From NCBI GenBank assembly GCA_023138835.1, contig JAGLOP010000012.1, positions 1 to 64,000 of the forward strand: DNA of 64,000 nt. Direction: 5' to 3'. The stretch is from Arcobacteraceae bacterium. GTDB taxonomy: Bacteria > Campylobacterota > Campylobacteria > Campylobacterales > Arcobacteraceae. The notes beneath the pieces are model-generated. The model was not told the origin of the DNA. It did not search any database and saw nothing but the letters and a program-made list of their open reading frames with translations. The position numbers were made by a program, and so were the translations under genes. Of the stretch, positions 1 through 64,000 are shown one piece after another. The first letter of the stretch is position 1. Every line of letters begins with the position of its first letter.

Positions 1-159
1 GGCTTAAATTTTGGAATTCTTTTTTTTATACTCTTTTTACATATAAAGGATACAATTACTCTACTTTCTTATAATTTAAAAGTTAATTTTAGTTCTTAAA
101 GATATATTTAAGATAATAATAATAAACTTCATCTAATTTAAAACAAGGAAATATTTATT

Positions 160-888
160 ATGTACAATAGAGACTATTTATCTCATAACAATACTCAAGG
201 CGAAAAGTATTCACAAGATGAAGCATATGCTTCATCTTCGCACGTAGGAACCAGAGCTGATTTAATGACTTTTTTAAAGTCAACTTATCAACTTTTTGCT
301 AGTTCTCTTTTAGCTGCAACTGCTGGTGCATATATAGGACTAGATATGGTTAGCACCATTACAAGTTGGTACTGGGGATTAGTAATACTTGAGTTTGTAT
401 TTTTATTTGGGCTTTATGCCGTAAAAGATAAGCCGGGAATTAATTTGGCTGTTTTGTTTGGATTTACTTTCTTAAGCGGACTTACAATTACTCCTTTATT
501 AAGTAGTGTTTTTAATATGCCGGGTGGTGCATCTATTGTGGCTCAGGCATTTTTAATGACTTCAGTTGCTTTTGGCGGTATTTCAATGTTCGCTATGACT
601 ACTAAAAGAGATTTTAGTGGTATGGGTAAAATGTTGTTTATTGCTCTTATCATTTTAATAGTAGGTTCTGTAAGTAATATCTTTATAGGTTCATCTATAC
701 TTCAACTTGGTATTGCAATGGTTGGTGCTTTAGTATTTAGTGCATTCATACTATACGATACACAACAAATTATCAAAGGTGGATTCAGTACTCCAATTGA
801 AGCTGCAATTGCTTTATATATTGACTTCTTAAACTTATTTATCTCATTACTTCAAATCTTAGCTGCATTTAATAGTAGTGATGACTAA
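160..888 (+). CDS. BAX inhibitor-1/YccA family membrane protein
   Basis: This 242-aa protein has a polar N-terminal tail of about 45 residues followed by about seven hydrophobic segments, the layout of the BAX inhibitor-1 (TMBIM/YccA) family. The late segment with FILYDTQQIIKGG matches the conserved C-terminal family motif, whose acidic residues are part of the pH-sensitive calcium-leak site in studied homologues. It is predicted to sit in the inner membrane; the role in bacteria is unclear and may involve ion leak or FtsH-linked quality control. An RBS-like AAGGAAA lies just upstream of the ATG. It overlaps the next gene by 8 nt, so the two are probably co-translated. Confidence 0.9.
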   Translation: MYNRDYLSHNNTQGEKYSQDEAYASSSHVGTRADLMTFLKSTYQLFASSLLAATAGAYIGLDMVSTITSWYWGLVILEFVFLFGLYAVKDKPGINLAVLFGFTFLSGLTITPLLSSVFNMPGGASIVAQAFLMTSVAFGGISMFAMTTKRDFSGMGKMLFIALIILIVGSVSNIFIGSSILQLGIAMVGALVFSAFILYDTQQIIKGGFSTPIEAAIALYIDFLNLFISLLQILAAFNSSDD

Positions 889-1285
889 ACCAAATCTACG
901 ACTACTTGATGCCAATCTAAATAGACTTAGAGAAGGCATCAGAGTTGTAGAAGATATATTTCGATATATCTATAATGACAAACAAACCGCTTCAAAACTT
1001 AAAAGTTTGCGACATTTATCAAGACTGAAAAACTATACTGAGTTACTTAATAGCAGGGATATAAAAAATGATGTCCTTAAAAAATCAACTTTTAGTGAAC
1101 AATCAAGGGATGATTTGTCATCTATATTAATAGCTAATTTTAAAAGAGCTCAGGAAAGCAGCAGAGTACTTGAAGAGTTTACAAAGTTAATTTCAATTGA
1201 AGATAGTGAAAATTTTAAATATATAAGGTATGAACTTTATGATTTAGAAAAAGCTTTAATAAATATAACTTCAAACTCTAAATAA
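881..1285 (+). CDS. ThiD2-like thiamin-associated protein
   Basis: The start LRLLDANLNRLREGIRVVED is the signature of the ThiD2 domain, which in several bacteria is fused to the N-terminus of thiamine-phosphate synthase (ThiE). Here it stands alone at about 134 aa, as in many Campylobacterota, where it is often loosely annotated as thiamine-phosphate pyrophosphorylase. ThiD2 domains have been linked to phosphorylation of the HMP pyrimidine, but I see no separate kinase motif, so the activity is inferred. The track begins at a GTG one codon earlier; the ATG at 881 overlapping the previous stop (ATGACTAA) is the more likely start. Its 3' end overlaps the opposing bioC-like gene by 49 bp. Confidence 0.75.
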   Translation: MTKPNLRLLDANLNRLREGIRVVEDIFRYIYNDKQTASKLKSLRHLSRLKNYTELLNSRDIKNDVLKKSTFSEQSRDDLSSILIANFKRAQESSRVLEEFTKLISIEDSENFKYIRYELYDLEKALINITSNSK

Positions 1286-1947
1286 TTTAAATCATATTCT
1301 TTATATAGTTGCTTTGCTTCTTTATATGATAATATAGATTTACCACTTACTCCTGAGTTTTTAATATAATTAAACATCTCTTTTTTATTAGAAAATTCTA
1401 AATTATAATTAAATACTTCAAAATCACAAACTAAATATTCACTAAAACTTTTCTTTATAGTTTCCAGATTTAATATTGGTGAGTTTTGTTTAGTAATATC
1501 TTGAATTGATTTAAAAGTATTTGATGTAAATAATACTACATTAATCTCTTTTGTTACAGATATCAGTCTTTGAATTAATTTATCAATATCTTTTGACCAT
1601 TGAAGTGCTGATGAAGATAATACAATATCATATCTGTCATTTTTAATCTCATCATAAAAATCATCACTGTCAAAATCTTGACAACAAACTTCTAGGTTAG
1701 TTGCTTTTGGATGAATTTTACACATATCTTTTGAGCCGTCTATTGCTTTATAAAAATCAAATTCCCAATCAATATATTTAAAAACCTGCCCTGAACCACA
1801 ACCAAGTTCTAAAATTTTTTTTGGCTTTCCAACTATATCACGCACTAATGCTTTTGAAACAATTTGTTGAATTATATTATTGTTTCCATACTCTTGAGCA
1901 TATTTTGAAAATTGATTTTGAATAGAATTTGTAGACATAAAGTTCAT
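1237..1947 (-). CDS. bioC: SAM-dependent methyltransferase, BioC-like (malonyl-ACP O-methyltransferase)
   Basis: This is a class I SAM methyltransferase of about 236 aa. The SAM-binding motif I is visible as ILELGCGSGQVF, followed by an acidic residue at the end of strand 2 (KAIDGSKDM) and a motif IV-like YDIVLSSSALQW. The NxFSKYAQEYGNNNIIQ start and the SSSALQW segment resemble BioC, which methylates malonyl-ACP to prime pimelate synthesis for biotin. A bioF gene 5.4 kb away supports a biotin role, but the two are not in one operon. A second ATG three codons downstream (MSTNS) is an equally plausible start. It converges on and overlaps the ThiD2-like gene by 49 bp. Confidence 0.7.
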   Translation of the reverse strand: MNFMSTNSIQNQFSKYAQEYGNNNIIQQIVSKALVRDIVGKPKKILELGCGSGQVFKYIDWEFDFYKAIDGSKDMCKIHPKATNLEVCCQDFDSDDFYDEIKNDRYDIVLSSSALQWSKDIDKLIQRLISVTKEINVVLFTSNTFKSIQDITKQNSPILNLETIKKSFSEYLVCDFEVFNYNLEFSNKKEMFNYIKNSGVSGKSILSYKEAKQLYKEYDLNYLEFEVIFIKAFSKS

Positions 1948-2010
1948 TTTATCTTTATATTAGTAAAAATTAGATAAAATTCAAGCCATTTAGAATAATA
2001 GGAAAATAAT

Positions 2011-2346
2011 ATGACATCAACTTTATTAATAGTTCAATTTGTTTTAGCAATTTTAATTACAATTGTAATATTGCTTCAAAAGAGTTCAAGTATGGGATTA
2101 GGAGCTTACAGTGGAAGCAATGATTCAATGTTTGGGGCAAAAGGACCTGCTAATTTTTTAACTAAATTAACATTTATATTAGGTGTTGTACTTGTAATAA
2201 ATACAATCACTTTGGGATGGTTTTACAATCAAGAAAAGCAAAAAAGTGCGGTAGATAATGTAGAGATAAATACTCTTATACCACAGACTCCAGCATCTAT
2301 TTTACCAAAAGCTTCTTCTGCTCCCCAAGCACCGACTACAAAATAA
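2011..2346 (+). CDS. secG: preprotein translocase subunit SecG
   Basis: This 111-aa protein has two hydrophobic segments (about residues 4-22 and 52-70) joined by a glycine-rich cytoplasmic loop, LQKSSSMGLGAYSGSNDSMFGAKG, the hallmark of SecG. It is an accessory subunit of the SecYEG channel that aids SecA-driven export. The C-terminal tail is low-complexity and rich in Pro, Ala, Ser and Thr. It lies upstream of a polysaccharide deacetylase, frr and pyrE; secG near frr-pyrE is a recognised arrangement in Campylobacterota. Confidence 0.95.
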   Translation: MTSTLLIVQFVLAILITIVILLQKSSSMGLGAYSGSNDSMFGAKGPANFLTKLTFILGVVLVINTITLGWFYNQEKQKSAVDNVEINTLIPQTPASILPKASSAPQAPTTK

Positions 2347-2361
2347 TATTTAACTTTTAAT

Positions 2362-3324
2362 ATGAGATACCTACTTTTTTTAGTTATCTCATATTCATAT
2401 ATATTTGCAAATGCACATATATTTGTATATCATAGATTTGGTGATAACAATCATCAAAGTACAAATACTACAATCAAAGAATTAGAAAAAGAATTTGAAT
2501 ACTTTAAACAAAATAACTATACAGTCGTTCCTCTAAAAGATATTATACAAAAAATAAACAATAAAGAAGAAGTTCCAGAGAAATGGATAGCTCTTACAAT
2601 AGATGATGCTTATAAAAGCTTTTATACCTACGGCTTAGAGGTCTTTAAAAAATACAATTATCCTTTTACTTTATATGTATATGTTGAAGCAACGAATAAA
2701 AAATATGGTGACTTTATGACATGGGAAGAACTGAAAGTTGCATCAAAATATGGTTCGATTGGTCTCCACTCATACGGTCACCCTCACCTTACTCATTTAA
2801 CAAATGAAGAAATTTATCAAGACACAAAAAAAGCTCTTGATATTTTTACAAAAAAGATGGGTTATTCCCCTACAACTTATGCCTATCCTTATGGAGAATA
2901 TAATGAAAGAGTTCAAACTCAATTAAAGAAATTCAATTTTAATGCAATTTTAAACCAAAGTACCGGCTCTATTACAAAAGATACCGATACTCAAGATATA
3001 CATAGATTGGCACTTGTAGGTGTTGTAAATATTGAACAAAAATTACGATATAAAACTTTTGATGTTCAATGGATAGCCCCATTTGAATTCCCAAAAGATG
3101 GTATTTTAAAACAAATCAAAGCAAAAGTAGATCCAAAATACAAAAAACTAAAACTTTATATTACGGGTGAGGGATGGAGAGATATAAAAGTAAATAATGG
3201 TATAATCGACATAAAATTAAATATCTATCTGAAAAAAGCACGAACTAGGGTTATGCTTGGTTCAAATGTATTTAATATCTCAAATAATATAATTATAAAA
3301 CAAAGGAAAACTAATGGTAAATGA
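2362..3324 (+). CDS. exported polysaccharide deacetylase family protein
   Basis: This 320-aa protein has an N-terminal signal peptide ([18 protein letters not shown]). The NodB homology domain follows: IALTIDDAY carries the motif 1 aspartates and [14 protein letters not shown] the H-(S/T)-x3-H motif 2 metal ligands. The later AYPYGEYNE segment fits motif 3. Such enzymes remove N- or O-acetyl groups from peptidoglycan or surface polysaccharides in the periplasm. The C-terminal 90 residues look like a small beta-rich domain of unknown role. It overlaps frr by 11 nt, so it is probably transcribed with it. The substrate cannot be read from sequence. Confidence 0.85.
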
Positions 3325-3871
3325 AATTTATGCTCAGACAAAAGAATCAATGGATAAGTCTTTAGAGGCTTTAAAAAGAGACTATGGAACACTTAGAACA
3401 GGTAAAGTAAACCCTGCTATTTTAGATAATATCACAATTGATTATTATGGAACACAAACAGCACTTTCACAAGTAGCAACTATTCTTTCTCCAGATGCAA
3501 CAACAATCAATATCTCTCCTTGGGAAAAGAACCTTGTAAAAGATATTGAACAAGCAATTGCCGCTGCTAATATTGGCGTTAATCCAAATAACAATGGAGA
3601 ATCTGTGCAACTATTCTTTCCACCTATGACAGTTGATCAAAGAAAAGAGAGTGCTAAAGGTGCTAAAGGTATGACTGACAATGCAAAAGTTGCTATTAGA
3701 AATATTAGAAAAAGTGCAAATGACAAAATCAAAAAACTTAACAAAGATAAAGAGATAAATGATGATGAAAGTAAAACTGCACAAGATGAAATTCAAAAAA
3801 TTACAGATTCATATGGGCTAAAAGCTGACGATACTTTTAAAGCAAAAGAAGCTGAGATATTAAAGGTATAA
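3314..3871 (+). CDS. frr: ribosome recycling factor
   Basis: At 185 aa this is the normal length for ribosome recycling factor, which acts with EF-G to split post-termination ribosomes. Family motifs are clear: [20 protein letters not shown] near residues 25-45, the [18 protein letters not shown] region, and the [15 protein letters not shown] helix near residue 140. An RBS (AAAGGA) lies about 7 nt before the ATG, inside the end of the deacetylase gene. pyrE follows after 4 nt, a tight frr-pyrE pair. Confidence 0.97.
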
Positions 3872-3875
3872 TTCA

Positions 3876-4505
3876 ATGATGAAACAAAGTGAAATTAACA
3901 ATGTAGAACAAATTTATAAAGACTCATCTGCTTTGCTTGAAGGGCATTTTAAATTAAGCAGTGGAAATCATTCACAATTTTATTTACAAAGTGCAAAAGT
4001 TTTAGAAGATCCTAAAACTGCAAAGTTATTAGCTGAAGAATTAGCAAAACAAATTAAAGAAAGTGGAATCCAAGTTGATGCAATTTGTTCTCCTGCTTTA
4101 GGTGGTTTAATCGCAGGGTTTGCACTGGCAACTGCACTTGATGTAAGATTTATTTTTGCAGAGAGAGTCGATGGTGTGATGTCAATCAGAAGAGGTTTTG
4201 AAGTACAAGAAGGTGAAAAGTATATAATCTGTGAAGATATTATTACAACTGCAGGAAGTGCTTTAGAAGCAGCAAAACAAGTCGAAAAAGATGGTGGAGA
4301 GATTGTTGCATTTGCAGCACTTGCAAATCGAGGATTTTGTTCAAGAGTTGGTAGCAACAGTGAACAAAAAGAAAATTGTAAGTTGCCAAAAGATATGCCG
4401 CTTTTTGCTTTAGATGATTTTACATTTGAAATGTATGACCCTGATAATTGTCCATTATGTAAAGATGGTTCAATTGCATATAAACCAGGTAGCCGAGGTA
4501 ACTAA
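3876..4505 (+). CDS. pyrE: orotate phosphoribosyltransferase
   Basis: This 209-aa protein converts orotate and PRPP to OMP in pyrimidine synthesis. The PRPP-binding motif is seen as [17 protein letters not shown] near residue 115, preceded by [13 protein letters not shown] and the flexible [15 protein letters not shown] loop. The C-terminal segment has a pair of cysteines ([11 protein letters not shown]), as in the longer bacterial PyrE subgroup. Two tandem ATGs (3876 and 3879) are both usable. It follows frr closely and precedes an RDD gene by 4 nt. Another pyrimidine gene, pyrB, lies at 16.4 kb. Confidence 0.96.
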
Positions 4506-4509
4506 CTAA

Positions 4510-5007
4510 ATGGCTAGATGGAGAGATGTAAAAAAAGGCAATATTAAAGACCCAGAACCCAGAAATAATCAAACTACCCATGAAAATGGAGACTTCAAGA
4601 TAAATGCAACTACTTTCACCCAAATTAAAGCTGTTATTACAGATTTATTTATGATAATAACTCCACTTATGTATATCTCAATATATTTACTTCTTGGAGG
4701 GAGAGAGGAATTTTCCCAAAATATGTTAACAGGCTGGGGTTATATTATAATACCATATTTTATTATTACCGTATTGTTTCTCGCAATAAAAGGGCAAACA
4801 CCGGGTCTAAAAGCGTATGAAATTAAACTTGTCAATACAAAAGACCATGGTGATATTAAAATATTTCAAGTTATCGTACGACAATTAGTATCTATATTTA
4901 CCACAATGAGTATTATTGGATTATTGTTGCCATTTTTCAGAAAAGACCACAGAACAATTCATGATATGCTTGCTTCAACAACTATTATTAAATTTCCAAA
5001 TAAATAG
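4510..5007 (+). CDS. RDD family membrane protein
   Basis: This 165-aa protein has a polar N-terminus of about 40 residues, then three hydrophobic segments. It shows the RDD family signature: a transmembrane helix with a conserved aspartate (KAVITDLFMIITPLMY), the GQTPGLKAYEIKLV loop, and a terminal FRKDHRTIHDMLASTTII motif. RDD proteins are small inner-membrane proteins, some implicated in ion transport, mostly of unknown function. It sits at the end of the frr-pyrE run with 4 nt spacing. Confidence 0.85.
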   Translation: MARWRDVKKGNIKDPEPRNNQTTHENGDFKINATTFTQIKAVITDLFMIITPLMYISIYLLLGGREEFSQNMLTGWGYIIIPYFIITVLFLAIKGQTPGLKAYEIKLVNTKDHGDIKIFQVIVRQLVSIFTTMSIIGLLLPFFRKDHRTIHDMLASTTIIKFPNK

Positions 5008-5024
5008 CTAATATACAACCATAA

Positions 5025-6101
5025 ATGCTATTTTTTAAATTAAGCGCATTTTATTTTTTTTATTTTGCTGCTGTCGGTGTATATGTAATATTCTTACCCA
5101 AAGTTTTACATGATATTGGATATTTGGCATCTGAGATTGGAATAGTTTTTGCCATTGCTCCACTTATGAGATTTGCAACTCCTTTTTTATTTTTAAAGCA
5201 TGTTAAATTAGACCAAAAACTTTTTAAGATTATATTATTATTTTCTGTTATTTCATCTGCATCTTTTTATATTACAATCACTGATTTTTATGCTTTTATG
5301 ATAAACAATGCTATTTTAGGGGTATGTCTTAGTGTACTTTTACCATATATAGAGATAATTGCATTAAAAGAATTAGGAAAGCAAAGGTATGGAAAGTCAA
5401 GACTTTTCGGCTCTATAGGATTTATGCTTATTGGATTAATTCTTGCAAAATTCTTAACAGTCCCGCAGATTGCACTTAATTATTATTTAGCAGCTACAAT
5501 CTTCACTGTAATCTTTTCATACTCTCTTTTGAAATATGATACAACTACTCATGATAACTTAAAAGAAGACAATAGTTTTTCTATTTTTAAATACTGGCCA
5601 TTCTGGTTAAGTTTATTTTTAATGCAAGTCAGTTTTGGTGGATTTTATAACTTCTTTACCATATATGAAACAGCACATGGAATTAGTTTAGAAACTACCA
5701 GTTATTTATGGGCATTTGGTGTTATATGTGAAATAGTTATGCTTTATTCTCAAGGTATTATTTTACAAAAAAATTTAATCAATATTATTAAATTCTCAAT
5801 ATTTGTCACGGCTATTAGATGGCTGCTATTATTCACATTTCCCGATAGTTTAACTATTGCTTTTATTTCACAGGGTATTCATGCTTTTAGTTTTGGTTTA
5901 TATCATAGTGCTGTGATAATTTATCTTTACTCTTTATATAAAAATAAACAGATAGCTCAACAATTTATGTTTGGTATTGCTTATGGTTTAGGAGGATTTA
6001 TCGGTGCGCTGATTGCCGGATGGACGTATGGAGAGTATCTCTTCCTTTATTCTGCTTTAATTACACTATTAGCATTACTTAGTTTATATAAATTAAAATA
6101 G
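5025..6101 (+). CDS. MFS transporter, PPP/LacY-like family
   Basis: This 358-aa protein has about eleven hydrophobic segments and is slightly short for a 12-helix major facilitator. The start (YFFYFAAVGVYVIFLPKVLHDIGYLASEIG) and the KSRLFGSIGF loop after helix 4 resemble the MFS_1-like group containing HcaT (3-phenylpropionate permease) and nucleoside/sugar symporters. Substrate unknown. It is 17 bp downstream of the RDD gene and its end nearly touches the converging response regulator gene. Confidence 0.75.
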   Translation: MLFFKLSAFYFFYFAAVGVYVIFLPKVLHDIGYLASEIGIVFAIAPLMRFATPFLFLKHVKLDQKLFKIILLFSVISSASFYITITDFYAFMINNAILGVCLSVLLPYIEIIALKELGKQRYGKSRLFGSIGFMLIGLILAKFLTVPQIALNYYLAATIFTVIFSYSLLKYDTTTHDNLKEDNSFSIFKYWPFWLSLFLMQVSFGGFYNFFTIYETAHGISLETTSYLWAFGVICEIVMLYSQGIILQKNLINIIKFSIFVTAIRWLLLFTFPDSLTIAFISQGIHAFSFGLYHSAVIIYLYSLYKNKQIAQQFMFGIAYGLGGFIGALIAGWTYGEYLFLYSALITLLALLSLYKLK

Positions 6102-6104
6102 ATA

Positions 6105-7361
6105 CTACTTTTTAGTTTTTAATTGCTCTTCTCTATGCGCTATCACATCTTTAAGATCTGCAATTATTTTGGTTTGTTTTGTTAACATTTCATTTATTCG
6201 CTCAATCTCTTTTCCTTTAGACATAATTTCTAATTGTAATGTAGTTATTGTATTCCTATATTCAGAAGACAAACTCTTGTTTTTTTTATTTTCGTCTGCT
6301 AAAGTCACTAATTTCTTTTGTGATTCTTGAAACATTTTTTGGTTTTTATCTTTTTCATATTTTAATTCATTTTCATAATGTGAAATCTGACTTTTTGCTT
6401 TTACCATTCTTTGTTTTTCCAAAGATAAAGAATCTCTCATTAATGATATATTTGAATAATCTGTAGATTTTAATTGTTGCTCAAGTTCCTTAATAGTATT
6501 TTGTAAATCCTGCTCTTTTTTTCGCTGCTCTTGAATACTGCTAATAACTTTTTGATGAAATTGCCTCTTTTTATTCTCTTCCTCTGTAATCAAAAATCTT
6601 ACTGCCATATATTCAATTACATTTTCTCCAGATTCGTCAAATACAGGAAATATATGTGCATTTACAACATAAGAGCTTCCATCTTTTGCTTGATTCTTTA
6701 TTTTTCCACGCCAAATATTTTTAGATCTTAAAGTATCCCATAAATCATCAAAAACTGATCTCGCAACTTCTGGATGCTTTACAATTCTTTGATTGGCTCC
6801 TATAAGTTCTTCCCTGCTATACCCTGAAACTTCACAAAATATATCATTTGCAAATATTATATTTCCATTTATATCTGTTCTTGATACAATAGCTACTTTA
6901 TTAATAATATCCAAATATCGTTCATTTTCTTTATGTGTATTTTTAATAATCATATCTTGATATTTTTGATGACAAATATCTTGAATTTGCAGCATTAATT
7001 CTTTAATTTGTAATGGCTTAACTGCATAATGTATTACATTTAATTTAATAGCCTCAAGAAAATGATGTGCTTCTACATGTGCACTGGTGATAACAAATGA
7101 TAAATGATAATCAAGCTTTCTTATATATGAAAGCATCTCTAATCCATTCATCTTTGGCATATTTATATCAGTTATAACCACATCAATCACAATACCGTCA
7201 GCTATTAGTTGTTTATATAAATCAAGCCCTTCTTGTCCGTTGGATGCAACAAAAACATCTTTAAAAAGTTTTTCAAATACATTTAATGTGGAGTTTTGTA
7301 TAACTTCATCATCTTCAACATATAAAATATTTATCTTTTTTAGTAAATCTTGATCAATCAT
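6105..7361 (-). CDS. response regulator-PAS-coiled-coil signalling protein
   Basis: This 418-aa soluble protein has three parts. Residues 1-125 are a receiver domain with the acidic pair in YVEDDE, the phospho-acceptor in VVITDINMPKMNG, and the conserved lysine in HYAVKPLQ. Residues about 140-270 are a PAS domain of the aerotaxis-sensor type (FANDIFCEVSGYSREELIG), which may bind FAD or another cofactor. Residues about 275-415 are a long charged coiled coil. No HD, GGDEF, EAL, kinase or DNA-binding output is present, so it probably works through protein contacts. Its ATG overlaps the stop of bioF (ATGA), indicating translational coupling. Confidence 0.8.
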   Translation of the reverse strand: MIDQDLLKKINILYVEDDEVIQNSTLNVFEKLFKDVFVASNGQEGLDLYKQLIADGIVIDVVITDINMPKMNGLEMLSYIRKLDYHLSFVITSAHVEAHHFLEAIKLNVIHYAVKPLQIKELMLQIQDICHQKYQDMIIKNTHKENERYLDIINKVAIVSRTDINGNIIFANDIFCEVSGYSREELIGANQRIVKHPEVARSVFDDLWDTLRSKNIWRGKIKNQAKDGSSYVVNAHIFPVFDESGENVIEYMAVRFLITEEENKKRQFHQKVISSIQEQRKKEQDLQNTIKELEQQLKSTDYSNISLMRDSLSLEKQRMVKAKSQISHYENELKYEKDKNQKMFQESQKKLVTLADENKKNKSLSSEYRNTITTLQLEIMSKGKEIERINEMLTKQTKIIADLKDVIAHREEQLKTKK

Positions 7362-8464
7362 AAGATTGATTGTATCTTATTATTTATTATTTTGCAAGTT
7401 TTAATAAGCTTATCTCGCTCTATATCTAGCTTTAATATCAACCGTAACATGGCTTTAGAAACAGTTGGTTGTCTAATTGCACCTAATAATAATTTATTAT
7501 TAATCAACTCTTTTTGTATTTGCATCACTTTTTTATTGTTATTTATTATAATTGGAACAATTAAACTTTGTGTATTTATATTAAGTAAACTTTGTATTAA
7601 CTGCTGATACTGTTGAATCTTATTTTTTATTTGTTTTTTATGTTTACTAATATATTTCAAACCACAATATGCCAAAGATATATCAAAATGAGATGGTGCT
7701 GTACTATATATAATTGGCTTTGCACGATTTTCTAAATATGATACAATATGCTTTGAAGCTAAAATATATGCTCCATAGCTGCCATAGGCTTTTCCTAAAG
7801 TTCCCATTTTGATATGATTTGATTTTGGCTTAATATTCCAATAATCAAACCAACCTGATAAATTTTTTCCAATTACTCCAGAACTATGTGCTTCATCAAC
7901 TATTAAAATTGCATTATGTTTATTGGCAATTTTTACAAACTGCTTCGGCGCAATATCACCGCCCATAGAATAAACACCCTCAATAGCGATTAAAATTCTG
8001 CCATTTACTTTTATTGACTTAATTTTATCTTCTAAATCCAAATAATCATTATGCTTAAAAAATACAACTTCACCTTGTACCAACTTAGCAGCTAATATTC
8101 CACTTGCATGATAATCTTCATCTATAAATAAAATATCACCTTTTCGCACCATTGACTCTATTAAAGCAATATTTGCTAAAAATCCACTTCCTACTACAAT
8201 ACCGGCCTCAAATTTATTTAATTTACATAATTTATCTTCAAATTTTTTATGAATTTTACTGTAACCGTTTACAATTATTGATGCTTTTGAAGAGTTTGAT
8301 TTTTCTTTCTTAACTGCTTTATATGCTTTTTTTAATATCTTTTTATTTGAAGCTAATCCCAAATAATCATTAGATGCCAAATCTATTAAATCATCTTTAT
8401 ATAAGTTTCTTTTACGAAATCTATTAACCTTTTTTAAAGCTTTTAATTCTTTTTCATAAAACAT
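7358..8464 (-). CDS. bioF: 8-amino-7-oxononanoate synthase (BioF)
   Basis: This 368-aa PLP enzyme belongs to the alpha-oxoamine synthase family. It shows DLASNDYLGLASN at the N-terminus, the LIVDEAHSSGVIG motif with the PLP-contacting Asp and His, and the Schiff-base lysine in MGTLGKAYGSYGAY. BioF condenses pimeloyl-ACP or -CoA with L-alanine in biotin synthesis. The C-terminus is slightly short relative to E. coli BioF (384 aa). A bioC-like gene is 5.4 kb away. It overlaps the response regulator gene by 4 nt and follows yraN after 18 nt. Confidence 0.88.
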   Translation of the reverse strand: MFYEKELKALKKVNRFRKRNLYKDDLIDLASNDYLGLASNKKILKKAYKAVKKEKSNSSKASIIVNGYSKIHKKFEDKLCKLNKFEAGIVVGSGFLANIALIESMVRKGDILFIDEDYHASGILAAKLVQGEVVFFKHNDYLDLEDKIKSIKVNGRILIAIEGVYSMGGDIAPKQFVKIANKHNAILIVDEAHSSGVIGKNLSGWFDYWNIKPKSNHIKMGTLGKAYGSYGAYILASKHIVSYLENRAKPIIYSTAPSHFDISLAYCGLKYISKHKKQIKNKIQQYQQLIQSLLNINTQSLIVPIIINNNKKVMQIQKELINNKLLLGAIRQPTVSKAMLRLILKLDIERDKLIKTCKIINNKIQSIL

Positions 8465-8482
8465 ATTTACTCCGCATAATAT

Positions 8483-8812
8483 TTATAAAGTGATATTTTC
8501 CAAATACTCTAACTCTTCTCCCGCAAAAATAATAGCATCAACACAATATGTAACATCAAGATTTTTAACTTTTAAATAATATTCAATACTTCGTAAAAGT
8601 TTATGTAGTTTATTTGGCGTTATATTGTAAACTGCTTCAAAACTATCTCCACTTTTCACCTCTACAAAGTGATAAACTTCATCTTTTGATGCTATGATAT
8701 CTATCTCTCCTAGTTTTTTAGCATAAAAATTTCTATCAATTATAGAGTAACCACTTGAAGATAAAAACTCTACGGCTTTATCTTCAAAATAATCTCCTTT
8801 TGATCTACTCAT
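8483..8812 (-). CDS. YraN/UPF0102 family nuclease-like protein
   Basis: This 109-aa protein shows the UPF0102 pattern GDYFEDKAVEFLSSSGYSIIDRNF, then GEIDIIASKDEVYHFVEVKSG. The E, D and ExK residues form a PD-(D/E)xK nuclease fold related to Holliday-junction resolvases. The biological role is not settled; a link to DNA recombination or repair is inferred from fold. It sits 4 nt downstream of the molybdoenzyme gene in the same direction, as part of the fdh-yraN-bioF-regulator run. Confidence 0.88.
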   Translation of the reverse strand: MSRSKGDYFEDKAVEFLSSSGYSIIDRNFYAKKLGEIDIIASKDEVYHFVEVKSGDSFEAVYNITPNKLHKLLRSIEYYLKVKNLDVTYCVDAIIFAGEELEYLENITL

Positions 8813-8815
8813 TTA

Positions 8816-10894
8816 TTAAGCAGGCAAAACTTCTACTTCAACTGATTTAAATAAAGCAGTCTTAGTATTTACATCACTCTCATCTCCAAATAAATAATTT
8901 ATATGTGATTTACTATGATGAAATGATACAAATAAAGTACCTTTTTTTATAGTTTTAGAATATTTAGTTGGTAATGCAATAGTTTCTCCATTCTTTGAAA
9001 CTAATTTTATATATTCACAACTCCCTAGTTCTTCTTTATCTTCAAGACTTACTAAAACTACATCATTTGGATATCTGCTCATAAGTTTTTCACTTTGTCC
9101 AGATTGTGCTGCATTGTTATATTGAACTAAAACTCGTCCCGTAGTTAAATAAAAATTATTAGTAGCTTTTGTTTCTCTTAATTCTTTAATTTGTCCTCTT
9201 AAAGTATAAGGGTTATATTTAAAATATCCAAGGCCGTCGTCTGTTCTAAAAGTTTCAGTATGTAAAATAGGAGTATCCACACGAGCTACCGGCCACTGCA
9301 TCCCTTTACTTCTATGCTTTACAAGTTTTTGATAACTTGCTCCTCCGTATCTATATGGAAGCCCTTCTCTTGTGATATTCCAAACATCTTCACTTGTAGC
9401 ATATAAAAACTCGCCGTTAATTTTATTTTCAATGTCTCTTATAACTTCCCAATCATCAGGTAAATCATTTTCAACCAAAGGTTGTGACAGATGCATTCTT
9501 CTCATTGCATTTACATAAACACCTGTTTTTTCATAAGCTGATTTTACACCAAAAACTATATCAGATTTTTTTGCAATTTCGGTCATAAAAAGTTCTTGAG
9601 TTATCAATACTTCAAGATTTTCCAAAGCTTTATTTATCTTATTTTGGTTTGCATGAATATGTGCTAAATCTTCTCCCATTACGAATAAGGCTTTTAATTT
9701 ATTATCAAGCATAGCATCAATCATATCTGGTGTTTTAAGACCTATTTCTTTTGGCGTTTGATAATCAGGATTAAAATATGGTAAACAACCAACATCACAA
9801 GCACCTTGAACATTATTTTGACCTCTTAAAGGCATAAGCCCGGCACCCTCTTTACCAATATTCCCAGTCATCAAAGCAAGATTTACTATCGCCATAACAG
9901 CATAACTGCCATCTACATGTTCAGAGATACCCAGTCCCCAAAAAATCATAGATTTTGAAGTCGCATATTCTCTTGCAATTTTTGGTATTTGCTCGGCTAA
10001 AACTTCATATCCGGCTATACTTTTAAAATATTCGGGATTTGCAGTAACATCTTCTAAAATACTTTGTTTATATTCTTCAAACTCTTTACAACGAGTATCT
10101 ATAAATTCTTTATCATAAAGTTCTTCTTTTAAAATTACATATGCCAACGAATTCAAAAATAATAAGTTTGCTTCATAAGGTAACACCACTTTATCAGTTG
10201 CAAACTTACCAAGCTGAATATCTCTTACATCACAAACTACAAGTTTAGATGTTTTTTTACGACTAGCCTCTATCATTCTGTTTGCAACTATTGGATGAGC
10301 TTCAGTTGTATTTGAGCCGATTACCAACATAAATTCTGTTTTATAAATATCATCATAAGGATTAGTAGCAGCACCTTCACCTATTGTAGCTTTCATACCA
10401 TTTAAACTAGGAGCATGACAAACTCTGGCACAGTTATCTACATTTGGAGATTCCATAGTTTCCCGTACAAACTTTTGAAACAAGAATCCACTTTCACAGC
10501 TAGTCCTAGCACCTCCTGTTGCTCCAAAAGATTTACCGCCAAAGTTATATTTAACTTCTGATAATTTCCAAGCACTCAAACTTGTTGCAAATTCATAACT
10601 AGCCTCATACCAAGTTTCATCTAAAGATTTTAAAGTATGACTTCTAGCTTTTAATTCTCTAGGCATCGCTTCAAAATTTTTCTCAATAAAACTTTTTTTA
10701 ACTCTTGAATTTCTAATTCGCTCACTAGAATCTACAAAATCAAAACCAACTTTACCTTTTATACACAGTTTACCCTGACTTACATAACCGTCTGCTTGAG
10801 CATAAATCTTTTGAATTTTATTATCTTCTACAACAGCTGTAATATCACAACCAACACCACAATAAGTACATACTGAACTAATTTCATGAATCAT
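8816..10894 (-). CDS. formate dehydrogenase-like molybdopterin oxidoreductase (cysteine form)
   Basis: This 692-aa protein is a molybdopterin bis-MGD enzyme. The N-terminal CTYCGVGC plus a later GKLCIKG supply a [4Fe-4S] cluster. NVDNCARVCHAPS aligns with the E. coli FdhF site where selenocysteine precedes ARVCHGPS, so a cysteine replaces Sec here. PLRGQNNVQGACDVG and the C-terminal GRVLVQYNNAAQSGQSEK segment also match the formate dehydrogenase alpha group. There is no Tat signal, so a cytoplasmic enzyme is likely. No beta or gamma subunit or chaperone gene is adjacent. Assimilatory nitrate reductase is a less likely alternative. Confidence 0.78.
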   Translation of the reverse strand: MIHEISSVCTYCGVGCDITAVVEDNKIQKIYAQADGYVSQGKLCIKGKVGFDFVDSSERIRNSRVKKSFIEKNFEAMPRELKARSHTLKSLDETWYEASYEFATSLSAWKLSEVKYNFGGKSFGATGGARTSCESGFLFQKFVRETMESPNVDNCARVCHAPSLNGMKATIGEGAATNPYDDIYKTEFMLVIGSNTTEAHPIVANRMIEASRKKTSKLVVCDVRDIQLGKFATDKVVLPYEANLLFLNSLAYVILKEELYDKEFIDTRCKEFEEYKQSILEDVTANPEYFKSIAGYEVLAEQIPKIAREYATSKSMIFWGLGISEHVDGSYAVMAIVNLALMTGNIGKEGAGLMPLRGQNNVQGACDVGCLPYFNPDYQTPKEIGLKTPDMIDAMLDNKLKALFVMGEDLAHIHANQNKINKALENLEVLITQELFMTEIAKKSDIVFGVKSAYEKTGVYVNAMRRMHLSQPLVENDLPDDWEVIRDIENKINGEFLYATSEDVWNITREGLPYRYGGASYQKLVKHRSKGMQWPVARVDTPILHTETFRTDDGLGYFKYNPYTLRGQIKELRETKATNNFYLTTGRVLVQYNNAAQSGQSEKLMSRYPNDVVLVSLEDKEELGSCEYIKLVSKNGETIALPTKYSKTIKKGTLFVSFHHSKSHINYLFGDESDVNTKTALFKSVEVEVLPA

Positions 10895-11054
10895 ATTTTT
10901 CTCTTTTCTAGGAAACTTTTTTATTTCATAAAAACCGCTATTTGCTAGTTTTATTAAAATTTATATGAGATTATATCTAATTTATTTTAAAAAGTTTTAA
11001 ACTAAACTATCTAATTTTTTTGTTTTGGTTCAAGTCTAAAACTTATCAAGCTTT

Positions 11055-12524
11055 TTAATGAGGGGAAGTTCTTATTATACAATTTCTTCCGCTTTCCTTA
11101 GCTTCATACAGTAGTTCATCAGATTGTTGAATTATTTTATCAATATTAGTAATATTTTCTCTTTCACTTAGTCCAAAACTTACTGTGAAATTGATTTTCT
11201 TATTATCAATATTGATTATTGTATCTTCACATTTTCTTCTAATATTTTCTCCGGTTTTGTAAGCTTCTTCTATGCTTATATTCATAAATAAAATACAAAA
11301 TTCTTCACCGCCAATTCTACCAAAAATTGTATTTTTATCAATTATCTTATTTACTATATTACAAAATTCTATTAATATCTTATCTCCGATAGAATGCCCG
11401 TAGCTGTCATTTATTTTTTTAAAATTATCTATATCCATCATTAATACAGAAAATTGACTGTTATTTTGTATTGAATTTTTTAATGCTTTTTCACCTTGTA
11501 TAAAAAAACTTCTCCTATTATCAATATTTGTGAGATAATCTTTATGTGCCAAAGTAAATAGTTCTTTATTTTTTTCTTGTAGTTTTCTAAGTGTTCTAGC
11601 TAGCTGACCGGTTCTTCTTTTTACTTTTAGTTCAAGCAGTTTATTATACTTTTCTAATATAATTTTATTTTTATATATAATATAAAAAATAATTAATAAA
11701 AATATTAAAATAATTAAATTATATATGATGACTGTTTCTTTACCTTTCTTTACAATACTTCTATTATTCTTAGTTATTATGGAAAATATATAATTATTTT
11801 CATCATCATAAAACTGAATATTACTATTTATATAAGAATTTTTGTAACTTATTTTTACTTTTACATTTTTTAGATGTTCATGTTTTATTTTTAAACCATT
11901 TTTTTTAGAATATTCATTACTTATGTGTATCTCTTCAAAAACATTAGATATCCTCTTTAATTCTTCATCGTCTATTATTTTACCGCTGTAAATATGACCA
12001 TTTGTTTTTCCGGTCAAATCACTTTTGAAAATTTCTGCCTTAATTAAATAGAAATAATAAGATTTGTATTTGAATATTGTATTTAAAACAGTTTCATATT
12101 CAAATCTTTTAAAAATCTCTTTTTCAAATAATTTTTTATCTATTTCAGGTAAATCAGTACTGTATTTTGAAAAAATTGTTTTTTGTTTTAAATTAGAATA
12201 AATTATAAAGTCAACATTCAAGTCTTCTAAAGTTTTAGTTCCTTCTCTAAAATTATCATATATATAGTCTTTATTTAAGCCATTTATAAAATTAAAGGTA
12301 TCATCCCATTTACTATAGTCATTTGTAATATTTTTTATATTTTCAATGGCTGTGTTCATTTTGGATAGAACTGTATTGATATTATTTTGATTTTGCTCAT
12401 TTTCAAGTAGCGTAAAATGAGGTATAAAAAAATTATAACCAATAAAGTAAAAACTTAAAAGTATAAATAAAAAATAAAAAATAATTGGATTCTTTTTTGT
12501 ATTATCAGGTATCATTATTATCAT
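11055..12524 (-). CDS. CHASE4-GGDEF membrane diguanylate cyclase
   Basis: I place the start at the ATG at 12524 because AAGGAG lies directly upstream; the track start six codons earlier lacks this. The protein has an N-terminal transmembrane helix, a periplasmic CHASE4-like sensor region (NITNDYSKWDDTFNFI), a second transmembrane helix near residue 270, a short coiled coil, and a GGDEF domain with the active motif GGEEF. The residues at the inhibitory I-site position are DKNT, not RxxD, so product inhibition is probably absent. It should make cyclic di-GMP in response to a periplasmic cue. It lies downstream of one copy of the TGTGAC promoter motif. Confidence 0.87.
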   Translation of the reverse strand: MIIMIPDNTKKNPIIFYFLFILLSFYFIGYNFFIPHFTLLENEQNQNNINTVLSKMNTAIENIKNITNDYSKWDDTFNFINGLNKDYIYDNFREGTKTLEDLNVDFIIYSNLKQKTIFSKYSTDLPEIDKKLFEKEIFKRFEYETVLNTIFKYKSYYFYLIKAEIFKSDLTGKTNGHIYSGKIIDDEELKRISNVFEEIHISNEYSKKNGLKIKHEHLKNVKVKISYKNSYINSNIQFYDDENNYIFSIITKNNRSIVKKGKETVIIYNLIILIFLLIIFYIIYKNKIILEKYNKLLELKVKRRTGQLARTLRKLQEKNKELFTLAHKDYLTNIDNRRSFFIQGEKALKNSIQNNSQFSVLMMDIDNFKKINDSYGHSIGDKILIEFCNIVNKIIDKNTIFGRIGGEEFCILFMNISIEEAYKTGENIRRKCEDTIINIDNKKINFTVSFGLSERENITNIDKIIQQSDELLYEAKESGRNCIIRTSPH

Positions 12525-12587
12525 AACTCCTTGTCTATTCAATAGTGTGTTAACAACATTGTTAATAAATGTATATCAACTTTAAGG

Positions 12588-12621
12588 ATTATATCTTAAC
12601 TCCGTCACAGTTTGCGTCACA
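12588..12621 (-). promoter_or_regulatory. TGTGAC direct-repeat promoter upstream of the diguanylate cyclase
   Basis: Read on the minus strand this is TGTGAC-GCAAAC-TGTGAC, then 10 nt, then TATAAT. The start codon of the GGDEF gene is about 64 nt from the -10 box. No good -35 box is present at the standard spacing, so the tandem repeat looks like an activator site overlapping the -35 region. The same geometry recurs at 49.6, 55.9 and 61.8 kb. Confidence 0.6.
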
Positions 12622-12638
12622 AAAAGTTTTTGTTATAA

Positions 12639-12842
12639 TCAACCCCCGCCAACAAACTGTAATAATTCTATTTTATCTTCTTCTTTTGGTATAAAATTAC
12701 ACCAATCATCTTTTTTAACAACATTCATATTCACAGCTGCTGCCATAACTTTATCTTCAATTTCTAAACTCTCAATAATATCTTTCAAACTTTTATTATC
12801 TTCAAAAATTTTCTCTTCACCATTTATAATCAATTTAGTCAT
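12639..12842 (-). CDS. thiS: sulfur carrier protein ThiS
   Basis: This 67-aa ubiquitin-fold protein ends in FVGGG, whose terminal Gly-Gly is adenylated and converted to a thiocarboxylate for thiazole formation in thiamin synthesis. The N-terminal MTKLIINGEEK strand and length fit ThiS. The next gene upstream in the same direction (a MidA-type methyltransferase) ends 2 nt away. No thiF, thiG or thiH is adjacent; the only other thiamin-related gene in the window is the ThiD2-like one at 0.9 kb. Confidence 0.88.
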   Translation of the reverse strand: MTKLIINGEEKIFEDNKSLKDIIESLEIEDKVMAAAVNMNVVKKDDWCNFIPKEEDKIELLQFVGGG

Positions 12843-12844
12843 TC

Positions 12845-13873
12845 TTATTTTGCCTCTTTTCTAAAAACTGCAACTTTAAATCTATCACCCATTCCTGTGG
12901 GTTCCAATAAAGTTTTTATTTTATTAGCTTCTTTTAAATATGTTTTTTCATCTACATTTTTATGTAATATTTCTAAAAGTTCAATAATACCAAAATCAAC
13001 CAAAGCTTTTAGCTGAGTGTCATATTGTACATTTTTAATCTCAACTGCTTCAAAGCTGTCAATTAAATGTGTAAAGTTTACATCATAAGTTATATCACTT
13101 TTTCCAAATAATTCTTTTAGACTTATCTCTTCATCGAAAATTGGATAAACATTATGATGCTCATAAATCCTGCAAGAAAAATCATTTCGTGGATATTTTT
13201 CCCCATAATCAAAAGTTACAAATTCGAACCTTTCAATATTTTGGTTTAAAGTTTTTGCAAACTCTTCATATCCAAGAGCAACTTCCCCTTTTGTAATTTT
13301 ATATTTTGTACAAATATCTCTTATATCATCATCTTCACAATCTATAAATTCTATTTTATCATTCTGTACAACTGCATATTGAAGCACATCTTCCTTTGTT
13401 GTATAAACTAATTCACAAGAAAAGGCATCAAAAATTTCATTTGCAACTATAAAAGCACTATCAAGTTTCACTTCGCTTATATCGTTATAATGGATTAATT
13501 GTACCTCATCTCCAAAACATTCTTGGAAATACTCTTTTTGTCTAATTCTCAAATGTTCAAATCTCTCAACAATTGCAAATTTTAAAGTTTTTAAAAGTTG
13601 TGGTTTTAAAGTATAGATAAATTGAACCATATCAGAAAGTAAATATCCATGATGAGCCCCAATTTCTACTATGGTTGTATCAACAGGTAAAAACCCACTT
13701 TCTATCGTATCTACCACTTTTTTACCAATAGTGCCTCCAAAAAATGAACTCGCACTAACCGCTGTAAAAAAGTCCCCCTCTTTTCCTATGGTCTTATAGT
13801 TTGAATAATATCCATCTTTTCCATAAAGCCAATCTTGGAAATATTGGCTAAACTTGCGTGGTTTTTTATCCAT
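12845..13873 (-). CDS. SAM-dependent methyltransferase, MidA/NDUFAF7 (DUF185) family
   Basis: The track starts at a TTG; the ATG two codons later (MDKKPRKFSQYFQDWLYG) is more likely and gives 342 aa. The YSNYKTIGKEGDFFTAVSASSFFGG block, the TTIVEIGAHHGYLLSDMV SAM-binding loop and AFIVANEIFDAF match the DUF185/NDUFAF7 family. The mitochondrial member methylates an arginine of complex I subunit NDUFS2; the bacterial target is unknown. The start overlaps the stop of the TolC-like gene by 8 nt, and thiS follows closely, suggesting co-transcription. Confidence 0.83.
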   Translation of the reverse strand: MDKKPRKFSQYFQDWLYGKDGYYSNYKTIGKEGDFFTAVSASSFFGGTIGKKVVDTIESGFLPVDTTIVEIGAHHGYLLSDMVQFIYTLKPQLLKTLKFAIVERFEHLRIRQKEYFQECFGDEVQLIHYNDISEVKLDSAFIVANEIFDAFSCELVYTTKEDVLQYAVVQNDKIEFIDCEDDDIRDICTKYKITKGEVALGYEEFAKTLNQNIERFEFVTFDYGEKYPRNDFSCRIYEHHNVYPIFDEEISLKELFGKSDITYDVNFTHLIDSFEAVEIKNVQYDTQLKALVDFGIIELLEILHKNVDEKTYLKEANKIKTLLEPTGMGDRFKVAVFRKEAK

Positions 13874-15077
13874 TCTCAACCCGTGAATAAATTTCTAATA
13901 ATTGGATTTGTTTTTCTATATTTAAACTTTTTATATCAAGTGTTCTTATCTGCTTAGAATTTACCATGGTTTGTACATCAGACTCTGTCTTTATCCCAAC
14001 TTCATGTTGTTCAATTATTTGAGTCAACAGTGAATCATAAAGTTCCACATTTTTTTGAGCAATTTTTATTTTTGCATCTAAACTTTTTATTTTTGCTAAT
14101 GAGTTTTTAAATATTGACAATTCCTCTTTTTGCTTGTCTTCTAAAGTACTTTTCTTTTGTAAATATTCTAATTTAGAACTTTGAATCTGATTTGAATATT
14201 TTACATCAAGAGGAATGGTTATATTAAATCCAACATTTCTAACTCCGGCATCGCTTAATGCTATATTTCCACCTCTATCATGATATTTAGTGTAATCAGC
14301 TGTAAAATTTACAGTTGGGAGGTAATTGGATGTTACCATTTTTTTCATCCAATATGAACTGTCTATATCTTCTTTTGCTTTTTTTATATAAATATTTTGT
14401 TTTAAAAAACTATCTTCATCTACCAATTGTAAAATTGGTAAATTTAATTCATCATATCTTTTATCAGAGATAATTGCCAAATTATTTATTAAAGATTGTT
14501 TTTGATACTCTAAATCTATCAGCGCATTTTGTTTTGTATTTGAATCTAAAATAGCATTATCTAAAAATGATGTATCTAAAGTACCGCCTAATACTTGCTC
14601 CTGTTTTCTTTCAATATCCAATAATGAATTTTTAATTAAAAGTTTTTGCTTATTTATATTTATATCAATATTCTTTATTTGAAATAATAAATCAATAGTT
14701 TGTTTAATCAATTCTTTTTTCTGCCCATCTATATTAGTTTTAGAATATTTTTGCATACTATTTGCATATTTTATAGCACTATATATCCCTCCACTTTTAA
14801 ATACAGGTTGAGAGATACTTATAAATGATTTTTGTGTAGTATATGTTTCACCATTATTATAGATATACTTATAAGTTATTGGATTTATCCAATCCTTTTC
14901 CAGCTTATTGCTGTCTTCTATAGATTTTTTATATGAATAATTTAAAATATCTTTTTTTGTTTGAGATAATACTGCTTCCTCTTGTCCTTGAAGTATTACA
15001 TCATCCGCATTTAAACCTAAGGTAAAAACTAAACTACCTATAATTAAAAAATTAAAGTTTTTCAACTGCAACTCCAA
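13866..15077 (-). CDS. TolC-family outer membrane protein
   Basis: This 403-aa protein has an N-terminal signal peptide (LIIGSLVFTLGLNA) followed by long alpha-helical, Gln/Lys-rich repeats typical of outer membrane efflux proteins. The two-fold repeat is visible: YKSYIEDS/QPVF in the first half and IQSSKLEYLQKKSTLEDKQ in the second. It should form a trimeric outer membrane/periplasmic channel for type I secretion or efflux. No adaptor or inner membrane pump gene is adjacent, so the partner must be elsewhere. It overlaps argD by 26 nt at its start and the MidA-type gene by 8 nt at its end. Confidence 0.8.
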   Translation of the reverse strand: MELQLKNFNFLIIGSLVFTLGLNADDVILQGQEEAVLSQTKKDILNYSYKKSIEDSNKLEKDWINPITYKYIYNNGETYTTQKSFISISQPVFKSGGIYSAIKYANSMQKYSKTNIDGQKKELIKQTIDLLFQIKNIDININKQKLLIKNSLLDIERKQEQVLGGTLDTSFLDNAILDSNTKQNALIDLEYQKQSLINNLAIISDKRYDELNLPILQLVDEDSFLKQNIYIKKAKEDIDSSYWMKKMVTSNYLPTVNFTADYTKYHDRGGNIALSDAGVRNVGFNITIPLDVKYSNQIQSSKLEYLQKKSTLEDKQKEELSIFKNSLAKIKSLDAKIKIAQKNVELYDSLLTQIIEQHEVGIKTESDVQTMVNSKQIRTLDIKSLNIEKQIQLLEIYSRVENG

Positions 15078-16236
15078 GTCTCTTAAATCCCTCGTCTATC
15101 TCATCTTTGGAAATAGTAAGCGGTGGTAAAAATCTAAGTGTTATTTTTCCAGCTTTAAGTAAAAGCAAACCTTTTTCAAATGCATTATCTATAATCTTAG
15201 ATAAAGTTTCTTCATCATTTACACGAAGTCCCCTCATAAGTCCAAGTCCTACTTCACGATAAAAAAGATGTCGATTATTTTCATAAAACTCTTTTAATTT
15301 TGTTTCAAAATATATTATAGTTTCATCAAGTTGTCCACTGTTTTTATACTCATCTAAAATATTGCAAACTTCAAGAGAAGCTGCTGTACTTAAATAATTT
15401 CCGCCAAAAGTAGAACCATGATCTCCCGGACTAAAGATATCTTTATGCTTTGTCATCACAATTCCTATAGGCACTCCTCCGCCAACACCTTTGGCAAGTG
15501 TGATAATATCAGGCTCAATATCATAAAGAGACGAAGCTAAGAATTCACCGGTTCGGTATGCTCCTGTTTGAACTTCATCAATAATCAATAAAATATCTTT
15601 CTCTTTTAAAAATAAAGCTAATTTTTGAATATCTTCTTTTGGAAACGGTTGAACACCACCCTCCCCTTGAATTAACTCAATCATAACCGCAACAGTTTCT
15701 TCATCTATCGTTTCATACAAATCATCCAATCTCTGCTTATAAGAAAATCCTTCAGGATAAGGAGAAAAATGCGGTGTGTGCATCTTCTTTTGTCCACTGG
15801 CTTTTATAGTTGTGATAGTTCTACCATGAAATGAATGCCCAAGAGTTACAATTTTATATCTCTTGTTATTAAAATTTATCTCACCATATTTTCGTGCAAT
15901 TTTAATAGCTCCCTCATTTGCTTCCGCACCACTGTTTCCAAAAAAACAAGCCATATCAAACCCGCTTAATTCAACAATTTTTTGTGCTAATTTTGCTTGT
16001 GACTCAATAGCATATAAATTTGAAATATGTGTAATATTTTTTACCTGTTCACAAATTTTATTAGCAACTCTTTCATTTCCATGACCAACAGAAACAACAC
16101 CAATCCCGCTAGTAAAATCTATATAATCATTCTCATTGTCATCATAAAGCGTAGCATTTACACCTTTTTTAAAATTTACATAATTTCTTGCATAAGTATT
16201 TAATACATATTGTTTATCTATTGCTTCTAACGTCAT
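15052..16236 (-). CDS. argD: acetylornithine aminotransferase
   Basis: This 394-aa class III PLP aminotransferase makes N-acetylornithine in arginine synthesis and may double as succinyldiaminopimelate aminotransferase. It shows YIDFTSGIGVVSVGHGN, the ACFFGNSGAEANEGAIKIAR motif, LLIIDEVQTGAYRTGEF with the PLP-contacting Asp, and the Schiff-base lysine in DIITLAKGVGGGVPIG. Length and motifs are standard for ArgD. It is the first gene of an overlapping run argD-tolC-midA-thiS. Confidence 0.93.
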   Translation of the reverse strand: MTLEAIDKQYVLNTYARNYVNFKKGVNATLYDDNENDYIDFTSGIGVVSVGHGNERVANKICEQVKNITHISNLYAIESQAKLAQKIVELSGFDMACFFGNSGAEANEGAIKIARKYGEINFNNKRYKIVTLGHSFHGRTITTIKASGQKKMHTPHFSPYPEGFSYKQRLDDLYETIDEETVAVMIELIQGEGGVQPFPKEDIQKLALFLKEKDILLIIDEVQTGAYRTGEFLASSLYDIEPDIITLAKGVGGGVPIGIVMTKHKDIFSPGDHGSTFGGNYLSTAASLEVCNILDEYKNSGQLDETIIYFETKLKEFYENNRHLFYREVGLGLMRGLRVNDEETLSKIIDNAFEKGLLLLKAGKITLRFLPPLTISKDEIDEGFKRLGVAVEKL

Positions 16237-16353
16237 AAAAGTATCCTATTTATTATAATTTTATTATTATATCTTTTTTAGACTTTATACTGAAATAAGT
16301 GGTTAATTGGTACAATGGCATCATATATAAATGTAACATTTCAAAGGATCTTT

Positions 16354-17232
16354 ATGCAACACTTAATTACCACAGCCGACTTTACAAATGAGGAGATTTT
16401 AAAACTTTTTGATGATGCAAAACTTTTTCTAGATTTGTCATCAAACTCATTATTATTGGGTAAACTTATTGTTACTTTATTTTTTGAGAATTCTACACGA
16501 ACACGAAGTAGTTTTGAAATAGCGGCTAAAAGATTAGGTGCTGCGGTTGTAAACCTGGAGGTACAAACAAGTTCCACAAAAAAAGGTGAATCAGTTGAAG
16601 ATACTGTTGCAAATCTAAATGCCATGAAGCCTGATGCTATTATCATTAGACACAGGGATTGTGGATTACCGGCAAGTTTAATTGAGCATGTTGATTGTCC
16701 TATTTTAAATGCCGGTGATGGAACAAATGCCCATCCTACTCAGGCATTACTAGATTTATTTACAATCTTTGAACATTTTGACGGTGAAGTTAATAATAAA
16801 AAGTTAGCAATGATTGGAGATATTAAAACTTCTCGAGTTGCTTCTTCAAATCTTGAATTACTTCCTAGATTTGGTGTAGAACCTATTTTAGTAGCACCTG
16901 AACATTTTATGCCAAAGACTGATTTTAAAAAAGTACAATTTTTAAAAGAAACCATAGATGACGTTGATATTATTATGAGTCTTAGAACTCAACTGGAACG
17001 GCATGAAAAGATATATTATAAAAGTCTTGAAGAGTTTGGGAAAGACTATTGTGTAACAAGCCAATCTTTGGGAGATAGAGATATTTTACTTCTTCATCCA
17101 GGACCGGTTAATCGAAATATCGATATTAGCGATGAGATGCTTAAAGATAAAAGATGCAAGGTTTTAGAGCAGGTTAGAAATGGAGTTGCAGTGAGAATGG
17201 CAATTCTAAAGAAACTAATTTTAAAGCAATAA
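16354..17232 (+). CDS. pyrB: aspartate carbamoyltransferase catalytic subunit
   Basis: I start the gene at the ATG at 16354 (MQHLITTADF), preceded by AAAGGA at good spacing, rather than the track start 13 codons upstream. This gives 292 aa. The carbamoyl-phosphate loop FFENSTRTRSSFE, the NAHPTQALLDL segment and LLHPGPVNR are diagnostic. The enzyme forms carbamoyl aspartate in pyrimidine synthesis. No pyrI regulatory subunit is next to it. pabB begins one base after its stop. Confidence 0.95.
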   Translation: MQHLITTADFTNEEILKLFDDAKLFLDLSSNSLLLGKLIVTLFFENSTRTRSSFEIAAKRLGAAVVNLEVQTSSTKKGESVEDTVANLNAMKPDAIIIRHRDCGLPASLIEHVDCPILNAGDGTNAHPTQALLDLFTIFEHFDGEVNNKKLAMIGDIKTSRVASSNLELLPRFGVEPILVAPEHFMPKTDFKKVQFLKETIDDVDIIMSLRTQLERHEKIYYKSLEEFGKDYCVTSQSLGDRDILLLHPGPVNRNIDISDEMLKDKRCKVLEQVRNGVAVRMAILKKLILKQ

Positions 17233-17233
17233 G

Positions 17234-18172
17234 TTGAATTTAAAAGAAACACTTAATTCTTTTGGCTCGAAAAAAGAGCCTTTCTTTTTTTGTATTAGTT
17301 ATGATATGCGTCAATGGGAAGTTTGTAAGCTCTCACAACTGCCTGATAATATTAAATTCCAGATGGAAGCCAATAAACTATCCAAGACCAAAACAGCATT
17401 AAATAAAATTCCAATATCTAAAAAAGAATATGAAAAGAAATTTAATAAAATTCAAAATGAAATTAAAGCTGGAAATACATATCTGACAAATTTAACTGCA
17501 ACTACAAATATAAAAACAAATCATTCTTTAGAAGATTTATATACTATGGCAAATGCAAAATTCAAATTATATTTTAAAGATGAATTTATATGCTTCTCAC
17601 CTGAACGATTCGTAAAATGTATTGATAATAAAATATTTACATATCCTATGAAAGGTACTATTGATGCAAGACAAAAAAATGCTAAGCAGATAATATTAAA
17701 TGATAAAAAAGAATTAGCAGAGCATACTATGATCGTAGATTTACTTAGAAATGATTTATCAATAGTCTCAAAAAAAGTTAAAGTAAATAGATTCAGATAT
17801 TGTGAAAAAATAGATGCAGGAGAAAAGCAGCTTATTCAAGTAAGTTCTGAGATACAAGGCTCTTTAGAAGATAATTGGCAAAATAATATTGGAGATATTT
17901 TAACATCTATTTTACCAGCAGGAAGTATTACAGGTACTCCCAAAAAGAAAACTATAGAGATAATCAACGATGTAGAAAATTATAATAGAGAATTTTTTAC
18001 AGGTATTTTTGGAGTATTTGATGGAGAAACTTTAGATAGTGCTGTGATGATTAGATTTATCCAAAAAGATAATAATGACTGCTTAGTATATAAAAGTGGT
18101 GGTGGAATTACCTGTGATAGTAATTTATCAAATGAATATCAAGAGATGATTGATAAGGTTTATATACCATGA
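17234..18172 (+). CDS. pabB: aminodeoxychorismate synthase component I (PabB)
   Basis: This 312-aa chorismate-binding enzyme has the core motifs of the anthranilate/ADC synthase family: EIKAGNTYLTNLTA, FVKCIDNKIFTYPMKGT, EHTMIVDLLRNDLS, the LPAGSITGTPKKK loop and FFTGIFGVFDGE. It is short because it lacks the large N-terminal subdomain, as do many Campylobacterota PabB proteins. It should make 4-amino-4-deoxychorismate for folate. The start is TTG, one base after the pyrB stop. Its end overlaps pabC by 4 nt. No pabA is adjacent. Confidence 0.88.
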   Translation: MNLKETLNSFGSKKEPFFFCISYDMRQWEVCKLSQLPDNIKFQMEANKLSKTKTALNKIPISKKEYEKKFNKIQNEIKAGNTYLTNLTATTNIKTNHSLEDLYTMANAKFKLYFKDEFICFSPERFVKCIDNKIFTYPMKGTIDARQKNAKQIILNDKKELAEHTMIVDLLRNDLSIVSKKVKVNRFRYCEKIDAGEKQLIQVSSEIQGSLEDNWQNNIGDILTSILPAGSITGTPKKKTIEIINDVENYNREFFTGIFGVFDGETLDSAVMIRFIQKDNNDCLVYKSGGGITCDSNLSNEYQEMIDKVYIP

Positions 18173-18747
18173 CTTATTTCGAAACTATAAAATGTGAAGA
18201 TGAAGAGGTTTTTAATTTAGACTATCATCAAAAAAGAATTGCCAAAACAGTTGGTTTAAATATTGATTTGCGTGAGTATATATATCCACCCAATAATAAA
18301 CTGTTAAAATGTAAAATAATTTATGATGAAAATGGTATTTTAGATATCTCATTTACCGTATATAAACAAAAAGAAATAAACACTTTTAAATTAGTCGTTT
18401 CTAATACTATTGATTATAAATATAAATCTACTAACCGGGAAGATTTAGAAAACTTATTTAATCAAAAAGAAAATGCCAATGAGATTATAATCATTAGAAA
18501 CGGTCTCATCACTGACACATCAATAGCAAATATTGCTGTTTTTGACGGTAACTACTGGCTGACTCCAAAGTTACCGCTTCTAGAAGGAACCTGTAGAAAC
18601 AGATTGATTGATGAAGGGAAAATAATTGAAAAAGACATTACTATTCAACAACTTCTAGAGGTCAAAAAAATAGCTTTAATGAATGCAATGATTGACTTTA
18701 AAATTATTGATAATTTCGATATAATTAATAAAAATAATATACTATAA
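18169..18747 (+). CDS. pabC: aminotransferase class IV, probable aminodeoxychorismate lyase
   Basis: This 192-aa protein is a short class IV PLP enzyme. The ITDTSIANIAVFDGNYWLTPKLPLLEGTCRNRLID segment is the conserved C-terminal motif of branched-chain aminotransferase/ADC lyase proteins. The N-terminal YFETIKCEDEEVFNLDYHQKRI block is also typical. Coupling to pabB (ATGA overlap) argues that it cleaves aminodeoxychorismate to p-aminobenzoate and pyruvate. It is shorter than E. coli PabC (269 aa); the expected PLP lysine in the N-terminal half is not obvious to me. Confidence 0.75.
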   Translation: MTYFETIKCEDEEVFNLDYHQKRIAKTVGLNIDLREYIYPPNNKLLKCKIIYDENGILDISFTVYKQKEINTFKLVVSNTIDYKYKSTNREDLENLFNQKENANEIIIIRNGLITDTSIANIAVFDGNYWLTPKLPLLEGTCRNRLIDEGKIIEKDITIQQLLEVKKIALMNAMIDFKIIDNFDIINKNNIL

Positions 18748-18761
18748 ACAATGGAGATAAA

Positions 18762-19226
18762 ATGATAATTGATGTAATTGAAGATATAAACTATAGAAAA
18801 TTAATGGAAGCGCAGATACAAGATATTATTGATTATTTGCTGGTGCATAATGAAGAGTTTTCAATTACTGCAAATATAAAAGGGATTAGTTTTAATCCAG
18901 TAATTCCAAAAATAATAGCTGATAATTTCTCAAAGTTTACAATGTTTTCTTTAAGCAACTACACTTATTCTACGATTGAAATTGGTGAAGATACTATATC
19001 ATTTGAAGCTGGATTTGGTGAAGAAAACTTTGGTTCAACAGTAACCATTCCATTTTATGCAGTATTTCAATTAGTAATTAATGATTCAATTTTATTTGTA
19101 AATCCAACAGCAACTGTTGAAAAATATTTTTTAAAAGAAAAAGCAGCAACTGAGGAAAAAGATCAGGCATCAAGATCAAGAAATGCCTTTTCTATGAATC
19201 CTAAAAATAAAGAGTTATTAGATTAA
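18762..19226 (+). CDS. SspB-like protein, candidate ClpXP adaptor
   Basis: This 154-aa protein would usually be called hypothetical. The segment SFEAGFGEENFGSTVTIPFYAVFQL aligns by eye with the SspB core of E. coli (RFNARFGGIPRQVSVPLAAVLAI), and the preceding FSITANIKGISFNPVIP matches the SspB strand region. The C-terminal 30 residues are charged and disordered-looking, as in SspB, whose tail docks on ClpX. SspB tethers ssrA-tagged proteins to ClpXP. It follows pabC by 14 bp with a good GGAG site. The assignment is from memory of the family and needs a profile search. Confidence 0.55.
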   Translation: MIIDVIEDINYRKLMEAQIQDIIDYLLVHNEEFSITANIKGISFNPVIPKIIADNFSKFTMFSLSNYTYSTIEIGEDTISFEAGFGEENFGSTVTIPFYAVFQLVINDSILFVNPTATVEKYFLKEKAATEEKDQASRSRNAFSMNPKNKELLD

Positions 19227-19242
19227 ATTTATTTAGTGGTTT

Positions 19243-20205
19243 TTATTTACCGCTAAATGGCAATAACGCAGAACCCCAAGTAAGTCCACCGCCAAAAGCA
19301 TCAAGCAGCATCATATCACCTGATTTAAGTCTTCCACTTTCGTAAACATCATTTATAGCCATTGGAATTGAAGCTGATGAAGTGTTTCCATATTTTGCTA
19401 CTGTTACAACTTTTTGCTCATCTTCAAATTTAAGTGCATCACCCACAGCTTTTATAATTCTGTAGTTTGCCTGGTGCGGTATAAATAAATCTATATCTTC
19501 GTTTTTAAAGTTATTCTTTTCCATAATTTTTTGAACATCACTTGTTAAAGTTCTAACTGCAATTTTAAAAGTCTCATTCCCTTTCATTTGCATAAACGAA
19601 GGTTCAGCACTGGTAATTCCCGGAGTTAAAAGTAAATCTTGTAAACTACCGTCAGCACTACATTGAATATCAACAATAGCTTCACTTTTATCTTCTGTAG
19701 CACTAATAATCGCTGCACCCGCACCGTCTCCAAAAAGCATACAAGTGGTTCTGTCACTATAATCTACAATTGAGCTTAATTTTTCAGCGCCAATAATTAA
19801 TACATTCTTTTTCATACCCGATTGGATAAATGCCTGTGCAGTTTGTAAAGCATAAACAAATCCGGTACAAGCAGCACTGATATCCAATGCCATAATATTT
19901 CTAATACCAAGTTTCTCGGCAATTAAACATGCTGTTGAAGGCATACAAAGATAATCAGGAGAGATAGTTGCACAAATTATTAAGTCAATATCCTCAACAT
20001 TTATTTGAGCTCTTTTAATTGCAATTTTAGAAGCTTCATATCCTAAATCACTCGTATTTTCATTTTCACTTGCAATTCTTCGTTCACTTATTCCTGTTCG
20101 TTTAGTAATCCATTCATCACTTGTATCCATTCTATCAACAAACCATTGATTTGTACGAATTTCTTTTGGAATATAAGCGCCTATTGATTTAAATGAAGCA
20201 TACAT
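19243..20205 (-). CDS. fabH: beta-ketoacyl-ACP synthase III
   Basis: This 320-aa enzyme starts fatty acid elongation by condensing acetyl-CoA with malonyl-ACP. The catalytic Cys lies in [16 protein letters not shown], the His in [11 protein letters not shown] and the Asn in [13 protein letters not shown]. The N-terminal [12 protein letters not shown] and GAGAAIISA segments are typical. It follows plsX with 9 bp spacing, the conserved rpmF-plsX-fabH order of Campylobacterota. Confidence 0.97.
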
Positions 20206-20214
20206 ATTTGACTA

Positions 20215-21204
20215 CTATCCCTTGTATTTTTCTAAATTGTCTTGGATATTTTGATTCATATTTGAGTCTGCTGCTGCAATTGCTTGAAAAATCGCATTTT
20301 TCATAGCTGTAGCATTTGATTTACCATGAGCAATTATAACAGGAGCTTTAACCCCAATAAGTGGAGCTCCACCATATTCTGCATAATCAACTTTTAGTTT
20401 TAGTTTTTTAAATACTTTTCTCATTAAAACAGCACCTGTAATTGATACTAATGATCTTCGCAAATTATTTTTAATAATTTTACTAATAGTATCAGCAACA
20501 CCTTCTGCTGTTTTTAACATAATGTTTCCAACAAAACCATCACATACAACAACATCAACTGTTCCGTTAAAAATATCATTACCCTCAACATTACCTACAA
20601 AGTTTGGTAAAGGCTCACAAAGTTTAAAAGCTTCTTTTGAAACTTCGTTACCTTTTGATTCCTCTTCACCATTACTCAAAAGTCCTGTTAGAGGATCGTC
20701 TATCCCTAAAACATCTTCAGCATAAACTTGTCCCATAATTGCAAATTCTTTTAAGTTATTTGCATCACAATCAACATTTGCACCAACATCTAAAACTAAA
20801 GTAGTTCCATCCATTGTTGGCATAAGTGTTGCAATTGCAGGGCGACTTACACCTTTAATTCTTCCTATTCTCAACGTTGCTAAACTCATAGAAGCTCCAC
20901 TGTGACCAGCACTTACATAAGCATCTGCTTTGCCGTTTCGTACTAATTCTATGGCTTGATATGCTGTACTTTCTTTTCTTTTTAATGCATCAGTTGCACT
21001 ATCAGACATACTAATAACATCACTAGCTTCATGTATAACAATTCGTTTATCAAATTTTTGAGGAATTAAAGGTAGAAGTTCATCTTTTACACCAACCAAT
21101 ACGGCGGTAAAATGTCTATCTTTTTTTAAGGCGGCTATCACACCTTGAATAATAGGTTCAGGACCGAAGTCCCCTCCCATTGCATCTATTGCTATTTTAA
21201 GCAT
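20215..21204 (-). CDS. plsX: phosphate acyltransferase PlsX
   Basis: This 329-aa protein makes acyl-phosphate from acyl-ACP for phospholipid synthesis. The start [18 protein letters not shown], the [21 protein letters not shown] segment and [17 protein letters not shown] are family hallmarks. Its ATG shares one base with the rpmF stop (TAATG), so translation is probably coupled to rpmF. fabH follows 9 bp downstream. Confidence 0.97.
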
Positions 21205-21356
21205 TAGTTTTTGTATTCACCTGTAGTTGGGTTTACACAATGAGGCATTTTCCATGTCCCGTCTGTATCTTTAACTGGTCTTTTTAATGTAATCTTATAG
21301 TGCGTTCTTCTCTTTGCACTTCTTGAGTGACTCACTCGTCTCTTTGGTACTGCCAT
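21204..21356 (-). CDS. rpmF: 50S ribosomal protein L32
   Basis: This gene is below the ORF-track cutoff; I translated it directly. The 50-aa product begins [19 protein letters not shown] and ends [10 protein letters not shown], the standard L32 pattern with a basic N-terminus. Only one cysteine is seen (MPHCVNP), so a zinc site of the CxxC type is absent. The stop TAA shares its last A with the plsX start codon. The order DUF177-rpmF-plsX-fabH is widely conserved. Confidence 0.96.
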
Positions 21357-21369
21357 TTTTTATCCTTTT

Positions 21370-21756
21370 TTAATATTCTATTTCTATTGTATCGTCATCT
21401 TTAGCGCAACTATCACATATATGATAATCACTTCTTAAAGATTCTACTTCACTTTGAAGAATTTCTTCAAAGTCAATAAAATTATCATCAATTTCTATGA
21501 TAATTTTATCTAAATCTCTTTCATCTTTTGATGAATAAACACCATCACTTAATAAAAAGTTAATCTCTTCATTAAAAGGAATCGTAAAGTCAGAACCACA
21601 TTTACAGCAATTAACTCTTACAAATCCCTCAAATTTAGATTTGATATCTACTAGTTTTGATGATATTTTACAAAAAGTACCTAAAAACTTAACTGAATCC
21701 ACTTCTAAAAGAAATTCCTTAGGTTGTTGCGGTACTTTTCTAAATTCAATTTTCAT
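21370..21756 (-). CDS. YceD/DUF177-family protein
   Basis: This 128-aa protein precedes rpmF in the position usual for DUF177 (YceD). A CxxC pair in the middle (VNCCKCGSDF) and another at the end (YHICDSCAKD) suggest a metal site. The central acidic segment (IIEIDDNFIDFEEILQSEVE) is typical of the family, which affects 23S rRNA processing or accumulation in plants and bacteria. It lies 13 bp upstream of rpmF. Confidence 0.8.
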   Translation of the reverse strand: MKIEFRKVPQQPKEFLLEVDSVKFLGTFCKISSKLVDIKSKFEGFVRVNCCKCGSDFTIPFNEEINFLLSDGVYSSKDERDLDKIIIEIDDNFIDFEEILQSEVESLRSDYHICDSCAKDDDTIEIEY

Positions 21757-21773
21757 TGATTTTCTCTAGTTTC

Positions 21774-22187
21774 CTAGCAAATATCTTTTTGTGCAAAAAA
21801 GAAATTAATTTCATTTGTTGCATTTTCAACTGAATCTGACCCATGAACTGCATTAGCATCAATAGACTCAGCAAAATCAGCTCTAATAGTTCCTGGTTGA
21901 GCTTCTTTAGGATTTGTAGCACCCATTAAGTCTCTATTTTTTGCCATTGCGTCGTCACCTTCAAGTACAGTTACAACAACTGGTCCTGAAATCATAAATT
22001 CTACTAAGTCAGCGAAGAAAGGTCGCTCAGCATGTACTGCATAAAAAGCTTCAGCATCCGCTTGACTTAATTGAATTTTTTTAGTTGCAGCGATTCTTAA
22101 TCCTGCTGTCTCAAATCTGTCTAAAATCTTACCAACTACATTTTTTGCAACTGCATCTGGCTTAATTATCGATAATGTTTGTTCCAT
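21774..22187 (-). CDS. ndk: nucleoside diphosphate kinase
   Basis: This 137-aa enzyme equilibrates nucleoside di- and triphosphates. The start [15 protein letters not shown] and the active-site histidine motif [12 protein letters not shown] are diagnostic; [17 protein letters not shown] is the nucleotide-binding loop. It is followed by the DUF177-rpmF-plsX-fabH run and preceded by the ferredoxin gene and its terminator. Confidence 0.97.
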
Positions 22188-22240
22188 TATTTATCCTTTT
22201 ATTAAATTAAAGTCGCAGATTATAGCTAAAAAATAAAAAA

Positions 22241-22270
22241 AAGGCAAGAGAACCGAATCTCTTGCCTTTT
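22241..22270 (-). terminator. rho-independent terminator after the ferredoxin gene
   Basis: The inverted repeat GGCAAGAG/CTCTTGCC with an 8-nt loop is followed on the minus strand by a T-rich run. It lies between the ferredoxin gene and ndk and should separate their transcripts. The T-tracts on both sides could make it work in either direction. Confidence 0.85.
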
Positions 22271-22292
22271 TTTAGTATATAAAACTAAAAGA

Positions 22293-22523
22293 TTAGTCTT
22301 CGATACAAGGCTCACCAGAGTCAGCAAATATAATACAACCTTCTGTTGGACAAGCTTCAGCACAAGCTGGTACATTATCTCCACACTCATCACAAGTATC
22401 AGCATTTACAAAATAAATATCCTCACCTGTTGGGTTTTCATCGTTATCAACGATTGATTCTGTTGGACACTCATCTAAACAAGCGTCACACGAAATACAT
22501 GTATCAGTAATTTTAACTGCCAT
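22293..22523 (-). CDS. 2[4Fe-4S] ferredoxin
   Basis: This 76-aa protein has two cysteine clusters: CISCDACLDECPTESI near the N-terminus, and CDECGDNVPACAEACPTEGC in the second half. The longer insertion between the second-cluster cysteines places it in the Alvin-type 2[4Fe-4S] group. The sequence is strongly acidic, as expected for an electron carrier. The neighbours ndk and a peroxiredoxin match the ndk-fdx-ahpC order known in Campylobacter. It should be a cytoplasmic electron donor for pyruvate/oxoacid oxidoreductases or similar enzymes. Confidence 0.93.
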   Translation of the reverse strand: MAVKITDTCISCDACLDECPTESIVDNDENPTGEDIYFVNADTCDECGDNVPACAEACPTEGCIIFADSGEPCIED

Positions 22524-22600
22524 ATTGTTCTCCTAATTTTAATTTGAATAACTTTATCATATAAAAAATAAATTTTACTTTAAAATATTAAAAGAAAAAG

Positions 22601-23023
22601 CTAATTTTTCAATATGTTGAAATCTTTACACTTTTTACAAGTTCCAGAAAATACCAAATCAGTTTGATTGATTGTAAAACTATATTCTTTTGATATATTG
22701 TCAATCATTTGCTTTGTATCAATATATATATCAGTGACTTCACCGCAGCAATTACATAAAAAATGAGAATGCTTATTTTGAACGATTTCATATACTGATT
22801 TTTCATTTGGCAGTTTTACTTCAAATAGTAACATGCTATTTATCATAATATTTATATTTTTATATATTGTAGCTTGAGAGATAGAATTAAAAACTTTTTT
22901 TATCTCTATATATAAGGTATCAATACTTATATGTCCATACTTATATACAGCCTCAAGTATAGCTAATCTTTGAGGAGTTGTTTTTAAGTTATGTTGTTTT
23001 AAGACTTTAGTAAAATTTTTCAT
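22601..23023 (-). CDS. Fur-family regulator, PerR-like
   Basis: This 140-aa protein has a winged-helix N-terminus (LKTTPQRLAILEAVYKYGHIS), a HSHFLCNCCGEVTDI metal site and a C-terminal CKKC pair, the usual Fur family zinc and regulatory metal layout. It is divergent from a 2-Cys peroxiredoxin across a 136-bp gap holding a long dyad. That context favours a PerR-type peroxide sensor over Fur, Zur or Nur, but this is inference. Confidence 0.8.
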   Translation of the reverse strand: MKNFTKVLKQHNLKTTPQRLAILEAVYKYGHISIDTLYIEIKKVFNSISQATIYKNINIMINSMLLFEVKLPNEKSVYEIVQNKHSHFLCNCCGEVTDIYIDTKQMIDNISKEYSFTINQTDLVFSGTCKKCKDFNILKN

Positions 23024-23044
23024 AACGTATTATACTTAAAATTT

Positions 23045-23076
23045 TAAAGATTACTATTACTAAAGGATAATCTTTA
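23045..23076. promoter_or_regulatory. 9-bp dyad between the Fur-family regulator and peroxiredoxin
   Basis: A perfect inverted repeat TAAAGATTA-N14-TAATCTTTA sits in the divergent intergenic region. It could be an operator for the adjacent Fur/PerR-type protein controlling itself and the peroxiredoxin. It does not match the classic 7-1-7 Per or Fur box spacing exactly, so this is tentative. Confidence 0.4.
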
Positions 23077-23159
23077 TCTTCTAATAATTTTTATTAATGA
23101 TACTTTAATATTATATTTGTACAATTCCGTAATTTAAAAACAAAACAAGGAATTAAAAT

Positions 23160-23756
23160 ATGTTAGTAACAAAACAAGCTCCAGATTTTACAGCAACAAC
23201 AGTATTGGCAGACGGTCAAATCGTAGATAACTTCAAATTGTCAGAAAACTATGGTAAAAAAGGTACAGTTCTTTTCTTTTATCCACTAGACTTTACTTTT
23301 GTATGTCCTTCAGAAATCATTGCATTCTCTAAAAGAGTTGAAGATTTCAAAGAAAGAGGTGTTAATGTTATCGGTGTATCTGTAGATTCGCAATTTTCAC
23401 ACTTTGCATGGAGAGAAACTCCGGTAAACCAAGGTGGTATCGGAAGAGTTGCATTTCCATTAGTTGCAGATTTAACTAAACAAATCTCTAAGGATTATGA
23501 TGTTCTTTTAGATGGTGGAGTAGCTTTAAGAGGTTCATTTTTAATTGATGCTGATGGTACTATCAGACATGCAGTTATCAATGACTTACCACTTGGAAGA
23601 AATATTGATGAGATGATCAGAATGGTTGATACTATGTTATTTACAAACGAGTTTGGTGAAGTTTGTCCTGCTGGTTGGGCAAAAGGTGATGAGGGGATGA
23701 AAGCAGATACTACTGGAGTTGCTGATTATTTAGCTAAACATGAGGGTGATTTATAA
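23160..23756 (+). CDS. typical 2-Cys peroxiredoxin (AhpC/Prx1 type)
   Basis: This 198-aa peroxidase reduces hydrogen peroxide and organic peroxides. The peroxidatic cysteine lies in FYPLDFTFVCPSE and the resolving cysteine in GEVCPAGW near the C-terminus. It is preceded by a strong AAGGAATT ribosome site and followed by a textbook terminator. The neighbouring Fur/PerR-like regulator and ferredoxin fit an oxidative stress role. No ahpF is adjacent, so thioredoxin may be the reductant. Confidence 0.96.
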   Translation: MLVTKQAPDFTATTVLADGQIVDNFKLSENYGKKGTVLFFYPLDFTFVCPSEIIAFSKRVEDFKERGVNVIGVSVDSQFSHFAWRETPVNQGGIGRVAFPLVADLTKQISKDYDVLLDGGVALRGSFLIDADGTIRHAVINDLPLGRNIDEMIRMVDTMLFTNEFGEVCPAGWAKGDEGMKADTTGVADYLAKHEGDL

Positions 23757-23783
23757 TATTTAATTTCTTTAAATATTTTTTAT

Positions 23784-23822
23784 AAAGGGAGAGTAGTAAA
23801 TGACTACTCTCCCTTTTTTTTA
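23784..23822 (+). terminator. rho-independent terminator after peroxiredoxin
   Basis: An 11-bp perfect stem, GGGAGAGTAGT/ACTACTCTCCC, with a 5-nt loop is followed by eight T residues. It ends the peroxiredoxin transcript 30 bp after the stop. Confidence 0.95.
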
Positions 23823-23852
23823 TTAAACCAATAAAAATAAACTTTTTTAAAG

Positions 23853-23959
23853 AAATAAAAGTTATAATAATATATAACTTTTATTTATAATTCTAAGGTA
23901 TATATACTATAAGTATTTTTTATAATATATACTTTTGAACTTTAATATAAAAGTTCAAA
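23853..23959. repeat. three successive AT-rich dyads upstream of the rhodanese gene
   Basis: Three inverted repeats lie back to back: a 14-bp perfect arm pair at 23853-23886 with a 6-nt loop (core AAAAGTTATA/TATAACTTTT), an 8-bp pair at 23898-23932 (GTATATAT/ATATATAC), and a 10-bp pair at 23934-23959 (TTTGAACTTT/AAAGTTCAAA). They fill most of the gap between the upstream terminator and the rhodanese start. They could be operators or a structured leader. Confidence 0.6.
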
Positions 23960-23981
23960 TTAATACACAAGGGAATACGTT

Positions 23982-24497
23982 ATGAAATTAACTAATATTT
24001 TACTAGCAACAAGTTTGCTAACAGGTGCTGCAAATGCTGGAGACTTTATTGACTATAAGAAGTTAACAAAAGGATTTAAATCAGAATTTAAAAAATCTGG
24101 AAATTATGCTACTACTACTGAAGTTAAAAAAGCATTAAAGGCAAAAGATTGGATAGTCGCTGATGTAAGAACAGTAAATGAATGGGCAGGAGCACATATA
24201 AAAGGCAGTCAAAGAATTGGCAGACAAGCACCTGAAAAGGCATTAGGTAACTTTGTAACCGATGATACCGGTAAATTTATAAAAGACAATATAATTGTTG
24301 TATGTAACTCTGCCGCTAGAGCATCACTTGAAGCACAAATTTTTAAGAAGATGGGTTTTAAAACAGTTAAAATTTATGATATATATAGTTGGATAGATGA
24401 GTGTAATCCTGTAAAAACAAGTTATACCGTTAAAAAAGACAAAGGTGGAACTGGACTTAAATTTGGTATGTTCTATGCTCAGCATTGTAAGAAATAA
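23982..24497 (+). CDS. exported rhodanese-like protein
   Basis: This 171-aa protein has a signal peptide (LLATSLLTGAANA) and a rhodanese domain: WIVADVRTVNEWAGAHIKGSQ, then the active-site loop IIVVCNSAARASLEAQIFKKMGF with the persulfide-forming cysteine. Two more cysteines occur (DECNP and QHCKK). A periplasmic sulfurtransferase fits the nearby sulfur-oxidation cluster on the opposite strand. It has its own promoter region with three dyads and its own terminator. Confidence 0.88.
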   Translation: MKLTNILLATSLLTGAANAGDFIDYKKLTKGFKSEFKKSGNYATTTEVKKALKAKDWIVADVRTVNEWAGAHIKGSQRIGRQAPEKALGNFVTDDTGKFIKDNIIVVCNSAARASLEAQIFKKMGFKTVKIYDIYSWIDECNPVKTSYTVKKDKGGTGLKFGMFYAQHCKK

Positions 24498-24520
24498 TTT
24501 TTCTTAAATATTAATGAGAG

Positions 24521-24550
24521 GGGTGATTGGTTTTCCAATCACCCTTTTTT
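24521..24550 (+). terminator. rho-independent terminator after the rhodanese gene
   Basis: A stem GGGTGATTGG/CCAATCACCC with a TTTT loop is followed by seven T residues. It ends the rhodanese transcript about 24 nt after the stop codon. Confidence 0.94.
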
Positions 24551-24573
24551 TATTTTTTTGATATAATTAGCAT

Positions 24574-24792
24574 ATGAAAGATAATATAAATTTTAAACTT
24601 AGCTTGGAAACAGTAGAGAACTTGGAGACTTTTTCTCAAATATTGAATAAAGATGTTAATATCATTTTAAACGAAGCATTAGAACAATATTTTGACAACG
24701 AACAACAAAAACTTCTTGAGAAAAATATGGACGATGAGAACGCTCTGACAAATTTAGATTTTAATGAATTTTGGGATGATATAGAAATTTAA
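24574..24792 (+). CDS. small acidic protein of unknown function
   Basis: This 72-aa ORF is not a family I can name. The first 45 residues (KLSLETVENLETFSQILNKDVNIILNEALEQYF) resemble a ribbon-helix-helix antitoxin or repressor pattern: a short beta strand, then two helices. The tail is acidic and ends NEFWDDIEI. There is no toxin partner next to it. Its last codons form one arm of an 18-bp inverted repeat whose other arm encodes the end of the converging thioredoxin gene. The start has only a weak ribosome site. Confidence 0.5.
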   Translation: MKDNINFKLSLETVENLETFSQILNKDVNIILNEALEQYFDNEQQKLLEKNMDDENALTNLDFNEFWDDIEI

Positions 24793-24832
24793 ATTTTAAA
24801 TTCCCATATTATTCATCATCCCAAAATTCATT
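24763..24832. repeat. 18-bp perfect inverted repeat spanning two converging gene ends
   Basis: The arms AATGAATTTTGGGATGAT (24763-24780) and its exact reverse complement (24815-24832) flank a 34-nt AT-rich centre. Each arm is coding, so both converging genes end with the same peptide NEFWDD. It could act as a bidirectional terminator hairpin or be the mark of an inverted duplication. Confidence 0.9.
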
Positions 24833-25192
24833 TATAAAATCTTTAGCTGATTTATATCCATATATCTCCTGTACTGTCTCTTTTGTTTTAGGATTAATAA
24901 CATAAGTTGTAGGTATAAATCTAGGTTTTAATATTTGCGGGTATTCTCCCATTTCGCTATCCATTTTTAAAAATATATATTTACTGTTGATATAGTTTAT
25001 CACTTTTTCATCACTCAATGTAGTCTTTTCCATTTTTTCACACCAAGGACAATACTCGCTATACATAAACATCAAAACTTTTTTATTTTGTTTTTTTGCT
25101 ATTTGTAAAGCTTGCTTATATGATTCTACATCCTTTAAAACTGTACCAAAAACCCAGCTTAACAATAAAATTAAAGATATTATTATTTTCAT
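24809..25192 (-). CDS. periplasmic thioredoxin-fold protein
   Basis: This 127-aa protein has a signal peptide (IIISLILLLSWVFG) and a thioredoxin fold with the redox motif YCPWCEKM and the cis-proline region FIPTTYVINP. It resembles the SoxW/DsbD-gamma-like thioredoxins found in sulfur-oxidation clusters. It is the last gene of the minus-strand Sox-region run, 13 bp after the FCSD-like gene. A role in keeping SoxY or cytochrome cysteines reduced is inferred from context. Confidence 0.82.
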   Translation of the reverse strand: MKIIISLILLLSWVFGTVLKDVESYKQALQIAKKQNKKVLMFMYSEYCPWCEKMEKTTLSDEKVINYINSKYIFLKMDSEMGEYPQILKPRFIPTTYVINPKTKETVQEIYGYKSAKDFINEFWDDE

Positions 25193-25205
25193 ATTATAAT
25201 CATAC

Positions 25206-26552
25206 CTATTTATTATTAAACATATCTAAATATAAAGCATCAGCCCAATTATAAATTGAAGCTGCATTAACAGCACCATCTTTTTTCCAATTTTCACTAC
25301 TATGTGTTGAGGCAAAATTAAATGTTTTTGTTGTTTTATTATATGCATATTGAGTATAAATATATATTGCTTTTTCAGGCTCAATAGAAACAGCAGAAAA
25401 ACAAGTAGTAGTTGGAGGATACCATTTTACTTTTTTTGTTTTATTTATTTTTTGAGCAATTAATTTAGCTACATGCTGTCCTTCAGAATTTGATGTATTA
25501 CCAGACTTTGAAAAGCCCATTGGTCTAGAATCACCTGTGATAAATATATTTTTTTCACCAATAACTTCATATGTTAGAGGATTGATATCACCTTCAAGTT
25601 TATTTTTAGCATCTTTTGCAATTCCTACTTTTTCTAAAATCTTAGCTCCTCTTACCTGTGGATAAAATGCAGCTTCCTCAAAATTTATTTCATCAAATTC
25701 AGTTTCAACTATTTTTTTATCTAAATCAATTTTAGAAATAACAGTATTTGGGTAATACTCTAAATAATCACCGTAAAGTTCATCAAAAGCAGATTGAAAT
25801 CCTTTTGCTTTAATTGTAATAGCATTGTTTTCATCAAGTAAAATAACTTTAGCTTTTAACTTTTTTTGTTTAAAATAATCAGCAATTACACAAGCTCTTT
25901 CATAAGGTGCGGGTAAACATCTATAATTTCCGCTAGGAACTGTTAAAATAAAATTTCCACCTTTAAAATTTAAAACTTTATTTCTTATAGATATATGTTC
26001 ACTCCCTGGTATAAAACCTGCTGGATACTCCTGTCTAAGTCTAGTCTCAAAGGCAATATCTTTAGTCCATCTTGAATAGTCATAGTCAATACCTGTAGCA
26101 AAAACTAAATAATCAAATTTTATATCGCCATTGCTTGTTTGTAAAATACGATTTTCTTTGTCAAGTCCTATTGCAGTGCTGTGAAAATATGTATAGTTAT
26201 TCTCTCTTGCTGCTTGAAGATAATCATGTGTTAAATATTCAAGTTTTATTTTATCTACTAACCATAGATTACTAAGTGGACATGATACAAACTCATGTCT
26301 TTGTTCAACTAAGATTACATCTGAATTAGGAGCAAATATCTTTGTATATTTTGCTATTGCAAGTCCAGACCATCCTCCACCTACTACTACAACTCTAGGA
26401 TTTGTTGAATCTGCAATTGGTGCTTTATTAAATTTAATCGTTTTAGTTGTATTGCTTGGTTCTGGATTATTTGGGCTGTAACACCCATTTATTGTTGTAG
26501 CTACTGCTGTTACACCTGAAAGTTTTAAAATATCTCTTCTTGAAATAGCCAT
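25206..26552 (-). CDS. flavocytochrome c sulfide dehydrogenase-type flavoprotein
   Basis: This 448-aa protein starts with a twin-arginine signal (SRRDILKLSGV) ending near TTINGC, which could also be a lipobox. A GxGxxG dinucleotide fold follows (RVVVVGGGWSGLAIAKY), then EQRHEFVSCPLSNLW and the FAD motif IFITGDSRPM. The cysteines in SCPLSN and NYRCLPAPYERAC fit the FCSD flavoprotein (FccB/SoxF) family, which oxidises sulfide to polysulfide with a cytochrome partner. No fccA gene is adjacent; a cytochrome c at the head of the cluster could serve. Confidence 0.8.
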   Translation of the reverse strand: MAISRRDILKLSGVTAVATTINGCYSPNNPEPSNTTKTIKFNKAPIADSTNPRVVVVGGGWSGLAIAKYTKIFAPNSDVILVEQRHEFVSCPLSNLWLVDKIKLEYLTHDYLQAARENNYTYFHSTAIGLDKENRILQTSNGDIKFDYLVFATGIDYDYSRWTKDIAFETRLRQEYPAGFIPGSEHISIRNKVLNFKGGNFILTVPSGNYRCLPAPYERACVIADYFKQKKLKAKVILLDENNAITIKAKGFQSAFDELYGDYLEYYPNTVISKIDLDKKIVETEFDEINFEEAAFYPQVRGAKILEKVGIAKDAKNKLEGDINPLTYEVIGEKNIFITGDSRPMGFSKSGNTSNSEGQHVAKLIAQKINKTKKVKWYPPTTTCFSAVSIEPEKAIYIYTQYAYNKTTKTFNFASTHSSENWKKDGAVNAASIYNWADALYLDMFNNK

Positions 26553-26609
26553 TTGAATACCTTATATTATTATTAGACTTGATTTTTAGTTAGGAGTTTA
26601 GTCATATAT

Positions 26610-26635
26610 AAAAGGTGATTAAAAATCACCTTTTG
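26610..26635 (-). terminator. terminator after the DUF302 gene
   Basis: A stem AAAGGTGATT/AATCACCTTT with a 3-nt loop lies just past the DUF302 stop codon, followed on the minus strand by TTTTATAT. It would reduce read-through from the sox operon into the FCSD-like and thioredoxin genes. Confidence 0.75.
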
Positions 26636-26641
26636 TTGTAA

Positions 26642-27586
26642 TTATTCTATTGTTTCATTTACAGTATCTACAAATTTCTTTTGAGCATCTACAAGTACTT
26701 TTTTAGATGGTGCATCTTTTATATCTAAAGAACTTATCCAGTTATAAACTGATGGAAATGCCATATGAACTTCAGCCGAACCTTTCTTTTTATACATATA
26801 AAATGTACAAGGTGCAAATGCACCAGCTTCAGGATGTGTTTTTGCTACTTCAAAAATCACTGGTATTTTACAAATTGAGTATGCATCAAAAAAATCATAT
26901 TTGTCCTGTTCAGCTTTTTGAAATGAATCTTTCAATTTATTAAAACCTGCTATTACAAAACCAACAGTTTCAAGTGAACCTTCTATCTCTTCTTGAAAAC
27001 TTTCTAACTCATCTTCAATATCTTTTGGTTTTATATCCATATCCCAATCCCATTTAAATCTAGTTACAAGTTCCCCTTCGGGTTTTAATATCTTATATGA
27101 TAGTTTTTCAAAGTGACCATTTGGTAAAGCTTTTTTAAGTACACTTTGCACAATCTTACTTAACTCAATCATATGTTTATTTGTTTTTGCAATGCCAGTA
27201 ACTTTTGCCATACCATCTAAAGATATAGATGAAACAGAGATATTATTTGAACCTTTATTTGTATATATTGACATACTAAGTGGTGAAATCAAAGCAGCAT
27301 CTGGATTAATTTTAATCAACTGCGATGCTAAATCCTCTTTATGAAGAACCATAAGATTATAAACTTTATGATTTGTTACTTTAAATTTTGAATCAAAAGC
27401 TCTATTCATATTATTATTAGTAGTTATATAAAAACCAGCATCTTTAAATGCTTTTTCAATTGTTTTTGGCGTTATTTTACCTTTTGAATTATCAGTTGTA
27501 TATATCTGAATATCTTGTACAGCGTTTGCCATTACTACAGTTCCTAATAATAGCACTGCAACTAAACTTTTTATTATTGCTTTCAT
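26642..27586 (-). CDS. exported protein with two DUF302-like domains
   Basis: This 314-aa protein has a signal peptide (SLVAVLLLGTVVMANA). The C-terminal half (VGFVIAGFNKLKDSFQKAEQDKYDFFDAYSICKIP and FAPCTFYMYKKKGS) resembles the DUF302 fold, and the N-terminal half looks like a diverged copy. DUF302 proteins often occur in Sox and other sulfur clusters with no proven function. It lies 26 bp after the MOSC gene in the sox-oriented run and ends at a terminator. Confidence 0.72.
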   Translation of the reverse strand: MKAIIKSLVAVLLLGTVVMANAVQDIQIYTTDNSKGKITPKTIEKAFKDAGFYITTNNNMNRAFDSKFKVTNHKVYNLMVLHKEDLASQLIKINPDAALISPLSMSIYTNKGSNNISVSSISLDGMAKVTGIAKTNKHMIELSKIVQSVLKKALPNGHFEKLSYKILKPEGELVTRFKWDWDMDIKPKDIEDELESFQEEIEGSLETVGFVIAGFNKLKDSFQKAEQDKYDFFDAYSICKIPVIFEVAKTHPEAGAFAPCTFYMYKKKGSAEVHMAFPSVYNWISSLDIKDAPSKKVLVDAQKKFVDTVNETIE

Positions 27587-27612
27587 TTTTTTCCTTTTTT
27601 ATCTGAAATTTA

Positions 27613-28059
27613 CTACTTATCTAAAAGATAAATAGCATCACCCTTACGAATATTTCCACCATTAATAACTTTTGCAAAGACACCTCTATGCTCTTTTAAA
27701 AGTTCTGGTAAATTTTTATCAACTTTTGCCAAACTTTTACATAAAGTACAATGTTGACTTATCTCTAAAATCACATCACCGATTATTAATCTAGAATTTT
27801 CCTCTAAATGATATGGGTTATAATCAATTAATATATTTTCACCTAATTGTCCATAATTCATATCAATATTATTTTGTGTAGACAAATCATAACTAGCCAT
27901 TGATGTAATCAAAACTGATCTTTGGACATTTTTACCATAAAACTTATCATTTTTCACACCATTTTCATCTAAATCAATATCAATTTTATTAGATCTGTTT
28001 AAATCACCTTTAATAGAAATAAACAATTCTAAAATTTTCCCAACTTTTTTACTTTGCAT
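27613..28059 (-). CDS. MOSC domain protein
   Basis: This 148-aa protein is a MOSC (molybdenum cofactor sulfurase C-terminal) domain. It shows YGKNVQRSVLITS, GQLGENILIDY and the cysteine motif ISQHCTLCKSLAKV, where one cysteine may carry sulfur or bind molybdenum cofactor. Its presence close to soxC, a molybdenum enzyme, is suggestive. A decayed second copy of this gene sits on the plus strand at 35.0-35.3 kb. The substrate is unknown. Confidence 0.85.
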   Translation of the reverse strand: MQSKKVGKILELFISIKGDLNRSNKIDIDLDENGVKNDKFYGKNVQRSVLITSMASYDLSTQNNIDMNYGQLGENILIDYNPYHLEENSRLIIGDVILEISQHCTLCKSLAKVDKNLPELLKEHRGVFAKVINGGNIRKGDAIYLLDK

Positions 28060-28089
28060 ATTATTACTATCAAGAATAGAGTTTATACT

Positions 28090-29202
28090 CTATTCTTCTT
28101 CCTCTTCATCATCATCTTCATCTTCATCATCTTCATCATCTTCATCATCACCATCATACATCTCTAGCTCTTCATAAGCTCTAAATACATTTCCTGGACT
28201 AAGAAGATAATACAAGTCTTTGTTTCTAAATTCTTCAAGAGTAACATGTTTTGTAATATCATCAGGATCAATCTCTTCTTCTATACCCTCTAGTACTCTA
28301 TCTTTAATATAAGTAAAATACTGTATAGATTCATCTGCACCCGTTTTATCTGTAATGAATCCATGTCCTGGAACTAAATGATTCCAATCTTTAGATTTTA
28401 TCGCTTTAAGTGCTTCAAGTTGACCGATAATCAAACCATCCCTATTTGAAGTAATTCTTCCATTCATAACAATATCACCAACTAAAACAACTTTGTCATC
28501 TGGTAAATACAAGAACCAATCATCTTCCGAGTGAGCATATCCAACCCTAACATATTCCATATTTATACCAGAAATTTTAAACTTGGTAGTTTCTTCAAAT
28601 GAATCATCAACCTTTACTAAGCTTGTTTTTCTAATAGCATCTTGATACAAAGCTTTAATCATCCTAGTTTGCATACCTGGGTATTTCTTCCCCTCAATCT
28701 CTCTTGGACCATAGTAGTTTACATTTATAGATTCTGGTCCTATAATATTAGCACCATGAACCTCTTTGTAATAGTTATTTCCTAGCCAATGGTCATCATG
28801 CTCATGACTAACAACTACACTTTCAACAGGCATGTCTGCTATCTCTTTCATTTTTGAATAAGCTTGTTCTGCAAATTTATATGAAGGTCCACTATCCCAA
28901 GCTATCCATGCAGTATCACCTTTAATATAACAACTGTTAGACATATCTCCAGCATTCTCTTTTGTTGGCATCTCCATAGCTCCAAAAAAACACCAAACTC
29001 TATCACTAACTTGTACTGGCTTTAAGTTATAATCCCAATCAGGACCACCACCATCTCTTGAAGCCACCCATTCATTAAGTATGAAGTTTCCATCTGCATC
29101 AAGCTTATGTGGCTTTTTAATTGTAACTGATTTATTAAAGATAAATGGCATTGATATTACAAATGCCACTATCAATAATAAAATACTTAATTTAATTTTC
29201 AT
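28090..29202 (-). CDS. SoxH-like metallo-beta-lactamase-fold hydrolase with acidic tail
   Basis: This 370-aa protein has an N-terminal membrane anchor or signal (LSILLLIVAFVISMPFIF) and a metallo-beta-lactamase fold with VVSHEHDDHWLGN (HxHxDH), HLVPGHGFI and VVLVGDIVMNG metal ligands. It resembles the hydrolases (SoxH type) in Sox clusters, thought to act on sulfur-carrier adducts or thioesters. The C-terminus is a run of about 24 residues that are almost all Asp or Glu, encoded by TCATCT-like repeats. It follows soxZ by 8 bp. Confidence 0.83.
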   Translation of the reverse strand: MKIKLSILLLIVAFVISMPFIFNKSVTIKKPHKLDADGNFILNEWVASRDGGGPDWDYNLKPVQVSDRVWCFFGAMEMPTKENAGDMSNSCYIKGDTAWIAWDSGPSYKFAEQAYSKMKEIADMPVESVVVSHEHDDHWLGNNYYKEVHGANIIGPESINVNYYGPREIEGKKYPGMQTRMIKALYQDAIRKTSLVKVDDSFEETTKFKISGINMEYVRVGYAHSEDDWFLYLPDDKVVLVGDIVMNGRITSNRDGLIIGQLEALKAIKSKDWNHLVPGHGFITDKTGADESIQYFTYIKDRVLEGIEEEIDPDDITKHVTLEEFRNKDLYYLLSPGNVFRAYEELEMYDGDDEDDEDDEDEDDDEEEEE

Positions 29203-29210
29203 AAGTATCC

Positions 29211-29516
29211 TTATTTAATTTTCTTTGAACCTGTTTGTGTTTTTCCATTGTTATCAGTAGTAGTAAACACTAGTTTGTCACCTTTTTTAGCACCGGTAAA
29301 GCTGAACTTAAGTAGTGGGTTTTCTGACATAAAACCACTCATATCCGCTTCAAATACTGTTTTCTTATTAACAGTAGCTACAATTCTTTTGATGTATTCA
29401 GGTTTAATTCCTTTTTTTTCAGCTTCTTCTTTATCAGCCATTAGACTTCTAAACATTGCTTTTACTTTAACAGTACCTTTTTTTACTTTTGCTTTAATCT
29501 TAAATTTTTTAGCCAT
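29211..29516 (-). CDS. soxZ: sulfur carrier subunit SoxZ
   Basis: This 101-aa protein is the partner of SoxY in the periplasmic carrier that holds sulfur intermediates during thiosulfate oxidation. The VKAMFRSLMADKEEAEKKG segment and C-terminal FTTTDNNGKTQTGSKKI match SoxZ. It has no signal peptide and would be exported with SoxY by the Tat system. It follows soxY by 59 bp. Confidence 0.94.
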   Translation of the reverse strand: MAKKFKIKAKVKKGTVKVKAMFRSLMADKEEAEKKGIKPEYIKRIVATVNKKTVFEADMSGFMSENPLLKFSFTGAKKGDKLVFTTTDNNGKTQTGSKKIK

Positions 29517-29575
29517 TTTTTTTCCTTTTATATTTTGTTTGTTTATTTTACTAATTGGGTATGTGAAAGGTTAAA

Positions 29576-30034
29576 TCAACCTCCACAACCACCAATAGAT
29601 ACATCTATCTCTTTAGCTGTAGTCAATAACTGACCATCTCTAGTTTTAGCTACGATTGTAACTACTGCAGTTTGTCTCATTTTAATTCTAAAAGAATAAT
29701 CTACTTTTTGCCCCTTAGGTACTGAGAATGCTATAGTAGTAGCTCTTGGATTTGCATCTTGGAAAAGTGCTATTGTTTCAATATCAAGTTTACTTGAAAG
29801 TGTAATAGGAATAGACCCACCATTTTCAGCAAGTTTAGGAGCTTTAAACTTAATAGCATCAGTTTTTTTCAATCCACCTGAACCAAACATCTCTTTAATC
29901 GCATCAGCAGATTTCTCTGCTTCCCATGCTTTTGGTTTTGTCTCTCTAAAGTTCGTTGCACTTAAACTTAATGGTGCAAATGCTGCTACAGCAAATACTG
30001 CTGTACCTACTTCTAAAAATTTTCTTCTATTCAT
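29576..30034 (-). CDS. soxY: sulfur carrier subunit SoxY
   Basis: This 152-aa protein begins with a Tat-type signal (MNRRKFLEVG) and ends in VSIGGCGG, the GGCGG swinging arm whose cysteine carries the sulfane and sulfone adducts in the Sox pathway. The terminal Gly-Gly is intact. It is placed between soxD and soxZ. A second soxYZ pair normally accompanies soxXAB elsewhere in Campylobacterota genomes; that is not in this window. Confidence 0.96.
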   Translation of the reverse strand: MNRRKFLEVGTAVFAVAAFAPLSLSATNFRETKPKAWEAEKSADAIKEMFGSGGLKKTDAIKFKAPKLAENGGSIPITLSSKLDIETIALFQDANPRATTIAFSVPKGQKVDYSFRIKMRQTAVVTIVAKTRDGQLLTTAKEIDVSIGGCGG

Positions 30035-30059
30035 TTTATTTTCCTTTTATTTAATTTTG

Positions 30060-31235
30060 TTAATGTTTTTTCTTACTTAAATCTATCATATATTCAACTA
30101 TTAACTTAACATCAGATGGTAGTAAATCTTCATTACCACCTTTTGCAGGCATTCCACCTACACCATTGATAGAGTTATAAAGAATTTTATCAAAACCTTT
30201 TTCTCTTACTTCTACCCAAGCATCTACATCTCCAACAGCTGGAGCACCCATATTATCAGTTGCATGACAAAGTTTACAAGACTCGTTATACATCTTTTCA
30301 CCCTTAGAGATTGTTTTATCTTCTATTTCAGGTGGTAGATCTCTAACAGTTGAGTATGGAGGTACTACATCTGACATCTCATACTTAATTTCCACTACAG
30401 AAGCTTCAGTTTTACCATCTATGCCACCAGGATCTTTACAATTAGTCATACATCTTGTACCAGCACCAATATTTTTAGCACGATCTGCAAAAAATGATCT
30501 TAAATTTTCTTGAGCATCAGGACCATCGATATTTGGATAAAAGCCATCTCTATTTGCTAGAACTACTTTTGATAGTTTTTTAGCATCTAAAACATACTCA
30601 TCATCCATCTCAACGCCATCAATTGTTATTTCATTTTGAGCCAGTAAATAAGCTGTAATAGCATAAGTTTCACTGTTTGTTAAACTCTTAGGAGTTGCAT
30701 ATGGCATAGCATCTCTGATATATGTAAAAAGTGTAGTAGCTACTGGCCAATATGTACCAACAGTTCTTTTTGGTGCATCCACATTTCCATAAACTCTCTG
30801 ATTCTTAAGAGTTATTACAATTCCATTTTTATCTTTAGATTGATTACCACCAGCTAGTTGTGGATAACCATTTCCTCCACCACCAAAGTCACCGTGACAA
30901 GATGCACATTGTGCTTCATAAAGTTCATCACCCTCTTCAACTGAACCAGAACCCGCTGGTAAACCTGTACCATCAGGCAATGCGTCTATATCCCATGCTT
31001 TAATCTCGTTTGCAGTTGCTGCTCGTCCAAAGCTAACACCTTTAGTACTTTGTTCATTATAACGATATGCAGTTTCAACTCCATTTGCTCTTACATAAGT
31101 AACACCGCCATCAATAGCAGTCTTATTTTTAATTTTATATACACCTACAGGAGATGATGAAGCACCAAACACTAAAGTTGAACTTAGTGCTACAGTTGCC
31201 GCAATACCTAATATTTTATGATCTAACTTGAACAT
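30060..31235 (-). CDS. soxD: SoxD-like dihaem cytochrome c
   Basis: I start at the ATG at 31235 because AAGGAGGAG lies just upstream inside soxC; the track start 20 codons earlier is out of line with the signal peptide (ILGIAATVALSSTLVFG). The 391-aa product has haem motifs CASCH (near residue 110) and CKLCH near the C-terminus. A further CMTNC pair may form a disulfide. SoxD is the electron-accepting subunit of the SoxCD sulfur dehydrogenase. It overlaps soxC by 20 nt. Confidence 0.86.
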   Translation of the reverse strand: MFKLDHKILGIAATVALSSTLVFGASSSPVGVYKIKNKTAIDGGVTYVRANGVETAYRYNEQSTKGVSFGRAATANEIKAWDIDALPDGTGLPAGSGSVEEGDELYEAQCASCHGDFGGGGNGYPQLAGGNQSKDKNGIVITLKNQRVYGNVDAPKRTVGTYWPVATTLFTYIRDAMPYATPKSLTNSETYAITAYLLAQNEITIDGVEMDDEYVLDAKKLSKVVLANRDGFYPNIDGPDAQENLRSFFADRAKNIGAGTRCMTNCKDPGGIDGKTEASVVEIKYEMSDVVPPYSTVRDLPPEIEDKTISKGEKMYNESCKLCHATDNMGAPAVGDVDAWVEVREKGFDKILYNSINGVGGMPAKGGNEDLLPSDVKLIVEYMIDLSKKKH

Positions 31236-32514
31236 TTGTAACTCCTCCTTTGGCATCAACAGCCCATGTGTGTATAGCATTTCTATGATAAACACCTTCT
31301 ACACCAACTATAGCTTTTTCTTGATTCACAGTAGGCTGAACATTATCAGAGTCATCATAAGAACGACTTTGTAGTAATAATGGCTTACCTTCATATCTGT
31401 ACATATAAGAGAACCTTGTCCAAGCTTTTGGAAGCACTAAACCTTTAAGAGATGCCTCTACCCAGTTCTTACCACCATCAAAGCTAATATCAACACCTTT
31501 AACAGTTCCGTGTCCAGTCCATGCTAAACCTTCTATTTCAACTAAATCACCTACATTAAGATCAGTCCATGGAACTTCAGGACAGGGTGAAGTAATAATA
31601 GAGTTTGTTTCAAGAGCATAAAAGTGTTGGATAGCTTTACCACTTGCAGTTAAAGCAGTATATTTAGAAGTTTCTTCTTTTGCATACCATGGTTTGTCAC
31701 CAAATTCTAATCTTTTTAACCATTTAACACATAAGTTAGCTTCCCAACCCGGTGCCATTAAACGAACTGGATAACCTTGCTCATCACGAAGTGCTTCACC
31801 ATTTTGTGCATATACTAACATACAATCATCAAGAACTTTTTCAACAGGAAGAGTTCTACTCATCTCAGAACCATCACTACCCTCAGCAAGCATCCACTTA
31901 GCTGTTGGTTTAAGACCAAGTTCATTAAGAATAGTACTTAGACGAACACCTGTCCACTCAGAACAACTCATCATACCTCTAGCAAACTGTAAGGAACCAA
32001 ACTGTGGACCTTTCCACTCAGCAGCACCATTTGATGGGCATTCTAAGAATAGAGTTTTAGTTTCACTTGGATATCTTTTAAGTTGATCTAATGTAAGAAC
32101 AATTGTCTTTTCAACAAGACCGTGAATCATAAGTCTAAACTTATTTGGGTCAATGTGAGCTACACCATTGTGAGTACGAGTAAAGTGTAAACCACTTGGA
32201 GTAATAATACCTTTTTGCTCATGTAGTGGTGTCATAGAGATTGCAGCATGCATATCCCCAGCTGACGACATTAATGCCGATGTTCTTCTAACAACATTAT
32301 GCTCGTACTTTGATGGTAATCCATAAGGATTATAGTTACATTCATCTCCTAAAGTTGTCCCCCATTTAGTATGATGCATAATATTTTCATCGTCTGCAAG
32401 TAGTGTAGACGGTGCTAGAATACTAGCAGCGGCTACAGCACTTACGGACGCAGATTTCTTAAAAAAATCTCTTCTGCTAACAGATGTCAATTCTTCACTT
32501 GGTAATTTACCCAT
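31216..32514 (-). CDS. soxC: sulfane dehydrogenase molybdenum subunit SoxC
   Basis: This 432-aa protein has a Tat signal (SRRDFFKKSASVSA) and a sulfite-oxidase-type molybdopterin domain. The molybdenum-ligating cysteine is in FLECPSNGAAEW. GVRLSTILNELGL and the C-terminal dimerisation domain (GVDISFDGGKNWVEASL) also fit. SoxC removes six electrons from the SoxY-bound sulfane. It is the start of a coupled soxCDYZ order. Confidence 0.92.
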   Translation of the reverse strand: MGKLPSEELTSVSRRDFFKKSASVSAVAAASILAPSTLLADDENIMHHTKWGTTLGDECNYNPYGLPSKYEHNVVRRTSALMSSAGDMHAAISMTPLHEQKGIITPSGLHFTRTHNGVAHIDPNKFRLMIHGLVEKTIVLTLDQLKRYPSETKTLFLECPSNGAAEWKGPQFGSLQFARGMMSCSEWTGVRLSTILNELGLKPTAKWMLAEGSDGSEMSRTLPVEKVLDDCMLVYAQNGEALRDEQGYPVRLMAPGWEANLCVKWLKRLEFGDKPWYAKEETSKYTALTASGKAIQHFYALETNSIITSPCPEVPWTDLNVGDLVEIEGLAWTGHGTVKGVDISFDGGKNWVEASLKGLVLPKAWTRFSYMYRYEGKPLLLQSRSYDDSDNVQPTVNQEKAIVGVEGVYHRNAIHTWAVDAKGGVTNVQVRS

Positions 32515-32528
32515 ATTTTCTCCTTTTA

Positions 32529-32981
32529 TTAAGATGGTTGTGTTATCTCTTGGATAACATCTTCTTTTAATTCAATTATAAGCTCTTGCTTTTTAAGGGC
32601 TAGAGCTTTTAAAATCTCTTCCCCAACAACTTCTCTATCTTGCCATTGAGATTCTTCATGAATATCAAAAAGCTTCTTAAAATAATCATAGTGACTATCA
32701 CCGCTAGTAACTTTAAAAAAATAAAACCTAAAAAAACCTATATCATTGATACTGTTTATTGCAAATTTTTTACCGATACTACTTGGATATACTTCCTTCT
32801 TTATCCAATCTATAAAAAAATCAGACTCTTTAAACCAATTATACAAATGTAAATCTGTATTTTTTAGAAGATTGTAAGTCTTCTCTTGCTCCTCATCTAT
32901 CTCTAAAAGATAGATATTTTCATCCAGTTCAAATTTATCTAGAACTTCATCATAAGTAACTAGTTCAAATTTTATTTGCAT
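32529..32981 (-). CDS. unknown protein in the Sox cluster
   Basis: This 150-aa protein is not in a family I recognise. It has no signal peptide and is rich in Glu, Lys and aromatic residues. It begins FELVTYDEVLDKFELDENIYLLEID and has a central aromatic FFRFYFFKVTSGDSHYDYF segment; the C-terminal 40 residues look helical. It lies 14 bp before soxC and 23 bp after the SQR-like gene, so it is probably in the operon. A cytoplasmic maturation or chaperone role for the Tat-exported SoxC or SQR-like protein is only a guess. Confidence 0.55.
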   Translation of the reverse strand: MQIKFELVTYDEVLDKFELDENIYLLEIDEEQEKTYNLLKNTDLHLYNWFKESDFFIDWIKKEVYPSSIGKKFAINSINDIGFFRFYFFKVTSGDSHYDYFKKLFDIHEESQWQDREVVGEEILKALALKKQELIIELKEDVIQEITQPS

Positions 32982-33004
32982 ACATAAATCCCAAACATAA
33001 AATA

Positions 33005-34474
33005 TTATGCTTTACCAGAAAGCATACCGTACATAGTCATAGGCTTAAGTGCATATACTTTCATCAACCAAAATATCCATCTCTCAACCAATGGATCAAG
33101 TGGAAATGATGGTGTAGGTTTAACAGTCCAGTCAAACTCAGCAAGCATCACTGTACCAATACCTGTTATTAATGGACAAACAGTATATCCCTCATATTTA
33201 GCTGTAAGTTTTTTACCTTCCATTAGAGCAACAAGATTTTTTACAAGAACTTTATATTGTTTTCTAACACTTCCACCCGTTTTACCCATAGGTACTTGAG
33301 CAATATCACCAATTGCAAATATATTTTTAAATTTTATATGTTGAAGAGTCTCTTTATTTACCGGTACCCAACCTGCAGCTGAACCTATATCAGATTCTCC
33401 TATCTCTCTTGGAGCTATTTGTGGTGGAGTTACATGTAAAAAGTCATATGGAACTCTTAGTTTTTCATGCTTAGCAATAACCTCAAAATCTTTCATCATA
33501 GGATCCCATGGACCTTTTTCTTGCCATTTAGAATCAAAAACAGCAATTTTATTTTCAACATCTACTTCGACTAGATTATGTCTATAATGCCATTCAAAGC
33601 CTTCTCTTTTAAACTGTTCTACTATAGCATCATGATACTCGGGAACACCAAACATTTTTCCACCATTTGGATAAAATACAAGCTGGGCATTTTTTCTTGC
33701 ACCCTCTTCTTTTAGTCTAGAGTTAGTAAGATACATAATTTTCTTTGGCGCTCCACCACATTTAATTGGTGTATTTGTATCAGTAAAAATAAATTTAGTT
33801 TTTTTACCACTTTTTGCTTGAGCTATATACTTTTGCATCTGCTCCCAAGTTTTAGTAGCACCTTGGGCAGTATATATAGAACATATACCATTGTCACCCA
33901 AAGCCTTAAGAAGTTTTGAATTATCACCAGATGAATAAGCACGACCTGCTGATTCTAAACCTTTAATAGCTTCAAAATTAAGTTGTAAACCAGTAGCAAC
34001 AATTAAATAGTCATAAGAAATAACTTGACCTTTAGCTGTTGTCAGCTTATTGTTCATAGGATCAAAAGCTATTGCTCTATCTTCGATAAGTTTTACACCG
34101 TCGGGCACAAAATCATCTCTATTATAAGCTATATCATCCTCATCCCATATACCAGCACCAATCAGCGTTTGTCCTGGCTGATAAGACACAGATAATTTTT
34201 CTGGCTCTATAACTGTAATATCAGGATTTTTCAAGTTTAGAGTTAATCTAGCAGCAGTTGACATACCAGCAAGGCCGCCACCTACAATTACTATTTTTCC
34301 TTTAGCCTTAGAAGTAGTTGTAGCTTCAGTTGAAGCTGAAGCATTAGTAGCACCACCCATTAAAAGAGTTGCAGAAACACCTGCTAATTTCATAGCATCT
34401 CTTCTGCTCATCCCCTTTGAAGATAAATCTTTATCCATCTGCACTAACATATTATCAATATATTTATTATCCAT
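33005..34474 (-). CDS. SQR-like FAD-dependent oxidoreductase
   Basis: This 489-aa protein has a Tat signal (SRRDAMKLAGVSATLL), an FAD-binding GxGxxG (KIVIVGGGLAGMSTAARL) and the IFAIGDIAQVPMGKTGGSVRKQ motif. The cysteines in TPIKCGGAPKKI and TVCPLI match those of sulfide:quinone oxidoreductases. The C-terminal RWIFWLMKVYALKPM helices could attach it to the membrane. The expected product is polysulfide from sulfide, delivering electrons to quinone or to the adjacent cytochrome c. It is second in the sox-oriented run. Confidence 0.78.
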   Translation of the reverse strand: MDNKYIDNMLVQMDKDLSSKGMSRRDAMKLAGVSATLLMGGATNASASTEATTTSKAKGKIVIVGGGLAGMSTAARLTLNLKNPDITVIEPEKLSVSYQPGQTLIGAGIWDEDDIAYNRDDFVPDGVKLIEDRAIAFDPMNNKLTTAKGQVISYDYLIVATGLQLNFEAIKGLESAGRAYSSGDNSKLLKALGDNGICSIYTAQGATKTWEQMQKYIAQAKSGKKTKFIFTDTNTPIKCGGAPKKIMYLTNSRLKEEGARKNAQLVFYPNGGKMFGVPEYHDAIVEQFKREGFEWHYRHNLVEVDVENKIAVFDSKWQEKGPWDPMMKDFEVIAKHEKLRVPYDFLHVTPPQIAPREIGESDIGSAAGWVPVNKETLQHIKFKNIFAIGDIAQVPMGKTGGSVRKQYKVLVKNLVALMEGKKLTAKYEGYTVCPLITGIGTVMLAEFDWTVKPTPSFPLDPLVERWIFWLMKVYALKPMTMYGMLSGKA

Positions 34475-34494
34475 AATTATCCTTTTATACTTAC

Positions 34495-34872
34495 TTATTT
34501 TAAACTATTAACATATTTAGCAACGGCGTCAATTTCATCCCAAGAAAGATCAGTTGTTACACTTCTCATCATAGCACCATAACCATATTTGTTAAGAGGT
34601 TGATAATTTTTACTTTTAATTCCACCTCTGTAATCTTTCAGTTCCTTTGCTAATTTATCTGTATCCATACCAGTAATTTTAGAATATGTAACTCTTGCAG
34701 ACCCTTTATAGCTGGTCTGTTTACCGTTATCTCCATGACAAGTTGCACATTGTCTTTCATAAATCACTTTGCCATTTGCTGGCAATAATAAACCACTTTT
34801 ATATACTGATGCACTATTAGATGCAATTAAAGCAACACCCGATAAGAGCATAGAAAATATAACTTTTTTCAT
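34495..34872 (-). CDS. small monohaem cytochrome c
   Basis: This 125-aa protein has a signal peptide (VIFSMLLSGVALIAS) and one haem motif (CATCHGDNGK). A YGYGAMMRSV methionine supplies a likely sixth ligand. It is the first gene of the sulfur-oxidation run, 20 bp before the SQR-like gene, and may accept electrons from that flavoprotein or from SoxCD. The upstream region carries a 15-bp dyad. Confidence 0.87.
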   Translation of the reverse strand: MKKVIFSMLLSGVALIASNSASVYKSGLLLPANGKVIYERQCATCHGDNGKQTSYKGSARVTYSKITGMDTDKLAKELKDYRGGIKSKNYQPLNKYGYGAMMRSVTTDLSWDEIDAVAKYVNSLK

Positions 34873-34925
34873 GTTTAAACCTCACAATTGTTTTATAAGC
34901 TGTTTTAATTGTACATTTGCCGAAC

Positions 34926-34940
34926 TTAAGTCATACTTAA
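34926..34940. promoter_or_regulatory. palindrome upstream of the sulfur-oxidation operon
   Basis: TTAAGT-CAT-ACTTAA is a perfect 6-3-6 dyad lying about 54 nt before the cytochrome c start codon, the head of the Sox-region operon. It is a candidate operator. No regulator gene is in the cluster, and short AT-rich dyads occur by chance, so support is limited. Confidence 0.35.
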
Positions 34941-35042
34941 AATATCATTATTTTTTCTTATGTATCTCATAAAATAACTATAAGTTTTTCATATAATATT
35001 CTTTTAATAGATTTAATTTATTCTTATAACTCTAATTAATAA

Positions 35043-35302
35043 AATTATAAAAAAATTTATGCTAAAAAGATACAAATATCAGCATTAATCGTATCAAGTG
35101 ATAATTGTAAATTAACTAAAGGAAATAATATTTATATAAATTATAAATAATTATGTAAAAATATCCTAATTAGCGATGTCATTTTAGAGATAAATAAAAA
35201 ATGTACTTTGTGCAAAAGCTTGGCAAAAGCGGAAAAAATATTCCTAAACTTTTACAAGATAACAGAGGAATCTTTGCAAAAGTTATTATTTTTGGACTAT
35301 AA
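35043..35302 (+). pseudogene. decayed MOSC-domain gene fragment
   Basis: Translation on the plus strand gives YAKKIQISALIVSS, then GNNIYINYK, a stop, ILISDVILEINKKCTLCKSLAKA, and after a frameshift KNIPKLLQDNRGIFAKVI. These align in order with the intact MOSC protein at 27.6-28.1 kb (YGKNVQRSVLITS, GENILIDYN, IIGDVILEISQHCTLCKSLAK, KNLPELLKEHRGVFAKVI). At least one in-frame stop, a frameshift and a missing N-terminus show that it is dead. It lies in the otherwise geneless 528-bp gap 34873-35400. Confidence 0.8.
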
Positions 35303-35332
35303 AATAAAACGATAATATTTATATCTTATAAG

Positions 35333-35362
35333 CTAATTGCCGACTCTTTTAAAAGTTCTTTA
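35333..35362 (-). other. 30-bp match to the 3' part of dxs
   Basis: CTAATTGCC(G/A)ACTCTTTTAA and the next ten bases match dxs at 37910-37939 in 28 of 30 positions and in the same orientation; the minus-strand translation KELLKESAIS echoes KELLKELAIS in Dxs. With the adjacent MOSC remnant it suggests a scar of past rearrangement. The match is short and no wider homology was seen. Confidence 0.4.
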
Positions 35363-35400
35363 GTTATAATTTATAAAAAATTAAAAGTATGGTATAAAAA

Positions 35401-35865
35401 ATGACTAATATAGAATTTAAACAAATTGAGCCAGTGGATAGTATTCAAAAGGTTATTAAAGAGGTATTTGATTTAAAGTTAGATATATCAGGTGGATGGG
35501 GATATGATAACAATAGTGCGATAATAGTAGAAAAACTTGATATGCCAATAGAACAATTTATACATATGTTTGCAACAATGAGAGCAAATATTGAGATGAA
35601 TCTTACTTTAGAAGAAGGTGAGCGATATACTGGTATAAATCTAACTCTTGAAGATAGTAAAAAATTTGAAATTAACAATAAGATTTATAATATAGTTAGT
35701 TTCAAAATCACAGCAATGAAAGAAAAAGTATATACTGATTTTATTCAAGAGTATAAAGATGGTTATGGAAAAAAAGATTTTGATTTAACTGACCATTTTG
35801 ACAGAAGAAAGCAAAACTCTATAACTAGAGAAGTAGATTATTGGTTTTATGGTTTAGAAGATTAA
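35401..35865 (+). CDS. unknown 154-aa protein
   Basis: I do not recognise this family. The protein is soluble, acidic and without a signal peptide. It contains LDISGGWGYDNNSAIIVEKL, IEQFIHMFATMRANIEMNLTLEEG and a terminal EVDYWFYGLED. The length, good codon use and a start close after a TATAAA-like element support a real gene. It ends 11 bp from the converging histidine kinase gene. The upstream gap holds the MOSC remnant. Confidence 0.65.
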   Translation: MTNIEFKQIEPVDSIQKVIKEVFDLKLDISGGWGYDNNSAIIVEKLDMPIEQFIHMFATMRANIEMNLTLEEGERYTGINLTLEDSKKFEINNKIYNIVSFKITAMKEKVYTDFIQEYKDGYGKKDFDLTDHFDRRKQNSITREVDYWFYGLED

Positions 35866-35876
35866 TAGCGGTACTA

Positions 35877-37649
35877 TTAAGATATTGGGAGTGTAATGAT
35901 GAATTCAGCTCCGGTATATTCTTTACCATTATATTCAAAACTTACATTTTCAGCTTTAATAGCACCTTTCATCCCATTAACTATCAATCTATATGTCATA
36001 TGAAGTCCGAGTCCCGTACCTTGACTTTTGTGTTTAGTTGTGAAGTATGGTTCAAATATTCTAGGTAATACATCATCTGGAATTCCACCTGCATTATCTT
36101 TAAATTTTATAATCACATTATTATCAACAATTTGTTGCGTAATAAAAATATATCTGTCATCTTCACTATTATTTTCTACTAATGCATCTTTCGCATTATT
36201 AAAGATATTTATAAAACATTGTATCAAATGGTTAGGATATCCTTTGATATTTATATGTTCTTGAAGTTCTAAAACTACATTTATATGATGATTTTTTATT
36301 GTTGCATCAACCAATTTTAAAAAGCTGTCACTATCATTCTTCAAATTAAACTTAACTGCTTTTAAATCACCTTTAATAAAGTTTGTAAAATCATCTATTG
36401 TTTTTGACAGATATTGTGCATGTTTATTTATAGCCTCACAAGATTCATTAAAAAGTTTATCAGTAAGAAGACCATATTCTTTTTGCACTTGCATACCTGT
36501 GGCAGCTGTAGATATTACACTTAAAGGCTGTCTCCATTGATGAGCAATATTTCCTATCATTTCCCCCATTGCTACCATTCTTGACTGTTCTAATATAACT
36601 TGCTCTTGCCTTTTTTCTGTTGTAATATTAATTCCAGAACTTAAAACACCTATAATTTTCCCATCTCTTTTTAGAAGTGAATTAGACCAAGAAAAAATAT
36701 TTTTTTTACCATCTTTAGATTTAAGTTCATTTTCATAACTTTCTTCACCCAACTTTAATTCACCCAATATTATTTTAGAAAAATATGCTTTTACATCATC
36801 TACAATATCTTCCGGCAAAACTCCAATTTCAAACCAGCTTTTACCAACTATCTCACCATATTTAAATCCAAGTATATCACACCCTGCTTTATTAATCATT
36901 GTTATGATACCGTTTGTATCTAACGCAACTATCAGGGTATTTACACTGTTAAAATAAAGTTCTTTCAGTTCACATTCTTCACCAATTTGTTTAACTTTTT
37001 CTTCTACTTTATTTTCAAGATTATTATTTAAGTATATTAATTCTTCATTTTTTTTGGCAACTATTTTATCTTTTTCTTCAGACATATACTTTTCAAAACT
37101 CATAGCCGCTACAAGCTGAGCAAATCCCGATAGATAACTTAATATTCTTTTTGATTTCTCTTCACTAACTACAGGTACTTTTTTAAGAGCTTCCATATAT
37201 TTAACTTCATCAAAATCAAACTCTTTTGCCTGTGCTTGGAAAAAAGACAAATCTGGTTTTTTAATCAAAAATTGTCCTATAAAAAGGTTCGCTATATGAT
37301 GACCTTTAATTATGATTGGTGATGCACAATTAATCAATCCATTTTTACACTGGTATATTGTAAAATCTTTTCCATTCTCCAAATTATTTGCAAGTTCAGT
37401 ATCACTGTCAATACATCTTTTACATGTTGTATCATTCACCCTGTGAAAATCCGTACAAATCCTTTGCCAATTTGATGATGTTAGTACATTCCCCTGCAGG
37501 TCAATTATTGTGATAGATACATCTACGAGGCTAGAAAAATCTTGAAATAATTTATTTATTTTTTCAGATAGCAGTACCTCTTTTAAAATAAGATAAATTG
37601 TTTTAAATTCTCCATTAGTGTTATTAAAAAAGTTTGTATCATCACTCAT
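35877..37649 (-). CDS. PocR-PAS sensor histidine kinase
   Basis: This 590-aa kinase has no transmembrane segment. Residues about 15-175 form a PocR-type ligand domain (SSNWQRICTDFHRVNDTTCKRCIDSD with clustered cysteines). A coiled coil and a PAS domain (LDTNGIITMINKAGCDILGFKYGEIVGKSW) follow. The phospho-acceptor is in GNIAHQWRQPLSVI, and the ATPase domain has FNNAKDAL (N box), DNAGGIP (G1) and GTGLGLHM (G2). No response regulator is adjacent. It probably senses a small hydrocarbon or metal-linked ligand in the cytoplasm. Confidence 0.85.
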   Translation of the reverse strand: MSDDTNFFNNTNGEFKTIYLILKEVLLSEKINKLFQDFSSLVDVSITIIDLQGNVLTSSNWQRICTDFHRVNDTTCKRCIDSDTELANNLENGKDFTIYQCKNGLINCASPIIIKGHHIANLFIGQFLIKKPDLSFFQAQAKEFDFDEVKYMEALKKVPVVSEEKSKRILSYLSGFAQLVAAMSFEKYMSEEKDKIVAKKNEELIYLNNNLENKVEEKVKQIGEECELKELYFNSVNTLIVALDTNGIITMINKAGCDILGFKYGEIVGKSWFEIGVLPEDIVDDVKAYFSKIILGELKLGEESYENELKSKDGKKNIFSWSNSLLKRDGKIIGVLSSGINITTEKRQEQVILEQSRMVAMGEMIGNIAHQWRQPLSVISTAATGMQVQKEYGLLTDKLFNESCEAINKHAQYLSKTIDDFTNFIKGDLKAVKFNLKNDSDSFLKLVDATIKNHHINVVLELQEHINIKGYPNHLIQCFINIFNNAKDALVENNSEDDRYIFITQQIVDNNVIIKFKDNAGGIPDDVLPRIFEPYFTTKHKSQGTGLGLHMTYRLIVNGMKGAIKAENVSFEYNGKEYTGAEFIITLPIS

Positions 37650-37707
37650 AACACCCCTCCGTATGATTATTACCTATTGTATCAAATTTAAAATAAAATA
37701 TAAATTT

Positions 37708-39537
37708 TTATATTTTTTGAGCTAATTGACTAGGTAAAATCTTTAAACTTTCTTCAAGTAATTTAGTATCTCCATGTTGAATAAATTCATCTTCATATTC
37801 AAATGAAGTTATTTGTACATTCAGTTTTTCATCACTGATAAATTCTAGAATAGCACTTGCAACACCACCCTCTTTTTGACTATCACTAAAAATATACCAT
37901 TCTTTTTTACTAATTGCCAACTCTTTTAAAAGTTCTTTGTCCAAAGGCTTTACAAATCGCAAATCTACTATTGTAATATCTTCATCGCACACATTGTCTT
38001 GACAATTTGATTTATACAGTTTAGCAGTTGCAACAGCTCGACTTACCCCTGCTCCGTATCCTATAAATACTTTATTACTTGAACCTTCTTTTAAAACTTC
38101 TGCTTTCCCCAATTCAAACTTGGTTGATTCAAAATCCAATTCTTCAAATGCACCTCTTGGGTATCTAATGGCACAAGGGCTCGGTAATTCATATCCAAAT
38201 TCAACAGCAAACTCTAAAGTTTTTGTATCTCTTGGAGCCAATAAAGTCATATTAGGGATAAATCTTAGATAACTAATATCAAAAGTTCCATGATGAGTTT
38301 CCCCATCTGCCCCAACAATCCCTGCTCTGTCAATTGCAAAAGTGACAGGTAAATTCATCAAACAAACATCGTGAACTATTTGGTCAAAACCTCTTTGTAA
38401 AAAAGTAGAGTATATAGTTACAAAAGGGTTAAATCCCTCTTTTGCCATAGCAGCCATAGAAGTAACTGCATGTTGTTCTGCAATTGCAACATCCCAAAAT
38501 CTATTTGGAAATTCCTCAATTAGTTTATCCATACCAGTTCCACTTGGCATTGCAGCAGTAACACCAACTACACTTTTCTTTTTTCTGGCAAGTGCTAATA
38601 GAGCATCACTATAAACAGCTGTTGCAGATTTTGCCCCGCCGGATTTTTTCTCAAATTCACCGGTTTCAATATCAAAAGCTCCAACGCCATGCCAATGTTC
38701 ATGATGACCTTCCGCTATCTCGTAACCTTTACCTTTAGTCGTTTTTGAATGAACAATTACAGGTTTTCCTAAATTCTTTGCCAATTCTAAAGTATCAATT
38801 ACCTCATCAATATCATGTCCGTCAATAGGTCCAATATAATCTATCCCCATCTCTTCAAAAATAATACCAGGAGTAATTAACTTCATACTCTCTTCAATCC
38901 TCTTAGCTATATAATCAGTCCCTTCCGGCATATAATTTCTAACAATATAATCAACCTTATCTCTAAATCCCTGGTAAAATTTACCTGCAAGAAGTTTACT
39001 AAGATGTTTACTCATAGCCCCTATTGGTTTAGCAATACTCATCTCATTGTCATTTAAAATTATCACTACAGGTAATTTTAAATCTCCCAGTTCATTTAAA
39101 GCTTCATAAATCATACCTGAAGTCATAGAACCATCACCAATCATAACTACAGGAACTCTTTTTTCTCCTTTTAGTGCGATAGCTTTAGCTGCTCCAACTG
39201 CAAGTGATATAGAAGTAGAGCTATGCCCTGCAACAAAATAATCAAACTCTGATTCTTTTGGTTTGGTAAATCCACTCAATCCACCAAACTGCCGTAAAGT
39301 TTCAAACTCTTCCCAACGACCGGTTAAAAGTTTATGAGGATATGATTGATGCGATACATCAAAAATAAAAGGGTCATGATTGACATCAAATACTTTATGC
39401 ATACCAATTGTAAGTTCAACAGCACCCAAAGTTGAACTGAAATGTCCACCATTTTTGGATACCACTTCTATTATTCTATCCCTAATAGCTGACGCTAACT
39501 CTTCTAATTCTTTTATATTTTTATTTTTTATATTCAT
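37708..39537 (-). CDS. dxs: 1-deoxy-D-xylulose-5-phosphate synthase
   Basis: This 609-aa thiamin-diphosphate enzyme makes DXP from pyruvate and glyceraldehyde-3-phosphate, the entry to the MEP isoprenoid pathway. The N-terminal FDVSHQSYPHKLLTGR, the ThDP motif VVMIGDGSMTSGMIYEALN, AIAEQHAVTSMAAMA with its catalytic Glu, and DRAGIVGADGETHHGTFD are all present. It leads directly into a phosphoribosyltransferase gene (the two touch at 39537/39538). A 30-bp piece of its 3' region recurs at 35.3 kb. Confidence 0.97.
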   Translation of the reverse strand: MNIKNKNIKELEELASAIRDRIIEVVSKNGGHFSSTLGAVELTIGMHKVFDVNHDPFIFDVSHQSYPHKLLTGRWEEFETLRQFGGLSGFTKPKESEFDYFVAGHSSTSISLAVGAAKAIALKGEKRVPVVMIGDGSMTSGMIYEALNELGDLKLPVVIILNDNEMSIAKPIGAMSKHLSKLLAGKFYQGFRDKVDYIVRNYMPEGTDYIAKRIEESMKLITPGIIFEEMGIDYIGPIDGHDIDEVIDTLELAKNLGKPVIVHSKTTKGKGYEIAEGHHEHWHGVGAFDIETGEFEKKSGGAKSATAVYSDALLALARKKKSVVGVTAAMPSGTGMDKLIEEFPNRFWDVAIAEQHAVTSMAAMAKEGFNPFVTIYSTFLQRGFDQIVHDVCLMNLPVTFAIDRAGIVGADGETHHGTFDISYLRFIPNMTLLAPRDTKTLEFAVEFGYELPSPCAIRYPRGAFEELDFESTKFELGKAEVLKEGSSNKVFIGYGAGVSRAVATAKLYKSNCQDNVCDEDITIVDLRFVKPLDKELLKELAISKKEWYIFSDSQKEGGVASAILEFISDEKLNVQITSFEYEDEFIQHGDTKLLEESLKILPSQLAQKI

Positions 39538-39984
39538 CTATTTTAAATCCACTTCCCAAAAAAAATCTATCCATTTAGTTGCCTCTTTAACTGTAAAATC
39601 TGGGTTAATTAATGCACTCTTTTTATGAAATATTGTTGCAATCTTAAATTCACAATATAAATATTTTTTTTCTAATATTTTTTTAATTTCCATTATAGTT
39701 TCACCACTATCTACTATATCATCTACTAAAATAACTTTTTTACAATTTTCTAAATCTGGAATATTTGTTATTTTAAAACTATCAAGTTTTTTCGTATCAT
39801 TATAATGCACTGAATTTATAGTAAATAAATTATTTGTATCCAGTCCTTGAGCCAATAAATGCCCAATAGTTAATCCACCACGAGCAACTGCAACCAGTGC
39901 ATCTGGATTATAGTTTTTTAATTGTGGTAATAATACCTTACAATCTTTCAAACACTCTTCATAACTATAATAAATTTTATTCAT
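39538..39984 (-). CDS. phosphoribosyltransferase family protein
   Basis: This 148-aa protein has the type I PRTase PRPP loop KVILVDDIVDSGETIMEI and an upstream ALVAVARGGLTIGHLLAQ segment. It resembles xanthine/hypoxanthine-guanine PRTases (Gpt-like) used in purine salvage. Substrate specificity cannot be settled by eye. It lies between hisC and dxs with no spacing on either side, so it is probably part of that operon. Confidence 0.82.
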   Translation of the reverse strand: MNKIYYSYEECLKDCKVLLPQLKNYNPDALVAVARGGLTIGHLLAQGLDTNNLFTINSVHYNDTKKLDSFKITNIPDLENCKKVILVDDIVDSGETIMEIKKILEKKYLYCEFKIATIFHKKSALINPDFTVKEATKWIDFFWEVDLK

Positions 39985-41076
39985 CTATAAAACTAAATCC
40001 AATATCTTAAATACTTTACTGTTTTGTTCCTGTGTTCCTATTGTAATTCTAATAGCATTAAATCCATATCCAGTCATATCTCTTACAATAACACCACGCT
40101 CTAATAAATTTTGAGCTACCTCTTTTGAAATATATCCATCTAAATATATAGTGATAAAATTAGTATAACTAGGGATATATGTAAAACCTTTAGAATCTGC
40201 ATACTGTTCATATCTTTTCATTTGTTCAAAATTTTTAACAATACAATCATTTACAAACTCTTCATCTTTAAGTGCTTCAATTGCCCCGGCAAGTGTTGGT
40301 GTTGTAATATTAAAAGGCGGTCTTAACTTATAAAGATTTTTTATAATATCATTTTGTGCGATTCCATATCCAACTCTCATACCACCTAACGCATAAGCTT
40401 TAGAAAAAGTTCCAAGATAAATCACATTTGGATATTTTACAATTACATCACTTGGACTGATTGCTTTAGCACCGTCTTTGTAAGAAGCAAACTCTTGATA
40501 AGCACCGTCAAGCACCACCAAAGTATTTTCATCTACCTCATCTAAAAATTCATATACATTTTTAGCATCAAGACATTCTCCCAAAGGATTATTCGGCAAG
40601 CAAAGAAAAATTATATCAGCACCTTGACTTTTATAAATTTCTCTAAACTCATCTAAATTATGCTCATCGCTTGGTGTTTTTAAAATAGTTGCACCTGTTT
40701 GCTTTCCATAAATTTCATACATGGCAAAAGTTGTTTTTGCCATTAGTATTTTACTGTTTGAATCACATTTTGCATGTACACAAAACTCAATTACCTGATC
40801 ACTTCCGGCACCTATAATTACATTTGCTTCATCTACTTTAAATTTAGCTGCTAAAGCCTCTTTTAATTCATACATACTATCATCGGGATATACAAATGCA
40901 CTTTTAGCAACATCTTTCAGCTTTTTTACAACTTTGGGGCTAGTCCCATAAGGATTTTCATTTGATGCTAATTTTATAATATCTTCTGGTTTTACACCAT
41001 ATTCTCTTACAACTAATTCAATTGGCTTTCCAGCTTCATATGTTTTTACATCATCTAAAACTTTATTAAATGTCAT
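39985..41076 (-). CDS. hisC: histidinol-phosphate aminotransferase
   Basis: This 363-aa class I/II PLP aminotransferase shows [16 protein letters not shown] at the N-terminus, [25 protein letters not shown], and the PLP lysine in [19 protein letters not shown]. This fits HisC; in Campylobacterota it can also serve aromatic amino acid transamination, supported by its overlap with pheA (11 nt). Confidence 0.9.
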
Positions 41077-42145
41077 CTGATTCCCTTACATAACTTCCCA
41101 AGAATTTTATCTCTTTTGCATATTTTTTAAATATATTATTTACTTTATCGTCATCTTTATGTGCATTAAATTCTATAAAAAATGTAGAAATTCCCTCTAC
41201 AATATGTGATTTTATTTTTGTTAAGTTAATTTTTGCTTTATCAAAATCATTTAAAAATCCAACCAATGCACCGGCTGTATTTGATAGTTGTACTAAAATA
41301 GATGTTTTATCATCTCCGCTCTGTCCATTTTCAAAATTTGAAATGATTAAAAATCTTGTACGATTATTACCTTTATCCTCAATATTTTCAAATAAAATTG
41401 GAAGCTTATACATCTTTGCACCTACATGTGAACAAATCGCAGCACTGTTTGGCTCTTTTACTGATAATTTTGCTGCTTTTGCAGTACTCTCAACCGGTAT
41501 TAATTCTATCTCATCAAGTCCTAAATCTTCTAAAAATTTATGACATTGGTCAAATGCAATATCTTTTGAATATATTCGCTTAATATCTTTAACATTATCA
41601 ACCGTTGATGCTAAAGTATGATGGATATCAACTATAACTTCTGCTATAATTTTAAGCTTATAGTCATTGAAACATGTAATTGTATCACTTACTATTCCAT
41701 TACTGCTATTTTCAATCGGAACCACTCCAAACTTTGCCTTACCATTAGCAACTTCTCTAAAGACTCCTGCAATTGAACCAATTGATAAATATGCACTCAT
41801 AGCACCAAAACGACTCTCCGCAGCTTGATGTGTAAAACTGCCTTCAGGTCCTAGATATGCAATATTTTCCGGTAATTCAAGATTTCTGGAGATAGCAAAG
41901 ATTTCTAAAAATAAAGCCTCGATAGCATTTTTATTTAAACTTCCATTAGATTTTTTTGATAACGATTCAAGTCTGTCTATAATAGCCTTTTCTCGTTCAG
42001 GTCTGTAAATTGCACCACCACTTGCAGCTTTTACCTCTCCAACTTTATGAACAGTTTCCATTCTTTTATTTAAAAGCTTTAAAACCTCATCATCAATATT
42101 GTCCAAAGTATCTCTTAGTTTTTTTAACTCTATCTCTTCGTTCAT
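41066..42145 (-). CDS. pheA: bifunctional chorismate mutase/prephenate dehydratase
   Basis: This 359-aa protein joins an N-terminal AroQ chorismate mutase domain ([20 protein letters not shown]) to a prephenate dehydratase domain ([32 protein letters not shown]) and a C-terminal ACT domain ([22 protein letters not shown]) that usually binds phenylalanine. It makes phenylpyruvate from chorismate. It sits between lysA and hisC, overlapping hisC by 11 nt. Confidence 0.95.
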
Positions 42146-42180
42146 TATTTTATCCTTTGTAGCATAGCTGTAAAATATAT

Positions 42181-43392
42181 TTATTGTAAATATTCTTCTT
42201 CAAGTGCAATTAAATCTTCAAAAGTTTCTCTTTTTCTTATTAGTCTGTCTTGTCCATTTTCAACTGCAATCTCTGCAACTTTACCTCTTGTATTATAATT
42301 ACTTGCCATTGTAAAACCATATGCTCCTGCACTTGCAATAGATATTAGGTCATTATGTTCAGTTTTAGGTAACTCAATATTCTTGGCAAAAAAGTCACCG
42401 CTTTCACATACTGGACCTACAACATTACACTCACTTTTATCATCACTTTTATCTAATACTTCAATTTTATGATATGCATCATAAAGTGCCGGTCTAAGTA
42501 AATCATTCATAGCCCCGTCAACTATTACAAATCTTTTATCACCATTTACTTTTTCATATAAAACTTTAGTTACAAAAGTTCCACTGTTCCCAACTATAAA
42601 TCTTCCCGGTTCACATACAACAGTAATATCAAGTCCAAATAAACTATCTAAAACAGTTTGTGCATATTTGTATGTATCTATTAAAGTTTCATTATCATAA
42701 ACGATACCTAATCCACCGCCAACATCAAAGAATTTTAATTCAATTTTTAATGCTGATTTTAAATTTCTAACTAAATCTGCTATTATATTTACCGCTTCTT
42801 TAATTGGTTCAAGTTCAGTAAGCTGGCTGCCAATATGACAATGGATACCAACAGGGTCTAAATTTTCACTTTTCTTAGCGAAGATATACATTCTTTTTGC
42901 CGTATCCAAATCTACACCAAACTTATTTTCATGAAGTCCTGTTGAGATATACGGATGTGTTTTTGGATCAACATTCGGGTTAACTCTTATACTTATTCTG
43001 GCTTCTTTGTTGAGCTCTTTTGCCATAAGTGCAACTCTTCTAAGTTCCGCTTCACTTTCAACATTTATCATCAAAATATCAAATTCCAAGGCTTGTCTTA
43101 TCTCATCATCAGTTTTTCCAACACCGGAAAAAATGATTTTATATTTTGGAACACCCACTTTTAAAGCTCTTTTTACTTCACCTATACTTACACAATCAGC
43201 ACCCGCACCTTGCTTTGCTAAATGTTGTACCACACTTAAATTTGAGTTTGCTTTAACTGCATAAGATATTAAAGATTTCCTTGCTTTAAAAGCATCTTTT
43301 AGTTCATTGTATTGTTTTGTAATATCATCAAAATCATACACATAATATGGTGTTTGATATTTATTCGCTAATTCTTTAAAATTTATTTTCAT
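42181..43392 (-). CDS. lysA: diaminopimelate decarboxylase
   Basis: This 403-aa PLP enzyme makes L-lysine from meso-diaminopimelate. The PLP lysine lies in SYAVKANSNLSVVQ; GIHCHIGSQ, FFDVGGGLGIVY and CEPGRFIVGNSG fit the fold III family. A C-terminal VCESGDFFAKN carries the catalytic cysteine. It is followed by pheA after 35 bp. The order lysA-pheA-hisC is common in Campylobacterota. Confidence 0.96.
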   Translation of the reverse strand: MKINFKELANKYQTPYYVYDFDDITKQYNELKDAFKARKSLISYAVKANSNLSVVQHLAKQGAGADCVSIGEVKRALKVGVPKYKIIFSGVGKTDDEIRQALEFDILMINVESEAELRRVALMAKELNKEARISIRVNPNVDPKTHPYISTGLHENKFGVDLDTAKRMYIFAKKSENLDPVGIHCHIGSQLTELEPIKEAVNIIADLVRNLKSALKIELKFFDVGGGLGIVYDNETLIDTYKYAQTVLDSLFGLDITVVCEPGRFIVGNSGTFVTKVLYEKVNGDKRFVIVDGAMNDLLRPALYDAYHKIEVLDKSDDKSECNVVGPVCESGDFFAKNIELPKTEHNDLISIASAGAYGFTMASNYNTRGKVAEIAVENGQDRLIRKRETFEDLIALEEEYLQ

Positions 43393-43452
43393 CTATTTAT
43401 TACCTTATATCTAATAAGACATTATAATAGCAAAATTTCCGTAATACTCTTA

Positions 43453-44331
43453 TTAATGGTATATTTTGATAATTTTATTGTGTAAAGATGCATACTGCAA
43501 AGGATCAACCGTAGTGTTGTATAATCTTAAAGCATAATGTAAATGTGGTCCCGTTATTCTGCCTGTTTTTCCAGAAGTTCCAAGAATATCACCCTTTTTT
43601 ACCACCTGACCATCTTTTACTTTAAAACTATCCATATGGCAATAATAAGTATATGCACCCCGTCCATGATCAACATAAACAACTTTTCCAAGATAAAATC
43701 TATCCATAACTAAAGCAACTTTACCATCATTTGCACTGTAAATCATAGTGCCTACTTTTGCCCTGAAATCTGTACCGCTATGATAGCTTTTTGTTTTGCC
43801 GTTATAAATTCTGGCATTTCCAAAATCACTTGTAACCTTACTCTTCATAGGTAAAATAAAAGCAGATTTTCCTATATAGTCTTTTGGATTTATATAAGAA
43901 TATACATTTTTATAAACTGCTGCATATTCTTTTTTTGTTCTATCTTTGTTTTTTGAAGATAAAGTAACTTTTCCTTTAGCTACTTTTATAATCTCATTTT
44001 GTTTATATTTGCCATCAACTATTTTAATAGAAATATTTTTTTTGATAATCTTTTTATTTTCTATATATCTAACTTGCACATTTTCTTTTTGTTGTTTTGC
44101 ATGATAATCCACAGGTAAGAAAACTTCATATTTTTTGATACTGCCTAATATAGTAAACATTTGATAAGTTTTATTTTTAAAGATTACATTTGGTGCTTGG
44201 ATGAGCTTTTTATCACTTTGTAAAATAACAGCAAAAGTAGAACCTGGTTTTATATTTTTATGTGAAAGTGTTATATCTACTAGAGAAAACAGATTGGAAA
44301 AAAAGAGTAAAAGCAGTAAGATAATTTTCAT
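43453..44331 (-). CDS. exported M23 family metallopeptidase
   Basis: This 292-aa protein has a signal peptide (ILLLLLFFSNLFS) and a C-terminal LytM/M23 domain with the zinc ligands in YHSGTDFRAKVGT (HxxxD) and GPHLHYALRL (HxH). The N-terminal half is a beta-rich region resembling Csd3/Pgp3-type DD-endopeptidases of Helicobacter and Campylobacter that shape the cell wall. The full catalytic set argues for activity. It is oriented with lysA and follows the histidine kinase gene after 31 bp. Confidence 0.88.
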   Translation of the reverse strand: MKIILLLLLFFSNLFSLVDITLSHKNIKPGSTFAVILQSDKKLIQAPNVIFKNKTYQMFTILGSIKKYEVFLPVDYHAKQQKENVQVRYIENKKIIKKNISIKIVDGKYKQNEIIKVAKGKVTLSSKNKDRTKKEYAAVYKNVYSYINPKDYIGKSAFILPMKSKVTSDFGNARIYNGKTKSYHSGTDFRAKVGTMIYSANDGKVALVMDRFYLGKVVYVDHGRGAYTYYCHMDSFKVKDGQVVKKGDILGTSGKTGRITGPHLHYALRLYNTTVDPLQYASLHNKIIKIYH

Positions 44332-44362
44332 AATAATTAATTTCTATTCTTAGCTTGATTAT

Positions 44363-45727
44363 TTAAACTTGCACGGGAATGCTAATTATAAACTCAGCAC
44401 CTGTATATTTCTTACCATTATACTTATAACTTACATTCTTAACCCCAATATTTCCACCCATACCCTTAACTATTAAAGTATAAGTCATATGCAAGCCCAA
44501 TCCGGTTCCTTGTGATTGATGTTTGGTTGTAAAATATGGCTCAAAAATCCTTTGCATTACTTCATTTGGTATCCCGCCGCCACTGTCTTTTATTTTAATA
44601 ATTACTTTATCCTTTTTATCAAAAGTTGAAATAAAAAGATATCTGTCTTCTTTATTTAACTCTGCTAAAACATCTTCTGCATTATTAAATATATTTATAA
44701 AACACTGTATTAATTCACTAGGATAACCCTTTATTTTTATATCATCTTGTAAATTTAAGATTACATTTATACTATTCTTTTTTATAGAAGATTCTACTAG
44801 ATTAATAAAACTGCCTATTTTCTTTTTTAAATCAAATGATACCTGTATCCTGTCACCTTTTATATAATTTTTAAAATCATCTATTGTTTTTGACAGATAT
44901 TGTGCATTTCTATTTATTCCTTCACAAGTTTTATTAAATGTTTCATCATCTAAAACACCATGCTCTTTTTGTAGTTGCATACCCGTAGCTCCAGTTGATA
45001 TTACAGATAACGGCTGACGCCATTGATGAGCAATATTTCCCAGCATCTCTCCCATTGAAGCCATCTTTTCTGATTTGAAAAGTTGTTTTTGCGTTGCTTT
45101 TTCTTGAATATTCAATTTACTTGCACTAAAAAGTATTATAAAAACTATTATCAATATTAAAAATACTATAAAATAATGTATAATTTCTATTTTTAAAATT
45201 AACTTGTCAAAACTTTTAACTTTTGAGTTAATATCATAATAAACTTCAAAAGCATATATAAATTTACCATTTTTTACAATAGGTATATAAACTTCAGCCA
45301 CATCTACATCAATTTGGCGTCCCTCTAATGTCTTTTTTCCTTTTTTTACTATCTTATAAAATACTTTACCCTGTGCTACAATATTATGATAATAATCATT
45401 TGTATTTATTTTTCCTATATCTTTCTTACTTGTAGAGTAAAGTATCAAACCTTTTTTATCAAAAAATTTGATTTTTTCTATATTCAAATCCTCTTTCATT
45501 CTTTTCATATGGGAAAAATCTTTATCTTCATTATAAACGGATATCAAGTGATTTGAAACTCTTTTTGATTCATCTATAATATTCAACATAATCTGTTCTT
45601 CAAACGATGGTATGATATATTTTGTAGATATTAATGACAATATAATCGTAAAGAATAAAGTCATTAATAGAGTAAATTTGAGACTTTTTTGTTTAAATAT
45701 ATTTTTTATTACTTCTGCGTTTGTCAT
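44363..45727 (-). CDS. membrane sensor histidine kinase
   Basis: This 454-aa kinase has a transmembrane helix near residues 17-36, a periplasmic Cache-like sensor domain (EKIKFFDKKGLILYSTSKKDIGK), a second helix near 185-205, and a kinase core with NIAHQWRQPLSVI, FNNAEDVL, DSGGGIP and GTGLGLHMTY. The catalytic half is nearly identical in layout and wording to that of the PocR kinase at 35.9 kb, so the two are close paralogues. No response regulator is adjacent. Confidence 0.86.
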   Translation of the reverse strand: MTNAEVIKNIFKQKSLKFTLLMTLFFTIILSLISTKYIIPSFEEQIMLNIIDESKRVSNHLISVYNEDKDFSHMKRMKEDLNIEKIKFFDKKGLILYSTSKKDIGKINTNDYYHNIVAQGKVFYKIVKKGKKTLEGRQIDVDVAEVYIPIVKNGKFIYAFEVYYDINSKVKSFDKLILKIEIIHYFIVFLILIIVFIILFSASKLNIQEKATQKQLFKSEKMASMGEMLGNIAHQWRQPLSVISTGATGMQLQKEHGVLDDETFNKTCEGINRNAQYLSKTIDDFKNYIKGDRIQVSFDLKKKIGSFINLVESSIKKNSINVILNLQDDIKIKGYPSELIQCFINIFNNAEDVLAELNKEDRYLFISTFDKKDKVIIKIKDSGGGIPNEVMQRIFEPYFTTKHQSQGTGLGLHMTYTLIVKGMGGNIGVKNVSYKYNGKKYTGAEFIISIPVQV

Positions 45728-45889
45728 GCTTTTCTTTCAAGTTTAAATCAATTTATATACTTATTTTACTTACCTTAATAGTTTATCACTAAATTCATTG
45801 TTTTTATATAAATCGTTAGTACTGGACTTTTTCAATCATACCTTTGATACATTATTCAAGTAATGTTCCTCATCTCTTTCTATGTTTTA

Positions 45890-46582
45890 TTATATTTTGC
45901 CATTTATTGCATATTCAAATGATTCTTTACACTGTAACTCTAATGGATTTAAAATATACTGCTTAATGTCCTTTTGATTTATCACTAATGGCAACTCCGT
46001 ACATCCAAGCACCACTGCATCAACTTCATTATATTTTTTTAATAAGTTTATAAAATATTCTTTGGCCGAATCTTCAATAATCCCTTTTGACAGTTTTGAT
46101 TGAAACAGTTGTATTTCATCTCTTTCTTTTAAATTTGGAACGATAACTTCTAAATCTTGTTTTTCAAGATGAGCTTTAAAAAAATCATCTTCCATAGTAA
46201 ACTTTGTACCTAATAACAATAATTTATTTAAAGTTTTATCTTTAGCAGTTTGGGCTGTTATTTTTAACATATGAAACAATGGCATATCTAAATTAATTTC
46301 ATTTTCTATTATGTCGTATGCTTTGTGTAGTGTATTATTACAAATAAGAATACAGTCAGGTTTCAAATCATTTAACTTTTGTAGCTCTTTTTTTAATAAA
46401 CTTGGTATTTTATCCCAACCATCATTGTAATGTTGTTTTATCTCATGATAATCAATATTGAATAATATCAACTTAGCACTATGATGTCCACCAAAATGAT
46501 TTTGTGCCATTTTATTTAAAATTTTATAATATTCAATTGTAGACGGCCAACTAGTCCCACCCAAAAGTCCAATAGTTTTCAT
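45890..46582 (-). CDS. aspartate/glutamate racemase family protein
   Basis: This 230-aa protein starts MKTIGLLGGTSWPSTIEYY and has the two catalytic cysteines in CNNTLHKA and GCTELPL, the pattern of the YgeA/aspartate racemase family rather than MurI. It could supply a D-amino acid or racemise another amino acid. It follows the KamA-family gene by 15 bp, so the two may act on the same amino acid pathway. The gap 45728-45889 before the kinase shows nothing clear. Confidence 0.85.
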   Translation of the reverse strand: MKTIGLLGGTSWPSTIEYYKILNKMAQNHFGGHHSAKLILFNIDYHEIKQHYNDGWDKIPSLLKKELQKLNDLKPDCILICNNTLHKAYDIIENEINLDMPLFHMLKITAQTAKDKTLNKLLLLGTKFTMEDDFFKAHLEKQDLEVIVPNLKERDEIQLFQSKLSKGIIEDSAKEYFINLLKKYNEVDAVVLGCTELPLVINQKDIKQYILNPLELQCKESFEYAINGKI

Positions 46583-46597
46583 TTGATTTGTTATATC

Positions 46598-47764
46598 CTA
46601 AAACTTTATCTCTTGCATATCATCTAGCCATCCAGCCTTATCATCTAATTTCATTATCATACATTTACTTGCATCTTTTGGAAATTCTGGTCTTGAGTGG
46701 ATATGTTTTAAGATAAGCTTATCATCTATTCTTCCGATTATCTCAATTTTTCCAATATCGTGTCCCATTATAAATTTAAATCTTTTAGCATAACCATCAA
46801 GTCTAGTTTTTGCATCATCTACCATATCAATTCCATCTTTTAGTGGTACTTGAAAATGATTTCTTACACGACTTACCGGCATACATTGATATAAATAATA
46901 TGGATTTACACCAATCTTAACTAATCCATTCATCAAGTTTTCAATATCCTGGGCACTATCATTTACGCCTTTTAAAAGTACAGCTTGATTATTAACCGTT
47001 ACTCCTGCTTCTCTTATTTTTAATATTGCTTTTGTTGCCATGGGTGTTATTTCATTTATATGGTTAAAATGAGTAGGAATATATAAAGTTTTAACTTTAT
47101 TAAACTCTTTGAAGTAATTCAACAACTCTTCATCAAAAAATCTCATAGGATAAACTACAGGGGTTCTAGTACCAATTCTTACATAGTTAATATGTTCAAT
47201 ATCTTTTAACTCTTCTAACATTGCAATAAGTCTACTGGTACTTATAAGCAGTGGGTCACCACCTGAAATAATTACATTTGTGATCTCTTTGTGTTCTTTG
47301 ATATATTTTGCAGCATTTTTAAAGTTTTCTACGGTCTTATCATTTGGAAGTCCTACTATTGCTTTTCTAAAACAATGCCTACAATACATAGAGCAATAAT
47401 CAGTTGCTACAATCAAAGCTGAATATGGATATTTGTGTAGTATTCCATTACCTTTATTATGCTTATCATCCCCATAAGGATCTGTTGTAGTTTCACCCAT
47501 TGAACCTGCAATTACAAGTTCATCTTCATCTGGAAGGGCAAGTTTTTTAATGGGGTCATTTTGAAAATTTTTCTCATCTATTAAACTTAAATAATAACGA
47601 GGAATATTCATAGGATGATTATCAACCACCTCTCTTAATTTTTTTTCATCATCACTAGTTAAGTTTATATACTCTTTTAATTTATCTATAGAGTTAATAT
47701 TTTTTGATAATTCACTCTGCCAATCTACTTCTTCCCAATTTGTGCTTTTTAGTTCACTTAAAAT
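46598..47764 (-). CDS. KamA-family radical SAM aminomutase (probable ATT start)
   Basis: The radical SAM motif CSMYCRHCFRK, the GGDPLLIS segment and the PLP region near QAVLLKGVNDS identify the lysine 2,3-aminomutase (KamA/YodO) family. The track begins at a GTG (47629), but the upstream in-frame sequence encodes NWEEVDWQSELSKNI and LTSDDEKKLREVV, a conserved family N-terminus. No ATG, GTG or TTG exists between an in-frame stop at 47770 and that GTG; ATT at 47764 lies 6 nt after AAAAGGA. I therefore infer an ATT start and about 388 aa. Confidence 0.78.
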   Translation of the reverse strand: MLSELKSTNWEEVDWQSELSKNINSIDKLKEYINLTSDDEKKLREVVDNHPMNIPRYYLSLIDEKNFQNDPIKKLALPDEDELVIAGSMGETTTDPYGDDKHNKGNGILHKYPYSALIVATDYCSMYCRHCFRKAIVGLPNDKTVENFKNAAKYIKEHKEITNVIISGGDPLLISTSRLIAMLEELKDIEHINYVRIGTRTPVVYPMRFFDEELLNYFKEFNKVKTLYIPTHFNHINEITPMATKAILKIREAGVTVNNQAVLLKGVNDSAQDIENLMNGLVKIGVNPYYLYQCMPVSRVRNHFQVPLKDGIDMVDDAKTRLDGYAKRFKFIMGHDIGKIEIIGRIDDKLILKHIHSRPEFPKDASKCMIMKLDDKAGWLDDMQEIKF

Positions 47765-47909
47765 AATTTATCCTTTTGTTAGTTTGCTTTTAAATTAAAG
47801 CTTCTATAATATAACCAATGTAACTTAAGTGAAAATTATACTTTTTGAAAATATAATTTAACTTTAGATATAATTTTTAAAAATATTAGGTACAAAGAGA
47901 GCTTAGAAT

Positions 47910-49532
47910 ATGAATATATTATCAAAAAATGCAACAGCCGAAGAGTCAATTGAAAAGATGACTAATGCTTTAAAAAGTATATCTTCAGATATAACTTTAG
48001 GTAAACAACTACACCCTTTGACAAATTGCTATTCTGTAAATCTAAAATCGCTTGATGCTCCAAATCATATATATACAAATGGAAAAGGGATAAATGAACT
48101 ATCTTGTACAGCAAGTGCTTTAGGTGAATATATAGAGAGAATTCAAACAAATAACTTTTTCATAGAATTTTATATGCAAAATAAAAAGTTTTATCCAGAT
48201 CAAAAAAGTTTTACAGATGTAAATGATTTCTTAAATGATGAATTAAATAAATTTTACAATCCAAACGATGAATTAGAGTTAGAGGATTTTTTAGATTTTA
48301 ATAGTGATGAGCAAGAAAAGATAATATGCTTACCTTTTATAAATCAATCAAACAACAAAGAAGTATATTTCCCAGCAAATATCATACACAACCTATATGT
48401 AAGCAATGGACTTGCAACTGGAAATACACCAAATGAAACTAAAGTGCAAGCACTAAGTGAAATATTTGAAAGGTATGTAAAAATAAAAATAATTAAAGAA
48501 GGCTATTCTTTACCTAAAATACCTCTTGATATTGTAAAGTCATTTCCTAAACTATATGAAGATATTCAATCTTTGGAAGAAAAAGGCTTTAATATACAAG
48601 TATTAGATGCATCTTTAGATGGAGAGTTTCCTGTAGTTGCCATATCATTAATAGATTCAAAAGAAAATAGTTTATTTGTATCTTTTGGTTGTCATCCTAT
48701 TTTAGAAGTTTGCTTGGAGCGAACTCTGACAGAACTTATGCAAGGTAGATCAGTGGAAGACTTGAACTCTTTTGAAAAACCAAGCTTTAATGAGAGCATA
48801 ATAAATGATAGTTTCAATATAGAATCGCATTTTATAAATTCAGATGGTAAAATGAATTTTTCTTTTCTAAATAAAAATAGTTCTTTTAGCTTTAGTCCTT
48901 GGAAATATGATGGAAAAAACAGTGATGATGAATATAAATTCTTATTTGATATAACAAAAGCGATGAATAAAGATATATATTTAAGGGAGTATGATTATAT
49001 AGGGTTTTATTCTTGTCAAATTATTATACCTAGTATCTCAGAGATTTATCCTATTGATGATTTGGTTTACAACAATGCAAATAGAGGAAAAGAGATACGC
49101 CAAAATATTTTGAATTTTAAAAGTATTGATTTAGAAGATATAATCCAAAGTGTTGAGTATCAAGCAGATGATTTGGATTGTGAGAAATATATAGGTGTAC
49201 TATTTAAAGATAATTTTACATTAGGAGATTTTAAAGCACAAATATATCTAATGCAAGGTGACTTAGAAAGTGCAGTAGGCTACTTTGAATTATCTTCAAA
49301 AAACACATCATATATACTAGCTCAACTTTGTCATATACAAATAGATGACTTAAATTTTGATGATTATTATCAATCTTTATGTGATATTTTCACACAAGAG
49401 AAATTAGAAGAGGCTCTGAGTATATTTAATATTGATAAATATTTTATAGATATCTCATTTCATGATGATTATCTAAATATACAAAATTTATATGATAGAT
49501 TGGCTGTAAAGAAACAAACTATATTAAAATAA
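47910..49532 (+). CDS. ycaO: YcaO-domain protein (RimO accessory-type)
   Basis: This 540-aa protein resembles E. coli YcaO in length and layout: an N-terminal region with LHPLTNCYSVNLKS, NGKGINELSCTASALGEYIER, an ATP-binding YcaO core with KVQALSEIFERYVK and CLERTLTELMQGR, and a C-terminal TPR-like region (AQIYLMQGDLESAVGYFELS). YcaO proteins activate backbone amides with ATP; the E. coli protein assists RimO in beta-methylthiolation of ribosomal protein S12. No peptide precursor or RiPP partner gene is adjacent. It is divergent from the KamA-family gene. Confidence 0.85.
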   Translation: MNILSKNATAEESIEKMTNALKSISSDITLGKQLHPLTNCYSVNLKSLDAPNHIYTNGKGINELSCTASALGEYIERIQTNNFFIEFYMQNKKFYPDQKSFTDVNDFLNDELNKFYNPNDELELEDFLDFNSDEQEKIICLPFINQSNNKEVYFPANIIHNLYVSNGLATGNTPNETKVQALSEIFERYVKIKIIKEGYSLPKIPLDIVKSFPKLYEDIQSLEEKGFNIQVLDASLDGEFPVVAISLIDSKENSLFVSFGCHPILEVCLERTLTELMQGRSVEDLNSFEKPSFNESIINDSFNIESHFINSDGKMNFSFLNKNSSFSFSPWKYDGKNSDDEYKFLFDITKAMNKDIYLREYDYIGFYSCQIIIPSISEIYPIDDLVYNNANRGKEIRQNILNFKSIDLEDIIQSVEYQADDLDCEKYIGVLFKDNFTLGDFKAQIYLMQGDLESAVGYFELSSKNTSYILAQLCHIQIDDLNFDDYYQSLCDIFTQEKLEEALSIFNIDKYFIDISFHDDYLNIQNLYDRLAVKKQTILK

Positions 49533-49626
49533 AACTAAGTAAAGGCGGTAATCGCTTTAAATATTTTCTTTTTATTAATTTGCATATAGTTTGCAAACTT
49601 AGTAAAAGTTTTTAACGATATTTAAA

Positions 49627-49660
49627 ATTGTATTATAGCTATGTCACAGTTTGCGTCACA
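49627..49660 (-). promoter_or_regulatory. TGTGAC direct-repeat promoter with no evident ORF downstream
   Basis: On the minus strand it reads TGTGAC-GCAAAC-TGTGAC, 10 nt, TACAAT (with TATAAT also 5 nt away). It points into the 3' end of ycaO, where no minus-strand gene is apparent. It may drive an antisense or small RNA, or serve the rhodanese gene at 49.8 kb in an unusual orientation. Confidence 0.5.
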
Positions 49661-49772
49661 GAAATGATACATATTTTCAACAAATTATACTGCTGTCTTC
49701 TGTGATAGTATGATTTTAGAAAGTTTTTGATATGATTTAGAAATTTATAATCAATTTAATTAAGGGGTAATA

Positions 49773-50174
49773 ATGAATAAAATAATATTTAGTTTCATAC
49801 TAATTGTTAGTAGTCTTTGGGGAGGATACAAAGCACCACTAAATATAAAAGGATCAACTACTATTGATACTAAACAAGCTTATGAGTTGTATAATAAAAA
49901 AGTAATGTTTATTGATGTGCGTCCATCTTGGATGGTACAAAAACAAGGTAAAATTAAAGGTGCATTTAACTACTATGTTGGAGACTTCAATGCTAATGGA
50001 CTAAAAATGATTCTATCTACAAAAAATATACCAGTGGTTATTTATTGTAATGGGATAGGATGTTCTCTTTCGGAAGAAGCAATAGTTAAAATGGCACCTT
50101 TAGGATATAAAAATATTTACTTTTATCGTGATGGTTATCCTGCATGGAAACATTATAAATTACCAACAAAATAG
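49773..50174 (+). CDS. exported single-domain rhodanese
   Basis: This 133-aa protein has a signal peptide (IIFSFILIVSSLWGG) and a rhodanese domain (VMFIDVRPSWMVQKQGKIKGAF) with the active cysteine in VVIYCNGIGCSLSEEA. It is a periplasmic sulfurtransferase candidate. AAGGGG precedes the ATG. The 240-bp gap upstream (49533-49772) contains the TGTGAC motif on the opposite strand. Confidence 0.85.
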   Translation: MNKIIFSFILIVSSLWGGYKAPLNIKGSTTIDTKQAYELYNKKVMFIDVRPSWMVQKQGKIKGAFNYYVGDFNANGLKMILSTKNIPVVIYCNGIGCSLSEEAIVKMAPLGYKNIYFYRDGYPAWKHYKLPTK

Positions 50175-50204
50175 ACTTAATTAAAAAATTGGGTGCATAT
50201 CGTG

Positions 50205-50783
50205 TTAATCAAGATTTTTAATTAGCATTCTCTCTTCCTCCAATGAAAGGTAACGCCATTTACCGATTTCGATGTTGAGTTTAAAACTGCCAATGCTGAT
50301 TCGTTTTAAGTCTAAGACCTTTAATGGCGTCCCAAACTTTGGGTCTTTCAGCGCCCCAAAAAGTCGTCGGATATGACGATTCTTTCCCTCATCAATTACT
50401 ATTTTGAGTTTTGTTTTCGCGCCACCAACGCCTATTTTTTCGACGACAATAGCTTTCAGTAGACCATGTTTGCTTTCCACTCCCTTCTTAGCCGCTGCAA
50501 TATGTTCGTCTGTTACATGACCCCTAACCCAGATTTCGTATACCTTAATGCAATTCCCAGGTTTGGTTAACGCGTTACCGATTTTGCCATTGGTTGTGAA
50601 TAATAGAAGCCCCTTAGATTCTAGATCAAGGCGTCCGATGGGCATCCATCCGTCATGAAAAACCCAATCGGGCAAAAGATTATAAACTGTTTTTCGCCCA
50701 AGTTCGTCAGATCGGGTGACCATATAACCCTTAGGTTTATTGAGTGCTAACAGTTTTTTCGAATCGTTCGTTGTTCTATTCAT
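50205..50783 (-). CDS. RsuA/RluE-type rRNA pseudouridine synthase, probably acquired
   Basis: This 192-aa protein has the pseudouridine synthase motif IGRLDLESKGLLLFTTNG with the catalytic Asp, and the late GKNRHIRRLFGAL segment. It lacks an N-terminal S4 domain, like RluE. The base composition is clearly more GC-rich than its neighbours (codons such as GCC, CGC, GGC are frequent), which suggests transfer from another bacterial group. It adjoins the cassette array and could be its last cassette, but no attC is seen on its 3' side. Confidence 0.85.
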   Translation of the reverse strand: MNRTTNDSKKLLALNKPKGYMVTRSDELGRKTVYNLLPDWVFHDGWMPIGRLDLESKGLLLFTTNGKIGNALTKPGNCIKVYEIWVRGHVTDEHIAAAKKGVESKHGLLKAIVVEKIGVGGAKTKLKIVIDEGKNRHIRRLFGALKDPKFGTPLKVLDLKRISIGSFKLNIEIGKWRYLSLEEERMLIKNLD

Positions 50784-50926
50784 TAGGTGTATTCCTTAGG
50801 TGTTTTTGATGAGTTCTTAAATTAAGATTGTTTCCCTCAAACTATAATTGTGAAATCCTTTTATTTTAAAAATCTTTGTAAAAGCGTGAATTTCAGAAAG
50901 AATTACTATATTGCAAACTTGGTGAT

Positions 50927-51047
50927 TTATAACGTCTAAATTGAAGGACGATGACCCCTCAATATATTTGCTGATTTCTTTTTATAACCACTATATTAAA
51001 GCTAATTTAGGCTTAAATACTCGCAAGGGTCACCCGTTCTCCTTCCA
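50927..51047 (-). repeat. attC site 7, left part (interrupted by the IS)
   Basis: It starts TTATAACGTCTAAATTGAAGGACGA and continues nearly identically to attC 5, up to GTTCTCCTTCCAA where the similarity stops. The missing TGTTTTGTTAGTC end lies beyond the IS at 52425-52437. It is the attC of the FNT cassette. Confidence 0.8.
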
Positions 51048-51113
51048 AGTCGCCACCTTAAAATCTACTTAATTTCTTAATTATAACCAACTAAATATAA
51101 ATTAATTTATATT

Positions 51114-52139
51114 TTAAGCAACCAAGTCATTATTATCACTTTTATCTATATATTTACCACAAGCTTTTTCATAAGTTTCAGCATCATAAATACAATTATT
51201 TTTATAAAGTGAATGTGCGATTACTATTAATTTTCTCATTACTGCTATCTGTGCTACTGTTGAATGTTTACCATTATTTTTTAATCTATTATAAAAATAT
51301 TTCATTTGTTCATTATATTTTATTGCTACCATAGTAGCCATAAACAAACTTCCTCTATATAGTTTTATACCAGCTTTAGATATTCTTGGTTTGGATTTAA
51401 CGGATGTTCCTGAGTCTTTTATAATTGGGTCTAACCCAGTTAATGATACTATTTGATTTTTATTTGCATTGGGATAACTGATAAATAAATGCACTAGTAC
51501 AATACCTGCAATTTTACCAATACCTGGTATTGTTTGTATATTTTTATATGTAAGTGATAATTTATTATCTGCTTCAATAATCTCTTTTATTTTATCTAAG
51601 ACTTCAAGCTCTTTATTTTTAAATGATTTTAATCTCTTGCTTATATCTCTAAGCGTATATTTATTACCACCTTTACAATTTAATGCTTCATAGTGATTAC
51701 TTAGTGCTACTCTTTGTTTAACAGTAAACTTATAATAACTCATAAGCTCCTTTATAGTTTCAAGCGTATCATCTATTATAGGTACTCTTATCTCACCTTC
51801 TCTAGCTATTGCAATAGCCTTAGATAACATTATGGCATCAATTTTATCACTCTTGCTTCTATGTCCTAATGCTTTTGCAAAGTTACTTGATTGTTTGGGG
51901 TTTATTATAAAAGATTTTATATTTTTTGAAGCACAAAACTTTTTAGTTAAAAATGAATAACTACCAGTAGGCTCATAAACAAAAGTAAGTTTATCTAAAT
52001 CTTTTTTATACAACTTTTTTAACTTTGAATATAAAGCTTTTAAAGCTGTAATAGTGTTATCAATCTCTAAATCTAAAGAATTGATAGAGATATGAACCGA
52101 AATACTTGCTTTACTAATATCTAATCCGATAGAATACAT
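51114..52139 (-). CDS. IS110-family DEDD transposase/recombinase
   Basis: This 341-aa protein has the RuvC-like DEDD domain at the N-terminus: GLDISKASI (D), VYEPTGSY (E) and SDKIDAIMLSKA (D..D). The C-terminal Tnp20 domain follows, with TIPGIGKIAGIVLVHLF, VSLTGLDPIIKDSGTS, and KLYRGSLFMATM, which includes the catalytic serine region. IS110 recombinases use a bridge RNA to join target and donor. The ORF looks intact, so the element may be active. Confidence 0.92.
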   Translation of the reverse strand: MYSIGLDISKASISVHISINSLDLEIDNTITALKALYSKLKKLYKKDLDKLTFVYEPTGSYSFLTKKFCASKNIKSFIINPKQSSNFAKALGHRSKSDKIDAIMLSKAIAIAREGEIRVPIIDDTLETIKELMSYYKFTVKQRVALSNHYEALNCKGGNKYTLRDISKRLKSFKNKELEVLDKIKEIIEADNKLSLTYKNIQTIPGIGKIAGIVLVHLFISYPNANKNQIVSLTGLDPIIKDSGTSVKSKPRISKAGIKLYRGSLFMATMVAIKYNEQMKYFYNRLKNNGKHSTVAQIAVMRKLIVIAHSLYKNNCIYDAETYEKACGKYIDKSDNNDLVA

Positions 52140-52424
52140 ACTTAGAACCTCACATATTAATTTATTTGAGAGTTCGTTAGGGTAAGAGTTTTACTCTTGC
52201 CTGATTTATAAAACAACGCTATACTTAATTTTACCTCATGATATTCAATCTAGCTTTCACCGATTCAGTCGCCACTCAAATTTTTAGTATAACTATCTGA
52301 CTTGGATTGAAACTAACTAGTTTTATTGTTTAAGAAAACTAGCCGTTTTACGTTTTGTCCGATATATTATATTCACTTACTCTGCTATTTATGATAGCTA
52401 AATTGCTATGTTGTTATTATATGA
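52140..52424 (-). ncRNA. candidate bridge RNA in the IS110 left end
   Basis: The 285-nt noncoding region 5' of the transposase has several hairpins (for example CTAGTTTT/AAAACTAG with a 10-nt loop and AAGAGT/ACTCTT). It contains GTGGCGACT (52267-52275, minus strand), identical to the terminal 9 nt of the opposite IS end (51048-51056), and ACAAAAC (52352-52358), matching the attC flank AACAAAACA. The order from 5' to 3' is target-like then donor-like, as in described bridge RNAs. Boundaries are not known. Confidence 0.5.
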
Positions 52425-52437
52425 TGTTTTGTTAGTC
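52425..52437 (-). repeat. attC site 7, right part
   Basis: TGTTTTGTTAGTC is the missing end of attC 7, matching the TGTTTTGTTATC end of attC 6. It lies 69 bp beyond the stop of the FNT gene, and is separated from the rest of the site by the IS. Confidence 0.7.
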
Positions 52438-52505
52438 TTTTGAGTTTAATTAATAATAAATGTTTATTTTTTCTTTCTCTCAATTCATCTATAATTCTAA
52501 TAGAA

Positions 52506-53312
52506 CTATTTATATTTAATTTTTTTTACATGATGAGTTGAATATAATGTTAACACTGTAAATACTAACCCTCCTAATAAATTTCCTAAAACAGTTGGTA
52601 TCTCATTCCAAAAAATATAATCTGATATAGTAAAGTTACCACCCATAATTATAGAAAATGGAAATAAAAACATATTAACTATAGAATGTTCAAATCCCAT
52701 AAAAAAGAATAACATTATTGGCATCCACATTACAACAATCTTTCCTGTAACAGACGTGGTCATTACAGAACCCACAATTCCTATTGAAACCATCCATCCA
52801 CATAACATTCCTCTAATCAATATAGTAAACCAACCAAAAATTCCATGTTCAGAATATCCAATAGTTCTACTTTCTCCAATTAATGCTATTTTATTCCCTA
52901 TTATGCCTGGATCTGTTTGATATCCGTATGTAAATACAAAAGAGATCATCAATGCAATAGTTAATGAACCTAGTAAGTTTCCTAAAAATACCAAACTCCA
53001 ATTTTTCATAAGAAGTTTTAATGTTACCCCTTTTCTTTTGTCCATTAATGCAAGAGGTATCAATACAAACACGCCAGTTAATAGATCAAACCCCATTAAA
53101 TATAATATTATAAATCCTACAGGAAACAAAATAGCTCCTAACAATGGTGAACCACTTGTAATACTAACAGTAATTGCAAAAACTGCTGATAATGCTAAAA
53201 TAGCACCAGCCATATATGATCTAATCAATGTATCTTGAACAGACATAAAAACCTTTGATTCTCCAGATTCTATCATTTTCCTAACAAAGTTTTTTGGCTT
53301 TTTATAAGACAA
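52506..53312 (-). CDS. formate/nitrite transporter (FNT) family protein
   Basis: This 268-aa membrane protein has about six hydrophobic segments and the FNT family features: SYMAGAILALSAVF, LFPVGFIILYLMGFDLLTGVF, NWSLVFLGNLLGSLT and FFFMGFEHSIVNMF (with the central channel histidine). It should move formate, nitrite or a related monovalent anion. It lies between attC 6 and attC 7, so it is a cassette gene. A formate dehydrogenase-like enzyme is encoded at 9-11 kb, but no direct link is shown. Confidence 0.88.
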   Translation of the reverse strand: MSYKKPKNFVRKMIESGESKVFMSVQDTLIRSYMAGAILALSAVFAITVSITSGSPLLGAILFPVGFIILYLMGFDLLTGVFVLIPLALMDKRKGVTLKLLMKNWSLVFLGNLLGSLTIALMISFVFTYGYQTDPGIIGNKIALIGESRTIGYSEHGIFGWFTILIRGMLCGWMVSIGIVGSVMTTSVTGKIVVMWMPIMLFFFMGFEHSIVNMFLFPFSIIMGGNFTISDYIFWNEIPTVLGNLLGGLVFTVLTLYSTHHVKKIKYK

Positions 53313-53383
53313 TGTTAACTCCTAATATCTTTTAAACTTTTTTAACACTTTCATTATATCTTTTTTCAAAATCACTTAGCTTA

Positions 53384-53516
53384 GACTAACGTCTAAATTG
53401 AAGGACGAGTGGATAAAATGGCTTTAAAATTCGGTCTTTTAGATTTCTTTATGCGAAACTTAAAAGCTTGAATTATCGGCACATTACACTCGTTCTTCTT
53501 CCAATGTTTTGTTATC
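53384..53516 (-). repeat. attC site 6
   Basis: About 133 bp, from GACTAACGTCTAAATTGAAG to CTTCCAATGTTTTGTTATC. The inner arms GGACGAGTG and CACTCGTTC are complementary. It lies 16 bp past the stop of the 53.5-kb lipoprotein gene and is related to attC 1 and 2 in its central ACTTAAAAGCTT segment. Confidence 0.8.
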
Positions 53517-53531
53517 ATTGTTGCTTAAAAT

Positions 53532-53843
53532 TTATTTTGCACTTTCTGCCCATGCAGATAAGCCAAAAAAATAACCGACATAATAAAACCATAATCCAGT
53601 ATTTGGTCTTCCAACAAATTGTATATTAGTAAATATATGTATATCAAAGATAGATAATATCCAAGATATAATTTTTCCTATTAAAGCAAAAGGAAAAATT
53701 ATACCATGTATTATACCACTAAAAAAACCATACGGTTCAGCATATGATAATTCAACATAATGTTTAGCACAACCACTAAAAATAACTATGATTATAAAAA
53801 TACTTATATATTTAAACCATTGTGTTTTTGATATTTTTATCAT
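53532..53843 (-). CDS. small membrane lipoprotein, cassette gene
   Basis: I use the ATG at 53843, whose ATGA overlap with the upstream gene indicates coupling; the track start is a TTG. The 103-aa product has a lipoprotein signal (YISIFIIIVIFSGC) and two further hydrophobic segments (SGIIHGIIFPFALIGKIISWIL and GLWFYYVGYFFGLSAWA). It resembles small membrane proteins seen in many cassettes, with no known function. Confidence 0.65.
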   Translation of the reverse strand: MIKISKTQWFKYISIFIIIVIFSGCAKHYVELSYAEPYGFFSGIIHGIIFPFALIGKIISWILSIFDIHIFTNIQFVGRPNTGLWFYYVGYFFGLSAWAESAK

Positions 53844-54112
53844 ATAAATTTTATGTTGCAAATATTTTGTTCTAAGGTTTCAATACAAGCATTAATATTG
53901 TTGTATCCCATACTATTAATTTTATTATTTCTTTGGTTAGATATAGAAATAGCTTCTTTTAGTACATTCATAATTGGATATTTATTTTCTTTATAAATAA
54001 AGTATCTTTTTGTTTTACTATTTTCTCTATTAGGAGAGTAATTTTCTATTGATAATGCTATATCTGCTAGTGATAATTTATTTTGCTCTTTTAAAGCTTC
54101 TTCTTTTGTCAT
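53840..54112 (-). CDS. unknown 90-aa cassette protein
   Basis: The track ORF starts inside attC 5; the better start is the ATG at 54112 (MTKEEALKEQNKL), with AAAGGAA upstream. The protein is soluble and basic, with no recognised domain. It is coupled by a 4-nt overlap to the lipoprotein gene, so the two form a two-gene cassette bounded by attC 5 and attC 6. Confidence 0.55.
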   Translation of the reverse strand: MTKEEALKEQNKLSLADIALSIENYSPNRENSKTKRYFIYKENKYPIMNVLKEAISISNQRNNKINSMGYNNINACIETLEQNICNIKFI

Positions 54113-54134
54113 AAGATTAAAATTCCTTTCTGAT

Positions 54135-54268
54135 GATAACGGCTGAATTGAAGGACGATGACCCCTCAATATATTTGCTGACTTCTTTTTATAACCATTA
54201 TATCAAAGCCAATTTAGGCTTAAATACTCGCAGGGGTCACTCGTTCTTCTTCCAATGATTTGTTATAT
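54135..54268 (-). repeat. attC site 5
   Basis: About 134 bp, from GATAACGGCTGAATTGAAGG to CTTCCAATGATTTGTTATAT. The arms ATTGAAGGACGA and TCGTTCTTCTTCCAAT pair with the usual extrahelical mismatches, and GACCCC/GGGGTC extends the stem. It is nearly identical to the attC 7 left part. It lies 52 bp past the stop of the 54.3-kb gene. Confidence 0.82.
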
Positions 54269-54319
54269 CTTTTATTGTTTAAATTATAAATATATAGATT
54301 CTGTCACAGAACTATAATT

Positions 54320-54889
54320 CTATTTTTTCTTTAAAGATTTAATTTTCTTATATGCTTCACTAAGTGTAGATTTTAAATTTTTAACTTGAGAAAGTTCTAA
54401 ATAAATAGCTTTAGCACTATATCTTCCCGCTTGAACTGCTACTAAATTTCCACTAGTTGAATTAAAATTGGTAATTTCTAATCCACCATTAGTTTTATAA
54501 ATTGCTTCGTAATTTTTCAACTTTGTAGGATTTTTGGTGATTGATTCTATATATTCTAGTCCTTTTATTAATGAACTTATTTCCTCATAATCAATAAAAG
54601 AAGAAGCTGTAGAGTTATATTTATCATTATTATCTACCTCAATACTTAATCCATATGTTTTAGTTTTAGTTTTAATATTACTAAACTCATATACATCAAC
54701 TTTTAATTTATGGCTATATTTACCATATAAAGTAGCACCAATTTGCTGGTATCCTTTAACTAATATAGAACCTTTAACTTGAGTTACTTTTTCTAGTTTA
54801 GTACTAGGCTTTTCCACTTTATCTTTAGCATTTCCTGCTAGTAATAACATTGGTGCAATTAATGCTATTATTAATAATTTCTTTTTCAT
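54320..54889 (-). CDS. exported protein of unknown function, cassette gene
   Basis: This 189-aa protein has a signal peptide (LLIIALIAPMLLLAGNA) and is rich in Lys, Ser and Thr. It contains SSFIDYEEISSLIKGLEYIESITKN and a repeat-like SGNLVAVQAGRYSAKAIYLELSQ. No family recognised. It is the last of three genes for exported proteins in one cassette that follows a TGTGAC promoter and ends at attC 5. Confidence 0.6.
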   Translation of the reverse strand: MKKKLLIIALIAPMLLLAGNAKDKVEKPSTKLEKVTQVKGSILVKGYQQIGATLYGKYSHKLKVDVYEFSNIKTKTKTYGLSIEVDNNDKYNSTASSFIDYEEISSLIKGLEYIESITKNPTKLKNYEAIYKTNGGLEITNFNSTSGNLVAVQAGRYSAKAIYLELSQVKNLKSTLSEAYKKIKSLKKK

Positions 54890-54912
54890 TAAGCTTCCTT
54901 TTTGTATTTTTA

Positions 54913-55584
54913 TTATTTTAATAGTTTTGTAAATTCTTTAAATTTATTACTTTCTATCCATACACTAGCTTCTGGACTAGCTGGATAAGGTGCAATACTA
55001 TCTAAATCAAAAACTAAAAACCATCTGCTTGAAGAATATAATCTAACCCATATTTTTAATCCATTTGTTCTATACAATACTTGTCTATCTGACAATGTAG
55101 AATATTTTGCTTTAGCAGTATTAAATATTTTTTTAATTTCTAAAACTTCATTTTTTGTAAAATTTCTACTGAGAGCATCATTCGATGCTTTAAATTGTAT
55201 ATTTTTACCACAATATTTTACTGATAAATCGTGATTGTCTCCCGTTACTGTACCTTTTGTTGTACATTTAATTTTTGACTTAAGGTAAAATGTAGATTCA
55301 GTTGGAGCAGTTACATGTAAAATTTTACAATTTTTATTCATAGTTACTAGTACCATATGTGCATTGTCTGCATCCGTAGTTCTGTTAAAGTAAATAGTAT
55401 ATGCATAGCCATAAGCTGTTCTCATAGCTTTATAATCATATACTGTACTTTGCTTCATAACATTTTTTAAAGCAATTTTATAACCATTGCTTTCTTCACA
55501 ACTTGCCATTAAATTTATTGAAGTTAATAAAATAGCAATTCCAATAATAAATTTCTTAATTTTTATTTGACTATTATAAACCAT
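54913..55584 (-). CDS. exported cysteine-containing protein, cassette gene
   Basis: This 223-aa protein has an N-terminal signal (FIIGIAILLTSINLMAS) and several cysteines (SCEES, NKNCKI, KIKCTT, VKYCGK) suggesting disulfides in the periplasm. No domain recognised. Its start overlaps the end of the 82-aa gene by 22 nt and it precedes the 189-aa gene by 23 bp, so the three are probably co-expressed. Confidence 0.6.
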   Translation of the reverse strand: MVYNSQIKIKKFIIGIAILLTSINLMASCEESNGYKIALKNVMKQSTVYDYKAMRTAYGYAYTIYFNRTTDADNAHMVLVTMNKNCKILHVTAPTESTFYLKSKIKCTTKGTVTGDNHDLSVKYCGKNIQFKASNDALSRNFTKNEVLEIKKIFNTAKAKYSTLSDRQVLYRTNGLKIWVRLYSSSRWFLVFDLDSIAPYPASPEASVWIESNKFKEFTKLLK

Positions 55585-55811
55585 TTGCCACCTTTATTCT
55601 TTATTTCATAACCGTAACTAAAGTCATTACAGTAAACATTAAAACCATTTTCTATAATAAAACGACTCATACTATTAACATAATCACATGTATAACCATA
55701 CATTGTTATAACTTTTTTTGCTGCTTCTTTTTGTTCATATGACACATCAGTTGCAAAACTATGATTTGTAAATATTCCTAAAATACTTACAATAAAAATA
55801 AATCTCTTCAT
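55563..55811 (-). CDS. small exported protein, first gene of a three-gene cassette
   Basis: This 82-aa protein has a signal peptide (FIFIVSILGIFTNHSFA) and two cysteines (YTCDYV and VYCNDF) probably forming a disulfide. No family recognised. It is first in the three-gene secreted cassette, with a TGTGAC promoter about 50 nt upstream. The codon use matches the host. Confidence 0.6.
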   Translation of the reverse strand: MKRFIFIVSILGIFTNHSFATDVSYEQKEAAKKVITMYGYTCDYVNSMSRFIIENGFNVYCNDFSYGYEIKNKGGKWFIIVK

Positions 55812-55861
55812 TTGAGACCTCCATGATTTTAATTTTGACTAAATTAAATAGTCATATTAAA

Positions 55862-55895
55862 ATATTAACAAAAAGATGTCACAGATTGCGTCACA
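55862..55895 (-). promoter_or_regulatory. TGTGAC direct-repeat promoter of the three-gene cassette
   Basis: On the minus strand it reads TGTGAC-GCAATC-TGTGAC, 10 nt, TAATAT. It lies inside the cassette, between attC 4 and the first gene, so the cassette carries its own regulated promoter. Confidence 0.55.
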
Positions 55896-55921
55896 AAATA
55901 TGCAAATTTATTAATTCTTTG

Positions 55922-56057
55922 ATATAACGTTTGAGTTGAGAAACAAGTGTGGCTTCACAACTTAAAAATTATAATTTCTTTCAACTTTATTTAGGCTTGG
56001 AAATTAGCTATTTAAGTCGTAGGAACACTTGTTTCTCTCTCCAACGATTTGTTGTAT
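55922..56057 (-). repeat. attC site 4
   Basis: About 136 bp, from ATATAACGTTTGAGTTGAG to CTCCAACGATTTGTTGTATC. The arms GAAACAAGTGT and ACACTTGTTTC are perfectly complementary. It lies 13 bp past the stop of the 137-aa lipoprotein gene. Confidence 0.82.
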
Positions 56058-56069
56058 CTTTATCTAAAT

Positions 56070-56483
56070 TTATTTTGTATTTTTAATTTTAACATTATTG
56101 AAACAACTATTTACTGCTTTAATTGTTTCTTGTATTTCATATGTTGTATAATCGGTAGCTTGTAATTTAATATTTAATTCAGTCTCATTAATTTGATTAA
56201 TATTTATTACAAATACACCAAAATTCTGATCTGCTTTAGCAGCAGCTGTAATAACAGCTTTTGATTCATAGTTTCTTATTTTGACATTATATGCAAGCCC
56301 AGTCATCATAAAACTATCATGGTTTTCTAAAACATCTACAATACACCAAGAAAATCTTTCATAATTACCTTTACCTGTATCACTATATACAGGTTCTAGT
56401 GTACTTATTGTTTTTAATGATGTACACCCACTAAATCCTATTGATATTGCTAAAATAATTATACCAAAAATTAATCTTTTCAT
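56070..56483 (-). CDS. lipoprotein of unknown function, cassette gene
   Basis: This 137-aa protein has a clear lipobox (IIILAISIGFSGC). The mature part has a mixed alpha/beta pattern (AKADQNFGVFVININQINETELNIKLQ) and ends with a helix. No family recognised, though the layout resembles small DUF3568-like lipoproteins. It is a single-gene cassette between attC 3 and attC 4. Confidence 0.65.
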   Translation of the reverse strand: MKRLIFGIIILAISIGFSGCTSLKTISTLEPVYSDTGKGNYERFSWCIVDVLENHDSFMMTGLAYNVKIRNYESKAVITAAAKADQNFGVFVININQINETELNIKLQATDYTTYEIQETIKAVNSCFNNVKIKNTK

Positions 56484-56564
56484 TTTTAACCTTTAAAATT
56501 GATTTATCAAACTTATCATTTGATGATAAATAGACATATATAAATTTATTTCTTATAAATCTTG

Positions 56565-56620
56565 ATACAACGACTGACTTCACCGACAGGTTGCCTGTTC
56601 GGTGCTAGGTCTTGTTATAT
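56565..56620 (-). repeat. attC site 3 (short form)
   Basis: Only 56 bp: ATACAACGACTGACTTCACC to GCTAGGTCTTGTTATAT, with CACCGA/TCGGTG arms and a tiny loop. It differs from the other, roughly 135-bp sites in length and sequence. It lies 14 bp past the stop of the 1242-aa gene. Short attCs are typical of mobile integrons or of other lineages, so this cassette may have a separate origin. Confidence 0.7.
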
Positions 56621-56633
56621 GTTGTTCCTTATA

Positions 56634-59600
56634 TTAGTTAAGTTCACTTGTTAAATCTTGTCTTTTTCCATCTTTTTCATAGTTCTCTGATAGTTGAATC
56701 AATAGTGATGCAACTTTTGAATGAGTATATTTTAACTTATTAGCATCTTTTCTATATACTTCTGATAATGTATATTCTTGTTTGCCACCATCATCATAAG
56801 CTCTAGTGGTAATACCTCTTAAATTTTGTTTTGCAATTAAAAATGCTGTATCTATAGTCTCATTTGAGATTTCATTTAATACATCTCTGGTTACTTCACA
56901 AGGGAAAATACCATCGTTTCCTATTGGAGACTTAGCTAAAAGTTTGCCAATTCTATCATCACCTATATTTGTTCTATCTACATTATCAAACATTTGTCTA
57001 GCTTCAAAAATCCAAGCTTTTAATTTTTCACTGTTTAGTTCATCAACATCATCATATTTATAGAATAATGATATTTTGTCTAATAAGTAATAAGCATTAC
57101 TAGCCCTATTACTTATTTGTTCTTCTGTCAATCCTTCATCTTCATCTCTTTTTTTATTTGGCTTATATGCAAAAGACACTAGTTGAACAAAAGTTTTAGG
57201 ATTAGTAATAATATCTTTTTCCCAATGTATAGGTTTGAATTGATTTAATTTTAAATACTTCCATTCTAACATTTGTATTTTAGTAAATTCTAAATCAGAA
57301 GATTGTAAAAACTTTATAATCTCAGAAATAGAACGAGAATCTAATTTTTCTTCATTTGGTTCTATTTCTATTAAAACTTTAGCTAGTAAATTTATATCAA
57401 GATTTAATTCATGTTTTTTCATCATATAAAATAAATTACTAATAAAACTTACTGCTTTCATATATTGTTTATATTTAACAAATTGCTCTATAATCCAATT
57501 AATATATGAAATATCTTTATCATCAACTCTATAATAATGATTGTTTATATTTCCCCAATATAACTTTTGTATATTTTTATTTTGCTCTTTTAATATTTCA
57601 AAAAGTATAGAATTAAACCTAAGTGATAATAAAACCTCTGATACTTGCTTGTCATTTATGTTATTTAATATTGATTTATCAAAAGGCATATTAGATATAT
57701 AACTTTTAGCACAAACTAGAAGATTAAGTTCTTCACTATTTAACCATTCAAATATCTCATTTTGATATTTATTATCAGTTGTTAAATATAATAATCGTCC
57801 TATCTCTCCAGCATATTCTATTTTTTGAATTAACAGTACTAATGAACTAAATCCATCATTTTCGATTATTTCAATAATTGCTTTCTTTCTTAACTCCAGA
57901 ACCAATTCATCATCTTTTTTATAAGACTTTACATCTTCTGATTTATAAGGTATAGGGTTTAATATATCAATACTTCCCATATTAAATAAATAAAAATATT
58001 TATCTATTAAAATATTAGGCTCTATAAAATCAAAAGCCACTTCTAGTTTATCAATTAATTCTTTTGGTAAAGACCAATCAGAATCAGAAAATTTCCTATG
58101 ACTATGTATCTTATCCCTAAGTATAGTTGATATTGATAATTTAATTTTATCATCAAATAAATTTATATCTAAGGAGATAAAAGTATTTATTATTTTAGTA
58201 TAACTATCTTTATAAAATTTATCAATATTATTAAATATATCATACCACTTTTGAGTATCTGTACCAATATTATCTAAAAGTAAATTATTAATATTTTGAT
58301 AATATAAAAATGAATCTTGCTGACTTACATCTTTTCCAATTAATTCATCCCAATCATGATATTTTGGTCTTACTATTCCTGATGTTATCATATGACTATC
58401 AGGTAAAAGTTCTAGCAATAATCTCCATGTAATATCAGGATATTTTTTAAATAAAGTATGCTCTAAAATTTGTATTTTATTTTCATAAGTTACACTACTA
58501 TAGTTAACCCAGCCTAAAAAAATATCTTTTAATGTATTAAAAGGTTGATTTCCCATATTACTTTTAATTTCTAATTTACTTAACTCTGCTAATACTAATA
58601 CAACACGAGGTAATAATTCATGATTCCAAGATATCCTCTCTAGTGCCCAAAGTAAATTACAATGAAAACATCCTCCCATATCTCCTGCATCTTCAAAAAG
58701 TTCTTGTATTTTTGTAGTAGATTGATTCTCTAATGTTTTTTCTAAAGCAGTTAAAAAACTAATTGGACTTGCTTCTGATAAAAGAGATATTTGACTTCCA
58801 TAAGAGTACCAAGCTTCAACATTTAAGTTTGTTTCAAAAAGTTCTTTTAACCAATATGTAATAGTGATATTTATATCTGATGAATATGTCATATTCTCTT
58901 TTCCAAAAACAGAAATTAAAACTAATGTATCAGCTATACTTTCACGAATAGAACCTGAGTATTTTATCTCTTTATCATATGAAAACCATCTTTCATTAGC
59001 TGTTATATTCCAAGTTGGATCTATTTCTTTAAATATATCAAGTAAAATAGGTTTTAATTTATCAATTTGTGTGATAGATATTTTATGAGAAATTAAATCC
59101 CATAAATTGATTTTTGAAATTACTTGCCATACATTACCAACTAATCTTATTGGTGTGTTTTGTTCTTCTTTTAATAAAGTGAGATTTTTTTCAAATTCAT
59201 CATAGGATAATTCAGATAGTGTTTCAATAATTTTTATATCATCTTTATCTAAACGATACCAACTATTAATAAATAGAATTGTTGATAAGATATTTATATC
59301 ATAGTGATTTACCCAATCAGGGATAACTCTTTCATTTGGTTTTAATAAAGGGTGTCTAATTATAGCATGTAAAAAACCTTTAGTTTCATCATATATCTTC
59401 CAAGCATCATCATGACTAAATCCCATTTCTTCTAAAGTAGCGACCTTTTGACTTTTTTTAATTTTTAATAATTTTACAATTTTATGTGATTTATCTTGCA
59501 TACCTATTGTATCTTTAGCTTCTATAACAAAGTGACCATTAGATATTGCTGTACCAATATTATTGGGAATAAAATCTTTATAAATAAGTATTAAGTTAGA

Positions 59601-60362
59601 ATCACTTTGAACTAATTCATCCCAAGACTCTTGGCTTGTAACTATAATAACTTTAGATGAAAATTGAATCTTATCTTTTAAAGATGCCAAAATAAAATCA
59701 TAACTTTCTTGTTTAGTTGTTGATACAATTATGATTTTAGATGGTTTTTTATTTAATAAATCTAATAATCTAGTTATTTCATTTTCTCTTGATTTTAATA
59801 CTAAATTTGTACTAAGATTTATATTGGTTTGAGAAGACCAGTTTTCAAAAGATTGTTCTATGTCAAAACTATTTAAAGGTCGCTTACCTATAATCCTTGC
59901 AAACCATCCATGAACAGCAGGAGTTAAAGTAAGCCATAGTTCTAAATCATCAGAATTTATACCTTTAACTTCTTTCCACTTTAATTCTTTATTTTTTTCA
60001 TTTTCAAAATCATTTTTTTTAGCCCATGTTTTTGTTGTAGCAAATATGTATGAAAGATTTTTATCAGATGAATTATCAGTTCTTTTTTTATAATCATCTT
60101 CTGCTTTTTTGTTAATATTTACATTTGTTCCAAATTCCCAAACAGATTTACCATCTGGTATAAAAGAATTACCTTTTTTTACTGTTAAAACACCATCCCA
60201 ACCACCGGTTAATATACTATCACCTGATGGAATATGTATATACTTTGGTTCAACTGTTGCCATTATTAATTTTTTAATTAATAGAGGTAATATTTCTTGA
60301 GACTCTCTCGTGTGTGATGAACTCCATTTGTCAATTTCATTTGATGTAACATGCCAACTCAT
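56634..60362 (-). CDS. giant 1242-aa cassette protein, candidate defence effector
   Basis: No named family. The N-terminus (residues about 35-155) has GGWDGVLTV, GKSVWEFGTN and YIFATTKTWAKK, a D...E pattern reminiscent of restriction-endonuclease-like folds, though the expected ExK lysine is not present. Residues about 160-330 look like a degenerate P-loop region (KIIIVSTTKQESYDFI) without a Walker A motif, followed by an EMGFSHDDAWKIYDETKGFLHAIIRHPLL segment. The remaining 850 residues are a helical repeat-like region with HCNLLWALERISWN. It is alone in its cassette. Large size, layout and setting fit an antiphage protein, but this is inference. Confidence 0.55.
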   Translation of the reverse strand: MSWHVTSNEIDKWSSSHTRESQEILPLLIKKLIMATVEPKYIHIPSGDSILTGGWDGVLTVKKGNSFIPDGKSVWEFGTNVNINKKAEDDYKKRTDNSSDKNLSYIFATTKTWAKKNDFENEKNKELKWKEVKGINSDDLELWLTLTPAVHGWFARIIGKRPLNSFDIEQSFENWSSQTNINLSTNLVLKSRENEITRLLDLLNKKPSKIIIVSTTKQESYDFILASLKDKIQFSSKVIIVTSQESWDELVQSDSNLILIYKDFIPNNIGTAISNGHFVIEAKDTIGMQDKSHKIVKLLKIKKSQKVATLEEMGFSHDDAWKIYDETKGFLHAIIRHPLLKPNERVIPDWVNHYDINILSTILFINSWYRLDKDDIKIIETLSELSYDEFEKNLTLLKEEQNTPIRLVGNVWQVISKINLWDLISHKISITQIDKLKPILLDIFKEIDPTWNITANERWFSYDKEIKYSGSIRESIADTLVLISVFGKENMTYSSDINITITYWLKELFETNLNVEAWYSYGSQISLLSEASPISFLTALEKTLENQSTTKIQELFEDAGDMGGCFHCNLLWALERISWNHELLPRVVLVLAELSKLEIKSNMGNQPFNTLKDIFLGWVNYSSVTYENKIQILEHTLFKKYPDITWRLLLELLPDSHMITSGIVRPKYHDWDELIGKDVSQQDSFLYYQNINNLLLDNIGTDTQKWYDIFNNIDKFYKDSYTKIINTFISLDINLFDDKIKLSISTILRDKIHSHRKFSDSDWSLPKELIDKLEVAFDFIEPNILIDKYFYLFNMGSIDILNPIPYKSEDVKSYKKDDELVLELRKKAIIEIIENDGFSSLVLLIQKIEYAGEIGRLLYLTTDNKYQNEIFEWLNSEELNLLVCAKSYISNMPFDKSILNNINDKQVSEVLLSLRFNSILFEILKEQNKNIQKLYWGNINNHYYRVDDKDISYINWIIEQFVKYKQYMKAVSFISNLFYMMKKHELNLDINLLAKVLIEIEPNEEKLDSRSISEIIKFLQSSDLEFTKIQMLEWKYLKLNQFKPIHWEKDIITNPKTFVQLVSFAYKPNKKRDEDEGLTEEQISNRASNAYYLLDKISLFYKYDDVDELNSEKLKAWIFEARQMFDNVDRTNIGDDRIGKLLAKSPIGNDGIFPCEVTRDVLNEISNETIDTAFLIAKQNLRGITTRAYDDGGKQEYTLSEVYRKDANKLKYTHSKVASLLIQLSENYEKDGKRQDLTSELN

Positions 60363-60381
60363 TTATTACCTTTTTCTATTC

Positions 60382-60515
60382 ATATAACGACTGAAGTGAG
60401 GAACACGGCGATTTAACGGCTTGATAGTTTGCTATTTTAAATATCTTTATGCGACACTTAAAAGCTTGAATTATTGCCGTTGTAGCCTTGTTTCTCCTCC
60501 TCTGTTTTGCTATAC
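60382..60515 (-). repeat. attC site 2
   Basis: About 134 bp, from ATATAACGACTGAAGTGAGG to CCTCTGTTTTGCTATAC. The core at one end is GCTATAC, not GTTATAC, a change of the conserved GTT that may weaken it. The arms AGTGAGGAACA and TTGTTTCTCCTCC pair. The stop codon of the 91-aa gene lies inside the site. Confidence 0.75.
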
Positions 60516-60785
60516 AATTTCTTTTATTTTAACAGTTTTAATAAAACAAGATTCCATTTTAAATATAGATTCTAAATTGTTAAGAAGGTCTTTTTGTTTA
60601 AGTTCTGATTCAATAGTTATAATATTATTATTTTCTGTTGCTTCTGTAACTTTATGATTTAAATTTATTTCTGCTACAAGTTTTAATAAGTTTTGTGCAT
60701 ATGTTTCATCATCATAATCAGGGTAAGGACAATCTCTACTAAGGTCTTTTTCTTCTACTTTTCTAACATAAATTTGGTATTTCAT
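60510..60785 (-). CDS. unknown 91-aa cassette protein
   Basis: This small soluble, acidic protein (VRKVEEKDLSRDCPYPDYDDETYAQNLL) matches no family I know. It has a single cysteine near each end and a beta-strand-like VTEATENNNIITIESELKQ middle. It is the only gene of its cassette, between attC 1 and attC 2. The TAG stop falls within the attC 2 core. Confidence 0.55.
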   Translation of the reverse strand: MKYQIYVRKVEEKDLSRDCPYPDYDDETYAQNLLKLVAEINLNHKVTEATENNNIITIESELKQKDLLNNLESIFKMESCFIKTVKIKEIV

Positions 60786-60800
60786 TTATTCTCCATTTTG

Positions 60801-60933
60801 TATAACACTTGACTTGAGGAACAAGTGGCTGAAACGCCTTGAAACTCTAATCTTTAAAGTCTATCTAATCGACACTTAAAAGCTTAGAATTTCCGCACTT
60901 TACACTTGTTTCTCCTCTTAGGATTTGTTAGTC
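60801..60933 (-). repeat. attC site 1
   Basis: About 133 bp, from TATAACACTTGACTTGAGG to CTCTTAGGATTTGTTAGTC. The arms GAGGAACAAGTG and CACTTGTTTCTCC are complementary. It lies 41 bp past the stop of the DUF805 gene and is the outermost attC on this side. Confidence 0.82.
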
Positions 60934-60973
60934 TTTAAACTATAATACTCTTTGACAGATTTATGGATATTTA

Positions 60974-61795
60974 TTAATTTGATATACATTCTTTATTGGT
61001 TATAAGAATATCTGTAACAAATAAATTATTCATATCATAATAAATATATTTATATTGACCGCCATCTAACATTAATTCTTTGCTAAATTGTTTATTGCAT
61101 AATGTTTTAATTATTTTTTCTTTAACTGTTGTATTAATATATTTTGTGTTAATAGTTTCTTTCTTTCTATCTGTTATTTGGAATTCATAATTTAAAGTTC
61201 TTCTTTCTCTCCATATATTATTTAATCTTAGATTTTCACCTATCATTTTTGGTAAAGTATTTTTAATTTGAGAAAGTGATTGATCCATTTTAATTCCTAC
61301 CATACCTCCACCAATTTTAATAAATACAATAATGTTGATAGCTGTTATTATAATAAAAAGAGGAATTGTTATTTTAAAACTTAATGGTAATTTATGATAT
61401 TGTTCCGTAGATTCTGGATTATTACCAAATTTATTAACTTCTTCATTTCCTTTTTTAAATATTAAGATATACATTAACCAAATGTTAATAAAAGGTATAA
61501 TCATTAATAATAAAAACCAAGCAGATTTATCTAAATCATGTAATCTTTTAATCATTAATATTAAACTCATATAGAATATTGGTATTAAGATTATTACATT
61601 TAAAATAGAAAAATTTTGCCCTAAGGGCATACCTAGTAATTCAAATGGTAAATTAATTAAAGATGAAAATATTGTAAAGTACACAGTATATGCAAAATAT
61701 ATTCTTCTATTAATTCTACCTTCTTTATAAAATAAGAATTTAATTAAATTAAATGTATTATTTTTATTCTCTTCTTGCTCAGTATTTGTGTCCAT
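60974..61795 (-). CDS. DUF805 domain membrane protein
   Basis: This 273-aa protein has the DUF805 features: an N-terminal FYKEGRINRRIYFAYTV motif, about four hydrophobic segments and a RLHDLDKSAWFLLLMIIPFINIWL motif followed by KKGNEEVNKFG. The C-terminal 110 residues, after another helix, are a predicted periplasmic domain of unknown type. It sits next to attC 1, with a TGTGAC promoter 32 nt upstream. It may be the first cassette or a chromosomal gene captured at the edge. Confidence 0.82.
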   Translation of the reverse strand: MDTNTEQEENKNNTFNLIKFLFYKEGRINRRIYFAYTVYFTIFSSLINLPFELLGMPLGQNFSILNVIILIPIFYMSLILMIKRLHDLDKSAWFLLLMIIPFINIWLMYILIFKKGNEEVNKFGNNPESTEQYHKLPLSFKITIPLFIIITAINIIVFIKIGGGMVGIKMDQSLSQIKNTLPKMIGENLRLNNIWRERRTLNYEFQITDRKKETINTKYINTTVKEKIIKTLCNKQFSKELMLDGGQYKYIYYDMNNLFVTDILITNKECISN

Positions 61796-61826
61796 TAGAA
61801 TCTTCCTTTTTATTATGATAATTAAA

Positions 61827-61860
61827 ATTATATTGTAACTGCGTCACAGTTAGCGTCACA
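61827..61860 (-). promoter_or_regulatory. TGTGAC direct-repeat promoter of the DUF805 gene
   Basis: On the minus strand it reads TGTGAC-GCTAAC-TGTGAC, 10 nt, TATAAT. The DUF805 start codon lies 32 nt after the -10 box. It is one of four copies with fixed spacing. Confidence 0.6.
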
Positions 61861-62041
61861 GAAATAATAAATTTGTAAATTTATACATTCTTTATAAATC
61901 CGATAATTCCTATTTAAATTAAAAAAACATTGCAATTTGACATACTTTCTAAATAAATGAATATTTTTAGATACTATTTGAATGTAAGGTTTATATTTTT
62001 GATAGTAAAAGTCAAAATGATAGTAAATTAGTATAAAATAA

Positions 62042-62076
62042 GATGTGAAAAGATTTGATGTGAAAGATGTGAAAAA
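62042..62076 (+). repeat. GATGTGAAA direct repeats in the ruvC leader
   Basis: Three copies of GATGTGAAA(A) occur in the 35 nt before the ruvC GTG start (62042, 62058 and 62067). No clear Shine-Dalgarno site is present there. The repeats could be simple duplication or a translational control element. Confidence 0.5.
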
Positions 62077-62550
62077 GTGAAAATATTAGGAATAGACCCC
62101 GGTACCATTAATTGTGGTTATGCGATTTTGGATGTGACGAACAGGAAGCCAAAGTTGATAGAAGCGGGATTGATTAAAATGAAAAGCAGGATACTTCAAG
62201 AGCAAATTGTAGAATTGGTTGAGGGATTGGATTTAATTCTTTCTAAACATACTATAGATGAAGTAGCCATTGAGGATATGTTTTTTGCACACAATCCAAA
62301 ATCAGTGATAAAGCTTGCTCAATTTAGAGGAGCGATGAGTTTAAAGATACTTCAAGAGCTGGGCAATTTTAGTGAATATACACCTTTGCAAGTTAAAAAA
62401 GCGGTTACTGGAAATGGAAAATCTACAAAAGAACAGGTAGCTTTTATGGTAAAAAGATTATTAAATTTAAAGCAGGAGATAAAGCCATTGGATATAACTG
62501 ATGCAATTGCGGTAGCTTTAACCCACGCACAAAGACAAAAATGCAGTTAG
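62077..62550 (+). CDS. ruvC: Holliday junction resolvase RuvC
   Basis: This 157-aa endonuclease resolves four-way junctions with RuvAB. The acidic active site is visible in [27 protein letters not shown] and [14 protein letters not shown]. The GTG start fits the standard family N-terminus. It marks the core-genome border of the cassette region. A bidirectional terminator follows. Confidence 0.95.
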
Positions 62551-62572
62551 TTTAAATTTTTGAGCATAAAAA

Positions 62573-62600
62573 AAGGTAGGAATAAATTTTCCTACCTTTT
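62573..62600. terminator. bidirectional terminator between ruvC and rpsR
   Basis: An AAAAGGTAGGA/TCCTACCTTTT stem with an 8-nt loop and A/T runs on both sides lies between the converging ruvC and rpsR genes, so it can end both transcripts. Confidence 0.92.
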
Positions 62601-62616
62601 TTATTTTGATTTAGAA

Positions 62617-62877
62617 TTAGCTTCTAGCGTAAGCTGACTCTGCCATGTTATGAGTATTTACGATATATGGTACAAGTGCCATATGTCTTGCTCTTTTAAT
62701 AGCAACTTCAACTTCTTCTTGCATTCTTTTAGAAGTACCTGTAAGTCTTCTAGGCATAATCTTACCTCTTTCACTCATTGAAATCTTTAAAAGATCTAAA
62801 TCTTTATAATCAATTCCGTCTAATTTCATTGCACTGTATTTACAATATTTTTTTGCGAATCTTCTTCTTTCAGCCAT
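62617..62877 (-). CDS. rpsR: 30S ribosomal protein S18
   Basis: The start is the ATG at 62877 ([16 protein letters not shown]), preceded by AAGGATAA; the longer track start is spurious. The 86-aa product has the S18 core [28 protein letters not shown]. It binds 16S rRNA next to S6. It is the third gene of rpsF-ssb-rpsR. Confidence 0.96.
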
Positions 62878-62908
62878 TTTATTATCCTTGAATTTTATGA
62901 ATAAATTC

Positions 62909-63415
62909 CTAAAAAGGAATTTCATCCGTATCTATATCTATTTCTGGTATCTTATGCTCTGGTTGTACAGGAGCATTTTGTTGCATACCGCCTTGAGGTT
63001 GATTGTATTGTTGTTGAGGTGCTTGATTGTATTGTTGCCCAGATGCCGGTTGATTATATCCACCAGAATTCTGCATATTATTACTATCAGCTTTTGAATC
63101 TAAAAATTTAAAATTCTCAACTCTTAATGTATGGTTACTTCTGTTGCTACCATCTTGAGCAGTCCATCTGTTTAAAACAAGACGACCTTCAAGCATAACT
63201 TTAGAACCTTTTCTAACATACTGATTTAAAATCTCAGCTTGTTTACCAAATACATCAAAATCTAAAAAGCAAACTTCTTCTTTTTGTTCACCTGTTTGTG
63301 TTTTGTATTTATGACTTGTAGCAATCGCACTTTTTGCAATTGCAGCACCACTTGGGATATATTTTAATTCAATATCTCTTGTTAAGTTTCCAATCATTAT
63401 TACTTTATTATACAT
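62909..63415 (-). CDS. ssb: single-stranded DNA-binding protein
   Basis: This 168-aa protein has the OB-fold N-terminus ([23 protein letters not shown]), a Gln/Asn/Gly/Pro-rich linker and the acidic C-terminal tip DTDEIPF that contacts partner proteins. It protects single-stranded DNA in replication and repair. It lies between rpsF and rpsR with 6 bp spacing to rpsF. Confidence 0.97.
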
Positions 63416-63421
63416 AGTAAA

Positions 63422-63778
63422 CTACTTAGCTGCTTTTTTTGCTGCCGCTTCAGTTTGCTTAGTCCAATGAGCAATCTCTTTTTTACTCTCTGATTTAATA
63501 AATATAAATCTTAGGATATTTTCATTAATTCTATAATTTCTTTCAATCTCTAGAATTGATTCTGTTGGTGCAGTAAAATAGAATACGTAGTAGTACCCTC
63601 TTTTATTTTTTTGAATTTCATAAGCCAATTTTCTTGAACCCATGTTATCAGTTGCTTTAATCTCTCCACCATTCTTTTCAATGATGCTCTTTACAAGTTC
63701 GATTTGACCTTGTGTTTCCTCTTCAGTAAGAGTTGGTTTAACTATAAACATAGTTTCATAATGTCTAATTCTAGCCAT
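63422..63778 (-). CDS. rpsF: 30S ribosomal protein S6
   Basis: This 118-aa protein starts [21 protein letters not shown] and contains the S6 core [23 protein letters not shown]. It binds 16S rRNA together with S18. The Lys/Ala-rich C-terminus is longer than in some species. It precedes ssb, and holA lies upstream. Confidence 0.97.
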
Positions 63779-63859
63779 TTGTTTTCTCCTTTTGGTAATA
63801 AGCCAAATAATTTAATTATTCAGCAAGGTAAAGGGCAGATTCCCTTTTGGAGGCTGATT

Positions 63860-64000
63860 TTATCTAAGAGAAGCTGAAAATCTTCTTATATAAGCTTGAA
63901 TATAACTGTTTGAATCGGTAATTTTAGAGCTTTTTAACTCAAGCTCCAACTTTAAAAGTTGCTCTAACATAAAAGTATATTGATCTTGCGAAAATTTTAC
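63860..64000 (-). CDS. holA: partial gene: C-terminus of DNA polymerase III delta-type subunit
   Basis: The last 46 codons of a minus-strand gene run off the right edge: FMLEQLLKLELELKSSKIT and the final AYIRRFSASLR. The helix pattern and the position directly upstream of rpsF match holA in Campylobacterota (clamp-loader delta subunit). The start lies beyond the window, so identity is inferred mainly from context. Confidence 0.6.
   Translation of the reverse strand, partial: VKFSQDQYTFMLEQLLKLELELKSSKITDSNSYIQAYIRRFSASLR

What the first reader, a model, noticed from the sequence alone, without database searches (positions are those of the whole stretch)
51048..52424. IS110 element inserted inside an attC, with a candidate bridge RNA
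The attC related to site 5 is broken at CTTCCAA and resumes as TGTTTTGTTAGTC 1.4 kb away, so the IS boundaries can be read directly. The 285-nt noncoding 5' end contains GTGGCGACT, an exact copy of the terminal 9 nt of the other IS end, and ACAAAAC, shared with the attC target flank, in the order expected for donor and target guides. IS elements of this family targeting attC sites are known in other phyla.
Basis: partly seen in the sequence, partly recalled or inferred. Interest (0 to 1): 0.82.

Follow-up and report, generated by a model that had tools for sequence, protein, structure and literature searches.

The report
Bridge-RNA-guided IS110 inserted in integron attC
A small jumping gene carries an RNA whose two guide segments spell out the end of an integron gene-cassette recombination site (attC), which is where this copy and its close relatives sit; comparison with relatives shows that the guides predict the landing site.

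Summary
A 1,377-bp IS110 element (window 51048-52424, minus strand, 341-aa DEDD/Tnp transposase) splits an attC at TAACAAAACA^TTGGAAG. It lies in an array of six attC sites in a Campylobacterota genome (same family as Arcobacter). Its 285-nt upstream non-coding region is a bridge RNA by two independent tests. (1) Covariation: 39 pairs, 96% of cells paired (about 30-39% when partners are slid), 32 pairs with compensatory changes. (2) All four guide-DNA pairings match their own element's flanks or ends far better than shuffled partners (0 of 20,000 each). The guide-specified target (ACAAAWCNTTGGA) occurs four times in the 2.1-Mb genome, all at attC ends. Sister elements insert at the same attC position; one sub-lineage switched its right target guide together with its right target. 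A second, separate lineage has guides for the opposite (R') end of attC. attC-targeting was known for the IS1111 group (downstream RNA); here it is the IS110 group (upstream RNA, opposite guide order, no subterminal inverted repeats). The mechanism is the known IS621-type one; the target choice and its repeated evolution in Campylobacterota appear new. Transposition, RNA expression and circle formation are untested.

The parts
51048..52424 (-). complete IS110-group insertion sequence, 1,377 bp, core T at each terminus
   Evidence: boundaries from intact paralogous attCs and relatives
51114..52139 (-). 341-aa IS110 transposase/recombinase (DEDD_Tnp_IS110 + Transposase_20); residues D7, E56, D98, D101, S243 at the positions of the IS621 active site
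   Evidence: NF033542 above cut-off; IS621 8wt6, E=7e-22
52140..52424 (-). 285-nt upstream non-coding region encoding the bridge RNA
   Evidence: covariation, RNA model
52416..52421 (-). TATAAT, -10-like hexamer close to the left terminus, present in many relatives; would start the RNA near the 5' hairpin
   Evidence: sequence; promoter function inferred
52394..52409 (-). 5' stem-loop ATAGCAATTTAGCTAT
   Evidence: sequence
52350..52358 (-). left target guide ACAAAACGT (target ACAAAACAT: 8 identical plus one G.T wobble)
52300..52306 (-). right target guide TCCAAGT (reverse complement ACTTGGA; target right side TTGGA)
52267..52275 (-). left donor guide GTGGCGACT, identical to the right end of the element
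52235..52244 (-). right donor guide ATATCATGAG (pairs with left end CTCAT)
52181..52201 (-). hairpin GGCAAGAGT...ACTCTTACC between bridge RNA and the gene, 7 covarying pairs
51048..51059 (-). right end AAGGTGGCGACT (left donor half plus CT core)
50930..51047 (-). L''-loop-L'-R' part of the interrupted attC
   Evidence: attC HMM
52425..52434 (-). R'' part of the interrupted attC (TAACAAAACA)
53387..53514 (-). intact attC in the same array, holds the guide-specified target ACAAAACATTGGA
54137..54266 (-). intact attC, over 90% identical to the interrupted one
55925..56054 (-). intact attC
60385..60512 (-). intact attC
60803..60930 (-). intact attC
52506..53312 (-). formate/nitrite transporter, gene of the cassette whose attC is interrupted
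   Evidence: cassette assignment inferred from position and strand

Best explanation
An IS110-group element whose upstream region makes a two-loop bridge RNA. The donor-binding loop pairs with the joined ends of the excised element. The target-binding loop pairs with TAACAA-AACN^TTGGA, the conserved R''/L'' end of integron attC sites. The recombinase brings donor and target together and exchanges the strands at the core, as in IS621, inserting the element in one orientation at one point of attC. Shown here by comparison: element boundaries, RNA structure, all four guide-DNA matches, attC specificity of the lineage. Inferred from IS621: RNA synthesis, circular intermediate, strand exchange chemistry. 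Inferred: loss of R'' impairs the interrupted attC.
For: Permutation test across 22-29 elements: LTG-target z=10.7, RTG-target z=7.3, LDG-donor z=6.6, RDG-donor z=5.4 to 6.0, 0 of 20,000 shuffles each. Covariation: 96.0% of cells paired against 80.0% in shuffles and 29-39% when slid; 32 of 39 pairs with two-sided changes, 0 of 500 shuffles. RNA model: one hit in the own genome, E=6.8e-37. Guide-specified target found four times in the 2.1-Mb genome, always at an attC end; the reversed control pattern once. Sister copies G042a and G042b interrupt attC at the same model column (117-118 of 129); further attC-type flanks in L002, L003, L004, L020, L026, L207, G089a/b. attC clade support 1.000. Homology to the solved IS621 recombinase with the catalytic residues kept.
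Against: No expression or transposition data. Only one copy in the own genome. The guide does not match this insertion perfectly at the core (donor CT, guide GT/CT, target AT). L194 has a left flank that is not clearly an attC. Several sister copies are broken or at contig ends, so only one side is visible. The permutation test does not correct for relatedness.
Confidence: 0.93

Rival explanations
1. The element belongs to the already described IS1111-attC group, which targets attC in other bacteria.
For: Same superfamily and same kind of target (PMC11187229).
Against: The long non-coding region is upstream, not downstream, of the gene. The bottom-strand match lies 5' of the top-strand match, the IS110 order. 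No subterminal inverted repeat of 10 bp or more in the outer 60 bp. The best solved relative is IS621 of the IS110 group.
Confidence: 0.03
2. An ordinary IS110 element that fell into attC by chance; the guide matches are coincidences.
For: Single copy in this genome; short guides in A+T-rich DNA.
Against: Shuffle tests, repeated attC insertions in sister copies at the same column, and a genome-wide target pattern found only at attC ends.
Confidence: 0.02
3. The recombinase is led mainly by the folded or cruciform shape of attC, and the linear guide match is secondary.
For: attC folds into a hairpin, and some relatives also sit beside inverted repeats (L016).
Against: Relatives with the same architecture target sites without such a hairpin, in line with their guides. 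In G089 the right guide and right target changed together.
Confidence: 0.07

Closest known systems
IS621 and other IS110-group elements with bridge RNA (PMC11208160, PMC11208158)
   Different: guides are set to the integron attC end; Campylobacterota hosts; the core of this insertion is AT
ISEc21, IS110-group seekRNA element (PMC11187229)
   Same: upstream non-coding region, bottom-strand match 5' of the top-strand match
   Different: other target
IS1111-attC group: ISKpn4, ISPst6, ISPa25 (Tetu and Holmes 2008; Post and Hall 2009; cited in PMC11187229)
   Same: inserts at one end of attC with RNA guidance
   Different: IS1111 group with downstream RNA, reversed guide order and subterminal inverted repeats; whether it is the same end of attC could not be checked here

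Membership tests
IS110 family, IS110 group | DEDD RuvC-like domain plus Transposase_20 domain | tested here: met
   PF01548 and PF02371 above cut-off; NF033542 above cut-off
IS110 family, IS110 group | catalytic D, E, D, D and S as in IS621 | tested here: met
   alignment with 8wt6 for E, D, D and S, motif positions; the first D lies outside the printed alignment and is placed by the GLDIS motif
IS110 family, IS110 group | long non-coding region upstream of the gene with a two-loop bridge RNA | tested here: met
IS110 family, IS110 group | four guides that match target and donor, LTG before RTG | tested here: met
IS110 family, IS110 group | circular intermediate and RNA-dependent transposition | not testable with these tools
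   needs reads or experiments
IS1111-attC group | insertion at one end of attC | tested here: met
IS1111-attC group | non-coding region downstream of the gene | tested here: not met
   285 nt upstream; about 66 nt between the end of the gene and the right terminus
IS1111-attC group | subterminal inverted repeats of about 11-13 bp | tested here: not met
   best end-to-end match 8 of 9 in the outer 60 bp
integron attC array | several attC with paired arms and TAAC/GTTA boxes next to cassette genes | tested here: met
   six sites, folds
complete integron | IntI integrase in the same genome | tested here: not met
   none above cut-off in the own assembly, which is 86.6% complete; present in the same genus and in 16 of 104 family genomes

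The most novel reading that the evidence does not exclude
attC sites are a recurrent RNA-guided landing place for IS110-group elements in Campylobacterota. Guides for attC arose at least twice in one clade, for opposite ends of attC (R'': TAACAAAACN^TTGGA; R': TAACGRC^TGAATT), and guide sequences follow attC subtypes, as in the G089 switch from TCCAAGT to TGCTAGT.
Probability: 0.65. Interest if true: 0.65.

Novelty: new variant of a known kind. Interest (0 to 1): 0.55.

Why it matters
It joins two systems usually studied apart. RNA-guided IS110 recombinases have evolved guides for the recombination sites of integrons, independently of the IS1111-attC group. The family is a natural reprogramming series: guide, target, donor end and donor guide change together across about 30 elements, so specificity rules can be read from it and tested. 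By removing the R'' box, such insertions may freeze gene cassettes.

Tried and rejected
Rfam: no family reaches threshold in the window, so the evidence rests on a covariation model made here. Plasmid and viral collections hold no close relative of the transposase. DNA patterns for attC-IS junctions in viral contigs gave hits that were not examined further; no viral relative of the transposase was found. A simple stem score for attC on right flanks did not separate attC from non-attC flanks; an HMM from the window's own attCs did so for close relatives. A single-sequence fold of the RNA is only weakly better than shuffles; the alignment carries the evidence. The idea that the right end supplies a substitute R'' box was rejected: no TAAC at the right distance from L''. 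The Tetu and Holmes paper is not held, so which attC end the IS1111-attC group uses was not checked.

Full report
Observation. The element lies on the minus strand at 51048-52424. On that strand the left junction reads GACTAACAAAACA|TCATATAATAAC and the right junction AAGGTGGCGACT|TGGAAGG. Intact attC paralogues in the same array read TAACAAAACATTGGAAG and TAACAAATCATTGGAAG, so the pre-insertion site is TAACAAAACATTGGAAG and only one T is shared by both ends. The gene 51114-52139 encodes a 341-aa IS110 transposase related to the solved IS621 recombinase (E=7e-22), with the catalytic residues kept.

Context. An HMM from five intact attCs finds six sites on contig C4, all in the window: 50930-51048 (cut at the insertion), 53387, 54137, 55925, 60385 and 60803. 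The neighbouring genes are on the minus strand and each of these attCs lies near the 3' end of a minus-strand gene, so attC is read on the minus strand and the IS sits at its gene-proximal R''/L'' end, co-directional with the cassette genes. A second array with three attCs is on contig C12. No integron integrase above cut-off is in the 86.6%-complete assembly, but one is in the same genus and in 16 of 104 family genomes, including two (G042, G089) that carry sister copies of the IS.

Bridge RNA. Twenty-eight homologous upstream regions were aligned. RNAalifold gives a structure. With three guide-guide pairs removed, 39 pairs in six helices were counted: 96.0% of cells pair, against 80.0% in shuffles and 29-39% when the 3' side is slid by 1-3 columns; 32 pairs have two-sided changes; no shuffle of 500 reaches any of the five measures. 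Two internal loops lie where IS621 has its target- and donor-binding loops. The first, between helices 61-63/128-130 and 77-86/105-115, exposes ACAAAACGT on its 5' side and TCCAAGT on its 3' side. The second, between helices 144-148/202-206 and 161-167/179-186, exposes GTGGCGACT and ATATCATGAG.

Guides against DNA. For every element with visible flanks or ends the guide segments were compared with its own DNA and with that of the other elements: left target guide, 27 pairs, z=10.7; right target guide, 29 pairs, z=7.3; left donor guide, 22 distinct pairs, z=6.6; right donor guide, 24 distinct pairs, z=5.4 (6 nt) and 6.0 (4 nt); none of 20,000 shuffles reached the observed sum in any test. Without the attC lineage the target tests stay at z=9.2 and 5.5. 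Examples: L097 TATGAAACT and L036 TGCGGAACT match their left targets exactly; L017 ACTCCCAC and L041 ACTGTTTG match their right flanks; left ends CTCAT, CTCGT and CTTAT go with guides ATGAG, ACGAG and ATAAG. The shuffles keep composition but not relatedness; independent insertions in different genomes limit that concern but do not remove it.

attC as the target of a lineage. Sister elements from Campylobacterota MAGs have flanks of the type TAACAANNNN^TTGGA. In G042a and G042b the remaining part of attC is recognised by the HMM up to column 117-118, as in the window (E=5.9e-19 and 4.6e-20). G143/L020 and L003 have the L''...L' arms on the right. L004 is cut by the contig end. L002, L026 and L207 show only the left side. 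In G089 two copies carry the right guide TGCTAGT and are followed by CTAGCA instead of CTTGGA, with TAACAA kept on the left: a guide switch together with the target. These attC-guided elements form one clade (support 1.000). L194 (TTTACAAACTC, right end lost) may be an insertion outside attC. In the own genome ACAAAWCNTTGGA occurs four times, each time at an attC end.

Second lineage. L012 and L027 carry the guides ATAACGGCT (L027: ATAACGGTT) and, reverse-complemented, CTGAATT. Their left flanks read TAACGAC. In L012 the empty site is TAACGAC^TGAATATAAAAATATGTTACCC...GGGTAACATATTTTTTTACTATGTTTTGTTATAC, an attC-like site hit at its other, R' end. L011/L033 shows a similar right flank. L011 and L012 form a separate clade (support 1.000). 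The evidence is two or three insertions, so it is weaker than for the first lineage.

Mechanism. By homology with IS621 (PMC11208160, PMC11208158), two bridge-RNA loops hold donor and target, the top strands are cut next to the core and exchanged, and the Holliday junction is resolved. Here the left junction keeps the target core (AT in the window, GT in G042a) and the right junction keeps the donor core (CT), as expected if each product keeps the top-strand core. RNA synthesis, circle formation and catalysis were not tested.

Known or new. attC-targeting is known for the IS1111 group (ISKpn4, ISPst6, ISPa25), whose RNA lies downstream and whose guide order is reversed (PMC11187229). This element has the opposite anatomy and no subterminal inverted repeat. 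The library searched holds no report of an IS110-group element aimed at attC; subscription papers and ISfinder were not searched. I rate it a new variant of a known kind.

Noticed in passing
window 49609-49672 and 61809-61872 (also 55857-55898): 64-nt direct repeats, 81% identical, on either side of the cassette array, containing TGTCACAG..GCGTCACAG; a related copy lies inside the array. Function unknown.
   Followed up: no
window 56634-60362: 1,242-aa ORF inside the cassette array without any Pfam match; unusually large for a cassette gene.
   Followed up: no
window 50929-51048 and 54136-54255: Two attCs of the array are 93% identical including the loop, which suggests a recent duplication or sharing of a cassette end.
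   Followed up: no
L217 637-765, 1401-1525, 2757-2883 (G000 contig C12): A second attC array in the same genome.
   Followed up: partly
L012 around 1128-2700, L027, L011/L033: A second IS110 lineage with guides for the R' end of attC.
   Followed up: partly
L002 right end, about 2430-2560: The right end of this sister element is replaced by a G+C-rich, attC-like inverted repeat (TTTTAACGGGGGCGCGGG...CCCGCGCCCCCGTTGTG).
   Followed up: no
L031, L060, L181: Two right ends follow each other closely, as if the site next to a right end had been hit again.
   Followed up: no
L016 right flank: Insertion beside a long inverted repeat (TGACCTTATGCAC...GTGCGTAAGGTCA), so other guides of the family may aim at palindromic repeats.
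   Followed up: no
window 62077-63415: Host genes ruvC, rpsR and ssb lie next to the array.
   Followed up: yes
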